Positions 1-64,000 of a stretch of 64,000 nt of DNA are shown here, piece after piece; position 1 is the first letter of the stretch; each line of letters starts with the position of its first letter. The stretch lies in the NCBI RefSeq assembly GCF_024449025.1, contig NZ_JAHLKM010000003.1, positions 62,001-126,000 of the forward strand, given 5' to 3'. The stretch is from Natronomonas aquatica (GTDB lineage Archaea > Halobacteriota > Halobacteria > Halobacteriales > Haloarculaceae). The notes under the pieces are model-generated. The model made no database searches. It had not been told where the DNA came from and was given only the letters and a program-made list of their open reading frames with translations. Both the position numbers and the translations under genes were made by a program.

Positions 1-156
1 GATCACATGGAACGGAACCCCGGCGACGCCCAGAACAAGCGAGCCCTGCAGAACACCGAATCGAAGATCCGCCGGCTCGTCGACTACTACCGCGGCGACA
101 GGCTCGACGCGGAGTTCACCTACGAGTACGACGAAGCCAAAGAGCTACTGGAATAA
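1..156 (+). CDS. rpsO: 30S ribosomal protein S15, C-terminal part (partial)
   Basis: Frame 1 is open from the first base to a TAA at 154-156 and gives the last 51 residues. The run HMERNPGDAQNKRALQ followed by SKIRRLVDYYR matches the C-terminal helices of archaeal/eukaryal S15 (uS15), which bind 16S rRNA at the three-way junction of the central domain. The start lies outside the window. The next gene starts two bases after the stop, which suggests co-transcription of rpsO with the downstream recJ-like, pcc1 and rps3ae genes. The family call is secure although only part of the protein is visible. Confidence 0.9.
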   Translation, partial: DHMERNPGDAQNKRALQNTESKIRRLVDYYRGDRLDAEFTYEYDEAKELLE

Positions 157-157
157 G

Positions 158-1231
158 ATGGCAGCCGCCGGCCACCCGGAGGACGCGCCCGACCGCGCCG
201 CCGCGACGCTCGCCGACGCCGAGTTCGTTCGGCTGGTCGCGACCGCCGACGGCGACGGTCTGGCAGCGGCGGGGCTGCTCGCCCGTGGGCTCGACGCGGT
301 CGGCGTCCCCTACCAGGCCAGCCTCGCGGCCGTTCCCGAACCGCCGGCGACCGACGCCGATTGCACCGTCGCCGTCGGCCACGCGGCCGGCGACGTGACA
401 CTCCGGGAAGCCCCCCTCGCTCTCGAGGCGGTCTCGATCCTCGAGACGCTGGCACCCGAGACGGTCGATCCCGAACTCGCGCTCGCCGGCGCCGTCTGTG
501 CCGGGACGGAACCGTCCGGACGGCTCCTCGAGCGGGCCGACCTCGATCGACGCCCCGGCGTGGCGATCCCGACCGCCGACCCCGTCGCCGGTCTCTCGAG
601 TTCGACGCTCGTTCATGCGGACTTTTCGGGCGATATCGAGGCGACCGAGGCGGCGCTTGCCGACCTCGACGATCCGGCGGGGCGTCCACTCGCCTCGTTC
701 GTGGCGCTTTCGGCCGTCGAGGACGCGCCGCCGCGGGCCGCCGAGGCGATCGAGCGGGCGCTTCGGCCCTACGCGACAGAGCGGTTCGAAACGCTCGGTG
801 GCTTCGCGGACGTCCTCGATTCGCTCGCCCGAACGCAGCCGGGTACCGGCCTGGCGCTGGCGCTCGGCGGCGACGCCGAACGGGCGGCCAGGGACGTCTG
901 GCGCACCCACGGTCGGCAGGCTCACACGACGCTTCGGTCGGCCGATACCGGCCGATACGAGGGGCTCTACGTGGTCCGGATCGAGGACGCGACGCCGGCG
1001 CTGCTCGGGACCGTCGCCCGGCTCACCTTCCAGTATCGATCGCCGGAGCCGATCGCGCTCGCGGTGATCGATGGCGCGGCGGCCGCCGCCGGCGCGAGGG
1101 CGATCGAGGCCCCGCTGTCGGAGGCGGCCGCCGCTCTCGACGGACGGGCGAGCGTCCGCGAGGGGACAGGCACGGCGACCTTCGACGGTACGGCCGACGA
1201 TTTCACCGCGGCGTTCAGGAGGGCACTGTGA
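158..1231 (+). CDS. RecJ/DHH-family-like protein (archaeal exonuclease RecJ-related)
   Basis: 357 residues. TADGDGLAAAGLL at about residues 29-41 resembles the first motif (DxDG) of DHH-family phosphoesterases, and the long domain that follows fits the archaeal RecJ-like proteins commonly found between rpsO and pcc1 in haloarchaea. I do not see a clear DHH triad: the corresponding strand reads VAVGHAAGD. Nuclease activity is therefore uncertain, and a structural Cdc45/RecJ-type role is an alternative. The ATG follows the rpsO stop by one base and the TGA overlaps the GTG of pcc1, so all belong to one operon. The family is inferred from motif and context; the function is open. Confidence 0.7.
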   Translation: MAAAGHPEDAPDRAAATLADAEFVRLVATADGDGLAAAGLLARGLDAVGVPYQASLAAVPEPPATDADCTVAVGHAAGDVTLREAPLALEAVSILETLAPETVDPELALAGAVCAGTEPSGRLLERADLDRRPGVAIPTADPVAGLSSSTLVHADFSGDIEATEAALADLDDPAGRPLASFVALSAVEDAPPRAAEAIERALRPYATERFETLGGFADVLDSLARTQPGTGLALALGGDAERAARDVWRTHGRQAHTTLRSADTGRYEGLYVVRIEDATPALLGTVARLTFQYRSPEPIALAVIDGAAAAAGARAIEAPLSEAAAALDGRASVREGTGTATFDGTADDFTAAFRRAL

Positions 1232-1455
1232 CCGACCGCGCCACGATCCGGACGCGCCACGACCGCCCCGACGTGATCGCGGCCGCGCTGTCGCCCGACA
1301 ACACCGACGAAATGTCGACGCGCGTCGAGGACGGTGACGCGGTCGTAACGACGATCGAACGCGACACCGCCGGCGGCCTCCGGACGACGGCCGACGACTA
1401 CGTCGCGAACCTCACAGTCGCACAGCGAATAACCGACACGACAACACAACTATGA
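1228..1455 (+). CDS. pcc1: KEOPS complex subunit Pcc1
   Basis: 75 residues from a GTG that overlaps the stop of the preceding gene (GTGA). Small size, the N-terminal basic strand (RATIRTRHDRPDVIAAALSPDN) and the TADDYVANLTVAQRI helix at the C terminus are typical of Pcc1. Pcc1 dimerises within KEOPS (Kae1-Bud32-Cgi121-Pcc1), which makes the t6A modification at position 37 of ANN-decoding tRNAs. Its stop overlaps the rps3ae start by four bases. The position between a RecJ-like gene and a ribosomal protein gene supports the call. Confidence 0.85.
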   Translation: MTDRATIRTRHDRPDVIAAALSPDNTDEMSTRVEDGDAVVTTIERDTAGGLRTTADDYVANLTVAQRITDTTTQL

Positions 1456-2078
1456 GCGAACGTTCAGTATCCAGACAGAAACAGGAGAAGCGATGGTACA
1501 CCGTGATGGCCCCCGAGATGTTCGACCGGGCCGAACTCGGTGAAACACCCGCCGACGAACCCGAACAGGTCTACGATCGTACGATCGAGACGACGCTCGG
1601 CGAACTGCAGAACGACCCCAGCGAGAACAACACGAAGCTGACCTTCCAGATCACGGACGTCGGCAGCGACACCGCCTACACCGACTTCATCAAACACGAA
1701 CTCACCCGTGACTACCTGCGCAGCCTCACCCGGCGCGGCACCTCGAAGGTCGACGCCTTCGTGACCGTCCTGACGACGGACGATTACCGCGTGCAGGTCC
1801 AGCCCGTCGCCTACACGACGAAGTCGGCGGACCACAGCCAGGAACGGGCAGTCCGGAAGACGATGGTCGAGATGGTCGAAGAGGCCGCCGCCGAGCGGAC
1901 CTTCGAGGGTCTCATCGACAGTATCGTCGAGGGGCGGCTCTCCTCGGCGATCTACAACGAGGCGAAGACGATCTACCCGCTTCGCCGCGTCGAGGTCCAG
2001 AAGACCCGCCTCGAGGCCCGTCCCGAGGAGGTCGCCGCAGAGCAGGAAGCCACCGTCGACGTCGACGAAGAAGCGTAA
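1452..2078 (+). CDS. rps3ae: 30S ribosomal protein S3Ae (eS1)
   Basis: 208 residues, the usual length for archaeal eS1. Diagnostic segments include KRWYTVMAPEMF near the N terminus, the central RRGTSKVDAFVTVLTTDDY and the C-terminal YPLRRVEVQKTRLE. eS1 sits on the platform of the small subunit near the mRNA exit. The ATG overlaps the pcc1 stop (ATGA), so translation is probably coupled. The acidic tail EQEATVDVDEEA is typical of halophilic ribosomal proteins. Confidence 0.95.
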   Translation: MSERSVSRQKQEKRWYTVMAPEMFDRAELGETPADEPEQVYDRTIETTLGELQNDPSENNTKLTFQITDVGSDTAYTDFIKHELTRDYLRSLTRRGTSKVDAFVTVLTTDDYRVQVQPVAYTTKSADHSQERAVRKTMVEMVEEAAAERTFEGLIDSIVEGRLSSAIYNEAKTIYPLRRVEVQKTRLEARPEEVAAEQEATVDVDEEA

Positions 2079-2177
2079 CCCGGTTTTCGCGCGGACCGTT
2101 CCTTTCGACACGTCGCTCCCAGCGGCGGCGTTCCCGAGACCCGGCAACTGATATGCGCCCGCCGCGACGGTCGGCGT

Positions 2178-2768
2178 ATGCTCGTCACGCTCGAGGGGAT
2201 CGACGGGGGCGGCAAGACGACGGTGCTCGAGGCGCTCCGGGAGCGCCTTCCGTCCGAGGGGACCGTCTTCACCCGCGAACCGACCGACTCGTGGTACGGC
2301 GACGCCGTCTCCCGGTCGATCGACGACGCCGACGCCGACCCGCTCGCCGAGCTCTTTCTGTACACCGCCGACCACGCCGACCACCTCGCCCGGGTCGTCC
2401 GCCCGGCGCTCGCCGAGGGGAAACTCGTCGTCTCGGACCGGTACTCGGACTCGCGGTACGCCTACCAGGGGGCGACGCTTTCGGAACGGTTCACGGACCC
2501 GGTCGCGTATATACGATCGGTCCACGAGCCGTTCACCAGGCCGCCCGACGCGACGCTGTATTTCGATCTCCCGGCCGAGACCGGCGCCGAGCGGGCCGGC
2601 GCGACCAACAAGTTCGAGACGGCGGCGTATCTGGAGGACGTACGGGTGAACTACGAACGGCTCCTCGAGGCCGAACCGGACCGCTTTCACCGCATCGACG
2701 CGACACAGCCACGGGAGCGGGTCGTCGAGTCGGCGGTAGCGATCGTCTCCGAGCTGGCCGATATATAA
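2178..2768 (+). CDS. tmk: dTMP kinase (thymidylate kinase)
   Basis: 196 residues. A P-loop GIDGGGKTT (residues 7-15), the [12 protein letters not shown] segment that binds the nucleotide monophosphate, and [12 protein letters not shown] are characteristic of thymidylate kinase, which phosphorylates dTMP to dTDP with ATP in the cytoplasm. The start is an ATG about 100 bases after rps3ae; a further upstream in-frame start is not needed because the protein begins directly with the first beta strand ([10 protein letters not shown]). It stops 36 bases from the convergent sensor-domain gene. Confidence 0.93.
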
Positions 2769-2804
2769 ACGAGCGGCCCAGCGACGAGTCCGGTGGCGAG
2801 ACGG

Positions 2805-3035
2805 TCACTCCAGACAGATGTAGGTCTTCGTGTCGACGATCGACTCGAGCTCCCGGATCCGTGCGGAAACCGAGTCGATGATCTCGTAGACCTCCCCGGC
2901 CTCGGCCTCGACGATGACGTCGAAGTCCCCGGCGACGACGTTCGCCTCGGTAACGTGATCGACGCCTCCGAGCGTTTCCGACAGCGTCTTGGTCTCGCCC
3001 GTCGCCGCTTTCACCATGATAAAGGCACGCACCAT
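2805..3035 (-). CDS. Stand-alone Lrp/AsnC ligand-binding (RAM) domain protein
   Basis: 76 residues, corresponding only to the C-terminal RAM effector domain of Lrp/AsnC regulators (beta-alpha-beta-beta-alpha-beta); there is no helix-turn-helix. Typical strands are AFIMVKAATGE, ANVVAGDFDVIVEAE and KTYICLE. Such proteins bind small ligands, often amino acids, as oligomers and can modulate partners. A paralogue of the same length lies at 44713-44943 and shares MVKA.TG and VAGD.DVI. The gene is monocistronic. The partner and ligand are unknown. Confidence 0.82.
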   Translation of the reverse strand: MVRAFIMVKAATGETKTLSETLGGVDHVTEANVVAGDFDVIVEAEAGEVYEIIDSVSARIRELESIVDTKTYICLE

Positions 3036-3199
3036 GGTAACACATTCCTTGGAGCGACGAAAAGTCTTTTCGGGCCGATGCTGGGCGAGGGTTCAAATAC
3101 GGAAACGGGACCAATCGCCGTATGCGCTGACAACCGGCGGTCGGCCCCCGAGGCGAAAGCGCGGGGCGAGGGTCGACCGGGGGGAGCTCCGCCTGTTCG

Positions 3200-4183
3200 C
3201 TACAGAGTCAACCCGCGTATCGAGACGCTGTCCCCCGATTCGACGCGGCCGATGACCCGTGCGTCCTCGAGTTCCCCGGCGACGTGTTCGGCGTCGGACG
3301 CCGGTAGCGCGGCGACGAAGCCCGTCCCCATATTGAACGTCCGGTGCATCTCCTCGTCGGAGACGTTCCCCTCCTCTTGGACGAACTCGAAGACCGGATC
3401 GATCCCGAAGGGATCCTCGATGACGTAGCCGTACTCGCCCATCCGCCGGAGGTTCGTCCAGCCGCCGCCGGTGATGTGAGCCGCGGCGTGGGTCTCGGCC
3501 GCGTGTAACGGGTCGAGCAGCTCACGGTAGATCCGGGTAGGTTCCAGAAGTACCTCCCCGATCGTCCGTGATTCGTCGTACGGGAAGGGGTCGGTGTAGG
3601 CGTGGTCGCGGGTGACCGCCTCGCGTGCGAGCGTGAGCCCGTTGGAGTGGATCCCCGAGGCGGGAACCCCGACGAGGCGGTCGCCCGGCTGCGCTTTGTC
3701 GTCGAATAGCTCTGTCTCGGTCGCCAGCCCGACGCAGGCGCCGGCGAGATCGAGCCCCCGTATCACCTCCGGCATCACCGCGGTTTCGCCGCCGACCAGC
3801 GCCAGCCCCGCACGTTCGGCGCCCTCGGCGAGCCCGTCGCCGATCCGTTCGGCGGTCTCGTCGTCGGGCGCTTCGACGGCGAGATAATCGACGAAGGCGA
3901 CCGGCGTCACGCCCGTCGCGATGAGGTCGTTCGCGTTCATAGCGATGCAATCGATCCCGACCGTCGAGTAATCGCCGAGCGCCTCGGCGATCAGGAGCTT
4001 CGTTCCGACGCCGTCGGTCGCCAGCGCCAGGTACCGGTCGCCGATGTCGATCAACCCGGCGTAATCTCCCTCGAACTCGCCGATCGCGCCGACGAGCGCC
4101 GCGGTGGCGGCCTCGCTGTCGTCGATATCGACGCCCGCCTCCGAGTAGGTGAGCCCCTCCGGGGGCTCCGTATCGTCGCTCAT
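3200..4183 (-). CDS. purM: Phosphoribosylformylglycinamidine cyclo-ligase (AIR synthetase)
   Basis: 327 residues from ATG at 4183. It begins GLTYSEAGVDIDDSEAA, the standard PurM N terminus, followed by ATDGVGTKLLIAEAL, GIDCIAMNANDLIATG and GGETAVMPEV, and ends in the C-terminal PurM domain (HITGGGWTNLRR, FNMGTGF). The enzyme makes 5-aminoimidazole ribotide from FGAM using ATP in purine synthesis. The frame stays open upstream of the ATG, but the family N terminus fixes the start. No other purine genes lie nearby. Confidence 0.95.
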   Translation of the reverse strand: MSDDTEPPEGLTYSEAGVDIDDSEAATAALVGAIGEFEGDYAGLIDIGDRYLALATDGVGTKLLIAEALGDYSTVGIDCIAMNANDLIATGVTPVAFVDYLAVEAPDDETAERIGDGLAEGAERAGLALVGGETAVMPEVIRGLDLAGACVGLATETELFDDKAQPGDRLVGVPASGIHSNGLTLAREAVTRDHAYTDPFPYDESRTIGEVLLEPTRIYRELLDPLHAAETHAAAHITGGGWTNLRRMGEYGYVIEDPFGIDPVFEFVQEEGNVSDEEMHRTFNMGTGFVAALPASDAEHVAGELEDARVIGRVESGDSVSIRGLTL

Positions 4184-4233
4184 ACCCAAACCGGCGGTCG
4201 AACGGAGCAAAAACGCGTCGGTTGAGCCCCGGC

Positions 4234-4884
4234 TCAAAACGACGGGAACCCGACGAAAAGGACCGAGCCGACGGTGAGCAACGCGGATCCGGCGAAGACG
4301 GCGGCGAAGACGGGGCGGCTCCAGGAGAGTACGGTCCGTCCGTCGAGCGGACCGAAGGGAACCATATTGAACGCCGCCAGGAAGGCGTTGACGAGCACGC
4401 CGAGCCCGCCGACCTTCCCGGGGAACCCCGGAAGGAAGGCAAACGGCAGGAACGCACCGACCAGCACGACGTTCGTCAGCGGTCCGGCGACGGAGACCAG
4501 TCCGCGCTGTCTGGGCGTGATCCGGCCGCGGTGATAGACGGCTCCCGGGGCGGCGAAGAGAAACCCGGCGAATGCGGCCCCGACACACAGCGCCAGCATC
4601 CGGTAGTCGGCCCTGAAGGACGCGATCTGGCCGAACCGGATCGCGACGACCTTGTGGGCGAGTTCGTGGAGGAGAAAGCCGATCCCGACGGTCAACATAC
4701 TGGCTGCGAACACGCGAGCGAAAAGCGGCGATAAAAGCGCCGGTAGCACCTCCAGGAAGACGCTGTGACCGGTCGCGACGATGATGAACACCCCGAAAGC
4801 GATGCCGAGTGCGACCCACGCGACGGCGAGATCGCGGAGTTCGCTGGCGGAAAACTCGATCCCGCCGACCCGCAGTGTGTTCAT
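4234..4884 (-). CDS. Site-2-protease-like M50 membrane metalloprotease
   Basis: 216 residues with about six hydrophobic segments. HELAHK (H73, E74, H77) is the zinc-binding HExxH motif inside a membrane helix, and FNMVPFGPLDG (about residues 172-182) supplies the third ligand, Asp181, in the xPxxPLDG motif. M50 proteases cut substrates within the membrane; the substrate here is not known. The ATG overlaps the stop of the upstream TraB-family gene by four bases, so the two are translated together. Confidence 0.88.
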   Translation of the reverse strand: MNTLRVGGIEFSASELRDLAVAWVALGIAFGVFIIVATGHSVFLEVLPALLSPLFARVFAASMLTVGIGFLLHELAHKVVAIRFGQIASFRADYRMLALCVGAAFAGFLFAAPGAVYHRGRITPRQRGLVSVAGPLTNVVLVGAFLPFAFLPGFPGKVGGLGVLVNAFLAAFNMVPFGPLDGRTVLSWSRPVFAAVFAGSALLTVGSVLFVGFPSF

Positions 4885-6386
4885 GTGAGCCCCCCGAACA
4901 GGATCTCGAGGCTGTTCCGGGCGGCTTCGATCATCAGTCGGGCGACGCCGCTTGCGCCTTCGATCCCCGATCCGGCGAACAGATACGGCAGCAGCACCGT
5001 CGCGAAAACCACGCTGCCGATGAAGCTGCCGACGTTCGTCAAAGCGACGATCATGATGAGCCGGAAGAGCGGCACCGCTTTGAGTTCCCGCCACAGCTGT
5101 CCCATCGGGGTCTCCTGGTCGGACATGATCTCGTTGAGCGTCGAGATGTCTCCGACGTTGACATCGAGGTACCGCAACTCGACGTAGCCGGCGAACCATC
5201 CCGGCGCGAGCAGCGGGTTCACACTCGTCAGCCACGCGACGGCACCGCCGACGCTCGCGGAGCGCCAGTGGGCTCCGGCGAGTTTGGCGAGCCCGAAAGC
5301 GAGGATCCCGTTGACGAGGAACCACGCCGCGAACAGCCGAACGAGCAACTCGCCGGACGCTCCCTCGACGCCGGTGTAGGTCGCGATCGCCAGCAGAGCG
5401 AAGAAGACGAGAAAGCCGAGCGTGAACAGGTAGCCGAACACCTTATAAATCGAGAACCGGCTCCCGGACGTTCGGCCGGTCAGCGTCTCTATCGGCGGCA
5501 AAAGCGACGGCGTCTCGAGGTATCGTTCGATCCCCTCGCGGTGGCCCGCGCCGACGACGGCGACGACGTCGTGTCCCTGATCGCGCAACGAGACGAGCTG
5601 GTGGGCGATGTAGGCGTCGCGCTCGTCGATGAGCGCCTCGGCGCCCCCCGGCGAGAACCGGCGGAACTCCTCCATCATCGCGCCGACGACGTCAGTGTCC
5701 GTCATCCGTTCGATGTCGATCTCACCCAGATCGTCCTCCTCGGGGACGAGACGCGTCAATACGAGGGTCAGACCCACTCCGATAACGAGCCCGAGTCCGA
5801 GCGCGACGAGGACCGTATCGAGGACGTCGACGAAAAAACCCGATCCGAGCGCGTCGGGGACGACGAAGGGGCCGCCGAATGCGCCGGCAAGGACAGAGAC
5901 GACGAGGGAGATCCCGATCCCGATTCCCAGACCGACCTCGACGGGCTCGGCGAGTCCGACCGCGAGGCTTCCACCCAGTTTGAGTTTCTCGAGAACGGAG
6001 AGTCTGGCCCAAAAGCGTTGGATCGTGACCTGGATGTCCCGGTCGACGAGCGCGACGCCGATCCCCAGCCCCTCGGCGGTGTCGATCGCGGCTTTCATAT
6101 CGGCGCCCGGCTCGATGTCGAACCGGTCGCCGAGCCGCGCCTGCACGTACGAAAGCATCCAGTACGCGAGGAACTGATAGACCGTGTTTCCTTTCAGGAG
6201 ATCGCCGGCCTCGAGGTCCTCGGGTGTTTCACCGCGGAGCTGTCGGTAGCGTCCCTCGTCGAGTTCGACAGCGACGACGTCCGGCTGTTCCGTCTCGATA
6301 ACGGACTCGACCTCCTCGACGCTGGCCTCGGAGACGTGTGCGGTTCCGACGACCCTGACAGAACCCTCCCCGGCCTCGCTACTCAT
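4881..6386 (-). CDS. TraB/PrgY-family membrane protein
   Basis: 501 residues from ATG at 6386. The N-terminal TraB domain shows VVGTAHVSEAS, VVAVELDEGRYRQL and, near the end of the domain, VVAVVGAGHREGIERYL, resembling the conserved GTAHVS and GAGH motifs of TraB/PrgY. These resemble metal-dependent peptidase-like folds, and PrgY is known to reduce pheromone activity in enterococci. Two membrane segments interrupt the domain and about six helices follow. It is the first gene of an overlapping pair with the M50 protease gene. The biochemical role in archaea is unknown. Confidence 0.85.
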   Translation of the reverse strand: MSSEAGEGSVRVVGTAHVSEASVEEVESVIETEQPDVVAVELDEGRYRQLRGETPEDLEAGDLLKGNTVYQFLAYWMLSYVQARLGDRFDIEPGADMKAAIDTAEGLGIGVALVDRDIQVTIQRFWARLSVLEKLKLGGSLAVGLAEPVEVGLGIGIGISLVVSVLAGAFGGPFVVPDALGSGFFVDVLDTVLVALGLGLVIGVGLTLVLTRLVPEEDDLGEIDIERMTDTDVVGAMMEEFRRFSPGGAEALIDERDAYIAHQLVSLRDQGHDVVAVVGAGHREGIERYLETPSLLPPIETLTGRTSGSRFSIYKVFGYLFTLGFLVFFALLAIATYTGVEGASGELLVRLFAAWFLVNGILAFGLAKLAGAHWRSASVGGAVAWLTSVNPLLAPGWFAGYVELRYLDVNVGDISTLNEIMSDQETPMGQLWRELKAVPLFRLIMIVALTNVGSFIGSVVFATVLLPYLFAGSGIEGASGVARLMIEAARNSLEILFGGLT

Positions 6387-6561
6387 TGTCGGGATCTGTC
6401 GGGCGAGGGGTTTACGTGTGTCGGGACACGGACGGGCTCGTACCGCCCTGATCGTCCTGAGTCGGGCCGGACGGCGGTATCGACTGCCGGGCGGGGCCGC
6501 GGGGCGCCACGCCACGGCGTATCGTGTAGACTTTCTCCCGGCGCGACCGAGGGGACGGACG

Positions 6562-6999
6562 ATGCCCGATCTCCTCGAGACCGTCATCGAGAACCGATGG
6601 ATGGTACAGCCGAACCACGCGAACAACCTCGATACCGCCCACGGGGGGAACGTGATGAAGTGGATGGATGAGGCGGGCGCGATGAGCGCGATGCACTTTA
6701 CCGGTGAAACGTGTGTGACGGCGCACATGGACGAAGTGAATTTCAAACAGCCGATCCCGGTGGGCGATATCGCACTGGTAAAGTCCTACGTCTACCGGGC
6801 GGGCGAACACAGCGTGCGCGTCCGGACACGGGTGTTCCGCGAGAACCCGGGGAAGACTGAGACGGAACTCACCACGGAGTCGTATATGATCTTCGTCGCC
6901 ATCGACGAGGACCGGAACACGACGTCGGTCCCGGAGCTGACCGTCGGCTCCGAGCGGGGCGAACGGCTCCGGGAGGAGGCGCTTTCGGACGCCCCCTGA
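6562..6999 (+). CDS. Acyl-CoA thioesterase, hotdog fold
   Basis: 145 residues. NHANNLDTAHGGNVMKWMD is the YciA/BACH-type hotdog motif: the Asn, the HGG turn and the long hotdog helix with its Asp. The second half, VYRAGEHSVRVRTRVF, forms the outer strands. Enzymes of this type hydrolyse acyl-CoA to free acid and CoA. The ATG chosen gives a protein starting immediately before the first helix; upstream in-frame sequence does not look coding. Substrate chain length cannot be read from sequence. Confidence 0.85.
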   Translation: MPDLLETVIENRWMVQPNHANNLDTAHGGNVMKWMDEAGAMSAMHFTGETCVTAHMDEVNFKQPIPVGDIALVKSYVYRAGEHSVRVRTRVFRENPGKTETELTTESYMIFVAIDEDRNTTSVPELTVGSERGERLREEALSDAP

Positions 7000-7009
7000 C
7001 GCGGTCCGG

Positions 7010-7429
7010 TCAGCGGACCACGGTGACTGGAACCGACGCGCGCCTGACGACCGTCTCCGCGACGCTCCCGAGCAGGATCCGCGAGAGCCCGTCGCGTCCG
7101 TGACTTCCCATAACGATCGTGTCGACGTCGTGTTCCTCGGCGTGCTCGAGGATCGTCCGGGGCGGCCGTCCGACGACGACGTCGGTCTCGACGTCGGTGT
7201 CGAACGCCTCGGCGGCCTCGGCCAACAGCTCCCGGCCGCTCTCTCCGGCTTTTTCGTACCATTCCTCCCAGTATCCCGGAACCACCGCGTCCGGGGGCGC
7301 GCTGTAGCCCGCCTCGGCGAGATCGAGCACGTACAGCAGGACGATCTCGTCGTCGTCGTGCTCGTCGTCGGCGTACGAGACGGCCGCCTCGGCCCCCTCG
7401 GAGCCGTCGTAGGGGATCAACACTCGCAT
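7010..7429 (-). CDS. Universal stress protein (UspA family)
   Basis: 139 residues with N-terminal MRVLIPYDGSEGAEAA and C-terminal DTIVMGSHGRDGLSRILLGSVAE, which contains the G-2x-G-9x-G(S/T) ATP-binding signature. It is therefore an ATP-binding-type Usp. It converges on the thioesterase gene with only ten bases between stops. Two other Usp genes occur in the window (51863 and 62868). The specific stress role is unknown. Confidence 0.9.
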   Translation of the reverse strand: MRVLIPYDGSEGAEAAVSYADDEHDDDEIVLLYVLDLAEAGYSAPPDAVVPGYWEEWYEKAGESGRELLAEAAEAFDTDVETDVVVGRPPRTILEHAEEHDVDTIVMGSHGRDGLSRILLGSVAETVVRRASVPVTVVR

Positions 7430-7505
7430 CGTCGCCGTATCTTACGGGTCGAAACAAATACGTTTCGCCGACAATCCCCCGATTTCGGCGTTCCGGAGTG
7501 GGTAG

Positions 7506-7964
7506 TCACTCGAAATCCGGGAGATCGTCGGGGGCCTCGTAGTCGGCCTCCCAGTCGATGTAGTCGGCCTTGAGGGTTCGGCTGACCGTATCGCCCAACT
7601 CGGCCAGCGCCGCGTTGATCTCCGAAACCGTCTCCCACGACTCCAGGTCCGGGTGAAGCCCCCGTTCCTTCCAGTCTTCGGGGATGCCGGGCGCGTGATA
7701 GCCGACCCGGTCAGCGAAGGAGTCCCAGAAGAAATCGAAGTGTTCGAGCATGCCGAGATCGGACACGATTTCGAACTCGCGTTCGTCGACGTCGGTCCGG
7801 TCGGCCCACGCCTCGAAGGCCTGCTCCCAGGCACCCTCTCGGAGCAGCTCCTCGATCTCCTCGCGTTTGTAATCGGTCTCGCCGACGACCTCGGCGTCCT
7901 CGTACTCGTTCGGATCGATCTCCTCGAGTTCCGGCGGCTCGGACGGTTCGACGTCAAGGGACAT
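7506..7964 (-). CDS. Conserved haloarchaeal hypothetical protein
   Basis: 152 residues, strongly acidic, no membrane segment and no recognisable motif. The N terminus (about 30 residues) is rich in Glu/Pro and probably disordered; the rest is predicted helical, with aromatic-rich segments such as HFDFFWDSFADRVGYHAPGIP. The ATG at 7964 begins a typical acidic haloarchaeal tail, while further upstream the frame is Arg-rich and looks non-coding. I do not recognise the family. Confidence 0.7.
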   Translation of the reverse strand: MSLDVEPSEPPELEEIDPNEYEDAEVVGETDYKREEIEELLREGAWEQAFEAWADRTDVDEREFEIVSDLGMLEHFDFFWDSFADRVGYHAPGIPEDWKERGLHPDLESWETVSEINAALAELGDTVSRTLKADYIDWEADYEAPDDLPDFE

Positions 7965-8108
7965 GTTCCGTGTTCGTTCGGGGCGGGAATAACCGTATCG
8001 TCTCACCCGATCGAACGAACCCCCGTCCCGTGGCGTCCGGCCGCCCCGACACTGTCCGCTCGAAGAATCCGGCGGATACTTGATTACCGTGGGGGCCGAA
8101 CCGCCGGT

Positions 8109-8309
8109 ATGGCTGTCGAGATCGTGCCGCCGACCCGGCGGATCTGCGAGCGCTGTGGGCGAACCGACGTCTGGGACGAGACGGACGAAAACTGGGTCAT
8201 CACAGAGGAGGACGGCGAACCGCAAACCGGAAACAAACACTGTATCCACGAGTGGGATATAAACGGCCAGTACAACCCGATAGCCGAGGAATCGGACGCG
8301 GACGCCTGA
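8109..8309 (+). CDS. HEWD-type small zinc-binding protein
   Basis: 66 residues. CERCGRTDVWDETDENW supplies a CxxC pair, and KHCIHEWDINGQYNPI supplies a Cys and His plus the HEWD motif that names this small haloarchaeal family. Together Cys, Cys, Cys and His could bind one zinc. No function is established that I know of. The gene stands alone between two genes on the opposite strand. Confidence 0.75.
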   Translation: MAVEIVPPTRRICERCGRTDVWDETDENWVITEEDGEPQTGNKHCIHEWDINGQYNPIAEESDADA

Positions 8310-8317
8310 TTTCGGCC

Positions 8318-8353
8318 GTCTACGTCATCCCCTGCGGCCGACTGTCTACGTCA
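8318..8353 (+). repeat. Short direct repeat in intergenic region
   Basis: The ten-base word GTCTACGTCA occurs at 8318-8327 and again at 8344-8353, 26 bases apart, each preceded by a GGCCG-containing stretch. It lies just after the HEWD gene. It could be a duplicated binding site or chance; nothing else is visible in the 160-base gap. Confidence 0.35.
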
Positions 8354-8471
8354 CTATCCTGTAGCACATCCGGGATCCGACGATCTTGATCGAAAAGCGG
8401 CTGGCGGCCCGTGTCAACCAGTCCGACGGCATCGCGAGTTCACCGATAGGACTGCGAGCGCCCGGTGGTCG

Positions 8472-9503
8472 TTACTCGGGGACCGGCGGCGACCAGGCGT
8501 GGTTGTCGGCGACGAAGTCGATAAAGCTGGGGAACTCGTGGTCGTGGCCGAGGATCTCCCGGGCGAACTCCGGCTCGGATGGATCGGTGAACCCGCCGGA
8601 GCCGACGGTCCGCCGCAGTACTTCCTCGGTACCGGCGGAACTGTCGGAGAAGGCCTCGGTGAACGCCTCCGGCGTGTCGCCGAAGCGTTCCTCGAACGTC
8701 TCGCGGGCGTTCCCGTAGGCGTCGGCGAGCCACGCCTCGCGGTGGCTCTGGTAGGCCTCCTCGTAGGCGCCGTGGAGTTCGGCGAACTCCCCCGGCGTCA
8801 GCGGGTCCGTCGCCGAGAGGAACGTGACGAACTCGACGACGGATCGGCGACTCACCGGATCATCCGGGTCGGCGCTCGGGAACCGGAGTTCGTCTATCGG
8901 CTCGCTTTGGGTGTTCGGCGACGGTACGAGCGCCGCGGTGTAAGCGTCGTCCGGTTCCGACCGGATGTACACGGTGTACTGGAACCGGTCGTGGTGGAAC
9001 TGGCGGACGATCTCCTCGTCGTAGCTGCCGCCGAGCCGGCCGTACCAGTTCGAAATCCCGAGGTCGACAAGCGGCGGCGAGAAGGCGTTCGGCGAGAACA
9101 CCACAGAGTTCAGCTCCGTGTGGCTCAACCGTGCGATACAGGGTATTTCCGCGAGTTCCTCGAGGACGCGCTCGCGGTCTCCATCGAGACTGGCCGTCCG
9201 GCCGCAGGACTCACAGACGACGCTCCGGCCCTTCGTCGGGTGTTCGGGGGTGACCGTGGGGACGTGATCGCCGACCGGCACGTCGGGGAGTTCGTACCGC
9301 CCACAGCCGACCGAGGCGAGTTCCTCCAGAGCCCGTCGGATCGGTCCCTCGGCGGTGACCGAGTACGGAACCGTCACCCCACAGGTCGTACACCGGACGA
9401 ACCGCTCGCGGGGGTGCAACGAGGGCGTGTGTTCGCGGGCAGCGACGTTCGGTTCGACGTTGAGATCCCGAAGCGTCGTCGACCGGGCGTCCTGCGTTGC
9501 CAT
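8472..9503 (-). CDS. Hypothetical protein with N-terminal CxxC zinc-ribbon-like motifs
   Basis: 343 residues from ATG at 9503. The N-terminal third carries two CxxC pairs, C38-C41 (CTTC) and C97-C100 (CESC), plus C67, suggesting one or two zinc-ribbon-like modules around a helical hairpin. The remaining 200 residues are acidic and without recognised motifs, apart from aromatic-rich strands (NWYGRLGGSYDEE, FHHDRFQYTVYIR). A TATA-like element about 25 bases upstream fits a leaderless transcript. I do not recognise the family; nucleic-acid binding is only a guess from the zinc motifs. Confidence 0.7.
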   Translation of the reverse strand: MATQDARSTTLRDLNVEPNVAAREHTPSLHPRERFVRCTTCGVTVPYSVTAEGPIRRALEELASVGCGRYELPDVPVGDHVPTVTPEHPTKGRSVVCESCGRTASLDGDRERVLEELAEIPCIARLSHTELNSVVFSPNAFSPPLVDLGISNWYGRLGGSYDEEIVRQFHHDRFQYTVYIRSEPDDAYTAALVPSPNTQSEPIDELRFPSADPDDPVSRRSVVEFVTFLSATDPLTPGEFAELHGAYEEAYQSHREAWLADAYGNARETFEERFGDTPEAFTEAFSDSSAGTEEVLRRTVGSGGFTDPSEPEFAREILGHDHEFPSFIDFVADNHAWSPPVPE

Positions 9504-9522
9504 GTCGGCCCGTTCAAATCCC

Positions 9523-9533
9523 GATTTAAAAAC
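9523..9533 (-). promoter_or_regulatory. TATA box for the CxxC protein gene
   Basis: Read on the minus strand this is GTTTTTAAATC, centred about 25 bases before the ATG at 9503. That is the spacing expected for a leaderless haloarchaeal transcript. Confidence 0.5.
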
Positions 9534-9641
9534 AGTACGGACGATATCGGCAGCGGATTCCGAACGCCGAAACCGCGCCGATACGGCAGCCGAAACGGAA
9601 CCGGGGTTTAATTGCGCAGTCCTCGAAGAGACGGCAACACC

Positions 9642-10364
9642 ATGTCGGGCCGGATCAACCCCCGCGAATACGACCTCGGCGAGTTGCGCGACGCGGCCCG
9701 CGAGGCGTCCCGACGCGGTATCGAGCCGGCCCGAGCGGCCGATCCCCACGAGTCCGAGACGGAACCACAGACGGCATCGGACCCCGACCCGGATTCCGGG
9801 TTCGGTTCCGAATCCGTCGCCGGGCCCTCGGAGGCTACCCCCGCTGACGGGGACAGGGCGGTATCGGCCGCCGAAGACCCCGAAGCGTACCTGCGATCGA
9901 GACAGCGGCGTGATCGCCACTCGGTCGACGAGTCACGACGGCCCGATTCCGGCGGACGGGAAACGCCCCGTTCCGGCGATAACGGCGGCCCGGGCCGGAA
10001 CGGGTCGACCGCCGTCGGGGCGCGGGTCGACGACCGTGGAACCGACTTCGAGTTCCTCCCGCGGGGGGCCGACGGCGATGTCTCCAGGCCGTACCTCGAG
10101 GAACTCCCCGGGGGCTACGGCGCACAGCTCGAGATCTTCGAGTGGCTCGACCGACTCATCGCTCGCGGCGGCTGCGAGGGGGCGATCTCGGCGCTCGAGT
10201 ACTACGAGTCGATCGAGTGGCTCTCGGCCGAGAGCCGGGCCGACCTCGAGGAGTTCGTCGCCGGGATCGGAACCGAGGACGCCGCCGCCGGATCGCTCGG
10301 GATGTCCGATCACCGCGAGAGCCTCTCGTATATCGCCCGCCTCGCCGGGCGTCGTCGTCGCTGA
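9642..10364 (+). CDS. Archaellum-related FlaD/FlaE (ArlD/E) domain protein
   Basis: 240 residues. Residues 1-145 are low-complexity, rich in Ser, Pro, Asp and Arg, and probably disordered. From about 150 to 230 the sequence YLEELPGGYGAQLEIFEWLDRLI, then ALEYYESIEWLSAESRADLEEF, matches the C-terminal FlaD/E domain, which in archaea forms part of the cytosolic platform around the archaellum motor and links it to chemotaxis. No archaellin or motor genes lie nearby, so it is a stray paralogue. The next gene, 64 bases downstream on the same strand, encodes an actin homologue. Confidence 0.78.
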   Translation: MSGRINPREYDLGELRDAAREASRRGIEPARAADPHESETEPQTASDPDPDSGFGSESVAGPSEATPADGDRAVSAAEDPEAYLRSRQRRDRHSVDESRRPDSGGRETPRSGDNGGPGRNGSTAVGARVDDRGTDFEFLPRGADGDVSRPYLEELPGGYGAQLEIFEWLDRLIARGGCEGAISALEYYESIEWLSAESRADLEEFVAGIGTEDAAAGSLGMSDHRESLSYIARLAGRRRR

Positions 10365-10428
10365 TCGGGGTTCGGCGACCGTACTCGGGAAAGCTTATTT
10401 CAGACCGTCGTGAGACCTTCCCAACGAG

Positions 10429-11571
10429 ATGACAGAAACGGAACCCGAACCCGACGAGTCCGCCGACGCGGAGAAACCGACAGAGGCCGACGAGCCCGCC
10501 GAGACGACCGCGACCGACGGCAGTCCCGAGGGGAGCGACGACGACGGCGTCGTCCCAGTCGGCGTCAAACTCGGCAGCACCCGAACCGTCGTGATCTATC
10601 CCTCGACCGAAGGTGACGGCGTCGAGACCATCCGGACGCTGACCTGCCTTGCGACCTACGAGGACGTCCTCTCCGGCCAAGAGCGTGTCCTCTACGGCGA
10701 GGAGGCCGCAAGCGAGTACCCCGACCGCGTCGAGTTCATGCTCCGGTCGGGGCTGCCCGAGGACGACGAAAGCGTCGAGTCCGCCTCGCGGTTTTTCACC
10801 GAACTGATCGAGTCCAACGACGTGCCCGAAAACAGCGCCGTCGTCTACGCGATCCCGACGATCGACAACGACGCCGGCCTCGAGAACCTCGAGGCGGTCA
10901 TCGAGGGGAGCCGGATCGGCGGGGAACTCGTCCGGAGCTATCCGGAGTCGCTCTGTGGAGCGCTGCCGGCCTTCGAGGACGGGCTGGACGCGATCGACGA
11001 CATCTTCGTCACCGTCAACATGGGCTCGACCAACCTCGAGGTGTGTGCCTACCGGCGGGGCGAACAGCTCACGCCGCTGTCGACCGGCTCGATCACCGGC
11101 AACGAGGTCGATCGACGCATCGCCAACTACGTCGAGGAGGAGACCCAGGGACGGGTCAACATCGATCTCACGACCGCCCGCGAGTACAAGGAGGAACACG
11201 CCGACTTCGAGAGCTTCGAGCCGTTCACCGACGTGATCCAACAGCCCGGCGGCGGCTCCCACGAGTTCACGATCGAGGACAGCGTCATGGACGCCTGCAA
11301 CGAGTACGTCGACGAGACGGTCGACGAAATAGCCAACGGCTTCCTGCCGGAACTGGCGAACAACTACATGAAGGTCTACCAGCTCGCCCTAGGGAAGCCG
11401 ATCGTCCTGACCGGCGGGATGGCGTGTCTGCCGGGCATCGTCGAGGAGGTCGAAGAGCGGTTGAGCGCGGAACTTCAGCGCGACATCGAGGTCGTCCGCG
11501 CCGACCGCCCCGATCTGGCCGCCGCGGAGGGGGCCCACGTGATCGCGGATCACCTCGCCGGCAGTCTGTAG
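10429..11571 (+). CDS. Actin-superfamily ATPase, salactin-like
   Basis: 380 residues. After a 40-residue acidic disordered N terminus come the actin-fold motifs: phosphate-1 VGVKLGSTRTVV (about 44-55), phosphate-2 VNMGSTNLEVCAYRRG (about 195) and the adenosine motif VLTGGMACLPG (about 326). Length and arrangement fit MreB/ParM/MamK-like proteins, and specifically the haloarchaeal actin homologue salactin, which forms dynamically unstable polar filaments in Halobacterium. An FtsA- or DnaK-like identity is less likely because their insertions are missing. A TATA-like AAGCTTATTT precedes the ATG by about 35 bases. Assignment to salactin itself is inferred from memory of the family. Confidence 0.75.
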   Translation: MTETEPEPDESADAEKPTEADEPAETTATDGSPEGSDDDGVVPVGVKLGSTRTVVIYPSTEGDGVETIRTLTCLATYEDVLSGQERVLYGEEAASEYPDRVEFMLRSGLPEDDESVESASRFFTELIESNDVPENSAVVYAIPTIDNDAGLENLEAVIEGSRIGGELVRSYPESLCGALPAFEDGLDAIDDIFVTVNMGSTNLEVCAYRRGEQLTPLSTGSITGNEVDRRIANYVEEETQGRVNIDLTTAREYKEEHADFESFEPFTDVIQQPGGGSHEFTIEDSVMDACNEYVDETVDEIANGFLPELANNYMKVYQLALGKPIVLTGGMACLPGIVEEVEERLSAELQRDIEVVRADRPDLAAAEGAHVIADHLAGSL

Positions 11572-11658
11572 CCTGTCTCCCGTCCGAAACGGCCGAACTC
11601 CCCGTTCGAAACCGTCCGAAGCTACTTGCAGGAAGGGACGGAACCGTCGGACGAGCCG

Positions 11659-12264
11659 ATGGCATCGGATATCGTTCCCAGGCCGGGCGTTGTTGCCGAA
11701 GCCGACATCGAGCGGCCGACCCCGGAGCCGGCCGACTGTCTCGCCCCCGGGGAGGAGCCGATCGCGACCGCGTCGCTATCGCCGGGATGGATCGCGGTCA
11801 CCGACCGGGAACTGCTCGCCTTCCGCCCGGAGGGCGCCCCGCCGCTCGTCCGGATCGACCGGGCGAACGTCACGGGCCTCGCCGTCCGTCGGGCCGGCGG
11901 ACAGCGGTTTCTGGGCCACGCTCCGGGGGCGATCCTGTACGCTGTCGCCGGCTCGGCGCTCGGCGCACTGCTTTTGTCTGTCTCGCCGCAGAGATTGATC
12001 GCGGTGCCCGACGCGCCGGGGGCCGGCCAGCTCGAAACCATCGTCCGGACGCTCGGGTGGGCGATGGGCCTTCTCGGGACGGTGCTTCTGTTCACCGGGG
12101 TCCTCGCCGGTCTCGTCGCCGTCGCTGTCCTGGCCTACTGGCTCCTCTCGCGGGAGGTCGCTTTGGTCATAGAGCGGGGCGGGGCCGATCCGATCGAGTG
12201 TCCGACGACCAGGACTGTCGGGACGCGGACGCTCCGGGAACTCGAGACGGCCCTCGCCGGGTAG
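11659..12264 (+). CDS. Conserved membrane protein, unknown function
   Basis: 201 residues from ATG at 11659; a TTG 33 bases upstream is a weaker alternative. The N-terminal 95 residues form a PH-like or beta-rich soluble segment (GWIAVTDRELLAFRPEG, LVRIDRANVTGL) of the kind seen in bPH-domain membrane proteins. Two hydrophobic segments follow (about 100-120 and 140-175), then a short soluble tail. It lies in the same direction as the actin-like gene, 87 bases downstream. Function unknown. Confidence 0.65.
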   Translation: MASDIVPRPGVVAEADIERPTPEPADCLAPGEEPIATASLSPGWIAVTDRELLAFRPEGAPPLVRIDRANVTGLAVRRAGGQRFLGHAPGAILYAVAGSALGALLLSVSPQRLIAVPDAPGAGQLETIVRTLGWAMGLLGTVLLFTGVLAGLVAVAVLAYWLLSREVALVIERGGADPIECPTTRTVGTRTLRELETALAG

Positions 12265-12322
12265 TCGACGATCGAAACCGGCCCGGGACACTTATGCGAC
12301 CGGCCCCTCGCTTGGGATAGCG

Positions 12323-12448
12323 ATGTCACCGCCCCTCCGGACGGACACCCGTGGAATGGGCCAGGCCGCAGCGGTCGGGTTGCTTCTCGGCGCCGCGTTC
12401 GTGCTCGCGATCACCGTCGGCGTCTTCATGCTTTTCGGCGGCTCCTGA
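12323..12448 (+). CDS. Small single-pass membrane protein (41 aa)
   Basis: ATG at 12323 gives MSPPLRTDTRGMGQAAAVGLLL and then a hydrophobic helix to FMLFGGS and TGA at 12446-12448: a short polar N terminus and one transmembrane segment. The size, the clean ATG-to-TGA frame filling a gap between two genes on the same strand, and the upstream CACTTATG element at about -30 support a real gene. No function can be assigned. Confidence 0.55.
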   Translation: MSPPLRTDTRGMGQAAAVGLLLGAAFVLAITVGVFMLFGGS

Positions 12449-12506
12449 CCGCCCCGGCGACGGATCGAGCACAAGCTACATACCCGACGCACGGCTACGT
12501 TCAGGT

Positions 12507-13544
12507 ATGACCGAAGAGGCCGAACACCGACGGCTCGTCGTCGCCGGCTCGGGGATCGCGGGCCTGACAGCGGCGATCTACGCCGCGCGATCGAACAACG
12601 ATCCGCTCGTGCTCGAGGGTCCCGAACCCGGCGGCCAGCTGACGCTGACGACCGACGTGGCGAACTACCCGGGCTTTCCCGACGGCATCGGCGGCCCGGA
12701 ACTCGTCAACAACATGAAAGAGCAGGCCGAGCAGTTCGGCGCGGAGATCGAACACGGCGTCGTCGTCGACGTCGATCCCGGCGAGCCCCACCGGATCGAA
12801 CTCCGGGACGGGACCGTCTATACGGCCGATGCGCTCATCGCGGCCTCGGGCGCGTCGGCCCGGACGCTCGGCGTCCCCGGCGAGGACGAACTCATGGGCT
12901 ATGGGGTCTCGACGTGTGCGACCTGCGACGGCGCGTTCTTCCGCGGCGAGGACATGCTCGTCGTCGGCGGCGGCGACGCCGCCTGCGAGGAGGCGGCGTT
13001 TCTCACCAAGTTCGCCGATACCGTCTACGTGGCTCACCGCCGGGAGAACTTCCGCGCCGAGGACTACTGGACCGATCGGCTCGCGGAACTGGAGGCCGAC
13101 GGCGACGTCGAGATCCTGCGGAACACGGAACTTCTCGCGATCGAGGGCACGCCCGAGGACGGCATCGAGCGCGTCGAGTTGGCACGCAACCCCGGGGGGT
13201 ACCCCAAGGAGAAACTCGAGGATCCCGACACCGAGACGTTCGAGATGGACGTCGGCGCCGTCTTCATGGCGATCGGCCACACCCCCAACACCGACTACCT
13301 CGAAGGGACCGGCGTCGAGATGGACGAGACGGGCTATCTCGAGACCGAGGGCGGCGACGGCGGCGGACAGACCGGGACCGCCGTCCCCGGGATCTTCGGG
13401 GCCGGCGACGTGGTCGATTACCACTACCAGCAGGCCATCACGGCCGGCGGGATGGGATCGAAGGCCGCCATCGACGCCGACGAGTACCTGGAGGATCTCG
13501 ACCGGTCGGCGGGGACGCGGATCGACGCCGCCGCCGACGACTGA
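12507..13544 (+). CDS. trxB: Thioredoxin reductase (NAD(P)H-disulfide reductase family)
   Basis: 345 residues. The N-terminal FAD motif GSGIAGLTAAIYAAR, the redox-active CATC within VSTCATCDGAFF, the second nucleotide-binding motif VVGGGDAACEEA, and GIFGAGDVVDY near the C terminus are the complete set for thioredoxin reductase. The enzyme passes electrons from NAD(P)H through FAD to thioredoxin. It has the two-domain low-molecular-weight architecture. The start ATG at 12507 gives a usual acidic N terminus. Confidence 0.93.
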   Translation: MTEEAEHRRLVVAGSGIAGLTAAIYAARSNNDPLVLEGPEPGGQLTLTTDVANYPGFPDGIGGPELVNNMKEQAEQFGAEIEHGVVVDVDPGEPHRIELRDGTVYTADALIAASGASARTLGVPGEDELMGYGVSTCATCDGAFFRGEDMLVVGGGDAACEEAAFLTKFADTVYVAHRRENFRAEDYWTDRLAELEADGDVEILRNTELLAIEGTPEDGIERVELARNPGGYPKEKLEDPDTETFEMDVGAVFMAIGHTPNTDYLEGTGVEMDETGYLETEGGDGGGQTGTAVPGIFGAGDVVDYHYQQAITAGGMGSKAAIDADEYLEDLDRSAGTRIDAAADD

Positions 13545-13605
13545 CGGTTCCGGGCCAACTCGACCGGACCGGAAGCGCCTTCTGTCGCCGTCGAAAACGA
13601 GTGGT

Positions 13606-13893
13606 ATGTCCGAGGAAACAGTCACACTGCGGATCGAAGGCGACGAAGACGACGAGGACGAGGTCACGCTTCCCGAGGCAATGTTAGATCTGATGCGTGA
13701 GGAGGACGAATCCGACGCGGAGATCGTCGGCGACCTCGCGCTGTTTTCCTGTGCCCAGCGGATCCACGCGACGGTCCACCACGCCGAGGGCGGCGATACC
13801 GAACAGTACCAGACGATCGAAGAGCGGACGATGGAGCTGTTCGAGGATCGGTTCGGAGCCAGCTACGCCGAGTTGACCGGCCACCAGCACTGA
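13606..13893 (+). CDS. Conserved acidic haloarchaeal hypothetical protein
   Basis: 95 residues from ATG at 13606. Very acidic first third (EGDEDDEDEVTLPEAML), then helices with a single Cys and several His (LFSCAQRIHATVHHAEGG). The start is supported by upstream in-frame sequence that is the shifted shadow of trxB. It ends five bases before the convergent arfC gene. I do not recognise a domain; function unknown. Confidence 0.65.
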   Translation: MSEETVTLRIEGDEDDEDEVTLPEAMLDLMREEDESDAEIVGDLALFSCAQRIHATVHHAEGGDTEQYQTIEERTMELFEDRFGASYAELTGHQH

Positions 13894-13897
13894 CCGG

Positions 13898-14557
13898 CTA
13901 CCGGACGGTCCACTCGAGTACGACCCCGGAATCGAGCTGTTCGACGCCGGCCAGCTCCAGCTCCGGGAACGCCGAGACGAACCCCTCGCCGTCGGCGAGC
14001 GTCGGCGCGTCCCGCCCGCCGATGATCATGTTCCCGATAAAGACCGTGAGTTCGTCGACCAGCCCGGCCTCGAAAAGCGAGAAGATCAACTCCCCGCCCC
14101 CCTCGACCAGCAGCCGTTCGATCCCGTCGTCTTCGAGCCGTCCGAACGCCTCGCCGAGGTCGACGCGCTCGTCCCCGGCGACGACGGTCTCCGCTCCGAC
14201 GTCCCGAAGCGCCTCGCGTCTTTCGGGCGGCGCCGCTTCGCTCGTCAGGAGGTAGGTTGTGGGACCGCCAGCAAGCACGTCCGCCCCTGTCGGCGTCCGG
14301 CACCGCGAGTCGGCGACGATCCGTACGGGCGGCGGGGCGTTCGGCCCCCGACGTTTCCGGCGGTGGGCTTCGTCGTGTCGGATCAGCGACGGGTCGTCGG
14401 CGAGGACTGTCCCGACGCCGACGACGATCCCGTCGACCTCCGCCCGGAGCCGGTCGACGCGGGCGAAGTCGGCCTCGCCGCTGATGGCGATCTGTTCGCG
14501 TCGCCGCGAGGAGAGCTTTCCGTCGGCGCTCACGGCGGCGTTCACGAGGACGTCCAT
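13898..14557 (-). CDS. arfC: 2,5-diamino-6-(ribosylamino)-4(3H)-pyrimidinone 5'-phosphate reductase
   Basis: 219 residues, a RibD C-terminal-type reductase domain alone. MDVLVNAAVSADGKL, VDGIVVGVGTVLADDPSL, the Rossmann-type GIERLLVEGGGELI and the C-terminal DELTVFIGNMIIGG match archaeal ArfC/RED enzymes, which reduce the ribosyl group with NADPH in riboflavin and F420 (deazaflavin) synthesis. The GTP cyclohydrolase III that starts this route lies about 1.1 kb away on the other strand. Confidence 0.88.
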   Translation of the reverse strand: MDVLVNAAVSADGKLSSRRREQIAISGEADFARVDRLRAEVDGIVVGVGTVLADDPSLIRHDEAHRRKRRGPNAPPPVRIVADSRCRTPTGADVLAGGPTTYLLTSEAAPPERREALRDVGAETVVAGDERVDLGEAFGRLEDDGIERLLVEGGGELIFSLFEAGLVDELTVFIGNMIIGGRDAPTLADGEGFVSAFPELELAGVEQLDSGVVLEWTVR

Positions 14558-14664
14558 ACCCTACCCGGGTCGGCCGCCGGGAAAACAGTTGTCGCCGCGG
14601 CCAACGCTCCGTCCGACCGCGGCGGGTTCGGCGACACGACCGTTCGACCGCATCGGTCCGGCGG

Positions 14665-15138
14665 TTACTGGCCTTCGGGAACCGCGAGGTCCTCTTCGCC
14701 CCCGAACTCGTTGCTCACCGTCTCGGGGTTGATCCAGACGACGAACTCCGAGTCCCGTTTTATCAGCCCCCGGATGTGATCCCGATCGACGGGCGAGTCG
14801 TCGACGTCCTCGGCGGAGATATCGGAAACCTCCTCGACGCTGTCGACGGCCCAGCCGACTGACCGATCGTCCTCGAAGATCGTCGAATCGAAGATGACGA
14901 TCCGATCGCCGAGCTCACCCTCGACGCCGAGGCCGACCTTCGGATCGATGATCGATGTGGTGTTCCCCCGGAGATCGATGACGCCCTCGACGTGTGGTGG
15001 GGAGTTCGGAATCGGCGTCAGCTCGCCCATGTCGACGATTTCGGTCACGTACTCGATGCTCACACAGTAGGTCTCCTCGCCGAGGCTGAACTCAAGTACC
15101 TGCTCGGTCTCGACGGGTTGGGTGGTTTCCTGGGACAT
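14665..15138 (-). CDS. cheW: Chemotaxis coupling protein CheW
   Basis: 157 residues. VLEFSLGEETYCVSIEYVTEI, the PNSPPHVEGVIDLRGNTTSIID core and the second SH3-like lobe are typical of CheW, which bridges methyl-accepting receptors and CheA at the membrane. No other che genes lie nearby, so this is a stand-alone copy. The FlaD/E-like gene at 9642 is the only other motility-related gene in the window. ATG at 15138 begins a short acidic tail. Confidence 0.9.
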   Translation of the reverse strand: MSQETTQPVETEQVLEFSLGEETYCVSIEYVTEIVDMGELTPIPNSPPHVEGVIDLRGNTTSIIDPKVGLGVEGELGDRIVIFDSTIFEDDRSVGWAVDSVEEVSDISAEDVDDSPVDRDHIRGLIKRDSEFVVWINPETVSNEFGGEEDLAVPEGQ

Positions 15139-15263
15139 GGATCCGATACCGGCTGTTCGACCCCCGGACTACTTAATACTACGAGCGTTTCGAGAGCAGA
15201 TACGCGTTCGGCACCGACGGACAGAGCGGAAACGCTTTTGTTCCACACCCCGGAGGATCGGGT

Positions 15264-15566
15264 ATGGACTGGCCACACGATCCCGACGGCGAAAAGGGTT
15301 CGGAGGGGATGCGTAAATACGGGCAGGCGATACTCGCAAAAAAGCTCGACGACGAGGAGGACTTCCCGCTCGAGGCCGCCGAGTTCCTTGAGGACCACGG
15401 CGACGAGCCGGTCCGGCTGAACCACGAACGCGTCGTCAGCGTCGCGGACATCTTCGAGCACGTCGAGGAAACCGAGTTCGAGGAAATAATCGACCTCCAC
15501 AAGGCAGTCGGCCGGGCGATGCGGTCGGCCGGCATGTGGGAACTCGAAGAGGAGCGATACGCCTGA
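15264..15566 (+). CDS. Conserved haloarchaeal hypothetical protein (100 aa)
   Basis: 100 residues, no membrane segments or cysteines, mostly helical. It begins MDWPHDPDGEKGSEGMRKYG and contains ERVVSVADIFEHVEETEFEEII. It lies between cheW (divergent) and GTP cyclohydrolase III (same strand, 81 bases downstream). I recognise no characterised domain; a haloarchaea-specific small protein is the best description. Confidence 0.65.
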   Translation: MDWPHDPDGEKGSEGMRKYGQAILAKKLDDEEDFPLEAAEFLEDHGDEPVRLNHERVVSVADIFEHVEETEFEEIIDLHKAVGRAMRSAGMWELEEERYA

Positions 15567-15647
15567 GACTGCCGGCACTTGCTTCCGGTGGCGGCCGGAT
15601 CGTTGCCGATGGCAAGGCAAATGTCGGGTCCCTACGAACGGCAAAAC

Positions 15648-16406
15648 GTGACTAACACCCAATTAACGCTGATCCAGATCGACAACTACGGACCGTGGAC
15701 CGTTACACCCGAACCGCGCCGGGAGGTCGACCTTCAGACGCTCCAGTCGCGCCTCTATGCGGACCTCTCACAGCTGTTCGGGAACCGGGACGGCTACGTT
15801 TTCTTCACCCGCTTCGATAACATGGTCGCCGTCACCAACGGGCTCGATACCGATTCCCATGCCCTGATACAGGAATCGATCGGGAACCGCTATCCGGTTA
15901 CCATCAGCCTGAGCGTCGCGGTCGATCCCTCGCCGGCGAGCGCGCTTGGGGTCGCGACGGATCAGCTCCAGGACGCCGGGAGTGCCCAGGACCGCGGCCG
16001 GACGGAGATCCTCCGCGGGGATGCCCTTCCGGAGCCGGAACGCCACGAGGAAGACGTACAGATCGCTCACTTCGACGTCAACAACGCGACGGAGAAATAC
16101 ACCGACCGGCTCAACGAGTTCGACTCGTTTATCAACATCGAGCAGGGGTACGCCGAACTGATGCAGTACATGCGGAAGGCCCACGACTCGCTTTCGTTTT
16201 TCGTCGGTGGCGACAACATCATCGCCGTCTGTGAAGACGTCGATGTGGCGGGCTATCGCGACGCCATCGAACACGTCCGGGAGGCCGTCGACGTCGATCT
16301 GAAGGTGGGCGTCGGCACCGATCGGACGGCACAGGCCGCCGGGATGGCGGCCAAACACGCCCTCGAAACCTGCCGCGAGGAGAACATCGACGTGGTGTTC
16401 GGGTAG
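15648..16406 (+). CDS. gch3: GTP cyclohydrolase III
   Basis: 252 residues from GTG at 15648, chosen because family members begin with (M)TNTQ.TLIQIDNYGPWTVTP. ATG codons at 15609 and 15621 would add 9-13 residues with no counterpart. Two ferredoxin-like lobes resembling nucleotidyl cyclases carry YVFFTRFDNMVAVTNG and FFVGGDNIIAV. The enzyme converts GTP to a formylamino-pyrimidine product that feeds F420 and riboflavin synthesis in archaea. ArfC, a later enzyme of the same route, is encoded nearby. Confidence 0.9.
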   Translation: MTNTQLTLIQIDNYGPWTVTPEPRREVDLQTLQSRLYADLSQLFGNRDGYVFFTRFDNMVAVTNGLDTDSHALIQESIGNRYPVTISLSVAVDPSPASALGVATDQLQDAGSAQDRGRTEILRGDALPEPERHEEDVQIAHFDVNNATEKYTDRLNEFDSFINIEQGYAELMQYMRKAHDSLSFFVGGDNIIAVCEDVDVAGYRDAIEHVREAVDVDLKVGVGTDRTAQAAGMAAKHALETCREENIDVVFG

Positions 16407-16496
16407 GTCCGGCCGATCGCCACCGTCCGGGATCGGAACCGCACCCCTCGTACACGACCGGCCAGGGGTTTTGTTCCGTTCGCCCGATCCTGACGT

Positions 16497-17249
16497 ATGC
16501 GGCGTCGGACGCTTCTGGCAGCCGCCGCCCCGGCCGCAGTGGCCAGTGCCGGCTGTGTCGTCGGCTACAGCCGGGACGCCGCCGACAGCGACGAAACCAC
16601 AGACGACGAGATCGAAACGCTCCCGCTCGCCGAGCAGGGGACCCCGCCGACGATCTGCGAGGAGGAAATGAAACCCGACGGTATCAACGCTGTCGGCGAC
16701 CCGTCGTTCGGGACGGCGGCGGAGTACCCGGAAGACCCCGACGGATACCTGCCGCTGACCGACGAGAGGACGGTTATCGGGCTCCGAACCGGCGGGGACG
16801 CCCGGGCGTACCCGCTTTCGATCCTCAACGTTCACGAGGTGGTAAACGACGTCCTCGACCGGCCGGTCATCGTGACGTACTGTCCGATCTGTCGGAGCGG
16901 GATGGTGGCCGATCGGCGTATCGGGGGCGAAGCGGCGGTGTTCGATGCCTCGGGGCTGTTGTGGAAACCGCCGGGGGTCTACACCGCCGCCGCCGAGAAG
17001 GAAAACCGTGTGTTCTCCGATCGGGATCGGGGCGTCAGCAACAACGGGAACCTGGTGATGTACGACGGGAAGACAGGCTCCTACTGGTCGCAGCTGCTCG
17101 CCCAGGCGATCTGTGGGCCGCTCGCCGAAGAGCGGCTCGATACGCGCGCCGCCACGGTCTCGACGTGGGGCGAGTGGCGCCGCGAGCACCCGGACGGAGC
17201 CGTGTTGCTCCCGCCGCCGATGTCGGAGGTCGTCGATCCGCCCGTCTGA
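16497..17249 (+). CDS. DUF3179 lipoprotein
   Basis: 250 residues. The N terminus MRRRTLLAAAAPAAVASAGC is a Tat-type signal with a lipobox (SAGC), so the protein is probably exported folded and lipid-anchored. The mature part shows the DUF3179 pattern: AYPLSILNVHEVVNDVLDRP, VTYCPICRSG and SYWSQLLAQAICG. The conserved CPxC pair suggests redox or metal chemistry, but the function of DUF3179 is not established. It is a single gene, with 290 bases before the next one. Confidence 0.85.
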   Translation: MRRRTLLAAAAPAAVASAGCVVGYSRDAADSDETTDDEIETLPLAEQGTPPTICEEEMKPDGINAVGDPSFGTAAEYPEDPDGYLPLTDERTVIGLRTGGDARAYPLSILNVHEVVNDVLDRPVIVTYCPICRSGMVADRRIGGEAAVFDASGLLWKPPGVYTAAAEKENRVFSDRDRGVSNNGNLVMYDGKTGSYWSQLLAQAICGPLAEERLDTRAATVSTWGEWRREHPDGAVLLPPPMSEVVDPPV

Positions 17250-17505
17250 TGCGGATCGGTGTACCGACGTACCGGCTCCGAACTGCACTAACGAGGATCG
17301 ATAACAGATGACACCATCCGTCTGGCACCGACGTGACGGGACAGTGCCCAGCGACGTGGCGGGACGGTCGCCGGGCGCCACCGGGTGTCGAGAACCAGTT
17401 GGGGGATCCGGGACCGTCCGATGAACGGCCGAATTGCTCCCGGGGCGATACGGGATTATGTTTCCGTTCGAATGCTTCGGCGGCGATAGCCGTGCGTCGT
17501 GTACA

Positions 17506-17513
17506 TTTATAAA
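17506..17513 (+). promoter_or_regulatory. TATA box for the ABC substrate-binding protein gene
   Basis: TTTATAAA sits about 26-33 bases before the ATG at 17539, the spacing of a leaderless haloarchaeal promoter. A second AT-rich word, TTTATATATT at 17521-17530, follows between the TATA box and the start and could be an operator or simply AT-rich start-site DNA. Confidence 0.6.
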
Positions 17514-17538
17514 CTACCAGTTTATATATTCACTTGAT

Positions 17539-18825
17539 ATGACACGCAACATCAAACGACGTGATGTATTGAAAGGCGCTGGGGGAGCGGGCGTCACCGC
17601 CGCTTTCGCCGGTTGTCTCGGCGGGGGCGGCAACGGAAACGGAAACGGTAACGGTAACGGAAACGGCGGTGGCAACGGCGGCGGCAACGGCGGTCGCGAA
17701 CTCAAACAGGGTATCCTGTTGCCGCTTTCCGGCGACCTGGCGAACCTCGGCCAGCCTATCCGCGACGGCGCCATCCTGCCGGCCGCGGAACTGGAAGGAG
17801 AGACCAGCTATACGATCGATCTCAGCGAGGAGGACACGGAGACGAACCCGCAGGCGGGTATCTCCGGTGCCGACGCTCTTATTGACGCTGGCTATCCGGC
17901 TGTCACCGGCCCGGCGTCTTCGGGTGTGAACATGCAGGTGACCCAGCAGTCGCTCATTCCGAACGAGACGGTCGGCTGTTCGCCGTCCTCGACGTCGCCT
18001 GCCGTGACGGGCCTCGACGACAACGGCTATATCTTCCGGACCGCTCCCTCGGATGCCCTCCAGGGCCAAGTCATCGCACGGGTCGGCGCCGAGAATCTCG
18101 ATAACTCCACCGCCGCGACGCTGTATGTCAACAACGACTACGGACAGGCGCTCTCGCAGTCGTTTGCCTCCACGTTCCGGGACGAATACGATGGAGAGGT
18201 CTATCAGCAGGTATCCTTCGAACAGCAACAGAGTTCCTATACCTCACAACTGGAATCCGCGCTCAGCGACAGCCCCGGATTGGTGGTCGTCATCGGCTAC
18301 CCCGAATCGGGCAACCAGTTGTTCCGTGACTACTACAGCGACTTCGACAGCGGCGAGGACATCGTCGTTACGGACGGCCTCATAGACAACGAGCTACCGG
18401 ACAACGTCGACAACGATATGGCGAACGTGACCGGCACCGCGCCGAAATCGAGCGGCCCGGGGCGTGAGAACTTCGACGAACTCTACCAGGAGGAGTACGA
18501 CCGCGAACCCGGCGTATTCAACGCCCACGCCTACGACGCCACCGCTATCTGCTTGCTCGCCAACGTTTATGCGGGAGAAAACGACGGTACCGCCATCCGT
18601 GACAACATGCGAGCCGCCGCTAATCCCGAAGGCGAAACCTTCGGTCCGGGCGAACTGGCCGAGGCCATCGAGGCCGCCGACGCCGGTGACGAGATCAACT
18701 ATCAGGGTGCCTCCTCGGCGACCAACTTCGACGATAACGGCGATATGGTTGCCGTCTCCTATGCCATCTACGAGGTCGAGGACCGCGATTTCACCGAGAT
18801 CGACTCGGTCGCCTTCGGCCAGTAA
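17539..18825 (+). CDS. Liv-type ABC transporter substrate-binding lipoprotein
   Basis: 428 residues. RRDVLKGAGGAGVTAAFAGC is a twin-arginine lipoprotein signal. A (Gly-Asn)n/(Gly-Gly-Asn)n linker follows at about 30-55, tethering the protein to the membrane. The body is a type-1 periplasmic binding fold of the branched-chain amino acid/amide class (QGILLPLSGDLANLGQPIRDG, ATLYVNNDYGQALSQSF, NAHAYDATAICLL). It converges on livF of a complete livHMGF set on the other strand and very probably feeds it. Substrate may be branched-chain amino acids, amides or urea; sequence alone does not decide. Confidence 0.85.
   Translation: MTRNIKRRDVLKGAGGAGVTAAFAGCLGGGGNGNGNGNGNGNGGGNGGGNGGRELKQGILLPLSGDLANLGQPIRDGAILPAAELEGETSYTIDLSEEDTETNPQAGISGADALIDAGYPAVTGPASSGVNMQVTQQSLIPNETVGCSPSSTSPAVTGLDDNGYIFRTAPSDALQGQVIARVGAENLDNSTAATLYVNNDYGQALSQSFASTFRDEYDGEVYQQVSFEQQQSSYTSQLESALSDSPGLVVVIGYPESGNQLFRDYYSDFDSGEDIVVTDGLIDNELPDNVDNDMANVTGTAPKSSGPGRENFDELYQEEYDREPGVFNAHAYDATAICLLANVYAGENDGTAIRDNMRAAANPEGETFGPGELAEAIEAADAGDEINYQGASSATNFDDNGDMVAVSYAIYEVEDRDFTEIDSVAFGQ
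17630..17695 (+). repeat. GGNAAC tandem repeat encoding Gly-Asn linker
   Basis: Near-perfect tandem copies of the hexamer GGNAAC, then GGCGGNAAC variants, inside the substrate-binding protein gene. They encode the Gly/Asn-rich linker just after the lipobox. The unit is prone to slippage, so the length may vary between strains. Confidence 0.75.
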
Positions 18826-18879
18826 CCGACAGCAGCGTTTTTCGGGGCCGTACCACGACTCGGGAGGCTGACAGTTCCC

Positions 18880-19656
18880 CTATCCGCCGAGGAATTCCTG
18901 CCGGACCTGCTCGTCGTTTAACAGCGCGTCTCCGGAATCCATAAAACGGTTCTGTCCCTGTACGAGGACGTAGCCGCGGTCACAGCGTTGGAGCGCCACC
19001 TTGGCGTTCTGCTCGACCATGAGGATGGCCGTTCCCGCCTCGTTGATGCGGTCGATGCGGTCGAACATATCTTCGACGAGGTCGGGTGCCAGTCCCGCGG
19101 AGGGTTCATCCAACATCAGGAGGTCGGGGTCGAGCATCAGCGCCCGCCCCATCGCGAGCATCTGCTGTTGGCCGCCCGAGAGGGTCCCGGCTTTCTGGCT
19201 CTGTCGTTCCTCAAGGATCGGAAACCGATCGAACACCTCCTCGAGTCGATCCTGCGGCACCTCATCGAGGATGTAGGCCCCCATCTCGAGGTTTTCCAGA
19301 ACTGACAGCGACGAAAAGATATTGTCCGACTGGGGGACGTAGCCGAGACCGAGGTGGATAATATTATCGGGCTTTTTACCGCTGACCTCCTCGCCGTCGA
19401 ACTTGATGGTCCCACCCATCTGGTTCGTCAACCCGAAGATGGATTTCATCACCGTCGACTTGCCGGCGCCGTTCGGGCCGACGATCGTGACGTACTCCCC
19501 GTCCTCGACGTTCATGTCGATTCCTTCGAGGATCCGAAGGTCTCCGTAGCCGGCGTCGAGATTCTCGACCCGCAGGAGGCTTTCGTCGGCCGTGATGAAA
19601 TCTATCGCGTTGACGCTCGCGTCCGAAACGTCGCGGCGGTCTCCGGTCGAGCTCAT
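18880..19656 (-). CDS. livF: Branched-chain amino acid-type ABC transporter ATPase LivF
   Basis: 258 residues. Walker A VGPNGAGKSTVMKS, signature LSGGQQQMLAMGRAL and Walker B DLLMLDEPSAGLAP are intact. Upstream residues 1-28 form an acidic extension typical of haloarchaea. LivF/LivG ATPases energise import through the LivH/LivM permeases. The ATG overlaps the livG stop by four bases; this is the last gene of the livHMGF operon and its stop lies 54 bases from the convergent binding-protein gene. Confidence 0.92.
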   Translation of the reverse strand: MSSTGDRRDVSDASVNAIDFITADESLLRVENLDAGYGDLRILEGIDMNVEDGEYVTIVGPNGAGKSTVMKSIFGLTNQMGGTIKFDGEEVSGKKPDNIIHLGLGYVPQSDNIFSSLSVLENLEMGAYILDEVPQDRLEEVFDRFPILEERQSQKAGTLSGGQQQMLAMGRALMLDPDLLMLDEPSAGLAPDLVEDMFDRIDRINEAGTAILMVEQNAKVALQRCDRGYVLVQGQNRFMDSGDALLNDEQVRQEFLGG

Positions 19657-20552
19657 ATATCCTCACCCAGATATGCGTCGATGACCCGATCGTTGTTGCG
19701 TATCTCCTCCGGTGGCCCCTCCGCGAGGAGTTTACCCTGGTGCATGACGATGATGTGTTCGCAGTTCTCCATGATGAGGTCTATATCGTGTTCGACGAGC
19801 AGAAACGTGTAACCCTCCTCGCGGAGCGTGTGTATCTGCTCGAGAAGTTTCGCCTCCAGCGACGGGTTCACTCCGGCGAACGGCTCGTCCAACAGGAGTA
19901 CATCGGGATCCACCATCAGCGCCCTCGCGAGTTCCAACAGTTTCCGCTGACCGCCCGAGAGGTTACCGGCGTACTCCTCCGCGAGGTGGTCGATCTCGAA
20001 GAACTCCAGTGTCTCCCAGACCTCCTCGCGGATCTCGGTCTCCTGTTCGATCACTTCACCGCGGAGTCCGGGCGTGACCGACCGGTAGAGCTTCTCGCCG
20101 ATCTGGCCACGCGGTGCGAGCATCAGGTTTTCGAGGACGGTCATCTCCTCGAGTTCCCGCGCGATCTGGAACGTTCTAACCAGCCCACGGTCGGCGATTT
20201 CGTAGGGTTTGCGACCCGTGATATCATCGCCTTTGAACAGGACTCTCCCGCCGTCGGCTTCGTGTACCCCGGTGATGCAGTTGAACGTCGTCGACTTACC
20301 GGCGCCGTTCGGACCGATGAGGCCGGTCAGCGAACCCTCCTCGACCTCGAAGGAGACACCGTCAACGGCAGTGATGCCGCCGAAGCGTTTTTCAAGGTTC
20401 AGAACGCGTAACGGAAGCCCGCGAGGCGTCTCTTGGGCCGCTTTCTCGACGTCGCTATCCTCGATATCCGGGAGTTCGTCGGGGCCTTTCGCCTCCGGAC
20501 TGCCGGCAGTATCCGTATTCATATCGGTATTCGTCCCCGGTGTATCACTCAT
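19653..20552 (-). CDS. livG: Branched-chain amino acid-type ABC transporter ATPase LivG
   Basis: 299 residues from ATG at 20552; a GTG three codons earlier is possible. About 45 acidic residues precede the ATPase domain. GLIGPNGAGKSTTFN (Walker A), LSGGQRKLLELARAL (signature) and DVLLLDEPFAGVNP (Walker B) are complete, and the C-terminal LivG extension (INTERxRDVIDAYLG-like: RNNDRVIDAYLGEDI) is present. It overlaps livM upstream by eight bases and livF downstream by four. Confidence 0.92.
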   Translation of the reverse strand: MSDTPGTNTDMNTDTAGSPEAKGPDELPDIEDSDVEKAAQETPRGLPLRVLNLEKRFGGITAVDGVSFEVEEGSLTGLIGPNGAGKSTTFNCITGVHEADGGRVLFKGDDITGRKPYEIADRGLVRTFQIARELEEMTVLENLMLAPRGQIGEKLYRSVTPGLRGEVIEQETEIREEVWETLEFFEIDHLAEEYAGNLSGGQRKLLELARALMVDPDVLLLDEPFAGVNPSLEAKLLEQIHTLREEGYTFLLVEHDIDLIMENCEHIIVMHQGKLLAEGPPEEIRNNDRVIDAYLGEDI

Positions 20553-21933
20553 TCGTCTCACCTCCGTCGGTCGGCGCGACGTTGCCTTTGCGCTCGCTGA
20601 GATCGACGCTCGCGGCGATCTCCTTTCGGTGGCCCAACAGGCCCTCCGAGCGGTTCTGCATCATGTAGACGAGAACGACGCCGAGGAGGATGAACCGTAG
20701 TGAGCTGATGTTACCGATGGTGTATCCGAGCCATCCCAGCGGATCCAACGTGCTAAACGCCACATAGAAGTTGTTCGGCGAGGGAAGCGACGCACCGGGG
20801 CCCGAGACCGTGATCAAAAGCCCTCCCATGGCGGCCTCAACGACCCGTGCCAGTTGACGGGGTCCCTCGAAAAGGAACGCCGCGAAGACGGCGCCGCCGA
20901 CGACGCTGCCGGTGTTCGAGCCCGATCCGCCGACGATGAGCGCCGTGAAGATATAGAAGGTGACGATGGGGCGGAACGTGTTGGGATTGACGAAGCCGAA
21001 CGACCCCTGCCAGAGGATGCCGCCGAGCCCCATCAGCGCACAGCCGACCATGAAGACCTTGATTTTGACCCAGCGGGTGTCCTTGCCGAGCGACTGGGCG
21101 ACGAGTTCGTCCTCGCGGATCGCCTTCAGGACGCGACCGAACGGCGAGTTCCCGATACGAACCAACAGGACGTAGTAGGCCGTCACGACGAACAGCAGCA
21201 GAAACATCCCGTAGGTAAATCCGTTGACGACGCTGTTGTTGACACCGAGTGATACGCCGATACCGTAGGCGAGTTCGCCGATCGCGTTGGGATCGCCGCT
21301 CGGCCCGTAGAGGTAGGACGCTGGCGAGGATGTCGGGGTGTTGATACCCTGTCCGCCACCGGTCCCGAACTTGAAACCGAAGAGATTGACCACGTTGTAG
21401 CTGTTCGATTGGGGATCGGTGACCGTACCGGAGAAGTAATCAGCGTTGAGAACGAGTCGGATGATCTCCGAGAGGCCGACCGTTACGATCGCGAGGTAGT
21501 CGGCTTCGAGTTGGAGCGCCGGCAGTGCCGCGATGCCACCGACGATCGCCGTGATGACGAGCGCTCCGATGAGAGCGATGGGAACGGGAAGGCCGAATCC
21601 CGGCGGTGATCCCCCCGGCGGGGCCGCCAGAATCGACATAGAGTAAACGCCGACGGCCATGAAGCCGGCGATCCCGATATTAAAGAGACCGGTGTATCCC
21701 CAGTGGAGGTTCAACGCCAGCGCCATGATGGCGTAGACGGCGATGAGGAACGTGAGGTTCTGCAGGGAGTTGGCGACTGCCGGGAACACGTCGGCGTTGT
21801 TCATCAAAGCGAGGTAAACCTGGCTGACCGCATAGAGGAGGTAGGTACCGGCGAGAAGCGCGATGATGAGTCGTTTGTCGTCTTCTTTGATCGAGGACGG
21901 GACTGCCCTCCAGAGCCGCTGGCCGACGCTCAT
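20545..21933 (-). CDS. livM: Branched-chain amino acid-type ABC transporter permease LivM
   Basis: 462 residues with about ten membrane helices. ALNLHWGYTGLFNIGIAGFM and the cytoplasmic coupling segment SPFGRVLKAIREDELVAQSLG are LivM hallmarks. It is longer than typical LivM because of a loop of roughly 70 residues between helices (from TDPQSNSYNVVN to NSVVNGFTYG) and a C-terminal soluble tail. ATG at 21933 overlaps the livH stop. It pairs with LivH to form the translocation channel. Confidence 0.9.
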   Translation of the reverse strand: MSVGQRLWRAVPSSIKEDDKRLIIALLAGTYLLYAVSQVYLALMNNADVFPAVANSLQNLTFLIAVYAIMALALNLHWGYTGLFNIGIAGFMAVGVYSMSILAAPPGGSPPGFGLPVPIALIGALVITAIVGGIAALPALQLEADYLAIVTVGLSEIIRLVLNADYFSGTVTDPQSNSYNVVNLFGFKFGTGGGQGINTPTSSPASYLYGPSGDPNAIGELAYGIGVSLGVNNSVVNGFTYGMFLLLFVVTAYYVLLVRIGNSPFGRVLKAIREDELVAQSLGKDTRWVKIKVFMVGCALMGLGGILWQGSFGFVNPNTFRPIVTFYIFTALIVGGSGSNTGSVVGGAVFAAFLFEGPRQLARVVEAAMGGLLITVSGPGASLPSPNNFYVAFSTLDPLGWLGYTIGNISSLRFILLGVVLVYMMQNRSEGLLGHRKEIAASVDLSERKGNVAPTDGGETNE

Positions 21934-23066
21934 GCTGTCTTCACCCCCCCGAACAGTCCTTCGGGCCGATAGAGCAAGACGAGGATCATGACAGTGAACG
22001 CAGCGACCCGGGCGAAGTCGGAGGGGATCCACACGAGCGAGACCCGGGAGGCGATACCGATGATGATGCCGCCTGCCATCGCCCCATAGACGCTCCCGAT
22101 ACCGCCGAGGATGACGCCGGCGAAGATGAGAAGCAAGAGGCGCCAGCCCATATTGAAACTGATGACGCCCCGTTCGAGGACGATGAGAAACCCGGCGACA
22201 CCGGCGAGACCACCGCCGATGATCCACGTCGCGCGGATGATGCGTTCGGTCGGGATCCCGGTAACCTGTGCGAGGTCCTTGTTGTCGGCCATCGCGCGCA
22301 TCGCCTTGCCGAGTTTCGTCCGCTGTAGCAGGAAGTGAACCCCGAACATGAGCGCGATGGCGGCGACGATGAGCGTGATCTCGTGGAGATCCAGCGGTAT
22401 TCGCCCGTCGCCGAGCGGGATCTCGAACTGCGGAATATCACTGGTTGAGGTCACACCGGAGGCGCTGGTGCCGAAGACAAACACGATCGCATAGCGGAGC
22501 GCCAGCGCGACGCCGATGGAGGCGATCAAAAGCGGGATCCCACCCTTGTCGCGCATCGGCCGGTAGACCCACCGATCGAGCAATAGCACGACTCCGACGG
22601 TTCCGAGGCCTGAGGCCACGAGGCCGAGAACGATGGCGACCGGCGCGTTTACGACAGAGACGAGGGAAGATTCGGCAAACAGAAAGATATCCCCGAAGGG
22701 AGGGTCGACGGGAAGCGTGAGAAATCCGATTATATAGGCGGTGAGCCACCCGGCGAAGGCCCCCGTCGTGATGTAGTCCCCGTGTGCGAAGTTCGCGAAA
22801 TTGAGGATGCCGTACGTCATCGAGAGCCCGACCCCGGCGAGGCCGACGACCAGCCCGACGATGAGCCCGTCGAGTACGAACCGACCGAGATTCGAGACGG
22901 GGAGTTGTCCCCCGATGAGGTGGACTCCCCAGGGCGCTATGGACACGTTCGCCGTCTTCAGTATCAGGTCGGAAAGCAGGTACAGGAGCACGGCGCCCAA
23001 AAGCGCGACCGCCGGGTGCTCGACGAGGACCCGCTTGCCAGCCGAGTATCTCTCAGCTATCTCCAT
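21930..23066 (-). CDS. livH: Branched-chain amino acid-type ABC transporter permease LivH
   Basis: 378 residues with about nine hydrophobic segments. LSMTYGILNFANFAHGDYIT near residue 85 and KLGKAMRAMADNKDLAQVTG (the EAA-like coupling loop) are diagnostic of LivH. It is the first gene of the livHMGF operon; an AT-rich element 35-45 bases upstream of ATG 23066 is a candidate promoter. The order H-M-G-F with 4-8 base overlaps matches the classic liv arrangement without its binding protein. Confidence 0.92.
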   Translation of the reverse strand: MEIAERYSAGKRVLVEHPAVALLGAVLLYLLSDLILKTANVSIAPWGVHLIGGQLPVSNLGRFVLDGLIVGLVVGLAGVGLSMTYGILNFANFAHGDYITTGAFAGWLTAYIIGFLTLPVDPPFGDIFLFAESSLVSVVNAPVAIVLGLVASGLGTVGVVLLLDRWVYRPMRDKGGIPLLIASIGVALALRYAIVFVFGTSASGVTSTSDIPQFEIPLGDGRIPLDLHEITLIVAAIALMFGVHFLLQRTKLGKAMRAMADNKDLAQVTGIPTERIIRATWIIGGGLAGVAGFLIVLERGVISFNMGWRLLLLIFAGVILGGIGSVYGAMAGGIIIGIASRVSLVWIPSDFARVAAFTVMILVLLYRPEGLFGGVKTA

Positions 23067-23100
23067 GAGTCGAGTTCACGCGGTACGTTCGTACTCCAAG

Positions 23101-23111
23101 TAATAAATAAA
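23101..23111 (-). promoter_or_regulatory. Candidate TATA element of the livHMGF operon
   Basis: On the minus strand GGTTTATTTATTA lies 35-45 bases before the livH ATG. This would give a short leader of about ten bases. Confidence 0.45.
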
Positions 23112-23213
23112 CCGTTGGTTCTGCCTGTCCGCCGGCTTCGGCTCTCCGGTACAGTGAGCGACTCGCGGGGGCGGAGCAAAACGACTATGCGGGCTCCGCG
23201 GGGATCCGAACGT

Positions 23214-24407
23214 ATGATACGGATGCTCGACGACCTCGACGCCGAGGGGGCCGCGATCGGGGTTCGCGTTGACATAAACAGCCCGGTTGACGGCGACGGG
23301 GGCGGGCTCGCCGACGACGCCAGGCTCCGTGCACACGTCGACACCATCTCCGAACTGTGCGAGCGCGATGCCCGCGTCGCCCTGCTCGCACACCAGGGCC
23401 GTCCGGGTGACGAGGACTTCACCGATCTCGAAGCCCACGCCCACCGGCTCGATACGCTCCTCTCGGCGTCCGTCAAGTACTGTGATTCGACGTTCTCCGC
23501 GGACGCTCGCGACCGGATCGACTCCCTCGAGCCCGGAACGGCGATGCTACTCGAGAACACGCGGTTTTATTCCGAGGAGTACATGTCCTTCGACCCCGAA
23601 CGCGCCGCCGAGACCTATCTCGTCGAGCGTCTCGTGCCGGCTCTGGACGCTTACGTCAACGACGCCTTCGCGACCTCACACCGCAGGCAGCCCTCGATAA
23701 TCGGCTTCCCACAGCGGCTCCCCGCCTACGCCGGCCGCGTCATGGAACGGGAGATCGACGTCCTCGGGAACATCTCCGAGAGCCCGGAACCGCGGGTGTA
23801 CGTCCTCGGCGGCGCGAAGGTCGACGATTCGATCGAGGTCGCCCGCTCCGTGTTAGAACGGGGGCTCGCCGACGCAGTGTTGACCGCGGGGATCGTCGGT
23901 AACGCCTTTCTGCTCGCGGACGGCGTCTCGCTGGGGGCTGCTTCGGCCGCCGTCGTCAACGAGCGGAGCCACGAGGCGGTCAAAGAGGCCGGCGAGCTGC
24001 TCGATGCGTTCAGTCATCGCATCTATCTGCCGCGCGACGTCGCGATCGGACGCGGCGAGGAACGGATCGAACTGGACCTCGATGAACTCCCGACGGACCA
24101 GCCGGCGATGGATATCGGCGCCCGGACGGTCGCCGCCTACGCCGAAATCCTCGAGGACGCCGGTACGGCAATACTCAACGGTCCCGCCGGAGTCTTCGAG
24201 GACGACCGCTTCGAGACCGGGACGTTCGAGCTCTATGGGTCGGCCACGCGGGCCGAAACGAGCATCGTCGGCGGCGGCGATACGGCTTCGGCGCTCCGCA
24301 AGCTCGGCATCCTCGATGGTTTCGATCACGTCTCGACCGGCGGCGGCGCGGCGCTCCGAATGCTGACCGGCCACACGCTCGTCGGGATCGAGGCCCTCGA
24401 TCAGTAA
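23214..24407 (+). CDS. pgk: Phosphoglycerate kinase
   Basis: 397 residues. The N terminus GVRVDINSPV matches the haloarchaeal form of the PGK substrate strand. LLENTRFYSEE, VNDAFATSHRRQPS, VLGGAKVDDS, NGPAGVFED and the C-terminal nucleotide-binding STGGGAALRMLTG are all present. PGK interconverts 1,3-bisphosphoglycerate and 3-phosphoglycerate with ADP/ATP. ATG at 23214 was chosen because family proteins begin close to MLDDLD; an upstream ATG at 23187 is possible. The GNAT gene starts two bases after the stop. Confidence 0.92.
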   Translation: MIRMLDDLDAEGAAIGVRVDINSPVDGDGGGLADDARLRAHVDTISELCERDARVALLAHQGRPGDEDFTDLEAHAHRLDTLLSASVKYCDSTFSADARDRIDSLEPGTAMLLENTRFYSEEYMSFDPERAAETYLVERLVPALDAYVNDAFATSHRRQPSIIGFPQRLPAYAGRVMEREIDVLGNISESPEPRVYVLGGAKVDDSIEVARSVLERGLADAVLTAGIVGNAFLLADGVSLGAASAAVVNERSHEAVKEAGELLDAFSHRIYLPRDVAIGRGEERIELDLDELPTDQPAMDIGARTVAAYAEILEDAGTAILNGPAGVFEDDRFETGTFELYGSATRAETSIVGGGDTASALRKLGILDGFDHVSTGGGAALRMLTGHTLVGIEALDQ

Positions 24408-24409
24408 CC

Positions 24410-24913
24410 GTGTCCGAGATCCCGCCGGACGTGACGATCGAGCCAGCCGACGCCGACGATGCAGCCGTACTCGCCGACCTGTGGATCGACCTCGCCGCCG
24501 ACCAGCGCCGACACGGTTCTCACCTTCTCGCCGAACCGAACCGGGTGGCGATCCGCGAGACGATGCTCCGCCACGTCGCCACCGACACCGCACGCGTCGC
24601 ACGGCGCGACGGGGCAGTCGTGGGCTTTGTCACGTTCGGCGTCGAATCCGAACGCTACCAGCAGGACGTCTCCCGTGGGATCGTCCACAACCTGTACGTC
24701 CGACCCGGCGACCGGGGCGAGAGGATCGGCCAGGGGCTGTTGGTCGAGGCCGAAGCGGCGCTCCGGGCCGAAGGTGTCGACGCCGTCTCCTTGCAGGCGA
24801 TGGCCACAAACGGGGGTGCGCGCCGCTTCTATCGGCGGTACGGGTACGAACCCCACCGGGTCGAACTCGAAAAACCCATCAATAGCGACACCCAGAACTC
24901 AAACGACGGGTAA
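24410..24913 (+). CDS. GNAT-family N-acetyltransferase
   Basis: 167 residues from GTG two bases after the pgk stop. The acetyl-CoA-binding motif A is visible as LYVRPGDRGERIGQGLLVEAE (pyrophosphate loop RGERIGQG), followed by LQAMATNGGARRFYRRYGY (motif B). Substrate unknown; protein, amino-acid or small-molecule amines are all possible. It is probably co-transcribed with pgk, and tRNA-Thr begins ten bases after its stop. Confidence 0.85.
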   Translation: MSEIPPDVTIEPADADDAAVLADLWIDLAADQRRHGSHLLAEPNRVAIRETMLRHVATDTARVARRDGAVVGFVTFGVESERYQQDVSRGIVHNLYVRPGDRGERIGQGLLVEAEAALRAEGVDAVSLQAMATNGGARRFYRRYGYEPHRVELEKPINSDTQNSNDG

Positions 24914-24922
24914 CGCTGGCGT

Positions 24923-24996
24923 GCCAGGGGAGCTTGGGTGGTTCAAGCACCCGACTTGTAATCGGGAGTTCGTGGGTTCAAATCCCACCCCTGGCT
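24923..24996 (+). tRNA. tRNA-Thr (anticodon UGU)
   Basis: Acceptor stem GCCAGGG (24923-24929) pairs with CCCTGGC (24989-24995), and T is the discriminator. Anticodon stem CCCGA/TCGGG encloses the loop CTTGTAA, giving anticodon TGT. The T arm GTGGG-TTCAAAT-CCCAC is perfect. No intron and no encoded CCA. It is the left boundary of a lower-G+C segment that reaches about 28.0 kb. Confidence 0.95.
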
Positions 24997-25050
24997 TGAT
25001 ACTATTCGTTCACCGCCTTCGATTCCGTTGAGATATCATCTTCAGAAATA

Positions 25051-27090
25051 TTAGCGAGGGGCTTCGAGTGCTGTTTCTGCGGACGGAATGTCGTCGTCCC
25101 TACACTGTTCTAACTCGGCTTCTAGCCCTTCGATCCCAATTGCAGCCACTGCTCGACAAGCAGCCTCACGGACGCCGCGTTCGTCGTCGGTCAACAGTCG
25201 TCGCAAGATCGGTTCGAGATCGAAAGAATCGGGAACCGCGTTTCGACCGAGTGCAGCGAGGACGACGCACGCCGATCCGCGGACACCCGCGGCCGAATGC
25301 GTAAGACAATCCGGCATCCACGAGGCAGGGTCCCGGATGAGATCCGGATCGTACTCGGCCAGGGATGCGAGCGCACCGATCGCATTAACGGTTCGGTTGT
25401 CCATCGCGCTATCGTGATCGATGGGTTGTGTCTCCAGAACCGCGTTCAGTCCAGACGCGTACGGCTCGAGCTTCTCGGGGTGTTCTACTGCGAGTTCGTT
25501 CGCCAAAAACAGGGCATCGAACCGGACAGCGTCGTTCGTGAGATACGTATCGAAATGCGCCGGGACGGTCACTGCATCCGGGTGTTCCCGGGCGATATTG
25601 GCGAGCACTTGAAGGCCAATACTGGTCACGGTCGGCGGTTGCCCCGCATCGAGTCGGTCACGGATGTTTTCAGCGACTCGTTCGGGGTCGTCTTCGGCAA
25701 TAGCGGTGAGCAACCGAATAAGGCCACGGCGTAGGCGGACGTGTTCGCTGTTTGCCTCGATGGTCGAGGTCAACGCAGCGAGCATTCCTTCGTCGTGGGG
25801 ATCAGCGGGAGCCTGAATCGGCGCTGTTCCCGCCGCCAGAATATCAGCGAGATGGGAGCGGACTGTTGCGGCGTCAGCTTCCGCCCACTCCGCAAGCGCA
25901 TGAACAGCCGCATTGCGTACCTTTTCATCCGCATCATCGAGCCGATCGACCAGAGCCGAGACGATGCGTTCAACGTCGTCACTCGACAGTTCGTCCCGAA
26001 CATCGGCAATGTAATGAAGCGTCTGGACGGCGTTCTGTCGTGTTAAGTCATAAGAATCGTCAAGCGCGTCGATCGCTGCCGGGATGGCCGGGATCGCCAC
26101 ATCCGGATACTTCCGAGCCCCGTCAGATAGATCAGATGAGGCCGTAGAGCGTTCAGTTTTGCTGTTCGAAGCCATCCGCTCCTGTAAGGAGTCGAGGTCC
26201 GCTGCGAAGTCATCCGGCTGCCTGTATCCGGGATCTAAACTGTCATCCCCACCTTCCCGGAAGACATCGCCTTCGCTTTCGAGTTCGGTTTTCGTCCCGG
26301 ATCGAATGTTCGAGGCAAAGGTCTCGGCGTCACCCTCGGAGAGCAGAAAGCGCCGATACGATTGAACCGTCGATTCGAGGTCGTCCGGTTCGGCTGTCTC
26401 CACGGTGACCATGGTCGGCATTTCAGCCGATGGGAGGACAGCGGAACTAACAGCGAATAGTCCGGCAGGGACGATCGTGCTGACTGGATCTCGAGTGATG
26501 ACAAAGATAACGATGGCAAATACAACACTGAACCCGACCATCGTGTTGCGGACATTGTGGACGCTTTCGTCATCTACGCTCACTTCAGTCACGTGGCTCG
26601 GGACAATGAGGTATTCGTATTCGATCTCCTGATACGTGTTCTCGAACGATCCGACGTATTCCTGAAAATCGATATCAGCGGTTCCGAGTTTTTGTTTGAT
26701 TTCGTCTATATCGACGGACGTCGCTTCGATACCGTCTTGGAGAGTCGTAACCGCGGCCGGTTGGCCGACCAATCCGGCGTCGAATGGATCAGCTTCGATC
26801 TCCTCTGAAAGACCCAAATCATCGGTTAACAACGGTTGTCCGGTCACCCAACCAAGCCCGATTCCGCCGATGAAGGCCATTATCAACGCGAGTATCCAAT
26901 GGCCGAGGAAGAACAGGGCAATTCCCGCGATGACACCGGGAAGGAACGGAAGGGTTCGTTTCAGATTGGAGTGTTGTGCCAGTCTGCGAACCGAGACGAG
27001 TTCCCCCACCTTACAGTAGACAGTGTTGACAGTGCCGTCCTCGTCTTCGGTTTCGAGTTCGATCTCGGTAGCCGAGGCGTTGGATGGCAT
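25051..27090 (-). CDS. Membrane protein with C-terminal HEAT-like repeats
   Basis: 679 residues. Two helix pairs are predicted at about 48-84 and 184-220, with a soluble domain of about 100 residues between them (ending in NTYQEIEYEYLIVPSHVTEVS). From about 320 to 670 the sequence is a series of helical pairs of HEAT type, for instance VSALVDRLDDADEKVRNAAV and LTDDERGVREAACRAVAAIG. HEAT arrays are protein-binding scaffolds. G+C is visibly lower than in flanking core genes. It is divergent from a polytopic membrane protein at 27160, with an AT-rich shared promoter between. I recognise no characterised family. Confidence 0.75.
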   Translation of the reverse strand: MPSNASATEIELETEDEDGTVNTVYCKVGELVSVRRLAQHSNLKRTLPFLPGVIAGIALFFLGHWILALIMAFIGGIGLGWVTGQPLLTDDLGLSEEIEADPFDAGLVGQPAAVTTLQDGIEATSVDIDEIKQKLGTADIDFQEYVGSFENTYQEIEYEYLIVPSHVTEVSVDDESVHNVRNTMVGFSVVFAIVIFVITRDPVSTIVPAGLFAVSSAVLPSAEMPTMVTVETAEPDDLESTVQSYRRFLLSEGDAETFASNIRSGTKTELESEGDVFREGGDDSLDPGYRQPDDFAADLDSLQERMASNSKTERSTASSDLSDGARKYPDVAIPAIPAAIDALDDSYDLTRQNAVQTLHYIADVRDELSSDDVERIVSALVDRLDDADEKVRNAAVHALAEWAEADAATVRSHLADILAAGTAPIQAPADPHDEGMLAALTSTIEANSEHVRLRRGLIRLLTAIAEDDPERVAENIRDRLDAGQPPTVTSIGLQVLANIAREHPDAVTVPAHFDTYLTNDAVRFDALFLANELAVEHPEKLEPYASGLNAVLETQPIDHDSAMDNRTVNAIGALASLAEYDPDLIRDPASWMPDCLTHSAAGVRGSACVVLAALGRNAVPDSFDLEPILRRLLTDDERGVREAACRAVAAIGIEGLEAELEQCRDDDIPSAETALEAPR

Positions 27091-27112
27091 ATTCTACCAT
27101 ACCGGAACCAAC

Positions 27113-27126
27113 TTTTATAAAATATA
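27113..27126. promoter_or_regulatory. Shared AT-rich divergent promoter
   Basis: TTTTATAAAATATA lies between two divergent genes. It is 23-36 bases from the minus-strand ATG at 27090, fitting a leaderless start, and 34-47 bases before the plus-strand GTG at 27160. Confidence 0.55.
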
Positions 27127-27159
27127 CGGGGCAATACCTCAGACAGGAGATGGTCGCGA

Positions 27160-27978
27160 GTGGTCACCGTCGCCAGTGTTCTGATCGGGCTCCCCTTCGT
27201 TCTCATCGGGCTTACCTTTGCGTTCGCCGGCCGTGATATTCACCACAAGCTAATCAGTACGTTCGGTTTCGTAGTCGGGTTTTCGACGGTCATTATCGGG
27301 TTTTCACCCCTCCTTACCGAGGCCTGGATATCAGGCGCGTGGCTCGGATTCCTTGGTCGGCTGATCCTCGCACTCATAATCGCCGGCCTCTTCGGCCTTC
27401 TCGGGATTCACTGGGCATGGTTCGTCTACCGGTTCTCTATCACCTTTCCCGGCGGCGTTGCGGGGGCGTTCCTCGCTGTGCTCTTGGTGAGGCCGGTCGA
27501 GGGGATTGACTGGCTCATCCTCTTGGGTGCGTTCGTTCTCGGTGGGCACATCGCCTGGCGACTCCACGAGATGTTTCTCGTCATCAACACGTCTTGGCTC
27601 GGTAGCATCCTTGTCGGGGTCGGTATCGTCTGGACGCGTCTCCCCAGCCTTCCGATCGTTCAGACCCCGGGTCGGTTGCTTACCGACCCGATCGGGGTAC
27701 TCGAAGCGACGATAGCAATGCTCGGACTCGTCGCTTTTGTGATCATGGTCGTCTTTGTGCTCGGGCTTCTCGTTCAGTGGAGCGAGATATCCGTTCTTAG
27801 TGCTCTCAGCGGTTTCTTTGGGATCTTTCCGAGCCTGCCGCTGGAGAGTAGTATCCCGACGCGGCCGTCCGTTACAGAAGAAGATGAATCTCGAACTGTT
27901 CAGAAGGCTCAGACGACACAAGAGTCGGTTGCACCGACATCAGAACCCGACGACGAGTCCGGATTTTACGAGAAGTAA
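27160..27978 (+). CDS. Polytopic membrane protein, unknown function
   Basis: 272 residues from GTG at 27160, with about seven hydrophobic segments beginning at residue 4 (VASVLIGLPFVLIGLTFAFA) and ending near residue 235. An acidic cytoplasmic tail follows, including EEDESRTVQKAQTTQES. No family is recognised. It is divergent from the HEAT membrane protein across a 69-base AT-rich gap and shares its lower G+C, which suggests the two arrived and work together. Confidence 0.65.
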   Translation: MVTVASVLIGLPFVLIGLTFAFAGRDIHHKLISTFGFVVGFSTVIIGFSPLLTEAWISGAWLGFLGRLILALIIAGLFGLLGIHWAWFVYRFSITFPGGVAGAFLAVLLVRPVEGIDWLILLGAFVLGGHIAWRLHEMFLVINTSWLGSILVGVGIVWTRLPSLPIVQTPGRLLTDPIGVLEATIAMLGLVAFVIMVVFVLGLLVQWSEISVLSALSGFFGIFPSLPLESSIPTRPSVTEEDESRTVQKAQTTQESVAPTSEPDDESGFYEK

Positions 27979-28184
27979 GCAGGGGCAATAGCAATCGGTA
28001 TATTCCCGACACCGTGACTCAAGTATGGTTGCGAACAGGCGGCTCCACTTCGCCACAGTCCGTGCACCGCGCTCCCGCCCAGACGGACCGTGGCCGCTCG
28101 TCAGTTCATACGGTCGGTGGTCCGGTGCTGGTATATAAACTCTCGGCCAGCACGGGACGAACGGAAACGAGAGAGTGAGGTCGC

Positions 28185-29054
28185 TTACAGCAGGTCTTCG
28201 ACGTAGTCGGCGACCTGGTTGGGCGTATCCCCGACGGAGACGCCCGCGGCGTTCAGCGCGTCGATCTTCGATTCGGCGGTCCCGGTCCCCGACCCGGAGA
28301 CGATCGCGCCGGCGTGACCCATCCGCTTGCCCGGCGGGGCGGTGCGGCCGGCGATGAAGCCGACGACGGGCGTGTCCATGTGCTCGCCGATGTAGGCGGC
28401 GGCATCCTCCTCGTCCTCGCCGCCGATCTCGCCACACATCACGATCGCTTCGGTCTCGGGGTCGGCCTCGTAAAGTTCGAGGACGTCGATGAAGTCGGTC
28501 CCGATGATCGGATCGCCGCCGATGCCGACGGCGGAGGTCTGGCCGATCCCACGCTGGGTGAGGTTGTCGACGACTTGGTAGGTGAGCGTCCCCGAACGCG
28601 AGACGAACCCGACGTTGCCCTCCGAGAAGATGTTCCCGGGGAGGATCCCGAGTTTGGTCTCGCCGGGCGTGATGAGTCCGGGACAGTTGGGTCCGATGAG
28701 ATGGGTGTCCGTCCCGCGGAGTTTCCGGTAGACCTTCGCCATGTCCTGCTGGGGGACGCCCTCGGTGATGGCCACGACGAGATCCAGCGGGGCGTCGAGC
28801 GCCTCGAAGATCGCGTCGGTGGCGAACGCGGGCGGGACGAAGACGACAGAGGCGTTGGCGTCCTCCTCGCGGGCGGCCCGATCGACCGTATCGTAGACCG
28901 GGACGCCCGCGACCTCCTGGCCGCCGCGTCCGGGCACCGCGCCCGCGACGACGTTCGTCCCGTACTCGATCATCTGGCCGGCGTGGAACTTGCCTTCGCC
29001 GCCGGTGATGCCCTGTACCACGACGCGCGTATCGTTGTCGACGAGGATGCTCAT
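28185..29054 (-). CDS. sucD: Succinyl-CoA synthetase, alpha subunit
   Basis: 289 residues. [18 protein letters not shown] (CoA-binding Rossmann fold), [15 protein letters not shown] and [19 protein letters not shown], which carries the phosphohistidine, are intact. With SucC it interconverts succinyl-CoA and succinate with nucleotide phosphorylation. The ATG overlaps the sucC stop by four bases. The pair faces the propionyl-CoA carboxylase operon across about 300 bases. Confidence 0.95.
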
Positions 29055-30196
29055 TGGTCTCCCCCCTCCGCGTAGCTGACAGCACGCTGGACGGCTTCCT
29101 CCAGCGTCTTTTCGACGGTAACCAGGTCCGTGTTCAGGATTTCCATGCCTTCCTCGGCGTTGGTGCCGGCGAGCCGCACGACGACGGGCTTTGGGATCTC
29201 CTCGAACTGCTCTAAGGCCTCGTTGATGCCCTTTGCGACCTCGTCGCCGCGGGTGATCCCGCCGAAGATGTTGAACACGACCGAATCGACGTTCTCGTCG
29301 GAGAAGACCATATCGAGGGCGTTGGTCACGCGTTCGGCCTTCGCACCCCCGCCGATGTCGAGGAAGTTCGCGGGCGAACCGCCGTAGTAGTCGACGAGAT
29401 CCAGCGTCGTCATCACGAGGCCGGCGCCGTTGCCGATGATGCCGGTGTTACCCGACAGACGGACGTAATCGAAGCCGTACTCGTTGGCCTTGGCTTCGAG
29501 GTCGTCCTCGGCGGCCTCCTCCTCCATCCCTGCGAGGTCGGGCTGCCGGAAGAGCGCGTCGTCGTCGATGTTCATGACCGCGTCGGCGGCGATGACCTCG
29601 CCGTCGCCCGTGACCATGAGAGGGTTGACCTCGATCTCGGTGGCGTCTTTCTCTTCCCAAAGCTCGTACAGTTGCGTGAGGATCGAGGCGGCATCGATCG
29701 CAACGTCGCGGTCGATGCCGGCGTCGAAGACGGCTTTGCGGGCCTGATACGGGTGGAGTCCGAACGCCGGGTCGATATGCTCGCGGACGATCGCGTCGGG
29801 GTCTTCGGCCGCGACTTCCTCGATGTTGACGCCGCCGCGGGTCGAGACCATCGCGACCGGCTTGCCCTCGGCGCGGTCCATCGTGACGCCGACGTACAGT
29901 TCGTTCGTGAAATCGACCGCCGCCTCGACGAGCACGCGATCGACGTAGAGCCCCTTGAGGTCCATCCCGAGGATCGACTCGGCGGCCTCGCGGGCCTCGG
30001 TCGCGTCGTCGACCAGTTCGATTCCGCCGGCCTTGCCGCGGCCGCCGACCTGTACCTGCGCTTTGATCGCGACGGGATACCCGATCTCTTCGGCCGCCTC
30101 GACCGCCCCGTCGACGGTCGATGCGAGCGTCGAGTCCGGGACGGGGATCCCGGCGTCGGCGAACACGCCCTTCGCCTGATACTCGTGAAGTTTCAT
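29051..30196 (-). CDS. sucC: Succinyl-CoA synthetase, beta subunit
   Basis: 381 residues. [20 protein letters not shown] begins the ATP-grasp domain; [15 protein letters not shown] and the C-terminal [15 protein letters not shown] with LAGTNAEEG complete the subunit that binds nucleotide and the alpha-subunit phosphohistidine loop. It is the first gene of sucCD; a TAATACTAA word on the minus strand about 35-45 bases upstream is a candidate TATA element. Confidence 0.95.
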
Positions 30197-30490
30197 CGCT
30201 GTCTCTGTCAGGAACTCGAAGGACCCGGAGTTAGTATTACCGGAACGGATCGCACAACGGGAGACTCACCGCCCGATCGGCCCGGGGCAAAGCGTCGGTG
30301 TCGACCGTGCGGTCGGACGCGCCGTGACCGTCGTCGGGCGCCGAAGGTAGTATATAAAACCACGCCACGGATCGGAACTGAACCGTTCTTCGCGCCGTCG
30401 GTGTCGGAGCGTGTGGCGGTTCCGTCCGGTCTCTGTCCCGATAGCGGAACGCCTTTTTTACTGGTGGTCGTTCCCCAAGCAAGACGAGAC

Positions 30491-32044
30491 ATGACGAGTA
30501 TGGATGACAAAATCGAGGAGGTCCGGGAAAAAAAGCGCGACGCCGAGCGCGGCGGCGGGGAGGAACGCATCGAGAAACAACACGAGAAAGGGAAACTGAC
30601 CGCCCGCGAACGGATCGAATACTTCCTCGACGACGGGACGTTCAAGGAGTTCGACCAGCTGAAGACCCACCGCAGCACGAACTTCGATATGGACGACAAA
30701 CACCCCTACGGCGACGGCGTCGTCACGGGGTACGGCGACGTCGACGGCCGGACGGTTTTCGTCTTCGCCCACGATTTCACCGTCTTCGGCGGCTCGCTCG
30801 GCGAGGCCTTCGCCGAGAAAGTCTGTAAGGTGATGGACCGGGCCCTCGAGACGGGCGCGCCCGTCATCGGCCTCAACGACTCGGCCGGCGCACGGATCCA
30901 GGAGGGGATCGACTCGCTGGCCGGCTACGCCGATATCTTCCACCGCAATCAGAAGGCGTCGGGTGTCATCCCACAGATCTCCGCCATCATGGGCCCCTGT
31001 GCCGGCGGCGCCGTCTACTCGCCGGCCATCACCGACTTCATTTACATGGTCCAGGACACGAGCCACATGTTCATCACGGGTCCCGACGTCATCGAGACCG
31101 TCACCGGCGAGGAGGTCGGCTTCGAGGAGCTGGGCGGTGCCTCGACCCACACCGGCGAGTCCGGCGTCGCGCACTTCTCGGCGGCCGACGAAAAGGACGC
31201 GCTGGACGACATACGCTATCTGCTCTCGTATCTCCCCTCGAACAACGTCGAGGACCCGCCCCGCGTCGAACCGTGGGACGACCCCGACCGCCGCGACGAG
31301 GAACTGAAAGAGATCGTCCCGAACCAGCCCCGAAAACCCTACGATATGGTCGACGTCATCGACCGGGTCGTCGACGAGGGGTCCTTCTTCGAGGTGGCCG
31401 AATCGTACGCACGCAACCTCGTGACCGGGTTCGGCCGGCTCGACGGCCGGTCGGTCGGCGTCGTGGCGAACCAGCCGCGGGTCAACGCCGGAACGCTCGA
31501 TATCGATTCCTCGCTGAAGGGGTCGCGGTTCGTTCGGTTCTGTGACGCGTTCAACATCCCCATCGTGACCTTCGTCGACGTCCCCGGCTTCATGCCCGGC
31601 ACCGATCAGGAACACAACGGCATCATCAAACACGGCGCCAAACTCCTGTACGCCTACAGCGAGGCGACCGTCCCGTTGCTCACCGTCATCACGCGGAAGG
31701 CCTACGGCGGCGCCTACGACGTGATGGCCTCGAAACACCTCGAGGCCGACGTCAATTACGCGTGGCCGACGGCCGAGATCGCCGTTATGGGACCGAAGGG
31801 TGCCGTCAACGTCCTCTATCAGGACGAACTGGCCGACGCCGACGACGTCGAGGCCCGCCGCGAACAGCTCATCGACGAGTACCGCGATACGTTCGCGAAC
31901 CCCTACACGGCGGCCGAGCGGGGCTTTATCGACGACGTCCTCGAGCCGAAGGACACGCGCCCCCGGCTGATCGACGACCTCGAGATGCTCGAATCGAAAC
32001 GCAAGGACGGTCCGGACCGGAAACACGGCAACATCCCGCTGTAA
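30491..32044 (+). CDS. pccB: Propionyl-CoA/acyl-CoA carboxylase, carboxyltransferase subunit
   Basis: 517 residues. The N terminus [66 protein letters not shown] and [17 protein letters not shown] are hallmarks of the two-domain crotonase-fold carboxyltransferase that moves carboxyl from biotin to propionyl-CoA (or acetyl-CoA). The start ATG at 30491 follows a T-rich word at about -38. It heads an operon with pccX and pccA. Haloarchaea use this enzyme in propionate use and methylmalonyl-CoA formation. Confidence 0.93.
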
Positions 32045-32046
32045 CC

Positions 32047-32283
32047 ATGCAGGTACGGATCCCCGACGACGCCGACAGCGACGAGGCGGCCGCGATCGTC
32101 GCTGTCGTCCGGCGGCTCGCCGCACAGGCCGAGGCCGAGGCGGCCGCCGACGGAGCCGATCGCCCCCGCGACCGGTGGGGGTTCACCGGTCGGATCGAGG
32201 CGCTCCAGAACCGCCGCGTCCGTGCCCCCTCGGACGCGCCGGCCGATGCCTGGAGCGCCGCCGGGCGAACGGATCGGTTCTGA
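32047..32283 (+). CDS. pccX: Small auxiliary subunit of propionyl-CoA carboxylase (PccX-like)
   Basis: 78 residues, starting two bases after pccB. Ala/Glu-rich helix ([19 protein letters not shown]) followed by a basic Arg-rich C-terminal segment ending [10 protein letters not shown]. Size, position between pccB and pccA, and composition fit PccX of Haloferax mediterranei, a third subunit reported as needed for activity, and resemble bacterial acyl-CoA carboxylase epsilon proteins. Assignment rests on context more than on strong motifs. Confidence 0.75.
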
Positions 32284-32363
32284 CGTAGAGCGGCCCGACC
32301 GGCGCTTTCGCTCCGTGTTCGATCGACAGAATAAGGTACTCACCCCGAGAGCCATCGGACAAC

Positions 32364-34193
32364 ATGTTCGATAAAGTTCTCGTCGCTAACCGAGGCGAGA
32401 TCGCGGTGCGTGTCATGCGCGCTTGCGATGATCTCGGCGTCGAGACTGTCGCGGTATACAGCGACGCCGACAAACACGGCGGTCACGTCCGGTACGCCGA
32501 CGAGGCGTACAACGTCGGCCCGGCCCGGGCCGCCGACTCGTATCTCGATCACGACGCCGTCATCGAGGCCGCACGGAAGGCCGACGCGGACGCGATCCAT
32601 CCGGGATACGGCTTCCTCGCGGAGAACGCCACGTTCGCGGCCGCGGTCGAGGCGACCGACAGCGTCACCTGGATCGGCCCGAGTTCCGAATCGATGGAGC
32701 AGGCCGGCGAGAAGACGAAAGCCCGAAAGGTGATGCAGGCCGCGGAGGTCCCGATCGTGCCGGGGACGACCGAACCGGTCGACAGCGAGGAGGAAGTCCG
32801 GGCGTTCGGCGACGAGCACGGGTATCCGATCGCGATCAAGGCCGAGGGCGGCGGCGGCGGCCGCGGGATGAAGATCGTCCGAGAGCCCGAGGAGGCCGCC
32901 GACCAGCTCGAGGCCGCCAAACGCGAGGGCGAGGCGTACTTCGACAACGACTCGGTCTACCTCGAACGCTACCTGGAGTCTCCTCGACACATCGAGGTCC
33001 AGATCCTCGGCGACGAACACGGGAACGTCCGGCACCTCGGCGAACGGGACTGTTCGCTCCAGCGTCGCCACCAGAAGGTCATCGAGGAGGGCCCCTCGCC
33101 GGCGCTGTCGGACGAGCTCAGAGAGAAGATCGGCGCGGCGGCCCGCCGGGGGGCCGACGAAGCCGATTATTACAACGCCGGGACCTTCGAGTTCCTCGTC
33201 GAGGAGGAGGACCGATCGGACGGCGAGTTGCTCGGTCCGGACGCGGACTTTTATTTCCTCGAGGTCAATACCCGGATTCAGGTCGAACACTGCGTCACCG
33301 AGGAGCTGACCGGCATCGACATCGTCAAATGGCAGATCCGGGTCGCCGCCGGCGAGGAGATCGACTTCACACAGGAGGACGTCGAACTCGAGGGCCACGC
33401 CATCGAGTTCCGGATCAACGCCGAGAACGCCGCCGAGGACTTCGCCCCCGCGACCGGCGGGGAACTGTCGACGTACGACCCGCCGGGCGGGATCGGCGTT
33501 CGGGTCGACGACGCCTCCCGGCAGGGCGACGACCTCGTGACCGATTACGACTCGATGATCGCAAAGCTCATAGTCCACGGCGGGAGCCGCGAGGAGTGTC
33601 TGGCCAGATCCGAGCGCGCTCTCGCCGAGTACGACATCGAGGGGATCCCGACGATCGTTCCGTTCCACCGGCTGATGCTCACCGACGACGCCTTTACCGC
33701 CGGCACCCACACGACGAAGTACCTCGACGAACAGCTCGATCCCGCCGAAATCGAGGCCGCACAAGAGCGGTGGGGAACCGAGCCGACCCCGAGCGAGGGC
33801 GGCGAGGAGACCGTCGAACGGGAGTTCACCGTCGAGGTCAACGGCAAGCGCTTCGAGGTCAGCCTCGAGGAGAGCGCCGACCTGTTCGCGGGCGCAGGCG
33901 GCGGTTCGGGCGCATCGGCCGGACGGCCGTCCCCGCGTGGGGGCGACGACGGCGACGACTCGGCGGCGATTTCCGCCGACGGCGAGGTCGTCAGCGCGGA
34001 GATGCAGGGGACGATCCTCGAGGTGAACGTCGCGGAGGGCGATACCGTCGCGGCCGGCGACGTCATCTGTGTTCTCGAGGCGATGAAAATGGAAAACGAC
34101 GTGATCGCCGAGACCGGCGGCACGGTAACCGAGATCGCCGTCGCGGAGGGCGACTCGGTCGATCAGGGCGACCCGCTCGTCGTCCTCGAGTGA
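32364..34193 (+). CDS. pccA: Propionyl-CoA/acyl-CoA carboxylase, biotin carboxylase/BCCP subunit
   Basis: 609 residues. Biotin carboxylase domain at 1-450: [19 protein letters not shown], the ATP-grasp glycine loop [12 protein letters not shown], and [19 protein letters not shown] Gly/Ser-rich linker (about 510-535) leads to the biotinyl domain whose [11 protein letters not shown] carries the lysine that is biotinylated. Together with PccB and PccX it forms a biotin-dependent carboxylase. The gap of 80 bases after pccX contains a possible TATA-like GAATAAGG, so pccA may also have its own promoter. birA follows. Confidence 0.93.
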
Positions 34194-34277
34194 CCCGGCG
34201 CTGGCGCAGACACCGACCCTCGTAGCCGTTCGTCTTCCGTCAACGAGTCTATTAGCGGCCGCCCTGTAGAATTACGC

Positions 34278-35198
34278 ATGCAGGACACCCGACGGCGGAT
34301 CCTCGCGTCGCTCGCCGAGGGCCCGGTCGCCGGTCCGGCGATGGCAGACGACCTCGGAATCTCGCGGACGGCCGTCTGGAAACACGTCGAGGCGCTCCGG
34401 GAGGCGGGGTTCGAAATAGAGAGTCGAAACGAGGGCTACCTCCTCGTCGGCGTCCCGGCGTTCGGCGGCGCGGCCGTCGAGTACGGCCTCGATGCGCCCT
34501 TCGAGGTCGAGTATCACGACTCCATCGGGAGCACGAACGATCGGGGCCGGGAACTCGCGACGGCCGGCGAGACCGACGTCGCCGTTCTCGCCGACGAACA
34601 GACCGGGTCCCGGGGACGGCTCGACCGGGACTGGCGCTCGCCCTCTGGCGGGATCTGGCTCAGTCTCGTCTGTCGGCCGGATATCCCGCCCGCACACGCG
34701 CCGATTTACACGCTTGCGGCCGCCGTCGCGGCGACCGACGCGCTCGCGACGGTCGGCGTCGACGCCGGGATCAAGTGGCCGAACGACGTCCTCGTCGACG
34801 GACAAAAGCTCGTCGGGATCCTCACCGAGATGGAGGGGGAAGCCGACCGGGTCTCGTGGATCGTCGTCGGGATCGGGATCAACGCGAACGTCGACGGCGA
34901 GGAGGTTCCGGAGACCGCGACGGCGATCCGCGAGCAGGTCGGCGACGTCGACCGGGCGGCGCTGACCCGGGAGCTGCTCGAACGGTTCGACGAACTACGG
35001 ACCGACCCCGAAAGCGTCCTCCCGGCCTGGCGTGCGGCGAGCGTTACCCTCGATCGCCGGGTTCGCGTCGAGACGCCCGGCGGGGAGGTTCTCGGGCGGG
35101 CAGTCGACGTCGAGTTCCCCGGGACGCTCGTCGTCGAGACCGAGGCCGGAAAGCGGCGGGTCTCCGCGGGCGACTGTGAACACCTGCGTTCGGCCTGA
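34278..35198 (+). CDS. birA: Biotin-protein ligase with HTH domain (BirA)
   Basis: 306 residues. An N-terminal winged HTH (residues 1-60; LGISRTAVWKHVEALREAGF) as in bifunctional BirA, then the ligase core: HDSIGSTNDRGRELA, GSRGRLDRDWRSPSGGIWLS (biotinyl-AMP loop), GIKWPNDVLVDGQKLVGIL and VVGIGINAN. The C-terminal SH3-like domain is present. It attaches biotin to the lysine of PccA, encoded directly upstream, and may repress biotin genes when loaded. Confidence 0.93.
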   Translation: MQDTRRRILASLAEGPVAGPAMADDLGISRTAVWKHVEALREAGFEIESRNEGYLLVGVPAFGGAAVEYGLDAPFEVEYHDSIGSTNDRGRELATAGETDVAVLADEQTGSRGRLDRDWRSPSGGIWLSLVCRPDIPPAHAPIYTLAAAVAATDALATVGVDAGIKWPNDVLVDGQKLVGILTEMEGEADRVSWIVVGIGINANVDGEEVPETATAIREQVGDVDRAALTRELLERFDELRTDPESVLPAWRAASVTLDRRVRVETPGGEVLGRAVDVEFPGTLVVETEAGKRRVSAGDCEHLRSA

Positions 35199-35200
35199 AC

Positions 35201-35435
35201 GGCGATAGAGCACGACGGGAACAGCCCGAGGCGTTCGCACACGTCATCAGCCACGACCCGCGGAACCCCCTGAACGTCGCGGTCAGAAACTTAGGACTGG
35301 TCGATCTCGTGACGCTCGTCCCCCGAGGGCTGGACGACGATCCTGACGGGGGACGCGGTACTCCGTTCGAGACATCGGGGCCCGATTCGAGCCCACCGGC
35401 GTCGAACCCCCGGGATGATCGACGCGACGCCCCGT
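35201..35435 (+). pseudogene. Remnant of a sensor histidine kinase (H-box fragment)
   Basis: Reading from 35201, GDRARREQPEAFAHVISHD is followed by PRNPLNVA. This matches the phosphoacceptor H-box of haloarchaeal HisKA kinases, which usually read FA.V.SHDLRNPLNVA, with Leu replaced by Pro. No start codon or sensor domain precedes it, and what follows up to the amidohydrolase stop is not a recognisable ATPase domain. It therefore looks like a decayed or truncated gene fragment. Confidence 0.6.
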
Positions 35436-36458
35436 TCACTTCGGGGGCGTGACGACGTTTCTGACGTCGCTCGCACCGGCGCGTCTGACGACCGCCCGGA
35501 TCGGATCCTGAACGCCACAGAGGTTATCCGAGTCGCCGTCGAGAACGAGGAGGCGGGCCTCCCGGTCCGGCTCGATGACGCCGCAGTTCAGCCCCGCGAT
35601 ATCGGCGCCAGCGGCGGTCGCCATCCGGAGGACATCCCGGTCGGTCACGTCACACAGCTTCGAGACGAACTCCATCTCGCGGAACATCGACGGGCTGTTG
35701 AGCATCACGTTGTCGGTCCCGAGCGCGACGGTCGTCCGCTCTAGGAGTTCGGCGACCGGCGGCGTTCCGACGCCGGTCACGAGGTTCGAGCGCGGACACA
35801 CCACGACCGGCGTGTCGCCGTCCTCGAGCCGTTCGAGATGGATCCCCTCGGCGTGGACCATGTGGACGAGAAAGTCCGGACCAAGATCCAGCGCCGGGTT
35901 GATATCGTGGGCGTCCCGCTCGCCGGCGTGGATCCCGAAGGGCTTGTCGGCCTTCCGGGCAGCCGTCCGTTCGGCCGCAAAATCGGCGTCCCGGGCGCCG
36001 CTGGCACCGAACCCGTCGGCGACCTCGAGGACGTCGATCTCCTCGCGGCCGAACACGACCGGCTCGATGTCGGCCCCCTCGGCGGCTTCGAGGAGCGCCT
36101 CGACGCCCGCGGTTCCGCCTTCCCGAAACTCCAGGAAAGCGGCGGTACCGCCCGCCGTCATGAACGATAGCGACCGCCGCATCGATTCGATCAGCTCGGA
36201 TCGGTCGGCGTCGGCCAGAAGCCGGTGTTTCAGCCCGTCCGGCGGTGCGACGAGTTCGTCCAGCGACAGCCCCCGGCCGGCTTCCTTGGCGATCGAATCG
36301 CCGAGGTGGGTGTGGGCGTTGACGAACGCCGGACAGACGATGTCCGAGGAGGCTGTCTCGACCTCCTCGATCCCGGTGATCGTCCCGGATTCGACGACGA
36401 CGCGGCCCTCGAGGGGTTCGTACTCGGGGCCGGCAAGTATCGTGCCCGAAAGCTCCAT
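35436..36458 (-). CDS. Amidohydrolase-family protein (cytosine/adenosine deaminase-type)
   Basis: 340 residues. PAFVNAHTHLGDS gives the HxH metal motif, FGIHAGERDAHD and VVVCPRSN the middle motifs, and VALGTDNVMLNSPSMFREM the catalytic Asp region of MTA/SAH-deaminase-like amidohydrolases. The protein is shorter than the usual 400-440 residues, lacking part of the N-terminal beta-sandwich. Substrate unknown: a deaminated nucleoside or pterin-type base is possible. ATG at 36458 gives a standard start. Confidence 0.82.
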   Translation of the reverse strand: MELSGTILAGPEYEPLEGRVVVESGTITGIEEVETASSDIVCPAFVNAHTHLGDSIAKEAGRGLSLDELVAPPDGLKHRLLADADRSELIESMRRSLSFMTAGGTAAFLEFREGGTAGVEALLEAAEGADIEPVVFGREEIDVLEVADGFGASGARDADFAAERTAARKADKPFGIHAGERDAHDINPALDLGPDFLVHMVHAEGIHLERLEDGDTPVVVCPRSNLVTGVGTPPVAELLERTTVALGTDNVMLNSPSMFREMEFVSKLCDVTDRDVLRMATAAGADIAGLNCGVIEPDREARLLVLDGDSDNLCGVQDPIRAVVRRAGASDVRNVVTPPK

Positions 36459-36595
36459 GGCTGTCCCACGGGATCCTCGGTTAAATCGGTTGTAGCTTTC
36501 GACCGAACCGACGGTCGGAGATTCCGGACAGGAGTCGACCCGTTCTATCCCGGGTTTATCAGGGCAGTAACAGAGGCGGGCGTTTCTCGGATCGG

Positions 36596-36784
36596 CTACC
36601 GTTGGGGATCTTTAAGCACCGTGAACCACATCGCGGGCATGATCGCGATGAGCCCGAGGATTATCAGAACGATCCCAACCACGCTCAACACCAGACTGCT
36701 GAACGATACGATGAGGACAATCCCGATTATTGGTGCGACGAGCATCCACACTGAAAAAGCCCTTCCGAGCATCTTCTCGTTCAT
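36596..36784 (-). CDS. Small membrane protein (62 aa)
   Basis: From ATG at 36784 the product is MNEKMLGRAFSVWMLVAPII and then two hydrophobic helices with a short C-terminal tail, FTVLKDPQR. A GTTAAAT word about 30 bases upstream is a plausible TATA element. A longer upstream reading is Arg-rich and unlikely. Function unknown. Confidence 0.55.
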   Translation of the reverse strand: MNEKMLGRAFSVWMLVAPIIGIVLIVSFSSLVLSVVGIVLIILGLIAIMPAMWFTVLKDPQR

Positions 36785-36870
36785 GGTATGCTGTAGGGAC
36801 CAGCGGTACCGATTTAACTGTTCCTTCTGACGACGCCGGACGTGGACGCCGATCGGACGGACCGCCCGGT

Positions 36871-38088
36871 TCAAAAGTCATCGAGCGTCGCGTTGATCCC
36901 CCGCCGGACGTCGACGACGAGCGCGTCGAGATCCAGCCCCAGTACCTCCTCGGTCGCCCGTCCGACCCGGTCGGCCGCCCCCTCGGGCGCGTAGACGCCG
37001 AGCCGCCACTGCTCTTCGTTCGCCCGCCGGAGCGCGCTCACGAGCGTCGATTGGCTCTGGAGTGACCTGACCTCGCCGTTGACGACGACGCGGCTGGTCG
37101 ATTCCTCCATCCGGGGGCGCGGTGGAACGTCGAGCACGACGGTGTCGGGGTCCAGTTCGGCCCGCGTCGCGATCTCGCGTTCGTACTCCCGGACTGTCCC
37201 GTGATCGGCGTCGACGACTGCCGCCGGTACGTCCCGGAGTTCCGCCCAGACCGCCCGTTTGAACAGCGACCGCGTGTCGAGCCGTCGGGCGGTCTCCGCC
37301 GTCTCAGCGGTCGACCGGAGGCAAACGAGCAGATCGGCGTCGTCCATCCGCCTGAGTTCCTCGGCGGTCACCTCGCCGGCCGCGAGCAGTTTCTCGGTCC
37401 CGCGCCGGAGCATCGCCTTCGAGATCCGGGCGACGTGGTGGTTGTAGACGACGGGGTTCATAAGCGAGCGGGCCACAAGCAGCGATTCGGCGGTCTGGAC
37501 GTTCCCCTCGGCGAGAACGAGTTCGCCGTCGACGAACCGGAGCTCCCGGACGAGCCGGCCGGTATCGATCGTCCCGTACGGGACGCCCGTGTGGTGGGCG
37601 TCACGGACCAGATAGTCCATCCGATCGACGTCGAGTTCCCCCGAGACCAGCTGGCCGAACTCGCCGTCGCCGGCGATGAGATCGGTCACCGCCGCGGGAT
37701 CGACGTCGTGTAGCGCGAGTATGCGGGCGATCTCGCCCTCCCCGAGGAGGTCGTCGACCTCGTCGTGCATCCGTCCGGTCCGTCTGGCGACGACCGACTC
37801 TATGTTGTGGCTGAACGGCGTGTGGCCGACGTCGTGAAGGATCGCCGCGGCCTCCAGCCGCTTCCGGCGTCGACCGGCGATCCCGAGCCGATCGAGCGCG
37901 GCGCGGGCGAGATGATACACCCCGAGGGAGTGTTCGAACCGGGTGTGGTTCGCGCTCGGGTAGACGAGCCCGACCGTCCCGAGCTGTCGGAGCCGCCGGA
38001 GCCGCTGGACGGCCGGCGTATCGAGCAGGTCGGCCGCGATCCCCTCGATGGCGATGTGGTCGTGGACGCTGTCCTTGATCGTGACCAT
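36871..38088 (-). CDS. HD-domain phosphohydrolase
   Basis: 405 residues. NHTRFEHSLGVYHLARAAL, AAILHDVGHTPFSHNIE and VSGELDVDRMDYLVRDAHHTGV are the H..HD..D motifs of the HD superfamily in the dGTPase/SAMHD1-like branch (YdhJ-type). Such enzymes hydrolyse dNTPs or other phosphates; which one applies here is not known. The C-terminal third carries a beta-rich regulatory-like region. A start ATG at 38088 gives MVTIKDSVHDHI, typical of the subgroup. Confidence 0.85.
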   Translation of the reverse strand: MVTIKDSVHDHIAIEGIAADLLDTPAVQRLRRLRQLGTVGLVYPSANHTRFEHSLGVYHLARAALDRLGIAGRRRKRLEAAAILHDVGHTPFSHNIESVVARRTGRMHDEVDDLLGEGEIARILALHDVDPAAVTDLIAGDGEFGQLVSGELDVDRMDYLVRDAHHTGVPYGTIDTGRLVRELRFVDGELVLAEGNVQTAESLLVARSLMNPVVYNHHVARISKAMLRRGTEKLLAAGEVTAEELRRMDDADLLVCLRSTAETAETARRLDTRSLFKRAVWAELRDVPAAVVDADHGTVREYEREIATRAELDPDTVVLDVPPRPRMEESTSRVVVNGEVRSLQSQSTLVSALRRANEEQWRLGVYAPEGAADRVGRATEEVLGLDLDALVVDVRRGINATLDDF

Positions 38089-38195
38089 CCGTCGGGTCGT
38101 TCGTCGCCCTATAATAAAAACCGTCGCGCCGACGGTCCCGTTCGGGGGGCCGGTTCGACGGTCAGATACAAACCCGTCGGCGCGAAAACGGGGGT

Positions 38196-39200
38196 ATGGT
38201 TACGTTCCTGGCCGGCGGGACGGGGACGCCGAAGCTCCTGTGGGGCGCCGACGGCGTCTTCGATCCGGGCGAGACGCCCGTCGTCTGCAACACCGGCGAC
38301 GACGTCGAGATGGGGGGGCTACTCGTCTGTCCCGACGTCGATACGGTACTGTTCTCGGAGGGCGGGATCCTCGATCGGGAGACGTGGTGGGGGATCGGTG
38401 GCGACAGCACCGAAACCCACGGGGCAATCGGTGAGTTGGCCGAGGACGCGGGGCTCGACCCCGGCCCACGGTACCTGTCGGACGACGCACAGACTTCCGG
38501 ACGGGAGATCGCCCGCTGGCGACGCTTCTCGGGCGTCGCTGAGTTCATGGAGCTCGGCGACCGGGATCGGGCGGTCCACGTCACCCGGACCGGACTGCTC
38601 GACGAGGGGAAGACGCTCACCGAGACGACGGCGACGCTCGCCGAGGCGCTCGGCGTCGACCGCCCCGTCTTGCCGATGAGCGACGATCCGGTGGCGACGA
38701 TCGTCCACACCGACGAGGGGCCGATGCACTTCCAGGAGTTTTGGGTTCACCGCCGGGCCGAACCGTCGGTCGATCGGGTCGAGTACCGGGGTGCAGACGG
38801 GGCCGAACCGACGTCGGCCGTCCGGGAGGCGCTCGATGCCCCGGTTGTGATCGGCCCTTCGAACCCCGTGACGAGCATCGGGCCGATGGTGGCGATGGAC
38901 GCCGTCCGGGCGGCCCTGGAGTCGACGCCGGTCGTCGCCGTCTCGCCGTTCGTCGGCGACCGGATCTTCTCGGGACCGGCGGGCAAACTCCTCGAGGCGA
39001 CCGGATACGAGGCCTCCACGGCCGGCGTCGCCGAGGCCTACCCCTACGCCGACGCGTTCGTCCTCGATACCGACGACGACACGGAACTGGACCGGCCGAC
39101 TGTTCGGACCGATACCGAACTCGGCTCGCCTGCCGACGGCGAACGCGTCTGTCGGGCCGTCCGGGAGGCGCTCGGGACCGTCGGCGCGGAGGTGGTCTGA
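38196..39200 (+). CDS. cofD: 2-phospho-L-lactate transferase (F420 synthesis)
   Basis: 334 residues. [50 protein letters not shown] and [13 protein letters not shown] are all CofD motifs. The enzyme joins an activated lactyl (or enolpyruvyl) phosphate to the deazaflavin Fo, forming F420-0. Its TGA overlaps the ATG of the next gene by one base, so it is the first gene of a four-gene overlapping operon. The F420-using LLM enzyme at 53871 is a plausible consumer. Confidence 0.95.
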
Positions 39201-39991
39201 TGCCGGCGTTCGACCCGCCCGTCGCCGCCGCCTCCCTGTCGGGGGAATCCGACGCCGAATGGGCTCGGAGGGCCGCGCCGTACGTCGGCTGTGCGTTCCT
39301 CGGCGGGATCGCCCTCGAGGACGCGACCAGGGCGGCGGCCCGAAAGCTCCGCGAACGCGACCGGACGGAGTTTCTGCCGCCGGACCCGATCGCCTTTATC
39401 GACGCGCAACTGGCGGCGCTTTCGGACGTCGACCTCCGTCCGGGGATGAACGTCCGGAGCGCGGCGCCGGAGCCGGTCGCGGCCGCCGCTTCAGTCTGTG
39501 CCGATCACGGGGCGGTCCTCGAGATCAACGCCCACTGCCGGCAGGCGGAAATGTGTGCGGCGGGGGCCGGCGAGACGCTTCTGGCCGACGGCGATCGGCT
39601 CTGTGAGTACGTCGCCGCCGCGGCAGAAACGGGGGCGACGGTGAGCGTCAAACTCCGGGCGGGAGTGGCCGGCGTCGACCCCCCGGCGCTCTCGGCGCGT
39701 CTCTCCGGAGCCGGCGCCGATCTGCTGCACGTCGACGCGATGGACAGCGAACCGGTCGTCGCCGAGATCGTCGACGCCGCCCCCGACGCCGCCGTGATCG
39801 CCAACAACGGCGTCCGGGACCGGGCGACCGTCCGGGAGTACCTCGAGTACGGGGCCGACGCCGTCTCGGTCGGCCGTCCCTCGGACACCCCGGCGGTCCT
39901 GGCGCGTGTCCGGACGGCGGCCCGGGAGTGGTTCGACGGACGAACGGAACGAACAGAACGAACGGAACGGGGGGCCCGCACCGATGCGTGA
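39200..39991 (+). CDS. TIM-barrel protein related to NifR3/tRNA-dihydrouridine synthase
   Basis: 263 residues, short for a true Dus enzyme (about 320). LEINAHCRQAEMCAAGAGETLL contains the cysteine-bearing loop of the Dus/NifR3 class, TVSVKLRAGVAGVD an FMN-barrel strand and VIANNGVRDRATVREYLEYGADAVSVGR the phosphate-binding end. It belongs to the archaeal NifR3-related group whose function is unproved. The C terminus ends in an Arg-Thr-Glu repeat. The gene overlaps cofD by one base and the next gene by eight. The operon makes a coenzyme role at least as likely as tRNA modification. Confidence 0.75.
   Translation: MPAFDPPVAAASLSGESDAEWARRAAPYVGCAFLGGIALEDATRAAARKLRERDRTEFLPPDPIAFIDAQLAALSDVDLRPGMNVRSAAPEPVAAAASVCADHGAVLEINAHCRQAEMCAAGAGETLLADGDRLCEYVAAAAETGATVSVKLRAGVAGVDPPALSARLSGAGADLLHVDAMDSEPVVAEIVDAAPDAAVIANNGVRDRATVREYLEYGADAVSVGRPSDTPAVLARVRTAAREWFDGRTERTERTERGARTDA
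39938..39970 (+). repeat. Short GAACGGAAC-type tandem repeat
   Basis: Imperfect ten-base units (GAACGGAAC, GAACAGAAC) at the 3' end of the TIM-barrel gene encode an (Arg-Thr-Glu)3 tail just before the overlapping start of the next gene. Confidence 0.5.
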
Positions 39992-40817
39992 TCCGGCCGA
40001 GAACGCACAGTTGGCGCTGTTGCTCGAGGTGTCGGGGACGCCGAAGCCGGGAAACGTCGACCGTCACCGCGAGTACGAGGACCTGCGCTTCGAGCAGTTC
40101 ATGGCCGGCGCCGTCGGGGCGCTTCCGGGTCTGCAGTCGGCCGCCGACGGCGACCCGCTCGGCGCCGCCTTCGAGGACGCCGTCGAGGGGATGAGCGAAC
40201 AGTCGGGCGGCAACACGCAGTTCGGCGCGCTGTTGGCGCTGGCCCCGCTCGTGGCCGCGGCCGCGACCGACCGGCTCACTCCCGAGGCCGTCGCGGCCGT
40301 CGTCGGGGCGACGACCGTCGCGGACGCCTGTGGGTTCTATCGCGCCTTCGAACACGTCGACGTCGCCGTCGACGATCCGCCGGAGGGGGCCGACGATCTG
40401 GACGTACGTCGGGGACGCGACGCCGTCGGGACCCTCAGAGCGCGGGGACTGGCGCTTTCGGATATCATGGAACTGTCGGCCGACCACGACGGCGTCGCCG
40501 CCGAGTGGATCGCGGGCTTCGAACGGAGCTTCGAGGCAGCCGGGTGGCTGCTGGAGGACGACGGACCGGTATATAAACGCGCCTCGCGCGCGTTCCTCCG
40601 GCTTCTGGCGGCCGAACCCGACACGTTCGTCGCCACGAGGAACGGCGAGACGGCGGCGACGGAGGCGACACGGCGGGCGCGGGCCGTCCTCGACGGCGAG
40701 GAGGATCCCGAGGAACTCGCCGCCGAGTTCGTCGAACGCGATATCAACCCCGGTACGACCGCCGACCTCACGGCGGCGGCGCTTTTCATCGCCCTCGAAC
40801 GCGGGCTGGAGGTGTGA
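39984..40817 (+). CDS. Triphosphoribosyl-dephospho-CoA synthase-like (CitG family) protein
   Basis: 277 residues. LLLEVSGTPKPGNVDRHREY near the N terminus is the CitG signature (xxPKPGxVDxxxxG), and GNTQFGALLALAPL corresponds to the second conserved helix. True CitG makes the citrate-lyase prosthetic precursor, but no citrate lyase genes are here. Archaeal CitG-like proteins are instead found with C1-coenzyme genes. It overlaps the preceding gene by eight bases and stops one base before the DUF447 start. Substrates unknown. Confidence 0.8.
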   Translation: MRDPAENAQLALLLEVSGTPKPGNVDRHREYEDLRFEQFMAGAVGALPGLQSAADGDPLGAAFEDAVEGMSEQSGGNTQFGALLALAPLVAAAATDRLTPEAVAAVVGATTVADACGFYRAFEHVDVAVDDPPEGADDLDVRRGRDAVGTLRARGLALSDIMELSADHDGVAAEWIAGFERSFEAAGWLLEDDGPVYKRASRAFLRLLAAEPDTFVATRNGETAATEATRRARAVLDGEEDPEELAAEFVERDINPGTTADLTAAALFIALERGLEV

Positions 40818-40818
40818 C

Positions 40819-41412
40819 GTGACGGACGCCGAGTGGCCCCTCGAACTCGAAGGCGTCACCGAGTCGGTGGTGACGACGCTCGGGCCGAACGGCCGCTGGA
40901 ACGTCGCCGCGCTCGGGCTGTTCGCCGGCGACCCGGTGACCGCCCGGACCTGGGGTCGGACGCGGACGCGTCGGAACTTCGAAACCGAGGGGGGCGGCTA
41001 CGTCCAGTTCGTCCGGGATCCGGTCGATTTCGTCGACGCCGCCTGTTCGATCCGCGAGGAGGACGAGCCGGTCCTACCGAGTGCCGACGCGTGGGCGTCC
41101 GTCGACGCCGGGGCGATCGACCGCGGGACCGAAGGCGGGACGGAGTGGGTAGAGTGGGAACTACACCCGATCGAATCGGCGATCGAACGTGAAACCGTGT
41201 CCACGACGAATCGCGGGTACTACGCCGTGATCGAGGCGACCGTCGCCGCCTCGCGGCTCGATGTCCCCGAATACGACACCGAGACGCTCAGAGAGCGCAT
41301 CGCGTACTTCGAGGGCGTCGTCGAACGCTGTGGCGCTCCCCGCGATCGGGCAGCCTTCGAGCGCTTCCGCGAACACGTCGATCTCGGTGCCGGGAACGGA
41401 GACGAAGAATAG
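40819..41412 (+). CDS. DUF447-family (split-barrel flavin-like) protein
   Basis: 197 residues from GTG one base after the CitG-like stop. ESVVTTLGPNGRWNVAALGL and VQFVRDPVDFVDAA match the N-terminal beta-barrel of DUF447, which resembles FMN-binding split barrels; the C-terminal third is helical (DTETLRERIAYFEGVVERCG). No activity is established for the family that I know of. It is the last gene of the cofD operon. Confidence 0.8.
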   Translation: MTDAEWPLELEGVTESVVTTLGPNGRWNVAALGLFAGDPVTARTWGRTRTRRNFETEGGGYVQFVRDPVDFVDAACSIREEDEPVLPSADAWASVDAGAIDRGTEGGTEWVEWELHPIESAIERETVSTTNRGYYAVIEATVAASRLDVPEYDTETLRERIAYFEGVVERCGAPRDRAAFERFREHVDLGAGNGDEE

Positions 41413-41466
41413 TTCGGCGCCCTGCCGCCGGTCCCGAGACCGTGCCGACGGTGCGGAACGGGGCGG

Positions 41467-41622
41467 TTACTCTCCGGACGGGGAGGTCGAGCCGACGAAG
41501 GACTCGATCCGATCGCGGTAGGTGCCGAGGCCGAGACCCCCGATAAACAGGAGCAGTCCCGAGAGCACGATCCATGTGAGGTTTGCGTGTTCCGTCCCCG
41601 TGTGCAACAGTACGTCGAGCAT
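41467..41622 (-). CDS. Small single-pass membrane protein (51 aa)
   Basis: From ATG at 41622 the product starts MLDVLLHTGTEHANLTW, passes through one hydrophobic helix (IVLSGLLLFIGGLGLGTY) and ends in a short polar tail. The TATA-like TTTTATATTC sits 19-28 bases upstream, right for a leaderless transcript. No family recognised. Confidence 0.65.
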   Translation of the reverse strand: MLDVLLHTGTEHANLTWIVLSGLLLFIGGLGLGTYRDRIESFVGSTSPSGE

Positions 41623-41642
41623 ACCGCGGCTACGACGACGGA

Positions 41643-41650
41643 ATATAAAA
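41643..41650 (-). promoter_or_regulatory. TATA box of the 51-aa protein gene
   Basis: TTTTATAT on the minus strand, about 25 bases before the ATG at 41622. It is a strong AT-rich word in G+C-rich surroundings. Confidence 0.6.
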
Positions 41651-41770
41651 ACTCTGCTACAAATGTCGGGCATCGACAAGCCCGAGTCGGTTCGGGGTTC
41701 CGAACGTCTCCCGAGGGGCCCGCGATGGGCGCCGCGGTCCTGGCGGGCCGATCGGAGCGGACGGCTCGTG

Positions 41771-42973
41771 TTACGGGGACGACGCCGGCGATGTCCCGCG
41801 GTCGCGTTCGGGCCCTCCGTCGGCCATCTTCCGCTCGCCGCGGGGGAACCACGCGAGTTCGTGGTCGGCGTCGAGACTCGCGAATACGGGATCGTCGAGC
41901 GACACCTTGTCGGCGTGGTTGTGCATACAGCCGACGACGTCCCCCGAATCGATCTCGACGCGGTAGAGGACGGTCGGGCCGAGATACCGACGGTGGACGA
42001 CCTCCCCGTTTGCCTCACCGGGGGCCGCCGGCCGGGCGCGGACGTCGTCCGGGCGGACCATGAGATCGATCTCGCTCCCGACGTAGGCGTCGGTGAGACC
42101 GTTGATCTGATCGAACGGGATACAGCCGACCCCGGTCTCGACGCAGTCTTGCTTGACGTGGCCGGCGACGAAAGAGGCGTGGCCGAGGAACCCCGCGACG
42201 AACCGCGATTCGGGCTGCTGGAAGACCTCCTCGGGCGTGCCGATCTGGTCGATGCTGCCCTCGCTCATCACCGCGACGCGATCGGAGATCGACATCGCCT
42301 CCTCCTGGTCGTGGGTGACCGAGACGGCGGTAACGCCGGCCTCCTTCAGGATCTCTCTGACCTCCTCGCGCATCTCGACGCGGAGATCGACGTCGAGGTT
42401 CGAAAACGGCTCGTCCAACAGGAGCAATCGCGGCTCGGGTGCGAGCGACCGGGCGAGGGCGACCCGCTGTTGTTGTCCGCCGGAGAGTTCGTCCGGGGAT
42501 TTTTCGCCGTGGTCGGCGAGCCCGACGAGTTCGAGGAGTTCCTCGACCCGCGCGTTCCGCTTTTCCTCGGGCCACTCCTCGATCCCGAAAGCGATGTTTT
42601 CGCGGGCCGATAGGTGCGGAAACAGCGCGAATTCCTGGAAGACGACGCCGACGTCCCGCTTTTCGGCCGGGACGAAGTCCGATCCGGTGACGGACGATCC
42701 TTCGAGACGGACGGTTCCGGAGTCGGGACGCTCCAACCCGGCGATGAGCCGAAGCGTCGTCGTCTTGCCGCAGCCCGAAGGGCCCAGAAGCGTCAACAGC
42801 TCGCCGTCGCGGACCGTCAGCGAGAGATCCCGAATCACGGTCGTTCCGTCGTAGGATTTCCGGAGATCCTCCAGCTCCAACACTGACCGCCGCGTCGACC
42901 CCGTCGCCCGGTCTGACGTCCCGTCGAGTACCTCACGATCGGTCGCCTCCGGCTGTCTGAGTTCACTGGACAC
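41771..42973 (-). CDS. ABC transporter ATPase, PotA/FbpC-type (orphan)
   Basis: About 400 residues. Walker A LLGPSGCGKTTTLRL, Q-loop VVFQEFALFPHLSA, signature LSGGQQQRVALARSL and Walker B LLLLDEPFSNLDVDLR are complete; a C-terminal TOBE/OB domain (VMVRPDDVR-type strand LMVRPDDVRARPAA) marks the iron/spermidine/thiosulfate branch. There is no ATG near the N terminus; GTG at 42973 or 42982 is the likely start. No permease or binding protein is in the window, so the partner transporter is encoded elsewhere. Confidence 0.87.
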   Translation of the reverse strand: MSSELRQPEATDREVLDGTSDRATGSTRRSVLELEDLRKSYDGTTVIRDLSLTVRDGELLTLLGPSGCGKTTTLRLIAGLERPDSGTVRLEGSSVTGSDFVPAEKRDVGVVFQEFALFPHLSARENIAFGIEEWPEEKRNARVEELLELVGLADHGEKSPDELSGGQQQRVALARSLAPEPRLLLLDEPFSNLDVDLRVEMREEVREILKEAGVTAVSVTHDQEEAMSISDRVAVMSEGSIDQIGTPEEVFQQPESRFVAGFLGHASFVAGHVKQDCVETGVGCIPFDQINGLTDAYVGSEIDLMVRPDDVRARPAAPGEANGEVVHRRYLGPTVLYRVEIDSGDVVGCMHNHADKVSLDDPVFASLDADHELAWFPRGERKMADGGPERDRGTSPASSP

Positions 42974-43136
42974 CGCGATCACCTCCGATGGTCCCTGCCG
43001 GATCGCTTGCGTTCATCACTGCGGCTATTGTTTAGGCACACCAAAAACCCTTCCGTTCGATCCCACGTGGCCGGGGTCGGGCCGAGTGGCACGACGACCG
43101 GCAGTTCGGCTGAACGTGTGGAGTCCCTTCGGCGGG

Positions 43137-43832
43137 CTATTCGTTCCGATCGTCGCTGCGGTCTTCTCTTTTCTCCTCCGTGTCCGTCGCGTCGACCGGC
43201 CCCTCGTCGTCGAGTTCGTCCTTGATCGAAGCCAACTCCGCGTCGACGTCGATCCCGACGTCGTCGACCCCGTCTTCCGCCGAACCGATACCGGTCCCGG
43301 CGGGACCGTCGCCTTCGATACCGTTCCCGTCCTCCGATTCCGCGACGGCGTCCGAAAGCCGCTCGTCGACCTCCGTCCGGAGGTCGCGGGCCTCCTCGAG
43401 CAGCCGCCGGAGTTCCGGGTTCGAGGGGTCGCCAGCCGCGGCGGCCGACTGCAGTTCCGCGAGGGCCTCATCGAGCCGCCGCAGCGTCTCACGGCTGGCC
43501 GCCGCGAGCCGATCGCGCCCGACCTCGCCGACCGTCTCGAGCGAGCCGGTACGCGAGGATCGGTCGGCTCCCGTTGCGGCGTCGAGCGGGCGACCGTCGG
43601 CGACCCGGAGGGCGGCGGCCAGAAGCTCTAGCGTTCGGATACTCGCCTCCAGGAGTGCGATGACGGTCGGGATGGTGTACTGTTCGGTAAACCGGAGGAT
43701 TTCGCCGGGACTGGGCGGCCGCGGCAGCCCGAGCGGTCCACGGGGCGGTTCCTGCAGCTCCGATCGAAGCGCTTTCAGAGTCTCGGAGAGTTCCGCCGTC
43801 GCCTCGGTGAGTTCGCGCTCGCGGTCGTCCAT
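43137..43832 (-). CDS. Haloarchaeal coiled-coil/acidic-tail hypothetical protein
   Basis: 231 residues from ATG at 43832. Helical N terminus (RERELTEATAELSETLKALR), a Pro-rich hinge (LGLPRPPSPGEILRF), an amphipathic or weakly hydrophobic helix (TVIALLEASIRTLELLAAAL), a second coiled coil and a long acidic disordered tail. This pattern suggests a membrane-peripheral scaffold, but no family function is known to me. It converges with nothing; it is divergent from trkA. Confidence 0.6.
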   Translation of the reverse strand: MDDRERELTEATAELSETLKALRSELQEPPRGPLGLPRPPSPGEILRFTEQYTIPTVIALLEASIRTLELLAAALRVADGRPLDAATGADRSSRTGSLETVGEVGRDRLAAASRETLRRLDEALAELQSAAAAGDPSNPELRRLLEEARDLRTEVDERLSDAVAESEDGNGIEGDGPAGTGIGSAEDGVDDVGIDVDAELASIKDELDDEGPVDATDTEEKREDRSDDRNE

Positions 43833-44023
43833 ACCCCTACTGGATCGCGGAGCGTCAAAACAGTACGTCCTCGGAACGGCCCGTCCGGTTTCCCGGTATC
43901 GGCGCGGTTTCCCCCCGTCGGCGGGGCACCAATCCGGACCGCCGATCGGTTCCGGACGGCCGTCCCCCGCCATCTGTATGTGAATGGGTAACATTCTTGA
44001 GCCGGCTCGTCGTACGGGTACCC

Positions 44024-44710
44024 ATGAGATTCGTTATCGTCGGCGCCGGACGGGTCGGGCGGCGAACGGCACGCGTACTCCGGGAGGAGGACCACGAGGT
44101 CGTCATCGTCGAACCCGACGTAACGAAGGTCGAGCGGCTCCGCAAGGAGGGTTTCACCGTCGTTGCGGGCGACGGCAGCGACGAGGCCACGCTCCTCGAG
44201 CAGGACCTCGAGACCGTCGATGGGGTCGCAGCGCTATCGGGGGATCTCGCCGTCAACTTCCTCGTCTGTATGATCGCCAAACGCCACGAGTGTCGGACCG
44301 TCCTGCGGGTCGACGACGACGACCGCGAGTACATCATCGGCAAGTACGCCGACGACGTCGACGAGGTGATCTATCCCGAGCGCCTCGGCGCGATCGCCGC
44401 GAAAAACGCCCTCGTCGGCGGCAGCGTCCGGGCCGTCGCCGACATCGCCCACAACCTCCAGTTGCTCGAACTCACGGTCACGCCGGGCTCGCCGATGCGG
44501 GGGTACTCGCTGTCGGAACTGGAGTTGCCCGCCGACGCCCGCGTCCTCGCGTTCGGGAAAGAGGGCGAACAGCTCGATCTCCCCGACGCGGACGCCTCGC
44601 TGGAGGCCGGCGACCGCGTCGTCGTGATCGCCGACTTCGACGTCCTCCGTGAAGTCGAACAGATCATCGTCGGCGAGACCGATCCCGCGCTCGCACAGGG
44701 GGGTGTCTGA
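44024..44710 (+). CDS. trkA: TrkA-type K+ uptake regulatory protein (RCK)
   Basis: 228 residues from ATG at 44024; TTG at 43997 would add nine residues before the Rossmann strand. MRFVIVGAGRVGRRTARVL is the NAD-binding motif, VAGDGSDEATL the following switch, and the C-terminal half (ELTVTPGSPMRGYSLSEL, LEAGDRVVVIADFDVL) is a TrkA_C domain. It gates a TrkH-type K+ channel in response to nucleotides; no trkH gene is in the window. The downstream RAM-domain gene starts two bases after its stop, so the two are co-expressed. Confidence 0.9.
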   Translation: MRFVIVGAGRVGRRTARVLREEDHEVVIVEPDVTKVERLRKEGFTVVAGDGSDEATLLEQDLETVDGVAALSGDLAVNFLVCMIAKRHECRTVLRVDDDDREYIIGKYADDVDEVIYPERLGAIAAKNALVGGSVRAVADIAHNLQLLELTVTPGSPMRGYSLSELELPADARVLAFGKEGEQLDLPDADASLEAGDRVVVIADFDVLREVEQIIVGETDPALAQGGV

Positions 44711-44712
44711 GG

Positions 44713-44943
44713 ATGGTCGTCGCCTACGTCATGGTCAAAGCCCACACCGGAAACGCCGGACGGCTCAGGGAGGACATCGAGGCGACCGACGGCGTCGTCT
44801 CGGCGCACATCGTCGCCGGCGACGTCGACGTCATCGCGAAACTCGAGGTCGACTCGCCGGCGATGGTCAAAGACATCGCGGCCGACGCGATCCGGACGCT
44901 TTCGGGCGTCGAGGACACCCACACCTACATTGCCATGGAGTAA
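44713..44943 (+). CDS. Stand-alone Lrp/AsnC ligand-binding (RAM) domain protein
   Basis: 76 residues, RAM domain without HTH: VVAYVMVKAHTGNAGRL, AHIVAGDVDVIAKLE and DTHTYIAME. It follows trkA by two bases, suggesting that a small-molecule signal is linked to K+ uptake. It resembles the gene at 2805-3035 along its whole length (same size, same MVKA.TG and VAGD.DVI positions). Confidence 0.85.
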   Translation: MVVAYVMVKAHTGNAGRLREDIEATDGVVSAHIVAGDVDVIAKLEVDSPAMVKDIAADAIRTLSGVEDTHTYIAME

Positions 44944-45000
44944 CCCCTCCGTCCGTGGTTTCGGAAGCGTTAAAGGATCCAGCGGCTTTTGTTCGAATGC

Positions 45001-45073
45001 GGGCCGGTGGGGTAGCTTGGTATCCTTCGGCCTTCGGGTGGCCGTAACCACGATTCAAATTCGTGCCGGCCCA
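45001..45073 (+). tRNA. tRNA-Pro (anticodon CGG)
   Basis: Acceptor stem GGGCCGG (45001-45007) pairs with CCGGCCC (45066-45072), A discriminator. Anticodon stem CGGCC/GGCCG encloses loop TTCGGGT, anticodon CGG. T arm CACGA-TTCAAAT-TCGTG is perfect. No intron. A 600-base gene-free stretch with a repeat element follows. Confidence 0.95.
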
Positions 45074-45677
45074 TACACCCCATCAGTATTTTGCGACCTC
45101 AACCGAGTAGAGCCGTCTCTATCCGGGGCGAAGCACCGAGACCGACCTCGAGGCCGATGTCGAGACGTTCAAGCGAACCGCCGCCGTCACCCAAACCCGC
45201 GAAACCGAGAGCTTTCTGTTCACCTTCGACGGCGCTTGCGGCTTCTGGACGAAAGCGGGGCCGTCATCACGACCGGCGATCGCGGGACTCCCATCCCTGG
45301 ACAGCCCAGGAACCGATCGGCGAACCAGGGGGATCGCCACCAGCGCCGGGGTCGTTATAGTAGTCAGTAGAACTGTTTACACACCATTCACAGCCGGATG
45401 GCCAGCGACAGCCACGCTGGCCGGACACTCGCGAGTGGATCTGCACTGACGTCTACCGACTACTATAGTGTACCGTCCCCCGGGAGCTTTTTCAAATTCC
45501 CAACCACATAGGATTCAGCAGCTAGCTAGCCAGCCTCCAGCGTCAAAATCCAAACGAGGGGGGCGATCAATACTTCCGAAGAGGTACTACCGCAGGTAAC
45601 GCCGGGCGGGTTCGCCCCCTGTCACGCCTCCAATCAGAAATCTCAACGCTTTTCATTGTCGTCGGTGAACGCGGGGT
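45074..45677. other. Gene-free scar region downstream of tRNA-Pro
   Basis: About 600 bases without a convincing gene. The first 280 bases have coding-like composition in a frame with VETFKRTAAV and LDESGAVITTGD but no start, no consistent frame and no recognised family, so a decayed gene is possible. A 112-base inverted-repeat element occupies 45356-45467. The remaining 200 bases are relatively AT-rich, include CTAGCTAG, a GGGCG-GGTT-CGCCC hairpin (45604-45617), and presumably the promoter of the gene at 45678. Confidence 0.6.
45356..45467. mobile_element. MITE-like inverted-repeat element (112 bases)
   Basis: The ends TATAGTAGTCAGTAGA (45356) and its inverted copy ending at 45467 match at 15 of 16 positions. 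Inside are a hairpin GGCCAGCG/CGCTGGCC (45400-45407 and 45415-45422) and the perfect palindrome CACTCGCGAGTG (45426-45437). No coding capacity. If the outermost TA on each side is a target duplication, this would fit an IS630/Tc1-type non-autonomous element, but the duplication is only two bases and not provable here. Confidence 0.6.
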
Positions 45678-46916
45678 ATGGGAGTTGACTACACGGATCT
45701 TCAGGATCCCAACGCGGAGTACACGATGCGGGAGCTATCGGCGGAGACGATGGGCGTTACCGGCGAGCGAGGCGGCGGCCGGGACGTCGAGATCACCGAC
45801 GTCCAGACGACGATGATCGACGGCAACTACCCCTGGACGCTCGTGCGGGTATACACCGACGCGGGCGTCGTCGGGACGGGCGAGGCTTACTGGGGGACCG
45901 GCGTCCCCGAACTCATCGACCGAATGTCCGCGTTCATCGAGGGGGAGAACCCCCTGGACATCGACCGGCTGTACGAGCATCTGATCCAGAAGATGTCAGG
46001 CGAGGGCTCCATCGAGGGGCTCACCGTCACGGCGATCTCCGGGATCGAGGTCGCCCTGCACGACCTCGCCGGGAAGCTGCTCGAGGTGCCGGCCTACCAG
46101 TTGCTCGGCGGGAAGTACCGCGACCGTGTGCGGGCGTACTGCGACTGTCACACCGAGGAGGAGGCGGACCCCGACGCCTGCGCCGCGGAGGCCGAACGGG
46201 TCGTCGACGAGCTGGGCTTCGACGCCCTGAAGTTCGATCTCGACGTGCCCTCCGGCCACGAGAAGGACCGCGCCAACCGCCACCTGCGGCCGGGCGAGAT
46301 CCGCCACAAGGCCGAGATCGTCGAGAAGGTGACCGAGGCAGTCGGCGACCGCGCCGACGCCGCCTTCGACTGTCACTGGTCGTTCGATGCGGGTTCGGCG
46401 AAGCGACTCGCGGATGTCGTCGAGGAGTACGACGTCTGGTGGCTCGAGGACCCGGTCCCGCCGGAGAACATCGAGGTGCAGGAAGACGTCACCGCGTCGA
46501 CAGTGACGCCGATCGCCGCCGGGGAGAACCGCTATCGGGTCACCGAACTGCGCCGCCTGCTGGAGAACGGCGGGGTCGACATCGTCGCCCCCGACATGCC
46601 GAAGGTCGGCGGGATGCGCGAGACCCGCAAGATCGCCGACGTCGCCAACCAGTACTACGTTCCCGTGGCGATGCACAACGTCTCCTCGCCGATCGGGACG
46701 GTCGCCTCCGCCCACGTCGGGACGGCGATCCCCAACTCCCTTGCCGTGGAGTATCACGCCTACGAGGTGGACTGGTGGAGCGATCTCGTCGAGGAGACCG
46801 TCATCGAGGACGGATACGTCGAGATCCCCGAAACGCCCGGTCTTGGCCTGACCCTGGATCTGGACGTCGTCGCCGAACACATGGTCGAGGGAGAGACCCT
46901 GTTCGACCCGGCGTAA
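45678..46916 (+). CDS. gnaD: Enolase-superfamily sugar acid dehydratase (gluconate dehydratase-like)
   Basis: 412 residues. N-terminal capping domain (VEITDVQTTMIDGNYPWTLV, GEAYWGTGVPELID), then the barrel: FDALKFDLDVP, metal ligands in AAFDCHWSFD, WWLEDPVPPEN and PIAAGENRYR, and the catalytic His in VAMHNVSSPIG. Length and composition fit haloarchaeal D-gluconate dehydratase of the semi-phosphorylative Entner-Doudoroff route; galactonate or xylonate as substrate cannot be excluded. Monocistronic, downstream of the tRNA-Pro scar. Confidence 0.75.
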   Translation: MGVDYTDLQDPNAEYTMRELSAETMGVTGERGGGRDVEITDVQTTMIDGNYPWTLVRVYTDAGVVGTGEAYWGTGVPELIDRMSAFIEGENPLDIDRLYEHLIQKMSGEGSIEGLTVTAISGIEVALHDLAGKLLEVPAYQLLGGKYRDRVRAYCDCHTEEEADPDACAAEAERVVDELGFDALKFDLDVPSGHEKDRANRHLRPGEIRHKAEIVEKVTEAVGDRADAAFDCHWSFDAGSAKRLADVVEEYDVWWLEDPVPPENIEVQEDVTASTVTPIAAGENRYRVTELRRLLENGGVDIVAPDMPKVGGMRETRKIADVANQYYVPVAMHNVSSPIGTVASAHVGTAIPNSLAVEYHAYEVDWWSDLVEETVIEDGYVEIPETPGLGLTLDLDVVAEHMVEGETLFDPA

Positions 46917-47071
46917 CTGGGCCCCTGTCCCCGGATCCGCGCTGTTCGACGGGGCCGGGCGCCGATCGAGGCCGACTGCTCCGGCCGGGCGGCGCTCCGA
47001 AAACCCCACAGCCCGATCGGCCGATCTGACGCCCCGGGGGACTATCTATCGGGCGTCCGTTCGTTTCGGTG

Positions 47072-47755
47072 ATGACGTTCGATCCCGACCGAGTCACGAC
47101 GATCACGTTCGATTCCTACAGCACGCTCGTCGACGTGGACGCGGCCGAGGCGGCGCTGGCCGATCGCGTCGACCGACCCGAACCCGTCTCGAAGCTCTGG
47201 CGGGCGCGTTCGCTCGAGTATACCTTCGTCGCGAACCACATCGACGCCTACCAGCCGTTCTACGAGATGAACCGCGACGCCCTCCAGTACGCGCTGGACG
47301 CCCACGGGGTGGATCTCTCCACGGCGGAGCGCGACGAGATCCTTGCAGTGTATCACGAACTCGACGTCTTCGACGACGTCCGCGAGGGCATCGAACGGCT
47401 CCGAAACGGTGGCTATCCGTGCTACGTCGTTTCGAACGGGAACCCCGAGATGCTGTCCTCGATGATCGAACACGCCGACATCGGTGATCTGATCGAGGAC
47501 TCGATCAGCGCCGACGAGGTGCGGCGGTTCAAGCCCGACGCCGAGATCTACCGACACGCCGCCGGGCAGACGGGGACACCGATAGGGAAGATCGCCCACG
47601 TGACGGCCGGCTGGTTCGACGTCATGGGTGCCAGACACGCGGGGATGCAGGGCGTTCGGGTCGATCGGAAGGCGACCCCCTGGGAACCGTTCGACGGCGA
47701 ACCGGACCTGACGATCGAATCGTTTCACGAACTGGCCGACGCGCTGGGCGTTTGA
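47072..47755 (+). CDS. HAD-superfamily hydrolase (haloacid dehalogenase type II)
   Basis: 227 residues. ITFDSYSTLVD (nucleophile Asp), LWRARSLEYTF (typical of the L-2-haloacid dehalogenase branch), YVVSNGNPEML (motif II) and RRFKPDAEIYRHAA (motif III Lys) are present, with the final Asp in TAGWFDVMGA. The ATG at 47072 is preceded by an adjoining GTG. Dehalogenase or phosphatase activity is possible; substrate unknown. Confidence 0.85.
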   Translation: MTFDPDRVTTITFDSYSTLVDVDAAEAALADRVDRPEPVSKLWRARSLEYTFVANHIDAYQPFYEMNRDALQYALDAHGVDLSTAERDEILAVYHELDVFDDVREGIERLRNGGYPCYVVSNGNPEMLSSMIEHADIGDLIEDSISADEVRRFKPDAEIYRHAAGQTGTPIGKIAHVTAGWFDVMGARHAGMQGVRVDRKATPWEPFDGEPDLTIESFHELADALGV

Positions 47756-47824
47756 CCGATCGGTTCGGGGAGAGGAGACCCCCGGCGATCTCTGTATCGC
47801 CCGATCGGGCAGTCCGACCACGGG

Positions 47825-47835
47825 TTTATTTATAA
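47825..47835 (+). promoter_or_regulatory. TATA box of the ZIP transporter gene
   Basis: TTTATTTATAA 22-32 bases before the ATG at 47857. A leaderless promoter; no metal-regulator operator is recognised. Confidence 0.6.
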
Positions 47836-47856
47836 GTGTGTTCGCATACGTAGCCA

Positions 47857-48711
47857 ATGCAGACCGAACTCGCGGAGGTTTTCGTTCGAGCCGTCGGCAC
47901 CTCGCCCGCGGTCCAGGCCCTCGCCGGGGGCATCGTCATCGCCTCGATGAACCTCATCGGCGCCTCGCTCGTCCTCGTCTGGCGGAACCCATCCGAGCGG
48001 GCACTGGACGGGTTGCTCGGGTTCGCCGCCGGCGTGATGCTCGCTGCCGCCTTCACCAGCCTCATCATCCCCGGTATCGAGGAGTACTCCGGCGGGAACC
48101 CGTTACCGACGCTGATCGGCGTCGGACTCGGCGCGCTGTTTCTCGACCGGGCCGACGCCCTCGTTCCGCACGCCCACTACCTCCTGACTGGAAGCCGCCG
48201 GACGGACGCCGCAGGGCAACACGAAACGCTTCCCGTCTCCGACGAACGTCTGGCCGGCGTGGTCCTTTTCATCCTGGCGATCACGCTGCACAACATGCCC
48301 GAGGGGTTGGCCGTCGGCGTCGGGTTCGGCGCCGCGGCGGGCGATCCCGCGCGGATCGGCGGGGCCTTGTCGTTGATGGTCGCGATCGGGATCCAGAACG
48401 TTCCTGAGGGGCTTGCCGTCTCGGTCGCGGCGCTGAACGCCGGCCTCGACCGTCGACTGTACGCCGCGATCGCCGGCGTCCGGGCCGGAGTCGTCGAGAT
48501 CCCGCTGGCGGTGCTGGGTGCGGTCGCCGTGGCCACGGTCGAGCCCCTGTTACCGTACGCGATGGGCTTTGCCGCCGGCGCGATGCTGTTCGTGATCTCC
48601 GACGAGATCATCCCCGAGACGCACAGAAGCGGCTACGAACGCGTGGCGACGCTCGGCGTGATGGCCGGTGTTATCGTCATGCTGTATCTCGATATCGCGC
48701 TGGCCGGGTGA
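47857..48711 (+). CDS. ZIP-family divalent metal transporter
   Basis: 284 residues, eight predicted helices. Helix 4 carries HNMPEGLAVGVG and helix 5 IQNVPEGLAVSVA, the HNxPEG-type metal-binding motifs of ZIP/GufA proteins; the second lacks the usual His before Asn (QN). Between helices 3 and 4 lies a short loop with few His. Imports Zn, Fe or Mn. It is followed by other ion-handling genes in the same direction. Confidence 0.88.
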   Translation: MQTELAEVFVRAVGTSPAVQALAGGIVIASMNLIGASLVLVWRNPSERALDGLLGFAAGVMLAAAFTSLIIPGIEEYSGGNPLPTLIGVGLGALFLDRADALVPHAHYLLTGSRRTDAAGQHETLPVSDERLAGVVLFILAITLHNMPEGLAVGVGFGAAAGDPARIGGALSLMVAIGIQNVPEGLAVSVAALNAGLDRRLYAAIAGVRAGVVEIPLAVLGAVAVATVEPLLPYAMGFAAGAMLFVISDEIIPETHRSGYERVATLGVMAGVIVMLYLDIALAG

Positions 48712-48820
48712 GACCGTACGGTACGGAGACAGGCAACCGCGGTTCGCGCGACGGTAGATCGGCCTGCGGAAGGAACCACCAACGAGTAGTATCTCGGGTC
48801 GCTACGGTACCCCAGATCGA

Positions 48821-50476
48821 ATGTCACGTTTCCGGCCGGACCTCCGACGGTGGTCACGAGTTCCCCTCTGGGGGCGACGCGCGATCAAGACGATCGTCGC
48901 CATCACTGCGCTCATCCTCGTTTCGTCGCTTCTGTATCACTACCTCTTGATCACCTTCGAGGGGCGGTCCCCCCGGTACGGCCACTCCCTGCAGGTGGTC
49001 ATCGAGACCTACACCGGGACGGGGTACGGCTCGGACGCTCCCTGGGAGAGCCCCGTGACGAACGCGTTCGTCTCGATCATGGATCTCTCGACGTTTCTGC
49101 TGCTTTTCATCGTCTTCCCGTACGTCTTCCGTCCGGTCCTCGAGAACGCGCTGTCGCCGACCGTTCCCACCGTAACCGACGCGTCAGACCACGTCGTTAT
49201 CTGCGGAACCGAACAGCAGAGCCGACGGCTCATCGAGGAACTCGACGCCCGGGGGGCGGAGTACGTCGTTATCGCTGCCACCGAGGAGGCCGCCCTGGAG
49301 CTGGTGGCGGACGATATCCCGGCGATTGCGGGGGATCCCACGGCGGTCGAAACCCACCGAAACGCCCGCGTCGACGACGCACGGGCAGTCGTCGTCGATA
49401 CCGAGGACAGTCGGTCGGTGAGCGCCCTGCTGGCGATCAGAGAGGTCGACGAGACCACCCGATCCGTCGTGTTGGTCGAGGCTCTGGACCACGAACGTCA
49501 CCTTCGTTACGCCGGTGCAGACCGGGTGTTGACCCCGAGACAGCTTCTCGGCCGCCGGATCGCCGAACGGATCCTGACCGAAACCAGCCCGACGCGCAGC
49601 GACAGCGTCACCCTTGGCGGGGAATTCGCGACACTCGAGTTGACGGTCTTCGAGGACAGCCCGATCCGCAACAGGGCGATCGAGGAGATCGAGGCGACGG
49701 CCGGCGGAACGGTAACCGTTCTCGGGATGTGGCGTGACGGACGGTTTCTCGAGTTTCCCGACCCGGAGACGACAGTCGATGAAAACACGGTGTTGCTCGT
49801 GGCCGGGCAGGAAGGAGAAATCCGGGACCTGGAGGCCGAAACGTACCGGGGACGCGACGTAGAGCCGACGGTTATCGTCGCCGGCTACGGGGTCGTCGGA
49901 TCGACGGTACGGGAGGCCCTCGATCGCTCGACGGCCGAGTGTACGGTCGTCGACCTCAAAGACCGGCCGGACGTTTCCGTCGTCGGCGACGTGACCAAGG
50001 AGGCAACGCTGCAGACGGCCGACATCGAGGACGCGACCGTCTTCGTCGTGACGATCGCCGACGACGACGAGGCGATCCTCTCTATCGTCCTCGCCGACGA
50101 ACTCGCCACCGATCTGGACATTATCGCCAGGATGAACCGCGGGGGGAACACGGCGAAGGCGCGCCGGGCAGGTGCCGATTACGCTCTCAGCCTCCCGGGA
50201 ATAAGCGGCCGGGTGCTCGCCGAAGAGGTCCTCCAGGAGGACGTCCTCTCGTATGGCCGCCAGCTGAAGACGGTCCGTATCGACGCGGACCCGTATGCGG
50301 GACGGACGCTCGGGGACACCGAGATCGTCGAGACCGATTGCATCGTTCTCGCCGTCGAGCGCGAGGGGGAACTCGTGACGGACGTGGGTCAGTCCTTCGA
50401 GCTCGACGACGGTGACCGGCTCCTTCTCGTCGGGCCCGACGAGGAGCTAAACGCGATCGAGAACAGCCACGAGTGA
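48821..50476 (+). CDS. Channel-like protein with pore region and two RCK/TrkA domains
   Basis: 551 residues. Helix at 22-46, then a pore-loop-like VIETYTGTGYGSDAPW with the filter-like TGTGYG at 65-70, helix at 88-103, then two TrkA-N/TrkA-C tandems. The first Rossmann motif is degenerate (VICGTEQQSRRLIEEL); the second is canonical (VIVAGYGVVGSTVREAL, about 355-360). The layout resembles MthK-type K+ channels with RCK domains fused in tandem. The filter differs from the consensus TVGYG. Ion selectivity is therefore uncertain. Confidence 0.82.
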   Translation: MSRFRPDLRRWSRVPLWGRRAIKTIVAITALILVSSLLYHYLLITFEGRSPRYGHSLQVVIETYTGTGYGSDAPWESPVTNAFVSIMDLSTFLLLFIVFPYVFRPVLENALSPTVPTVTDASDHVVICGTEQQSRRLIEELDARGAEYVVIAATEEAALELVADDIPAIAGDPTAVETHRNARVDDARAVVVDTEDSRSVSALLAIREVDETTRSVVLVEALDHERHLRYAGADRVLTPRQLLGRRIAERILTETSPTRSDSVTLGGEFATLELTVFEDSPIRNRAIEEIEATAGGTVTVLGMWRDGRFLEFPDPETTVDENTVLLVAGQEGEIRDLEAETYRGRDVEPTVIVAGYGVVGSTVREALDRSTAECTVVDLKDRPDVSVVGDVTKEATLQTADIEDATVFVVTIADDDEAILSIVLADELATDLDIIARMNRGGNTAKARRAGADYALSLPGISGRVLAEEVLQEDVLSYGRQLKTVRIDADPYAGRTLGDTEIVETDCIVLAVEREGELVTDVGQSFELDDGDRLLLVGPDEELNAIENSHE

Positions 50477-50565
50477 TCCGGTTTCGGTCGGCCCACAGGC
50501 GGGAACGTGACCGCGCGACGAGTGAGTATGTATTTGAGCGTCCGGGTTGAACGCCCGAAAAGAGA

Positions 50566-51777
50566 ATGCTTGAGTCGATCCTGTTTTTCGTCGGTGTCGG
50601 CGTCGCCTGTTTCGTCGCGTACAACATCGGCGGTGCGACCACGGGCCCCGCCTTCGCTCCGGCGGTCGGCGCGGCCGTCGTCACGAAGGTCATCGCCGCC
50701 GGGCTCATGTCGGTGTTTTTCTTCGCCGGCGCCTGGACGATCGGGCGCCGGGTCGTCGACACGCTGGGACAGGAACTGGTCCGGGATCCGGCGGTCTTTA
50801 CGCTCCCGGCCAGTATCGTCGTGCTCTTTTTCATCGGCGGCGCGCTGTTCGTCGGTAACGTCTTCGGCGTCCCGGCCTCGACGTCGATGACGGCGGTCGG
50901 ATCCATCGCCGGCCTCGGCCTCGCGTCGGGACAGCTGAACTGGGCGGTGATGGGCGAGATCGTTTCGTGGTGGATCGTCGCGCCGATCATCGGCTTCTGG
51001 GTGGCCGGTATGATCGGGCGATACTTCTACGTCTACCTGGACAACTTCATCGCGATCGATCAGACCGACGGCCCGCTCGTGGAGTTCGACCGACGCGGTG
51101 GGGTCCCGCGGCCGGTTCTCGGTCCGGGAACTACGCGTCGTGAACTGATCGGTTCGAGCGTCGTCGTCGGGATCGGCTGTGTCATGGCGTTCGGCTCCGG
51201 GACTAGTAACATCGCAAACGCCATCGCGCCGCTGGTCGGGAGCGGCCAACTGGATATGAACGTCGGGATCGTCATCGGGTCGGTCGCCGTCGCCGCCGGG
51301 GCGCTCACGATCGGCCGGCGAACGATGGAGACGCTCGGCAACGACATCACCCATCTCCCGTTGACCGCGGCGATCGTGGTCGCGACGATCAGTTCGCTGC
51401 TCGTCATCGGGCTCTCCTCGATCGGCGTCCCGGCGAGCTTCGTCGTCATCGCGACGATGTCGATCGTCGGCCTCGGGTGGGGTCGAGCTACACGTACGAC
51501 GAAGGTCGCAGACAGCGTCCAGGGCCGGGAGGCGCCCCGGGCGTCCGTCGGCGCGCTGGCGGCAGACGAGGAGACCGCGACTGTGGGCGATCCGACCATC
51601 TCCGTCGAGAGCGATCCGGACCCGATCGGCGAGGAGGAACCCGAGGAGGTTCCGGCGGCGTCGGAGCTCTTCGATCCGTCGACGACCGCCCGCGTCGTGA
51701 TCATGCAGAACGTCGTTCCGATCTTCGCGACCATCGGCTCCTACGCGACGTTCCTCCTGTTTTTCGGCGTCCGTTGA
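50566..51777 (+). CDS. Inorganic phosphate transporter (PiT family)
   Basis: 403 residues, about eleven helices in two repeats. The paired PiT signatures are visible as VAYNIGGATTGPAFAPAVG and GSGTSNIANAIAPLVG, with VPASTSMTAVG and VPASFVVIATM in the second helix pair. A cytoplasmic loop with an acidic segment (about 310-370) precedes the final helix. PiT proteins take up phosphate or metal-phosphate with Na+ or H+. A Usp gene follows by 86 bases. Confidence 0.88.
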   Translation: MLESILFFVGVGVACFVAYNIGGATTGPAFAPAVGAAVVTKVIAAGLMSVFFFAGAWTIGRRVVDTLGQELVRDPAVFTLPASIVVLFFIGGALFVGNVFGVPASTSMTAVGSIAGLGLASGQLNWAVMGEIVSWWIVAPIIGFWVAGMIGRYFYVYLDNFIAIDQTDGPLVEFDRRGGVPRPVLGPGTTRRELIGSSVVVGIGCVMAFGSGTSNIANAIAPLVGSGQLDMNVGIVIGSVAVAAGALTIGRRTMETLGNDITHLPLTAAIVVATISSLLVIGLSSIGVPASFVVIATMSIVGLGWGRATRTTKVADSVQGREAPRASVGALAADEETATVGDPTISVESDPDPIGEEEPEEVPAASELFDPSTTARVVIMQNVVPIFATIGSYATFLLFFGVR

Positions 51778-51862
51778 GGCCCCACAGACCGGCTCCCGCT
51801 GGGGTCGAGCGCGGGATCGGTAACGTCGGGATAATTATACCGTCTCCGGCCATAGTCGACGT

Positions 51863-52282
51863 ATGATTTCTCGGGTACTCGTCGCGATGGACGACTCGGA
51901 GATGGGAGAACGAACGCTCGAGTACGCGCTCGAAGCCCACCCCGACGCGGAAACGACGGTGCTGTACGTCGTCGGGGGACCGTCGACGATGGGCGGTCAG
52001 GCGACGGGACTGGCTCTCTCGGCGGATTTCGAGGAAGCGACGGACGATCTGGCCCGGGAGGTCTTCGAGAGCGCACGCGAAATCGCCGCCGAACACGACG
52101 CCGAAATCACCACCGAGGTACAGGTCGGGCATCCGGTTCGGGTGATCCTCAATCGGGCCGATGCGTACGATACGGTCGTGATCGGAGCCCACACTGGCTC
52201 GGTCGCCGACCGCCTCTTCGTCGGCAACGTTGCCGAGAAAGTCTTCCGTCGATCGCCGGTCCCGGTGACGGTCGTCCGATGA
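51863..52282 (+). CDS. Universal stress protein (UspA family)
   Basis: 139 residues. MISRVLVAMDDSEMGERTLEYAL at the N terminus and VVIGAHTGSVADRLFVGNVAEKVF at the C terminus are the Usp ATP-binding elements, although the glycine-rich loop reads GAHTGS where GSHGRS is usual. The last four bases overlap the next gene's ATG. It could regulate the neighbouring phosphate transporter, as Usp proteins do for some transporters; this is inference. Confidence 0.87.
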   Translation: MISRVLVAMDDSEMGERTLEYALEAHPDAETTVLYVVGGPSTMGGQATGLALSADFEEATDDLAREVFESAREIAAEHDAEITTEVQVGHPVRVILNRADAYDTVVIGAHTGSVADRLFVGNVAEKVFRRSPVPVTVVR

Positions 52283-52623
52283 GCGAAGCGGGGGAGGTAC
52301 GCGGCGTCGACGTTGACGACGAGACCCGGTGTGCACATTACGATTCCGAGTCGGACGTGGTCGCGATCAGGTTCGGCTGCTGTGGGACGTATTACGCCTG
52401 TTTCGAGTGCCACGCGGCGCTCGCCGATCACCCGCCGGAACCGTGGCCGACGGCCCGTCGGACGGAGCCGGCGGCCCGGTGCGGCGTCTGCGGAGCCGAC
52501 CTGACTGCGACCGAGTACACCTCCACCGACGCGTGCCCGAACTGTGAGGCCCGCTTCAACCCCGGCTGCGCCGAGCACTACCACCTGTACTTCGAGTGGA
52601 TCGACGCCGCCGATAGCGACTGA
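52279..52623 (+). CDS. CHY-type zinc finger protein
   Basis: 114 residues with Cys/His spacing of the CHY zinc-finger family: CAHYDSESD, FGCCGTYYACFECHAAL, CGVCGADL, CPNCEARFNPGCAEHYHLYF. At least two zinc sites are likely. In eukaryotes the CHY domain is fused to RING domains (RCHY1); the prokaryotic stand-alone role is unknown. Translation is coupled to the upstream Usp gene by a four-base overlap. Confidence 0.88.
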   Translation: MSEAGEVRGVDVDDETRCAHYDSESDVVAIRFGCCGTYYACFECHAALADHPPEPWPTARRTEPAARCGVCGADLTATEYTSTDACPNCEARFNPGCAEHYHLYFEWIDAADSD

Positions 52624-52670
52624 GCGCCGTCTTGCGTAGGGTTTTCAACGTCGCCACCCCGACGGTCAGT

Positions 52671-53222
52671 ATGGCTTTCGACGACCTCGCGTGGCGAACG
52701 CTCGGCTCGGAGATCGATTACACCTGCCCCGGCTTCGACGTCGTCCGTGACGACGTTCGGCTCCCGGACGGCACCGAAACCGAGTTCCACTACGTCTCGG
52801 AACCGCCGTCGGTCGTCGTGTTGCCATTCACCGAGGACGGCGATGTGGTCGTCATCCGGGAGTGGCGACAGGCCGTCGAGCGTGTGAATTTCGGGCTGCC
52901 CGCGGGCGGGCTCGAGGACGAAGACGCCGACGTTTCGGCCGCCGCGAGACGGGAACTACGGGAGGAAACCGGCTACGAGGCCGGCGACGTCGAACGGGTC
53001 GGGACGTACGAACCGGCCAACGGGCTCTTCGATTCGGTCCTTCACTACGTCCTCGCACACGGGTGTGAACCCACCGCGTCGCAGGAACTCGATCACAACG
53101 AATCGATCGCCGTCGAAACGAGGACCTTCGAAGAACTCAGATCGAAAGCCCTCGACGGCGATCTCCGCGACGGACGGTCGGCGCTGGCCGTGTTACAGTA
53201 TGCCGTACGGTCCGACGAGTAG
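52671..53222 (+). CDS. NUDIX hydrolase (ADP-ribose pyrophosphatase-like)
   Basis: 183 residues from ATG at 52671. The Nudix box reads GLEDEDADVSAAARRELREE plus TGY: the REUxEExGU part is intact, but the first Glu of the consensus is Ala. Upstream LPFTEDGDVVVIREWRQAVE and downstream VGTYEPANGLFDSVLHYVLA resemble the ADP-ribose/nucleoside-diphosphate-sugar branch. It probably hydrolyses an NDP-X compound with Mg2+. It converges on ppi with five bases between. Confidence 0.87.
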   Translation: MAFDDLAWRTLGSEIDYTCPGFDVVRDDVRLPDGTETEFHYVSEPPSVVVLPFTEDGDVVVIREWRQAVERVNFGLPAGGLEDEDADVSAAARRELREETGYEAGDVERVGTYEPANGLFDSVLHYVLAHGCEPTASQELDHNESIAVETRTFEELRSKALDGDLRDGRSALAVLQYAVRSDE

Positions 53223-53227
53223 TCGAT

Positions 53228-53800
53228 CTACTCCTCGATCTCGACGGTTTCGATTTCGACGTCCTCGTGGGGGGCGTCTTTGGCGCCGGTCGGCAGCGAC
53301 CCGATCTCCTCGACGACGTCCATCCCGTCTATCACCTGACCGAAGACGGCGTGTTTGCCGTCCAGGTGTGGGGTCGAATCGAGCGTGATGAAGAACTGGC
53401 ACCCGTTCGTGTTCGGACCGGAGTTGGCCATCGAGAGGATCCCGGGGCCGTCGTGGGTCAGATCGTCGTGAAACTCGTCGTCGAACTGATAGCCGGGGCC
53501 GCCACGGCCGGTACCGGTCGGGTCCCCGCCCTGGATCATGAAGTCATCGATGACCCGGTGGAATTCGACGCCCTCGTACAGCGAGTCGCCGCGGATCTCG
53601 CCGGTCTCGGGATCCTCCCACGTGACGGTGTCGGGTGCCGGTTCCCCGTCGGCCGCGGGGTCGTGTCGGGCCAACTCGAGGAAGTTCTCGACGGTCCGGG
53701 GGGCGCGTCCCTCGAACAGTTCGACGGTGATGTCGCCGTGGGTCGTCCGCAGCGTCACGGTCGGGTTCTCGGAGTCTTCGACGTCTCTACCGTTGCTCAT
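53228..53800 (-). CDS. Peptidyl-prolyl cis-trans isomerase (cyclophilin)
   Basis: 190 residues. [41 protein letters not shown] and [19 protein letters not shown] are the cyclophilin core, with the catalytic Arg in FHRVI. The loop after the first helix is enlarged ([20 protein letters not shown]) as in haloarchaeal cyclophilins. Cytoplasmic, since no signal is present. ATG at 53800. Confidence 0.93.
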
Positions 53801-53870
53801 ACCTGTCGGTGGGGTGGCCGCCGCAAAAGACTGCCGACTCCCGGCTCGGGAGGGTCGATCCCGCGCGGCC

Positions 53871-54878
53871 TCAGGGGGCGAGCGCTTCGAGCGTCCGCCG
53901 TCGCTCGGCGTCGTCCATTCCGTCGAAGAAGCCGATCTGGACCGAATCGACCGCCTCGATCGCCTCGAAGCGCTCGACCTGTCGGCGCGCCTCCTCGGGT
54001 GTTCCGGCGGCGACGACCTCGTCTAGCAGTTCGTCCGGGACGGCCTCGATCGCACCCGATTTATCGCCGTCGAGCCACGTCTCTCGGACCGTCTCGGTCA
54101 CCGTCTCCCAGCCGGCCTCGGCGATCGCCTTCCGGTAGAAGGGACCGTACAGCGCGATCATAAAGGCCACCTGCGAGCGGGCGTACTCGCGGGCCGTCTC
54201 CCGATCCTCCAGGGCACAACACCGGAGCGTGTAGGCGACCCTGACGTCGTCGACGCTGCGGTCGCCCAGCTCGACGCCGCGACGGAGATCCCCGATCCGG
54301 TCGCGGAACCCCTCGTAGGGGATGAGCTGTGGCACCCAGCCGTCGGCGAACCGCCCGGCGAGTTCGGTCGCCTTCGGGCCGAGGGCGGCCACGTCGACCG
54401 GCGCCGGCTCCTCGGGCGGCGCACAGCCCAACGCGATCCCGTCGGGGGTGTAGATATCACCGTCGTAATCGAGCCGATCGCCCGACTGGACCTGTCTGAC
54501 GATCTCGATCGTCTCCCGGACCCGACGGAGGGGTCGGTCGAACTCGACGCCGTGCCAGTCCTCCGCCAGCGCCGGCGAGGAGGCGCCGATCCGGAGCCGG
54601 TACCGGCCGCCGCTCAACTCCTGTATCGTCACGGCGGTCTGTCCGATGAGCGCTGGCGATCGCGAGTACGGCGAGATCACGTCGTTCGTGATACCGATCT
54701 CGTCGGTCTCGCTGGCGAGAACGCCTAAGACCGTCGGCACGTTCCGGCCCGACGTCTCGCCGGTCGTCAGGAATCCGTACGCGAGCTCCTCGGCATAGCG
54801 GGCTAGCGAACACACCTCGGAGAGGTCGTCGTACTGGCCGAGGGGTAACACCACGTCGCGGCTGGGTTCGGGTGACAT
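53871..54878 (-). CDS. F420-dependent LLM-class oxidoreductase
   Basis: 335 residues from ATG at 54878; an earlier TTG/GTG-type reading to 54953 is Pro/Arg-rich and unlikely. Luciferase-like TIM barrel: [38 protein letters not shown] (cofactor-binding), [20 protein letters not shown]. Resembles methylenetetrahydromethanopterin-reductase-like F420 proteins of haloarchaea. The substrate is unknown. The genome also encodes CofD and GTP cyclohydrolase III for F420 synthesis in this same window. Confidence 0.87.
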
Positions 54879-55011
54879 ACGGGACCGTGGGTCCGTCCGT
54901 ACATCAAACCAGCCATCGACTGGAGGACGCCCGGGTGGTTTCTTTTCGGCCATCAGCCGTCTTCCCGGCTAGCCAACAGACACATACCGTTCGCCCCCAT
55001 CGGATACGACG

Positions 55012-55656
55012 ATGAAACGACGGGAACTACTCGCCGGGGCGGGCGGTCTCGCGGCCGTCGGAACTGCCGGCTGTCTCGGGGTGGTCGGCCTGGACGAACA
55101 CGAGGCGACGCCGGCCGGTGTCGAGGCGTCCGTTCGCGATGAGACCGGCTACGAACAGGTCGATATCGAGGAAGCCGTCGTCGAGCGAACCTTCGAGATT
55201 GCGGGAACCTCCCAGGAAGTCCGCGTGACGAACTACCTGACCGAACACGAGAAGGCCATCGACCTGGGCCCGCTCGGATCGGTACGGGCGGCCGCGTTCG
55301 CACTCCTGACGTCGCCACAGATCTCCATCGCTGGACAGGGGCTGAACCCGATCGCCGATATGTCCTCCGAGGAACTCATCGGCCAGATCGAGGCCGATTT
55401 CGACGCGATAAACGACCCCGAACACGTCGCCGACGAGACCGTGAGCCTCCTCGACCAGGAGACGACGGGGTCGCTCTTCGAGGCCGAAGCGGAGTTCGAG
55501 GGCATGACAGTCGACGTGAACATCCACATCACCGAGAGCGTCCGGACGGCGGACGATCACCTGGTCACGATCGGCGTCTACCCGGTCCCGGTACAGGAAG
55601 TCGAGGAGGACAACATCGCCGCGCTGCGCTCCGGTATCGTCGAACGCATCGAGTGA
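55012..55656 (+). CDS. Haloarchaeal lipoprotein (DUF6517-like)
   Basis: 214 residues. MKRRELLAGAGGLAAVGTAGC is a Tat-type lipobox signal. The mature part contains EASVRDETGYEQVDIEEAVVERTFEI-like strand-rich segments (broken here as SVRDETGYEQVDI and ERTFEIAGTSQEV) and a C-terminal TIGVYPVPVQEVEEDN. It fits the extracytoplasmic DUF6517-type haloarchaeal family; function unknown. Starts 130 bases after the divergent LLM gene. Confidence 0.75.
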   Translation: MKRRELLAGAGGLAAVGTAGCLGVVGLDEHEATPAGVEASVRDETGYEQVDIEEAVVERTFEIAGTSQEVRVTNYLTEHEKAIDLGPLGSVRAAAFALLTSPQISIAGQGLNPIADMSSEELIGQIEADFDAINDPEHVADETVSLLDQETTGSLFEAEAEFEGMTVDVNIHITESVRTADDHLVTIGVYPVPVQEVEEDNIAALRSGIVERIE

Positions 55657-55672
55657 CGTCCGGCCGGGCAGG

Positions 55673-56158
55673 TCACTCGGAGCCGACCTCCGGGAGCGCG
55701 TCTCCGAGTTCGAGTTCTCGTCGCCGGAACGCGAGGACGAGCCGGAGGACCACCGCGTACCCGACGACGGTGAACACGACGGCGATGACGAGATTGCCGA
55801 CGAGGAGCCGGGCGACGATATCCGGTCCGGCGGACAGCGAGACGCCGGAAAGCGAAATCCCGGGGACGGGACCGAGGATCCGGTTCCCCAACCAGAAGCT
55901 CGCCGCGTAGACGCCCCACTTCACGGCCGGATTAAGCACGACGACCGAGGCCAAAAGCGCGAGCTTGCAGACGCGGTCCGATATCGCGGCGAGGAGGACG
56001 AAAACCAGCAGTCCGGTCCCGAGTGTCGGGAGCGCCGTGATGAACACCCCGGCTGCGAAGCTCGCGGCGACGTCGTGTGGCGAGTGTTCCGTCTCGAAGG
56101 CCGTCTCGAGGGTAGAACGGACCCGATCGCGGTAGGCGATCAGGCGTCCGGGGACCAT
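55673..56158 (-). CDS. DUF2062 membrane protein
   Basis: 161 residues with three or four hydrophobic segments. HSPHDVAASFAAGVFITALP and LASVVVLNPAVKWGVYAASF match the DUF2062 core (often described as ATP-binding, without clear proof). The protein ends with a basic stretch and EVGSE tail. It lies convergent with the lipoprotein gene and downstream of the membrane pair at 56188-57488. Confidence 0.83.
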   Translation of the reverse strand: MVPGRLIAYRDRVRSTLETAFETEHSPHDVAASFAAGVFITALPTLGTGLLVFVLLAAISDRVCKLALLASVVVLNPAVKWGVYAASFWLGNRILGPVPGISLSGVSLSAGPDIVARLLVGNLVIAVVFTVVGYAVVLRLVLAFRRRELELGDALPEVGSE

Positions 56159-56187
56159 CTATGGGCACTGTTCGTGCCGAACGGGTA

Positions 56188-56832
56188 TCAACGTTCGCCG
56201 GGGTCGGTCCCCCGCCGCTTTTCGAGAACCAGCTCGGCGATCCCCGAGAGGTGGGCCTGTCCGAAGACCGCCACCAGAAGCGCCCCGAGCGAGTTGAACA
56301 TCAGATCCCGGACCGTATCGTCGAGACCGTGCTGGGCCAGTGGCATCGAGACGCCCGTCGCGTCGGCTGCCATATCGAGCCCGAACTCGAAAAGCTCCCA
56401 GACGACACCGAACGCGAGGACGACGACGAGGACGTAGACGAAAAAGAACCGCCGCGGGAGGTGGATCCGGTCGCTGTGGAGATCGACCCCGCGGGCGAAC
56501 GTGTAGCCGACGCCGGCGACGAGTGACGCCGACATACCGTGGGTCAGGTGGTCCCACCAGCCGATCTGTGCGTAGAGCCCGGCCGATCCCATGGTGTGTA
56601 GAAAGACTGCGAGCGTGATCCATAGCCCGAGCCACGGGTCCAGCGGCGTCTCGTAGTTCCGTTCGAGGGCCGCCGGCGCGAAGGTGATGAGAAGCGAGAT
56701 GCTCCCGTTCGTGATCGCCTTTGGTTCGCCATAAGCGATCCCGTAACCGATGATCCCGACCAGTACCAGTTGCATCCCGCGTGTGAGCCGGCGCTGGTTC
56801 CGAAACGACGGACGCGGCAACAGCGCCGTCAT
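56188..56832 (-). CDS. Membrane protein of the YjdF/DUF2238-like type
   Basis: 214 residues from ATG at 56832, five or six helices. WWDHLTHGMSASLVAGVGYT, VVWELFEFGLDMAADATGVS and DTVRDLMFNSLGALLVAVFG carry the acidic and His residues typical of DUF2238/YjdF membrane proteins, a group without a proven function. Its ATG overlaps the stop of the next upstream gene by four bases. Confidence 0.7.
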   Translation of the reverse strand: MTALLPRPSFRNQRRLTRGMQLVLVGIIGYGIAYGEPKAITNGSISLLITFAPAALERNYETPLDPWLGLWITLAVFLHTMGSAGLYAQIGWWDHLTHGMSASLVAGVGYTFARGVDLHSDRIHLPRRFFFVYVLVVVLAFGVVWELFEFGLDMAADATGVSMPLAQHGLDDTVRDLMFNSLGALLVAVFGQAHLSGIAELVLEKRRGTDPGER

Positions 56833-57488
56833 CGGAGTACCTCCAGAAGCTTCCTGCCGAGCCTCCGTCCGCGGCGCTTGAAGTACGCGTCGAAGAGCAC
56901 ACCGGCGACGAGGCCCGCGAGTGAGACCCAGAGGAACTCGACGGAGAGCGCCGCGTTGGCTTCCATCTGTGTCATTCCCGGCTCCGAGAGGAACTGTGTC
57001 CCGAGCAGTCGATCGGCGTTCCATCTGAGGACGGTCCACGCGGCCCCGGAGGCCATCGTGGTCATGGTTACGAAGACCACCGCGAACCAGTGGGTCATCC
57101 GGACGCTCGTGAACGTGTGTAGCTCGACGGTGACGACGAGCGCCAGTCCGGCGATCGAGAGGTAGTAGGCGAACGTGCCGAGTTCGCCGCCGAAGACCCC
57201 CCGAACCAGGATCGGCAACAGCGCCAAAACCAGCACCTCCCACGGGAGCATCATCCGCCAGTCCCGGTAGGCGACCGGCGGTACGAGGACGATAACGCCT
57301 GTCACGGCGACAAAGAGGACCCAGAGCCGGTCGAAATCCAGCAGGCTCTTGAGGAAGACGGTTCCGAGGATCCCGACGAGAACCCACGAGAGGATGGCGT
57401 TCACCCGCCCGCTCCCTAACAGCTCCGCAAGCAGATCTTCCGGCTCCCCCGAAGGCGTCCCGTCGGCCGATCGGTCGCCGTGGGGCAT
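56829..57488 (-). CDS. Related polytopic membrane protein, unknown function
   Basis: 219 residues with about six helices after a 25-residue acidic N terminus. VELHTFTSVRMTHWFAVVFVT and SVEFLWVSLAGLVAGVLFDAYF sit where the conserved polar helices of the downstream protein lie, so the two may be paralogous halves. ATGA overlap with 56188-56832 shows translational coupling; a two-subunit complex is plausible. Confidence 0.65.
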   Translation of the reverse strand: MPHGDRSADGTPSGEPEDLLAELLGSGRVNAILSWVLVGILGTVFLKSLLDFDRLWVLFVAVTGVIVLVPPVAYRDWRMMLPWEVLVLALLPILVRGVFGGELGTFAYYLSIAGLALVVTVELHTFTSVRMTHWFAVVFVTMTTMASGAAWTVLRWNADRLLGTQFLSEPGMTQMEANAALSVEFLWVSLAGLVAGVLFDAYFKRRGRRLGRKLLEVLR

Positions 57489-57627
57489 GTACTGACAGCA
57501 CGCCCGTTACGGATATAAAGTCACCCTTCGGGAACGTCCCGTCCGTGGATCGTCGCCCTGTCGGTCTCGACGGACGGGTGGTCGAAACAAAACCTTCAAT
57601 TGCGCGTTCGCTTTATTTCCGACCGTT

Positions 57628-57882
57628 ATGGTCGACCGAGACGATCTCCGACGGCAGTTCACCGAAGCGTTCGAGGGCGCCGACTACCCGGTCACGAGCC
57701 CGATGGATCTCGTCCCCGCCTTGCCACAGGGCCCCGGAACCAAGTTTGAATCGGAGGAGTTCTCGATGACAGCGATGGAGCTCAGCACCAAAGCGAGCGG
57801 GAACCAGGAGTTTCCCTACGAGACCGTCGAGGAACTCGTCGACGACGTGATGGAAGCACTCGAGGACGAAGGGCACCTGTAG
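57628..57882 (+). CDS. MTH865-family protein
   Basis: 84 residues. LRRQFTEAFEGADYPVTSPMD then LVPALPQGPGTKFESEEFSMTAMEL and FPYETVEELVDDVMEALEDEG match the small MTH865-like helical family found in euryarchaea. Structure is known for a family member; function is not. The AT-rich word TTCAATT precedes it at about -34. Confidence 0.85.
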   Translation: MVDRDDLRRQFTEAFEGADYPVTSPMDLVPALPQGPGTKFESEEFSMTAMELSTKASGNQEFPYETVEELVDDVMEALEDEGHL

Positions 57883-57910
57883 CGCGTCTCTCCGTATCTC
57901 TCCTCCCCGA

Positions 57911-58123
57911 ATGAACGAGACGACTTTCGTGAAACTCTCGGCGCTCGCTTTCGGGCTCGTCCTGGTGAGCTTTCTGATTCGCGGCCTCTCGCGGCTCGTC
58001 GTGACCGCCGGGACGGCCTCGCTGCTTTCGGCGCCGACGATGCTTCTCGGCGCCGGGCTGATCGTCCTTCTCACGCTCCGTTCGGTGCTGGCGATCTCCG
58101 GGATCCGCCCGCTTGGGCGATGA
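57911..58123 (+). CDS. Small two-helix membrane protein (70 aa)
   Basis: MNETTFVKLSALAFGLVLVS starts one helix, and SLLSAPTMLLGAGLIVLLTL the second; a basic tail follows (GIRPLGR). It starts 29 bases after the MTH865-type gene on the same strand. No recognisable family. Confidence 0.6.
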   Translation: MNETTFVKLSALAFGLVLVSFLIRGLSRLVVTAGTASLLSAPTMLLGAGLIVLLTLRSVLAISGIRPLGR

Positions 58124-58152
58124 CGGAGGTCACCGTCGTTTCGTGAATCCGT

Positions 58153-58830
58153 TCAGACCCCGGCTTCCGTCTCGGCGATCGGGGCGGTCTCTATGAGGCG
58201 GGCGATCTCCTCGGGGAGGCTCTGTTCGCCGTCGGGCGTCCGGACGGTCACGAGCCCGAACGGTGCGATCTCGACGACCTCGATTTCGACCCCGGGCTCG
58301 ATCCCGGCCGAAGAGAGATACCGGAGCTCCTCGTCGCCCTGATGGCGGATGCGCCTCACGACGGCCCGATCGCCCTCACCGGCGTCCGACAGCCGCGCCG
58401 TCTCCTCCGGGTCGGGAAGCTTGAGGTCGGCGTCCGGGATCGGGTCGCCGTGGGGATCGACGCCGGGGTTGTCGAGGGCGTCGGCGATCCGTTCGGTGAG
58501 TTCCTCTGAGACGTGGTGTTCGAGCCGGTCGGCCTCCTCGTGGACGTCGGCCCAGTCGTAATCGAGCTGTTCGGTGAGAAACGACTCCAACAGGCGGTGA
58601 TGCCGGAGGATCTCCAGGGCGATGACCTCGCCCTCCTCGGTGAGCGTGACGCCGCGGTACTCCTCGCGGTCGATGAGGCCCCGCTCGTTGAGCTTCTTCA
58701 GCATGCTGGAGACCGTCGGGGACGTGACGTCCAGATACTCGGCGAGATCGGAGGTCCCGACGCGATCGTCGGTGTCGCGTTCGATCGCGTAAATCGCCTT
58801 GATGTAGTCCTCCGTGACGGCACTCAGCAT
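58153..58830 (-). CDS. DtxR/MntR-family metal-dependent transcriptional regulator
   Basis: 225 residues. N-terminal winged HTH (DYIKAIYAIERDTDDRVGTS, LAEYLDVTSPTVSSMLKKLN), dimerisation/metal domain with H, E and D ligands (LRHHRLLESFLTEQL, HEEADRLEHHVSEELTERI), and a C-terminal FeoA/SH3-like domain (GIEPGVEIEVVEIAPFGLVT). It likely senses Fe or Mn and represses metal uptake. Which genes it controls cannot be read here; the ZIP gene at 47857 is one candidate in the window. Confidence 0.9.
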   Translation of the reverse strand: MLSAVTEDYIKAIYAIERDTDDRVGTSDLAEYLDVTSPTVSSMLKKLNERGLIDREEYRGVTLTEEGEVIALEILRHHRLLESFLTEQLDYDWADVHEEADRLEHHVSEELTERIADALDNPGVDPHGDPIPDADLKLPDPEETARLSDAGEGDRAVVRRIRHQGDEELRYLSSAGIEPGVEIEVVEIAPFGLVTVRTPDGEQSLPEEIARLIETAPIAETEAGV

Positions 58831-58883
58831 TGGATCCGGGTAGGCGACCGGGAGGGATAGGGTTTTTGTCGGATCGCCGGCGG

Positions 58884-60410
58884 CTACCCGGGACGTACGG
58901 TCGTCCGGTGCCACCCCGTCGAGCCGCCCGGACGGGGATCGGTCCGCTCTTCGGTCTGTACCGTCCCGTCGCGCTCGATCGCACGTGCGAGGACCTCGAA
59001 CTCGCTCCGATCGGGTGCGTCGAACCCGTATCGCCACCGCCGCCACGCGTGGGGAGCGACCTGTCTCTCCAGTTCGGCCTCCTGCCACGTCTCGCCGCCG
59101 TCGACGCTCACCTCGACGGCCGCGATCTCTTCGGCTCCCGTCTCGAGGCCGCCGAAGGCGACGCCGCCGACGCGGACCCGATCGCCGTCCCGTTCGGCGC
59201 CCCGGACGTACGCCAGAGTGTTGACGACTGCCTCCTCGTCCCAGCCTCGCGCCTCCCAGTAGGCCTCGTGGTCCTCCGTTCTGACCTCGATCCGATCGAT
59301 CCACTTGGTCATCTTCATCCCGTACCGCCCCGGCACGAGCAGCCGGGCCGGGAACCCGTGTTCGGCCGGGAGCGTTCGCTCGCCCAGCCCGTAGGCGATC
59401 AGGATGTCCTCCCGTTCGATGAGGCCGATCGGGATGGCTTCGCTGTAGCCGTCCTCGGCGTGCGTGACGACGTCGACGGCCGTCTCGGCCGGTTCGGCGG
59501 CGCCCACGAGCGCAGACAGCGGGACGCCACTCCAGTGTCCGGTTCCGATCAGGTCGCCGCCGACCTGATTCGAGATGCAAACCATCGTCGTCGGCTGTTC
59601 GACGCTTTCCCCGTGTTCGAGGAGTTCGTCGTAGGAGAGCGAGTACGGCTCCCCGACGGCCCCTTCGATATCGAGGGTCCACGTCTCCGAGTCGATCGGC
59701 GGCGGACGTACGTCGATGTCGACGGTGTAGTGGGCGTCGGGGGACGTGATCGCCGCCGGCATCCCCTCGAAATCGAACGCCGGATCGCCCCCCGGCGGGG
59801 AGACGGACGATTCCAGCGGTTCCCCGACCCGCACGTCCGAGCGATCCTCGACGAGCCGTTCGAACAGTATCCGGAGGGCACCGAGGGAAACGAGGCCGAG
59901 GACCGAAACGGTCCCGAGCCGGCTCAGGAACTGACGGCGGTCGGATCCGGTGCTGTCGTCCGTGGCGACGGCGGCCGGGAGCCAGCGGGCGGCGGCGGTC
60001 GGGGACACGACGGCGACGACGAGCGCGACGAACGTCCCGACCGCGATTTCGACGCCGCCGGCGAAAAACAGCGTGCCGGTCGCGACGAGGCTCCCGACGG
60101 CGACCGCCGCCACGCCGTCGGATCCGGACGGCCAGACGATCGCGACCAGCGCGGTCGCCCCGACGACGGCGACGACGACACCCGCCACGAGGGTCGGGAT
60201 CGCGGCGAAACCGAGGAGACGGACCGCCAGCGTCGACAGCCAGCCCGGGGATCGGACGATGATCCCTTCGGCGATCGCCGCCACGCCGAACCCGCCGACC
60301 AGCGGCCCCGCGACGAACAGCCCGGCGACCCACGCGAAACCGATCGCCGCCCCGAACAGCCCCCGCCGGACCGTCCGTCCCCCCGGTACCTCCGACGCGT
60401 CGGGGGTCAT
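58884..60410 (-). CDS. Membrane-anchored sulfite-oxidase-type molybdopterin oxidoreductase
   Basis: 508 residues from ATG at 60410. The first 165 residues contain about five hydrophobic helices; a linker helix follows (SRLGTVSVLGLVSLGALRIL). The rest is the sulfite oxidase/YedY fold: TTMVCISNQVGGDLIGTGHW carries the Mo-ligand cysteine (C278), then HGFPARLLVPGRYGMKMTKW and a C-terminal Mo-co dimerisation domain (VSVDGGETWQEAEL). Membrane-tethered catalytic domain, probably facing outside; substrate unknown. Confidence 0.88.
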   Translation of the reverse strand: MTPDASEVPGGRTVRRGLFGAAIGFAWVAGLFVAGPLVGGFGVAAIAEGIIVRSPGWLSTLAVRLLGFAAIPTLVAGVVVAVVGATALVAIVWPSGSDGVAAVAVGSLVATGTLFFAGGVEIAVGTFVALVVAVVSPTAAARWLPAAVATDDSTGSDRRQFLSRLGTVSVLGLVSLGALRILFERLVEDRSDVRVGEPLESSVSPPGGDPAFDFEGMPAAITSPDAHYTVDIDVRPPPIDSETWTLDIEGAVGEPYSLSYDELLEHGESVEQPTTMVCISNQVGGDLIGTGHWSGVPLSALVGAAEPAETAVDVVTHAEDGYSEAIPIGLIEREDILIAYGLGERTLPAEHGFPARLLVPGRYGMKMTKWIDRIEVRTEDHEAYWEARGWDEEAVVNTLAYVRGAERDGDRVRVGGVAFGGLETGAEEIAAVEVSVDGGETWQEAELERQVAPHAWRRWRYGFDAPDRSEFEVLARAIERDGTVQTEERTDPRPGGSTGWHRTTVRPG

Positions 60411-60638
60411 CGATCGGTCCGTCGTCGCGTACTTCCCTCGCGAATGTAGTGGCTCTTGTTCACGTATATCATACAAGCGCGGGCAAAAAGAGCGTGACGG
60501 AGGCGGCGAGCGGCACCCGTTCTCGGTTTCGGTCGTCCGTCGCCCGCGGGGCGGCGTGGGATCGAGCGACTGTCACGTCCCGAGGGCCGGCCGCCGCCGG
60601 AGGGAAACCGATTTCCGGTCCGGAATCGAAACCGACGC

Positions 60639-61919
60639 ATGGACGTAGACGTGGACGTCAGAGCTGTCAGCGACCTCTCGCCGGCCGAGCGGGCGGCCCT
60701 CTTCGACCGTGACGCCGGCATCGGCGAGATCGAGGAGCCGGTCGCCGGGATCGTCTCGCGGGTCCGCTCGGAGGGTGACGCAGCGCTGCGCTCGTACGCC
60801 AGCGAGTTCGACGACGTCGCGGTCGGCAACCTCGATATCACCGACGAGACCGAACGGGCCTACGAGGCGGTCGATCCGGACCTCCGGGAAGCGATCGAGA
60901 CCGCCGCGGAAAACGTTCGGGCCTTCCACGAACGGCAGGTTCCCGACGACTGGCGGGAGACCTTCGGGGACCGGAAACTCGGACGGCGATACCGGCCGCT
61001 CGAACGCGTCGGCGTCTACGCCCCCGGCGGCACGGCGAGTTATCCCTCCAGCGTGCTCATGGGCGTCGTCCCGGCGACGGTGGCCGGCGTCGATCACGTC
61101 GCCGTCGTGACGCCGCCCGCAGAGAACCTCCCGCCGGCCACGCTCGCGGCGGCCCACGTCGCCGGCGCCGACGCCGTCTACCAGTCCGGCGGCGCACAGG
61201 CGATCGCCGCCCTCGCGTACGGGACCGAAACCGTTCCATCCGTCGAAAAGATAGTCGGTCCGGGGAACAAGTGGGTGACGGCGGCGAAAGCCGCGGTGCG
61301 GGGCGACGTCGAGATCGACTTCCTCGCCGGTCCCTCCGAGCTGCTCGTCGTCTGTGACGACACCGCCGATCCCGAGTTGGTCGCCGCCGACATGCTCGCC
61401 CAGGCCGAACACGACCCGAACGCGTCGGTTGTCTGTGTGACCGACGACGACGCGACCGCCGAGGCCGTCGCTGCGGCCTGCGAACGGCAGGTCGGCGCCC
61501 GCGACCGGTCCGACGTGATCGAGGCCGTCCTCGAGACCGACGCTTCGGGCGTCCTCACCGCCCGTTCGATGTCCGAGGCCGTCCTCTTCGCCGAGGAGTA
61601 CGCCGCCGAACACCTCTCGATCGTCGCCGACGACGAGGAGGAGCTCCTCGATCGGATCGACTCGGCCGGCAGCGTCTTTCTCGGCCGATACTCGCCCGTC
61701 GCGGCCGGCGATTACGCCTCCGGGCCCAACCACGTCCTCCCGACGGGCGGGCTGGCGAAGGTCGCCGGCGGACTCTCTGTCGATCACTTCCTGCGGTCGA
61801 CGACGGTCCAGAAACTCGATGCCGACGCGCTCGCCGACCTCCGGAAGACGGTGACGACGCTCGCCGACGCGGAGGGACTGGACGCCCACGTCGAGAGCGT
61901 GGAAAAACGGTTCGATTGA
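60639..61919 (+). CDS. hisD: Histidinol dehydrogenase
   Basis: 426 residues. RVGVYAPGGTASYPSSVLMG, YQSGGAQAIAALAYGTETV, VGPGNKWVTAAK, GPSELLVVCDD, LAQAEHDPNASVV and GDYASGPNHVLPTGG are all HisD motifs, including the Zn ligands and catalytic Glu/His pair. It oxidises L-histidinol to histidine in two NAD-dependent steps. No other his genes are in the window, as in many archaea with scattered his genes. Confidence 0.95.
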   Translation: MDVDVDVRAVSDLSPAERAALFDRDAGIGEIEEPVAGIVSRVRSEGDAALRSYASEFDDVAVGNLDITDETERAYEAVDPDLREAIETAAENVRAFHERQVPDDWRETFGDRKLGRRYRPLERVGVYAPGGTASYPSSVLMGVVPATVAGVDHVAVVTPPAENLPPATLAAAHVAGADAVYQSGGAQAIAALAYGTETVPSVEKIVGPGNKWVTAAKAAVRGDVEIDFLAGPSELLVVCDDTADPELVAADMLAQAEHDPNASVVCVTDDDATAEAVAAACERQVGARDRSDVIEAVLETDASGVLTARSMSEAVLFAEEYAAEHLSIVADDEEELLDRIDSAGSVFLGRYSPVAAGDYASGPNHVLPTGGLAKVAGGLSVDHFLRSTTVQKLDADALADLRKTVTTLADAEGLDAHVESVEKRFD

Positions 61920-62006
61920 AGACGTCCGGGAATCCCCGACGGTTGGACCGAACCGGGAGACGGCACAGCCTGGAGGAGTTAAGAGTGCGGCATCCGACTG
62001 GCCCCC

Positions 62007-62792
62007 ATGGCATACGAAACCATCGGGTGTACCCGCGAGGACGGCGTCGGACGGATCGTTTTCGATCGCCCCGAGGCGCACAACGCGATCAACGGAGCGA
62101 TGAGCGAGGAACTCCCGGACGCGGCCCAGCGGCTCGCAAGCGACGACGACGTTCGGTGTATCGTCGTGACGGCCTACGGGTCGACGTTCAACACCGGCGC
62201 GGATCTGACGACGCTCTCGGGCGACGGAAGCGACGAGCCGCGGATCCGATCGCTCGCGAACGGTCTCCACGAGTTCATCAGCCAGCTCGTCCGCGCGCCG
62301 AAGCCCGCCGTCACCGGCGTCAACGGCGTCGCGGCCGGCGGCGGCCTCGGGCCGTCGATCTGCGGCGATATCGTTCTCGCGGCCGAGTCCGCCCGCTTCG
62401 AGTTCGCCTACCCGCGGATCGGGTTCTGTGGCGACGGCGGCTCGACGTACCTGCTCCCGCGGCTGGTCGGGCTTCGAAGAGCCCAGGAACTCGCCTTCCG
62501 TGACGAGCCGATCGGTCCGGCGGAGGCCGAGGAGATCGGGCTGGTGACCGAGGTTGTCGGCGACGACGAACTCGACGGCCGGCTCGCCGAGGAGGCCGCC
62601 CGGCTCGCTTCCGGGGCGACGAAGGGATACGCCGCGACGAAGCGGCTCCTTCGGCGAAGCCTTCACACGCCGCTGGACGCCCAACTGGCCGAGGAAGCCG
62701 CCGAGATCGCTCGGCTGACGGGAACGAACGACTTCGAAAGCGGACACGCGGCGTTCGGGACCGACGAAACGCCGGAGTTCGTCGGCGAGTAG
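62007..62792 (+). CDS. Enoyl-CoA hydratase/isomerase-family (crotonase fold) protein
   Basis: 261 residues. GVNGVAAGGGLGPSICGDIV is the oxyanion-hole segment, where the usual first catalytic Glu is Gly. In YPRIGFCGDGGSTYLLPRLV the second Glu is absent and Asp143 occupies the GDGG position used by PaaG/isomerase-type crotonases. Isomerase, rather than hydratase, activity is therefore more likely. TTAAG at about -26 fits a leaderless start at ATG 62007. Confidence 0.85.
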   Translation: MAYETIGCTREDGVGRIVFDRPEAHNAINGAMSEELPDAAQRLASDDDVRCIVVTAYGSTFNTGADLTTLSGDGSDEPRIRSLANGLHEFISQLVRAPKPAVTGVNGVAAGGGLGPSICGDIVLAAESARFEFAYPRIGFCGDGGSTYLLPRLVGLRRAQELAFRDEPIGPAEAEEIGLVTEVVGDDELDGRLAEEAARLASGATKGYAATKRLLRRSLHTPLDAQLAEEAAEIARLTGTNDFESGHAAFGTDETPEFVGE

Positions 62793-62867
62793 ACGGCTCC
62801 ATCGGGCGAGCCAGTCGCGCTCGGCACGACCACAACGTTCGAGGGGCTACCCCCGATACCCCCGAGT

Positions 62868-63242
62868 ATGCGCTTTCTCGTCGCCACCGACTCGGTGCAT
62901 ACGACCGCCGCGGCCTGTGATTACCTCGAACCCCGACTCTGTCCGGACGACACCGTCACTGTCGTCACCGTCCCCGTCTCGGACGTCCGGGACGGGGCCG
63001 ACGCGTTGAACGTCGCCGATGTCCGGCTCCTCGGCGAGGCGACCGTCGAGACCGAGCGGCTGGAAACGGACGGCGATCCGGCGAGCGCGATCCTCGCTGC
63101 GGCGGACTCGGAACCGGCCGACGTCGTCCTCATCGGCCCACATGCGGGCGTCCCCGGAGCCGGGCCGACGCTCGGGAGCACGGCCCGACGGGTCATCGAG
63201 GGCGCCGACGTGCCGGTCGTCGTCGTCCCGCTGTCGCTGTAG
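62868..63242 (+). CDS. Universal stress protein (UspA-type, short)
   Basis: 124 residues. Begins MRFLVATDSVHTTAAACDYL and ends DVVLIGPHAGVPGAGPTLGSTARRVIEGADVPVVVV-like (seen as IGPHAGVPG, TLGSTARRVIEG, DVPVVVVPL). It is shorter than usual and its N-terminal substrate strand is altered (VATDS), but the nucleotide-binding C terminus is present. Third Usp of the window. Confidence 0.8.
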   Translation: MRFLVATDSVHTTAAACDYLEPRLCPDDTVTVVTVPVSDVRDGADALNVADVRLLGEATVETERLETDGDPASAILAAADSEPADVVLIGPHAGVPGAGPTLGSTARRVIEGADVPVVVVPLSL

Positions 63243-63281
63243 GTGGAAGGCGAAACGGTGGGACGAAAGGGCCGCGTCGGC

Positions 63282-64000
63282 TTACTGGAACCCGATCCGG
63301 CCGCCCTGCTTGCGGCTGTCGGGGCTGCCACCCCGGAACTGGTCTTCGACCTGGTCGTAGTAGTCGCTGATATCGTCGGTGATCGTCGGTCGGACGGATT
63401 CGAGCGCCTGCCGGAAGTGCCGCATCTCGACTTCCCCGGCGTCGTCGTCCTCCCTGAGCGCCTCGATCGCCGCCTCGCGGGCGATCGACTCCAGGTCCGA
63501 GCCGACGTAGCCGCCGGTGAGCTCGGCGAGTTCCCGGAGGCTGACGTCCGCCGAAAGGGGCGTATTCTGGGTGTGGATCCGGAGTATCTGCTCGCGCCCC
63601 TCGGTGTCGGGCTCGCCGATCATCACGAGCCGGTCGAACCGCCCCGACCGGATCAACGCGGGGTCGATCATGTCCGGACGGTTGGTCGCGCCGATGACCA
63701 TCACGTCCTCCATGTCCTCGAGGCCGTCCAGTTCGGTCAGAAGCTGGTTGACGACGCGTTCGGAGACGTTCGAGCCCGTCTCCGAACCCCGCCCGGGCGC
63801 CAGCGAGTCGAGTTCGTCGAAGAAGATCACCGTCGGGGAGACCTGCCGGGCCTTCCGGAACGTCTGGCGGATGGCCTTTTCGCTTTCGCCGACCCACTTC
63901 GAGAGCAGCTGTGGGCCACGAACGGAGATGAAGTTGGCGTTCGTCTCGTTGGCGACGGCCTTGGCCATCAGCGTCTTGCCGGTGCCCGGCGGCCCGTAAA
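63282..64000 (-). CDS. Cdc48/VCP-type AAA+ ATPase, C-terminal part (partial)
   Basis: About 239 residues to the window end. GPPGTGKTLMAKAVANET (Walker A, at the very end of the window), VIFFDELDSLAPGRG (Walker B), VMVIGATNRPDMIDPALIRSG (sensor, arginine finger region) and the C-terminal lid are the last AAA+ module of Cdc48, ending in a short Gly-rich tail (RGGSPDSRKQGGRIGFQ). The first ATPase module, if present, lies beyond the window. It unfolds proteins for degradation or remodelling. Confidence 0.9.
   Translation of the reverse strand, partial: YGPPGTGKTLMAKAVANETNANFISVRGPQLLSKWVGESEKAIRQTFRKARQVSPTVIFFDELDSLAPGRGSETGSNVSERVVNQLLTELDGLEDMEDVMVIGATNRPDMIDPALIRSGRFDRLVMIGEPDTEGREQILRIHTQNTPLSADVSLRELAELTGGYVGSDLESIAREAAIEALREDDDAGEVEMRHFRQALESVRPTITDDISDYYDQVEDQFRGGSPDSRKQGGRIGFQ

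Follow-up and report, generated by a model that had tools for sequence, protein, structure and literature searches.

An apparently strain-specific pair of low-G+C genes beside a tRNA-Thr gene of Natronomonas aquatica, predicted to encode a membrane-tethered HEAT-repeat protein and a polytopic TM198-like protein

Archaeal "dark matter islands" are clusters of narrowly spread, fast-evolving genes that are enriched in membrane proteins, and about 15% of their genes are defence genes, according to the available text of the source (PMC4158269). As far as that text goes, the gene pair described here appears to fit the general kind, with the difference that it comprises two genes only and that no mobile-element gene was seen. 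Both of its products have described counterparts among haloarchaeal proteins. With the soluble HEAT-repeat proteins (HEAT_2/HEAT_EZ), the 679-aa protein shares a C-terminal HEAT array and 25 to 40% local identity to several members, whereas its N-terminal membrane part has no relative that we could find. Moreover, a predicted membrane segment is missing from 20 of the 22 HEAT-matching ORFs compared from other genomes (taken from 24 loci, two of which gave no ORF match) and occurs once in each of the remaining 2; a membrane-anchored HEAT architecture is therefore unusual in this sample. The 272-aa protein resembles the TM198-like membrane proteins (~222 aa) in its weak Pfam match and in the alignment of the genus copies over much of its length, but it differs from them in an extra, charged C-terminal tail, in its place in the genome, and in having a HEAT gene as its neighbor. 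A full-text literature search returned no paper on TM198-like/TM7S3/DUF4203 membrane proteins of archaea; a second search, which combined HEAT repeats, haloarchaea, membranes, and defense islands, showed no such pair among the best 10 of 16 matches, judged by title and opening of the abstract.

The pair lies in a chromosomal stretch of 64,000 nucleotides of the source genome (G000:C39:62001-126000), all of which was analyzed and which we call the window; its acidic proteins, G+C content, and genes mark it as haloarchaeal. From left to right, the gene order is branched-chain amino-acid transporter genes, pgk, a GNAT acetyltransferase gene, tRNA-Thr(TGT), the 679-aa ORF, the 272-aa ORF, sucD, and sucC; the two membrane genes (hereafter the HEAT gene and the TM gene) are the sole genes between tRNA-Thr and sucD. 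The features are as follows.

24923-24996, plus strand: tRNA-Thr(TGT) gene (ARAGORN), left border of the variable segment
25051-27090, minus strand: gene for the 679-aa membrane/HEAT protein (ORF, Pfam HEAT, hydropathy, AlphaFold2, Foldseek)
27091-27159, no strand: divergent AT-rich spacer of 69 bp (sequence), a putative promoter region
27113-27124, within the spacer: palindromic TATA-like motif, TTTTATAAAATA
27160-27978, plus strand: gene for the 272-aa polytopic membrane protein, GTG start (ORF, weak Pfam TM7S3_TM198 match, BLASTP)
27979-28184, no strand: sucD-proximal intergenic region (three-way alignment)
28185-29054: sucD

In the three-way alignment, intergenic DNA from ~28030 onward aligns with that of a second member of the genus (G006), and we therefore place the right border of the unique segment at ~28030. 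Misassembly is unlikely, since G006 has the flanks in the same order.

The composition shift is real and is strongest in the HEAT and TM genes. G+C content falls to 0.54-0.59 in the 1-kb windows at ~25.0-28.0 kb, against 0.60-0.73 in nearly all of the remaining stretch, and the two genes are affected together (HEAT gene, GC 0.573 and GC3 0.610; TM gene, GC 0.574 and GC3 0.681). The GC3 of flanking genes is far higher (sucD, 0.903; sucC, 0.869; pgk, 0.826; GNAT, 0.821), and the mean over 51 window ORFs is 0.82. These 51 ORFs were picked by a simple rule, and some are perhaps not real genes; by a leave-one-out codon-usage score, the HEAT gene (z, -3.66) and the TM gene (z, -2.87) are the lowest among them. 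The third-lowest score belongs to ORF 20854-21252 on the plus strand, which runs antisense to a transporter gene and is probably spurious. Left of the tRNA, the transporter genes show a milder shift (~0.60 G+C). A preliminary description of this DNA had reported a divergent membrane gene pair beside tRNA-Thr, departing from the core in composition and codon use and encoding a 679-residue membrane protein with a C-terminal HEAT array and a polytopic partner. Its account stands on each of these points: the ORFs and the tRNA lie where it put them, the G+C drop and the two lowest codon scores bear out the shift, Pfam HEAT units and hydrophobic stretches are present in the larger protein, and the 272-aa ORF is polytopic and on the opposite strand. 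It had also proposed one common AT-rich promoter. The 69-bp spacer is indeed AT rich (43% G+C) and holds a TATA-like near-palindrome, TTTTATAAAATA, whose exact sequence is unique in the window, while the promoter role itself is our interpretation. The motif lies ~25 to 30 bases from the ATG of the HEAT gene and ~40 from the GTG of the TM gene; given the usual spacing of archaeal TATA boxes from the start, this position would fit a TATA box able to serve both directions, and both genes may be jointly regulated from this one site. A bacterial promoter scan, whose reach does not extend to archaeal promoters, gave no match.

The HEAT array of the 679-aa protein spans residues ~310-670 and scores above the Pfam cut-offs (in parentheses) for HEAT_EZ at 44.5 bits (27), HEAT_2 at 40.5 (27.7), and HEAT at 35.4 (23.5), which places the protein among the HEAT-repeat families. 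NCBIfam returned HEAT-type matches, all under cut-off, and the two repeat-protein matches of a PDB sequence search both fall in the HEAT part. AlphaFold2, run on the single sequence, gave a confident alpha-solenoid only at ~460-678, and Foldseek with the HEAT model retrieved generic solenoids of the importin/karyopherin type; the models of the membrane part and of the TM protein were of low confidence, and neither was used for fold claims. The membrane part had no Pfam match at an E value of ≤10. By hydropathy, it contains hydrophobic stretches at residues ~53-87 and ~177-224, consistent with two membrane hairpins that would anchor the protein. Basic residues precede the first stretch; read by the positive-inside rule, these residues and the two hairpins point to a cytosolic N terminus and a cytosolic HEAT array, and the acidic HEAT solenoid could then present a docking surface in the cytosol. 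A different membrane-anchored HEAT design is seen in one other genus (g96), where two HEAT proteins (L016 and L021) each have a single predicted membrane segment.

The 272-aa protein aligns with profile positions 4-199 of 199 of Pfam TM7S3_TM198 (PF13886), although the match (E, 2.2e-5; 24.7 bits) is below the curated cut-off of 29.2, so that by score it falls outside the TM7S3/TM198 family. As an independent check on its closeness to TM198-like copies we used BLASTP, by which it belongs with the haloarchaeal TM198-like group; its best matches among the genus proteins (the G008 and G004 copies) have an E value of 6e-8, at 26 to 30% identity. NCBIfam gave two matches, both below cut-off, and a PDB sequence search none. 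The family is present in 20 of 20 genus genomes and in 40 of 146 genomes of the taxonomic family, counts that derive from an alignment of three rows, the window protein included, and show the family rather than closeness to the window copy. The source genome also carries a regular (core) copy (C19:264118-264765), to which the core protein of G006 is the closest (82.5%); from a further genus of the family, the copies reach 41 to 46% identity with it. From these comparisons the 272-aa protein is best regarded as a strongly diverged second TM198-like member; it is not a recent duplicate, since its best matches reach only 26 to 30%, versus 41 to 46% between the copies of that further genus and the core copy of the source genome. 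Its position in a tree of TM proteins is uninformative, as its branch is very long and its composition unusual.

No close counterpart of either protein was found elsewhere. With the whole HEAT protein as the query, partial matches in the HEAT part alone were found in 7 of 59 other relatives and in 18 of 390 other genomes of the class. The 286-aa membrane part had no match at an E value of ≤1e-3 in 145 other family genomes, including all 19 other genus genomes, and matched weakly in 1 of the 390 class genomes (G247; E, 2e-4). This match was rejected as chance, because it lies on the strand opposite two genes, a GTPase-like one and the start of an HtpX-like one (names from translations). The TM protein matched in 3 of the 390 class genomes at an E value of ≤1e-3; two of the matches are TM198-like (G004 and G277), and the third (G104), antisense inside a helicase-like ORF (again named from its translation), was rejected. 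Plasmids held no match, no relative emerged when viral contigs and an 84,980-genome collection were scanned by pattern, PHROGs yielded no convincing match, and no second locus with the HEAT gene and the TM gene together was found outside the source genome. These absences are absences from sequence searches, which very diverged copies would escape. What we found is thus not the genus-wide synteny with core-like codon use that the preliminary description had set against its own proposal; the pair is absent from the genus genomes searched, and because of this it was either gained or very narrowly kept. By these searches the two genes form a real strain-specific accessory pair.

Our reading, which we hold with some confidence though well short of certainty, is that the segment at ~24997-28030 is a strain-specific transferred cassette encoding a membrane-tethered HEAT scaffold and a polytopic partner, most likely acquired by horizontal transfer. 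Origin by transfer is likely, without a visible vehicle: no donor, integrase, transposase, or att repeat for the pair was found. Because the divergent genes have a common composition shift and a common spacer, coacquisition and assembly into one membrane complex are suggested. A different history, which we consider unlikely, is that the genes are old, vertically inherited, and fast evolving, that they were lost in relatives, that relaxed selection lowered their G+C content, and that the TM gene arose by an old duplication of its core TM198-like counterpart. Atypical composition is frequent in orphan genes, and that of orphan membrane genes can also reflect fast evolution or relaxed selection; the core copy in the source genome and the presence of the family throughout the genus fit this history as well. 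However, it requires parallel losses in the relatives, and the TM protein is less similar to the core copies of its own genus than the core copies of another genus are to that of the source genome. We prefer transfer. The genes resemble an accessory pair of recent acquisition, and such pairs are nothing unusual.

The site itself varies among relatives. Among the sucD loci that we retrieved from the rest of the genus (18 in all), only 2, both from near relatives, have tRNA-Thr near sucD. One of them, G004, has ~125 bp and no gene between the two; the other, G006 (a genome 67% complete), has 763 bp, filled by an unrelated hydrophobic ORF with no Pfam and no PADLOC match.

L063:1941-2456, minus strand: 171-aa orphan membrane ORF of G006, in the tRNA-Thr/sucD gap

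The comparison with an empty site that the preliminary description had called for thus shows one short site and one with another ORF, both without the pair. The pgk-GNAT-tRNA-Thr order is kept in 14 of the 15 pgk loci fetched from the genus, the 15th ending at a contig end, and also in G006. The tRNA flank was read in 14 other genus loci; in every one of them tRNA-Thr is followed by other genes, which differ by species, and the 3′ side of this tRNA gene is thus a recurrent variable junction, partly via changes in gene order. Among these loci (L102-L115), the genes 3′ of tRNA-Thr(TGT) include, for example, glycosyltransferase-like, HicB-like plus PIN-like, and transporter genes (names from translations).

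The placement of the pair directly 3′ of the tRNA, and the fact that other species likewise carry variable genes on this 3′ side, also fit the view that the pair is cargo or a remnant of an element that a tyrosine integrase inserted at tRNA-Thr and that has since decayed. We regard this as quite improbable. The 20-base 3′ end of the tRNA occurs once in the genome (up to 1 mismatch) and once in the window (up to 3), no direct repeat of it is present at the right border, no integrase lies between tRNA-Thr and sucD, and the G004 site is simply short. The locus therefore has neither the far-border repeat nor the integrase of a tRNA-integrated element, and the earlier suggestion that the tRNA gene served as an integration site is not borne out. 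Under the preferred reading, the cassette would have entered by homologous or illegitimate recombination, not through a tRNA-targeted integrase, at a junction of species-variable content.

The TM198-like protein would be the polytopic membrane partner of the 679-aa protein; joint work is probable, the case for it being adjacency in a single genome. As a first guess, the role is that of an envelope or transport scaffold, with stress or conflict as other options. The preliminary description had proposed a membrane sensing or defence module and had suggested looking for the two genes together in defence islands; no second locus was found, and the proposal fares poorly. In its antivirus form, the HEAT solenoid would detect an infection, or some protein of a virus, at the membrane, and the effector would be its polytopic partner, which might, for instance, disturb the membrane. 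Strain specificity, divergent arrangement, a membrane plus repeat scaffold, and the defence genes in dark matter islands (PMC4158269, in the text available) are in keeping with this, as are weak PADLOC matches of the 679-aa protein to OloA (E, 6e-5) and HEAT-ARM_XIII (E, 1e-3; ZorF at an E value of 0.3 only). All of these matches fall within the HEAT repeats, however, and the 272-aa protein had no PADLOC match. Olokun has a two-gene make-up; here, only positions 150-287 of the 596 of the OloA profile are covered, rather than the whole length, and the partner is unmatched. The gene neighborhood is metabolic, and nine scanned neighbors gave two PADLOC matches, both for ordinary ABC-transporter ATPases, where the ATPase fold accounts for the match. 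We accordingly think a defence role quite improbable. Similarly, it would be a long shot to see here a new archaeal two-component membrane system, in which an orphan double-hairpin module fused to a cytosolic HEAT solenoid works with a channel- or scaffold-like TM198-like partner in virus conflict or envelope stress. The pair illustrates cleanly how gene content at a tRNA/core-operon junction turns over between species with no integrase visible, and it includes an unusual, apparently membrane-anchored HEAT protein.

A related HEAT gene of the 438-aa type also lies ~1.2 kb downstream of the core TM198-like gene in the source genome and in G004, with a 276-aa gene between.

L147 (G000:C19), 7113-10282: core TM198-like/HEAT region of the source genome
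L078, 6764-9869: core TM198-like/HEAT region of G004

No HEAT homologue was found near the core gene in the other 18 of the 20 genus copies (19 short loci plus the source genome), several of which were read for only ~1.5 kb on each side; the query was the 438-aa-type protein, and unrelated HEAT genes would escape it. Among the matches listed, G017 has a HEAT relative elsewhere, not by its core TM198-like gene. The two neighborhoods are suggestive only of a wider HEAT/TM198 partnership, which, if true, would offer a first way into the function of a family found in every genus genome searched. The core TM198-like gene is followed instead, in several of the other genomes, by a geranylgeranyl-reductase-like gene (name from its translation).

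Follow-up and report, generated by a model that had tools for sequence, protein, structure and literature searches.

Gene content of the locus

The window analyzed here, a 64,000-nucleotide stretch of a Natronomonas aquatica contig, contains four consecutive genes on the plus strand, which an earlier note had described as an overlapping group of cofD, a NifR3-like barrel gene, a CitG-like gene, and a DUF447 gene. Inspection of the reading frames confirmed that all four are open and lie in that order, and the matches to Pfam and NCBIfam profiles, by which families were assigned, agreed with the families given. The first gene, cofD (38196–39200), has 1 base in common with the DUS-like gene (39200–39991), which overlaps citG (39984–40817) by 8 bases; a gap of 1 base separates citG from the DUF447 gene (40819–41412), for which the start codon is a GTG at 40819 and the stop codon occupies 41410–41412. 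The cofD product was assigned as the 2-phospho-L-lactate (or PEP) transferase of F420 synthesis, with a TIGR01819 score of 345.5 bits (cut-off, 257).

The CitG-family protein matched PF01874 over its full length (227 bits, profile positions 1–284 of 284) and contains the motifs PKPGNVDR, GGNT.FG, and INPG.TAD. The full-length match would speak for a true triphosphoribosyl-dephospho-CoA synthase serving citrate or malonate decarboxylating enzymes; scores against the CitG/MdcB equivalogs, however, were 24–43 bits, far under every cut-off (272–477 bits; e.g. 43 versus 282 and 33 versus 272 bits), and the neighboring genes belong to F420 and methanopterin metabolism, with no lyase subunits among them. 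The protein thus shares a family with CitG of citrate lyase and MdcB of malonate decarboxylase but stands in another gene context, and on scores and context a citrate-lyase CitG identity was ruled out as having practically no chance of being correct. For the DUF447 protein, both parts of the family were recognized (PF04289 and PF20766; DUF447_N, 80 bits, and DUF447_C, 69 bits). Structures of its relatives (2iml, 2ptf, 3b5m, and 2nr4) are FMN split barrels, placing it in a family of split-barrel flavoproteins.

The DUS-like protein was assigned as an FMN-type TIM barrel of the MJ0144 family from matches to Pfam Dus (32 bits) and TIGR00736 (112 bits, below the cut-off of 219), along with a predicted model; against the DusB equivalog it reached 20 of the 293 bits needed. 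The catalytic Cys, Lys, and His of DUS barrels (C113, K151, and H177) are conserved in nearly all alignment rows. The model (pLDDT 94.8) retrieved DUS, DHODH, and DPD barrels in a structure search, with Z scores of ∼23–24 for DusB and DusC, and the barrel alignments ended near residue 245 of the 305–318-residue DUS chains, such that the C-terminal tRNA-binding domain is absent. Methanogen orthologues carry an extra methanogenesis-marker-9 domain, which the haloarchaeal proteins lack. A short repeat of the GAACGGAAC type (window 39936–39970), just ahead of the citG start, gives the DUS-like protein a TERTERTER tail.

DUS, DHODH, and DPD barrel enzymes reduce or form activated C=C bonds, a chemistry with which the predicted fold of the DUS-like protein would be compatible. 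Because PEP is a substrate of archaeal CofC in vitro, a dehydro-F420-0 reductase, "CofX," is required (PMC6450877). The DUS-like gene lies directly after cofD and remains where citG–duf447 has been lost, and its product is put forward as a tentative candidate for this missing archaeal enzyme. The likelihood was kept low because genome G018 has lost the DUS-like gene and kept cofD, and because many F420 producers have no recognizable copy. Absence calls by TIGR00736 are unreliable (the divergent copy at locus L186 was missed). In mycobacteria, the dehydro-F420-0 reductase is the C-terminal domain of FbiB (PMC6450877), likewise an FMN protein tied to the CofD/FbiA step; it has a nitroreductase fold rather than a DUS/DHODH barrel, and the shared function is a prediction only.

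Conservation of gene order

A scan of named genomes, which returned haloarchaea only and placed Natronomonas species closest, gave 80 loci. citG and duf447 were adjacent and co-directional in every one, and all four genes occurred in the order cofD–dus–citG–duf447 in 65, so the arrangement is not due to chance; the earlier proposal that the four genes form one unit was supported. Several Natrialbaceae have citG–duf447 apart from cofD–dus, and a search of plasmids gave a single Natrinema record. Beyond haloarchaea, most of the other families inspected within the phylum have dus–citG–duf447 or citG–duf447 as a contiguous block, with citG–duf447 away from cofD in many methanogens. RFAP synthase, CitG, and DUF447 all gave matches in Sulfolobus acidocaldarius, Methanocaldococcus jannaschii, Methanosarcina acetivorans, and Haloferax volcanii; in the last of these, rfaps is HVO_2628, mer HVO_1937, and cofD HVO_2479. 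The cluster is ancient, kept across haloarchaea and reaching far into methanogens, and its conservation extends well outside the genus, to almost the entire order and a large part of the phylum.

In two loci of deep relatives (L190 and L194), cofD–dus–citG–duf447 is followed by the genes for a dihydromethanopterin reductase, DmrX, and a PHP protein, with a DHPS-like gene also found after citG–duf447 in L190; scores in the deep relatives were 286 bits for DmrX (TIGR02700) and 285 bits for the DHPS-like protein (TIGR00284). A third locus (L187) has cofD and citG–duf447 followed by the DmrX, PHP, and DHPS-like families. These neighbors, as well as the mer–citG–duf447–rfaps clusters described below, bear out the suggestion that CitG and DUF447 are connected with methanopterin chemistry. 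The cluster consists of two parts, of which cofD–dus belongs to F420 and citG–duf447 to methanopterin-type chemistry. In L194, cofE precedes cofD; it encodes a long CofE with ∼220 extra N-terminal residues (L194:10727–12106). In L187 and L188, where the DUS-like gene is absent, genes for a DUF763 protein and a YfcE-type phosphoesterase lie between cofD and citG.

Joint loss of citG–duf447, RFAP synthase, and Mer

Most haloarchaea encode a homologue of RFAP synthase that passes the TIGR00144 subfamily cut-off; against the equivalog NF040726 the score was 172 of 328 bits, below the cut-off. The glycine-rich loop and the equivalent of R26 are kept in these homologues, and D19 is replaced by N, a change that leaves partial activity in the Methanothermobacter thermautotrophicus enzyme (PMC6787355). 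The Mer protein of genome G000 scored above the cut-off for NF002619 (479 versus 276 bits) and below that for TIGR03555 (323 versus 349 bits).

Among 157 haloarchaeal genomes of good quality, RFAP synthase and CitG were both present in 153 and both absent from three (hypergeometric p ∼ 6 × 10−6, phylogeny ignored), the remaining genome being a 94%-complete draft without RFAP synthase only. The three genomes, G008 and G060 of one genus and G119 of another genus of the same family, are all 99% complete and also have no DUF447; the co-loss amounts to about two to three independent events. The Mer orthologue was absent from the same three, as well as from G349, a draft of the G008/G060 genus; the remaining haloarchaea of the first panel, 34 in all, have it. 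Across a wider panel of 74 genomes, Mer and RFAP synthase were associated at p = 1.9 × 10−5, again ignoring phylogeny, and the exceptions were incomplete drafts. Among families of incomplete metagenome-assembled genomes, RFAP synthase and Mer were present without CitG in two (f31 and f37), and all three were missing in one (f39). Four f31 drafts (G197, G207, G217, and G224) are ∼1 Mb in size and have 8–14 Mer/LLM-family matches, with neither Mch nor CitG; RFAP synthase and Mer were found in three of these four.

The genomes without the set retain cofD, dus, Mch, and FolC–FolP. In each, citG–duf447 is gone from between dus and a semialdehyde-dehydrogenase-type (asd-type) gene, with both neighbors kept and no detectable remnant of the pair; in G119, a deoxyhypusine synthase gene occupies this position, as in its relatives. 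The loss of citG–duf447 while cofD–dus stays shows that the two halves are separable. Mch had been expected to vanish along with RFAP synthase, CitG, and DUF447, and its retention indicates that it is not tied to the proposed carrier.

This pattern bears on the earlier suggestion that the unit builds or attaches an unrecognized cofactor or else modifies F420. That CitG and DUF447 act on F420 or an F420 precursor would agree with the operon that they share with cofD in most haloarchaea and in certain further lineages, but citG–duf447 was lost from genomes that keep cofD–dus, lies away from cofD in the Natrialbaceae and methanogens mentioned, and goes with RFAP synthase and Mer. A role as F420 modifiers was rejected on the pattern of loss and is considered very unlikely, leaving the cofactor branch of the suggestion as the better supported.

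Linkage to mer, cofE, and metE

In one genus (g122), mer, citG, duf447, and rfaps lie together on a single strand in G293 (two copies), G334, and G339; gene families were verified on G334, and the clusters were cross-compared. Immediately upstream in G293 and G334, and pointing away from the cluster, are the genes for a split methionine synthase, metE-N and metE-C; no metE was seen beside the cluster of G339. The two metE–mer–citG–duf447–rfaps copies of G293 are diverged and lie on two contigs. Nearly all the other mer loci inspected in haloarchaea have cofE just before mer. A stretch of ∼4 kb spans rfaps, cofE, and mer in G018, and in Halolamina cofE–mer lies near cofD–dus–citG–duf447. Unlinked haloarchaeal rfaps genes had neighbors (a KaiC-like ATPase, TFIIS, and dihydroxy-acid dehydratase) that gave no functional hint.

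The split metE pair was found in 32 of 34 Mer-positive genomes, whereas G008 and G060 have the catalytic MetE half only and G119 has no metE. The linkage and this metE pattern tie RFAP synthase, CitG, and DUF447 to F420-dependent methyl synthesis and methionine. In G008 and G060, the sole MetE-type gene sits in an archaeal A-type ATP synthase operon (L243 and L242, respectively).

The thinning out of metE in the same genomes, and the small size of these genomes (2.1–2.4 Mb), could also mean that the joint loss merely reflects methionine auxotrophy or genome shrinkage, with CitG and DUF447 having a different role in the metabolism of methionine or CoA. We regard this as improbable: G134, G268, and G287 are comparably small yet retain the set, and the association in other lineages with RFAP synthase, DmrX, and DHPS-like genes points to a pterin.

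A proposed methanopterin-like pterin

Gene order, co-loss, the deletions within a conserved neighborhood, and the clustering of mer, citG, duf447, rfaps, and metE were observed directly, and suggest a second methyl carrier beside folate in haloarchaea. From them we infer that most haloarchaea make a methanopterin-like pterin in addition to folate, that citG–duf447 takes part in synthesis of its side chain, and that F420-dependent Mer uses the carrier, a reading to which we assign a probability of roughly 0.6. Confidence in each single reaction is lower than that in the pathway as a whole.

CitG enzymes make an α-ribosyl bond from ATP, and methanopterin bears an α-ribosyl phosphate on its deoxyribitol; CitG therefore fits this step of methanopterin synthesis. 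Reduction, for example of the ribofuranose to deoxyribitol, would fit DUF447, an FMN split barrel by its solved relatives, although this assignment is much less certain than that of CitG. The cluster would join two coenzyme pathways that converge on a single enzyme. F420 would be served by cofD and dus; citG and duf447, together with the RFAP-synthase homologue encoded elsewhere, would build the side chain of the pterin. 4-Aminobenzoate and PRPP would be joined by RFAP synthase, as is known for this enzyme (PMC6787355). The CitG-family protein, a proposed α-ribosyl (triphosphoribosyl) transferase given its PF01874 match, its motifs, and its tracking of RFAP synthase, would transfer an α-ribosyl (triphosphoribosyl) group from ATP to the side-chain sugar alcohol. 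The DUF447 protein, which we propose is an FMN reductase in this pathway, would reduce a group of that side chain. Mer would turn the methylene carrier into its methyl form, from which the methyl group would pass to homocysteine through the split methionine synthase (MetE-N/MetE-C).

The proposed pathway contradicts the published annotation, in which haloarchaea are stated to contain folate and not methanopterin, Mer and Mch are assigned to folate, and the RFAP-synthase homologue is given no methanopterin role (PMC4500146 and PMC8305020). The earlier premise that haloarchaea are not known to make C1 coenzymes of the methanopterin type is also put in doubt. The published assignment was made because folate has been measured in haloarchaea; a second pterin could nevertheless exist alongside folate, and Methylobacterium extorquens has reductases for both kinds (PMC6193120). 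For Mch, the present data are in line with the folate assignment; for Mer, they conflict with it. A literature search gave no paper that connects CitG or DUF447 with C1 metabolism in haloarchaea.

A further explanation is that RFAP synthase, CitG, and DUF447 decorate folate, or a folate-derived pterin, into a form accepted by haloarchaeal Mer and MetE, with no methanopterin made. Haloarchaea make folate and keep FolC–FolP everywhere, existing annotation treats Mer and Mch as enzymes of folate, and a search with PF00809 gave FolC–FolP and a second FolP-like protein as the only haloarchaeal matches, with no methanopterin-type (TIGR00284) DHPS seen among them. RFAP synthase, however, uses 4-aminobenzoate that is not yet attached to the pterin, which leads to a non-folate skeleton (PMC6787355), and the same trio is found in methanogens and Sulfolobus. 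Folate decoration was judged unlikely, though a more serious contender than the alternatives above.

A methanopterin-like carrier would resemble the methanogen system of tetrahydromethanopterin biosynthesis and Mer in its RFAP synthase family, CitG, DUF447, and F420-dependent Mer, and citG–duf447 adjoins DmrX and DHPS-like genes of that pathway in some lineages. It would differ in serving methionine synthesis beside folate rather than methanogenesis, and in the DHPS-like gene missing from the haloarchaeal PF00809 matches. The sulfopterin system of S. acidocaldarius has the same trio as haloarchaea and, unlike them, no match to Mch or Mer. In methylotrophic bacteria, orf19 and orf20, which we take to be CitG- and DUF447-like, form part of an island with the H4MPT set. 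These two genes of unknown function lie beside a gene for an AfpA/DmrX-type flavoprotein (orf19–orf20–afpA–orf21–orf22; PMC3615186), in an island that, unlike the haloarchaeal cluster, is bacterial and serves formaldehyde oxidation.

If CitG performs the α-ribosyl step, then Thermococcales, the tail of whose carrier has no α-ribosyl group, would be expected to have RFAP synthase without CitG. The proposed pathway, if correct, would overturn the accepted folate-only view of haloarchaeal C1 carriers and would give a physiological role to haloarchaeal F420, which has been called enigmatic (PMC8305020) and undetermined (PMC8498797). For steps of methanopterin synthesis to which no enzyme is assigned, it would also provide concrete candidates, testable in a genetically tractable aerobe, H. 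volcanii, rather than in methanogens. It is doubtful that every part holds jointly, namely that haloarchaea have, next to folate, a second C1 carrier (a methanopterin-type pterin dedicated to F420-dependent synthesis of the methionine methyl group), that CitG and DUF447 are the missing methanopterin enzymes generally (α-ribosyl transferase and side-chain reductase), and that the DUS-like barrel is CofX.

One of the two FolP proteins had been expected to disappear along with RFAP synthase, CitG, and DUF447; the second FolP-like protein is divergent in G008, G060, and G349 but ordinary in G119. In G119, G028, G078, G310, and others, it is encoded a few kb from a paralogue of the F420-dependent LLM oxidoreductases, an association seen in many haloarchaea that possibly represents a second pterin/F420 cluster.
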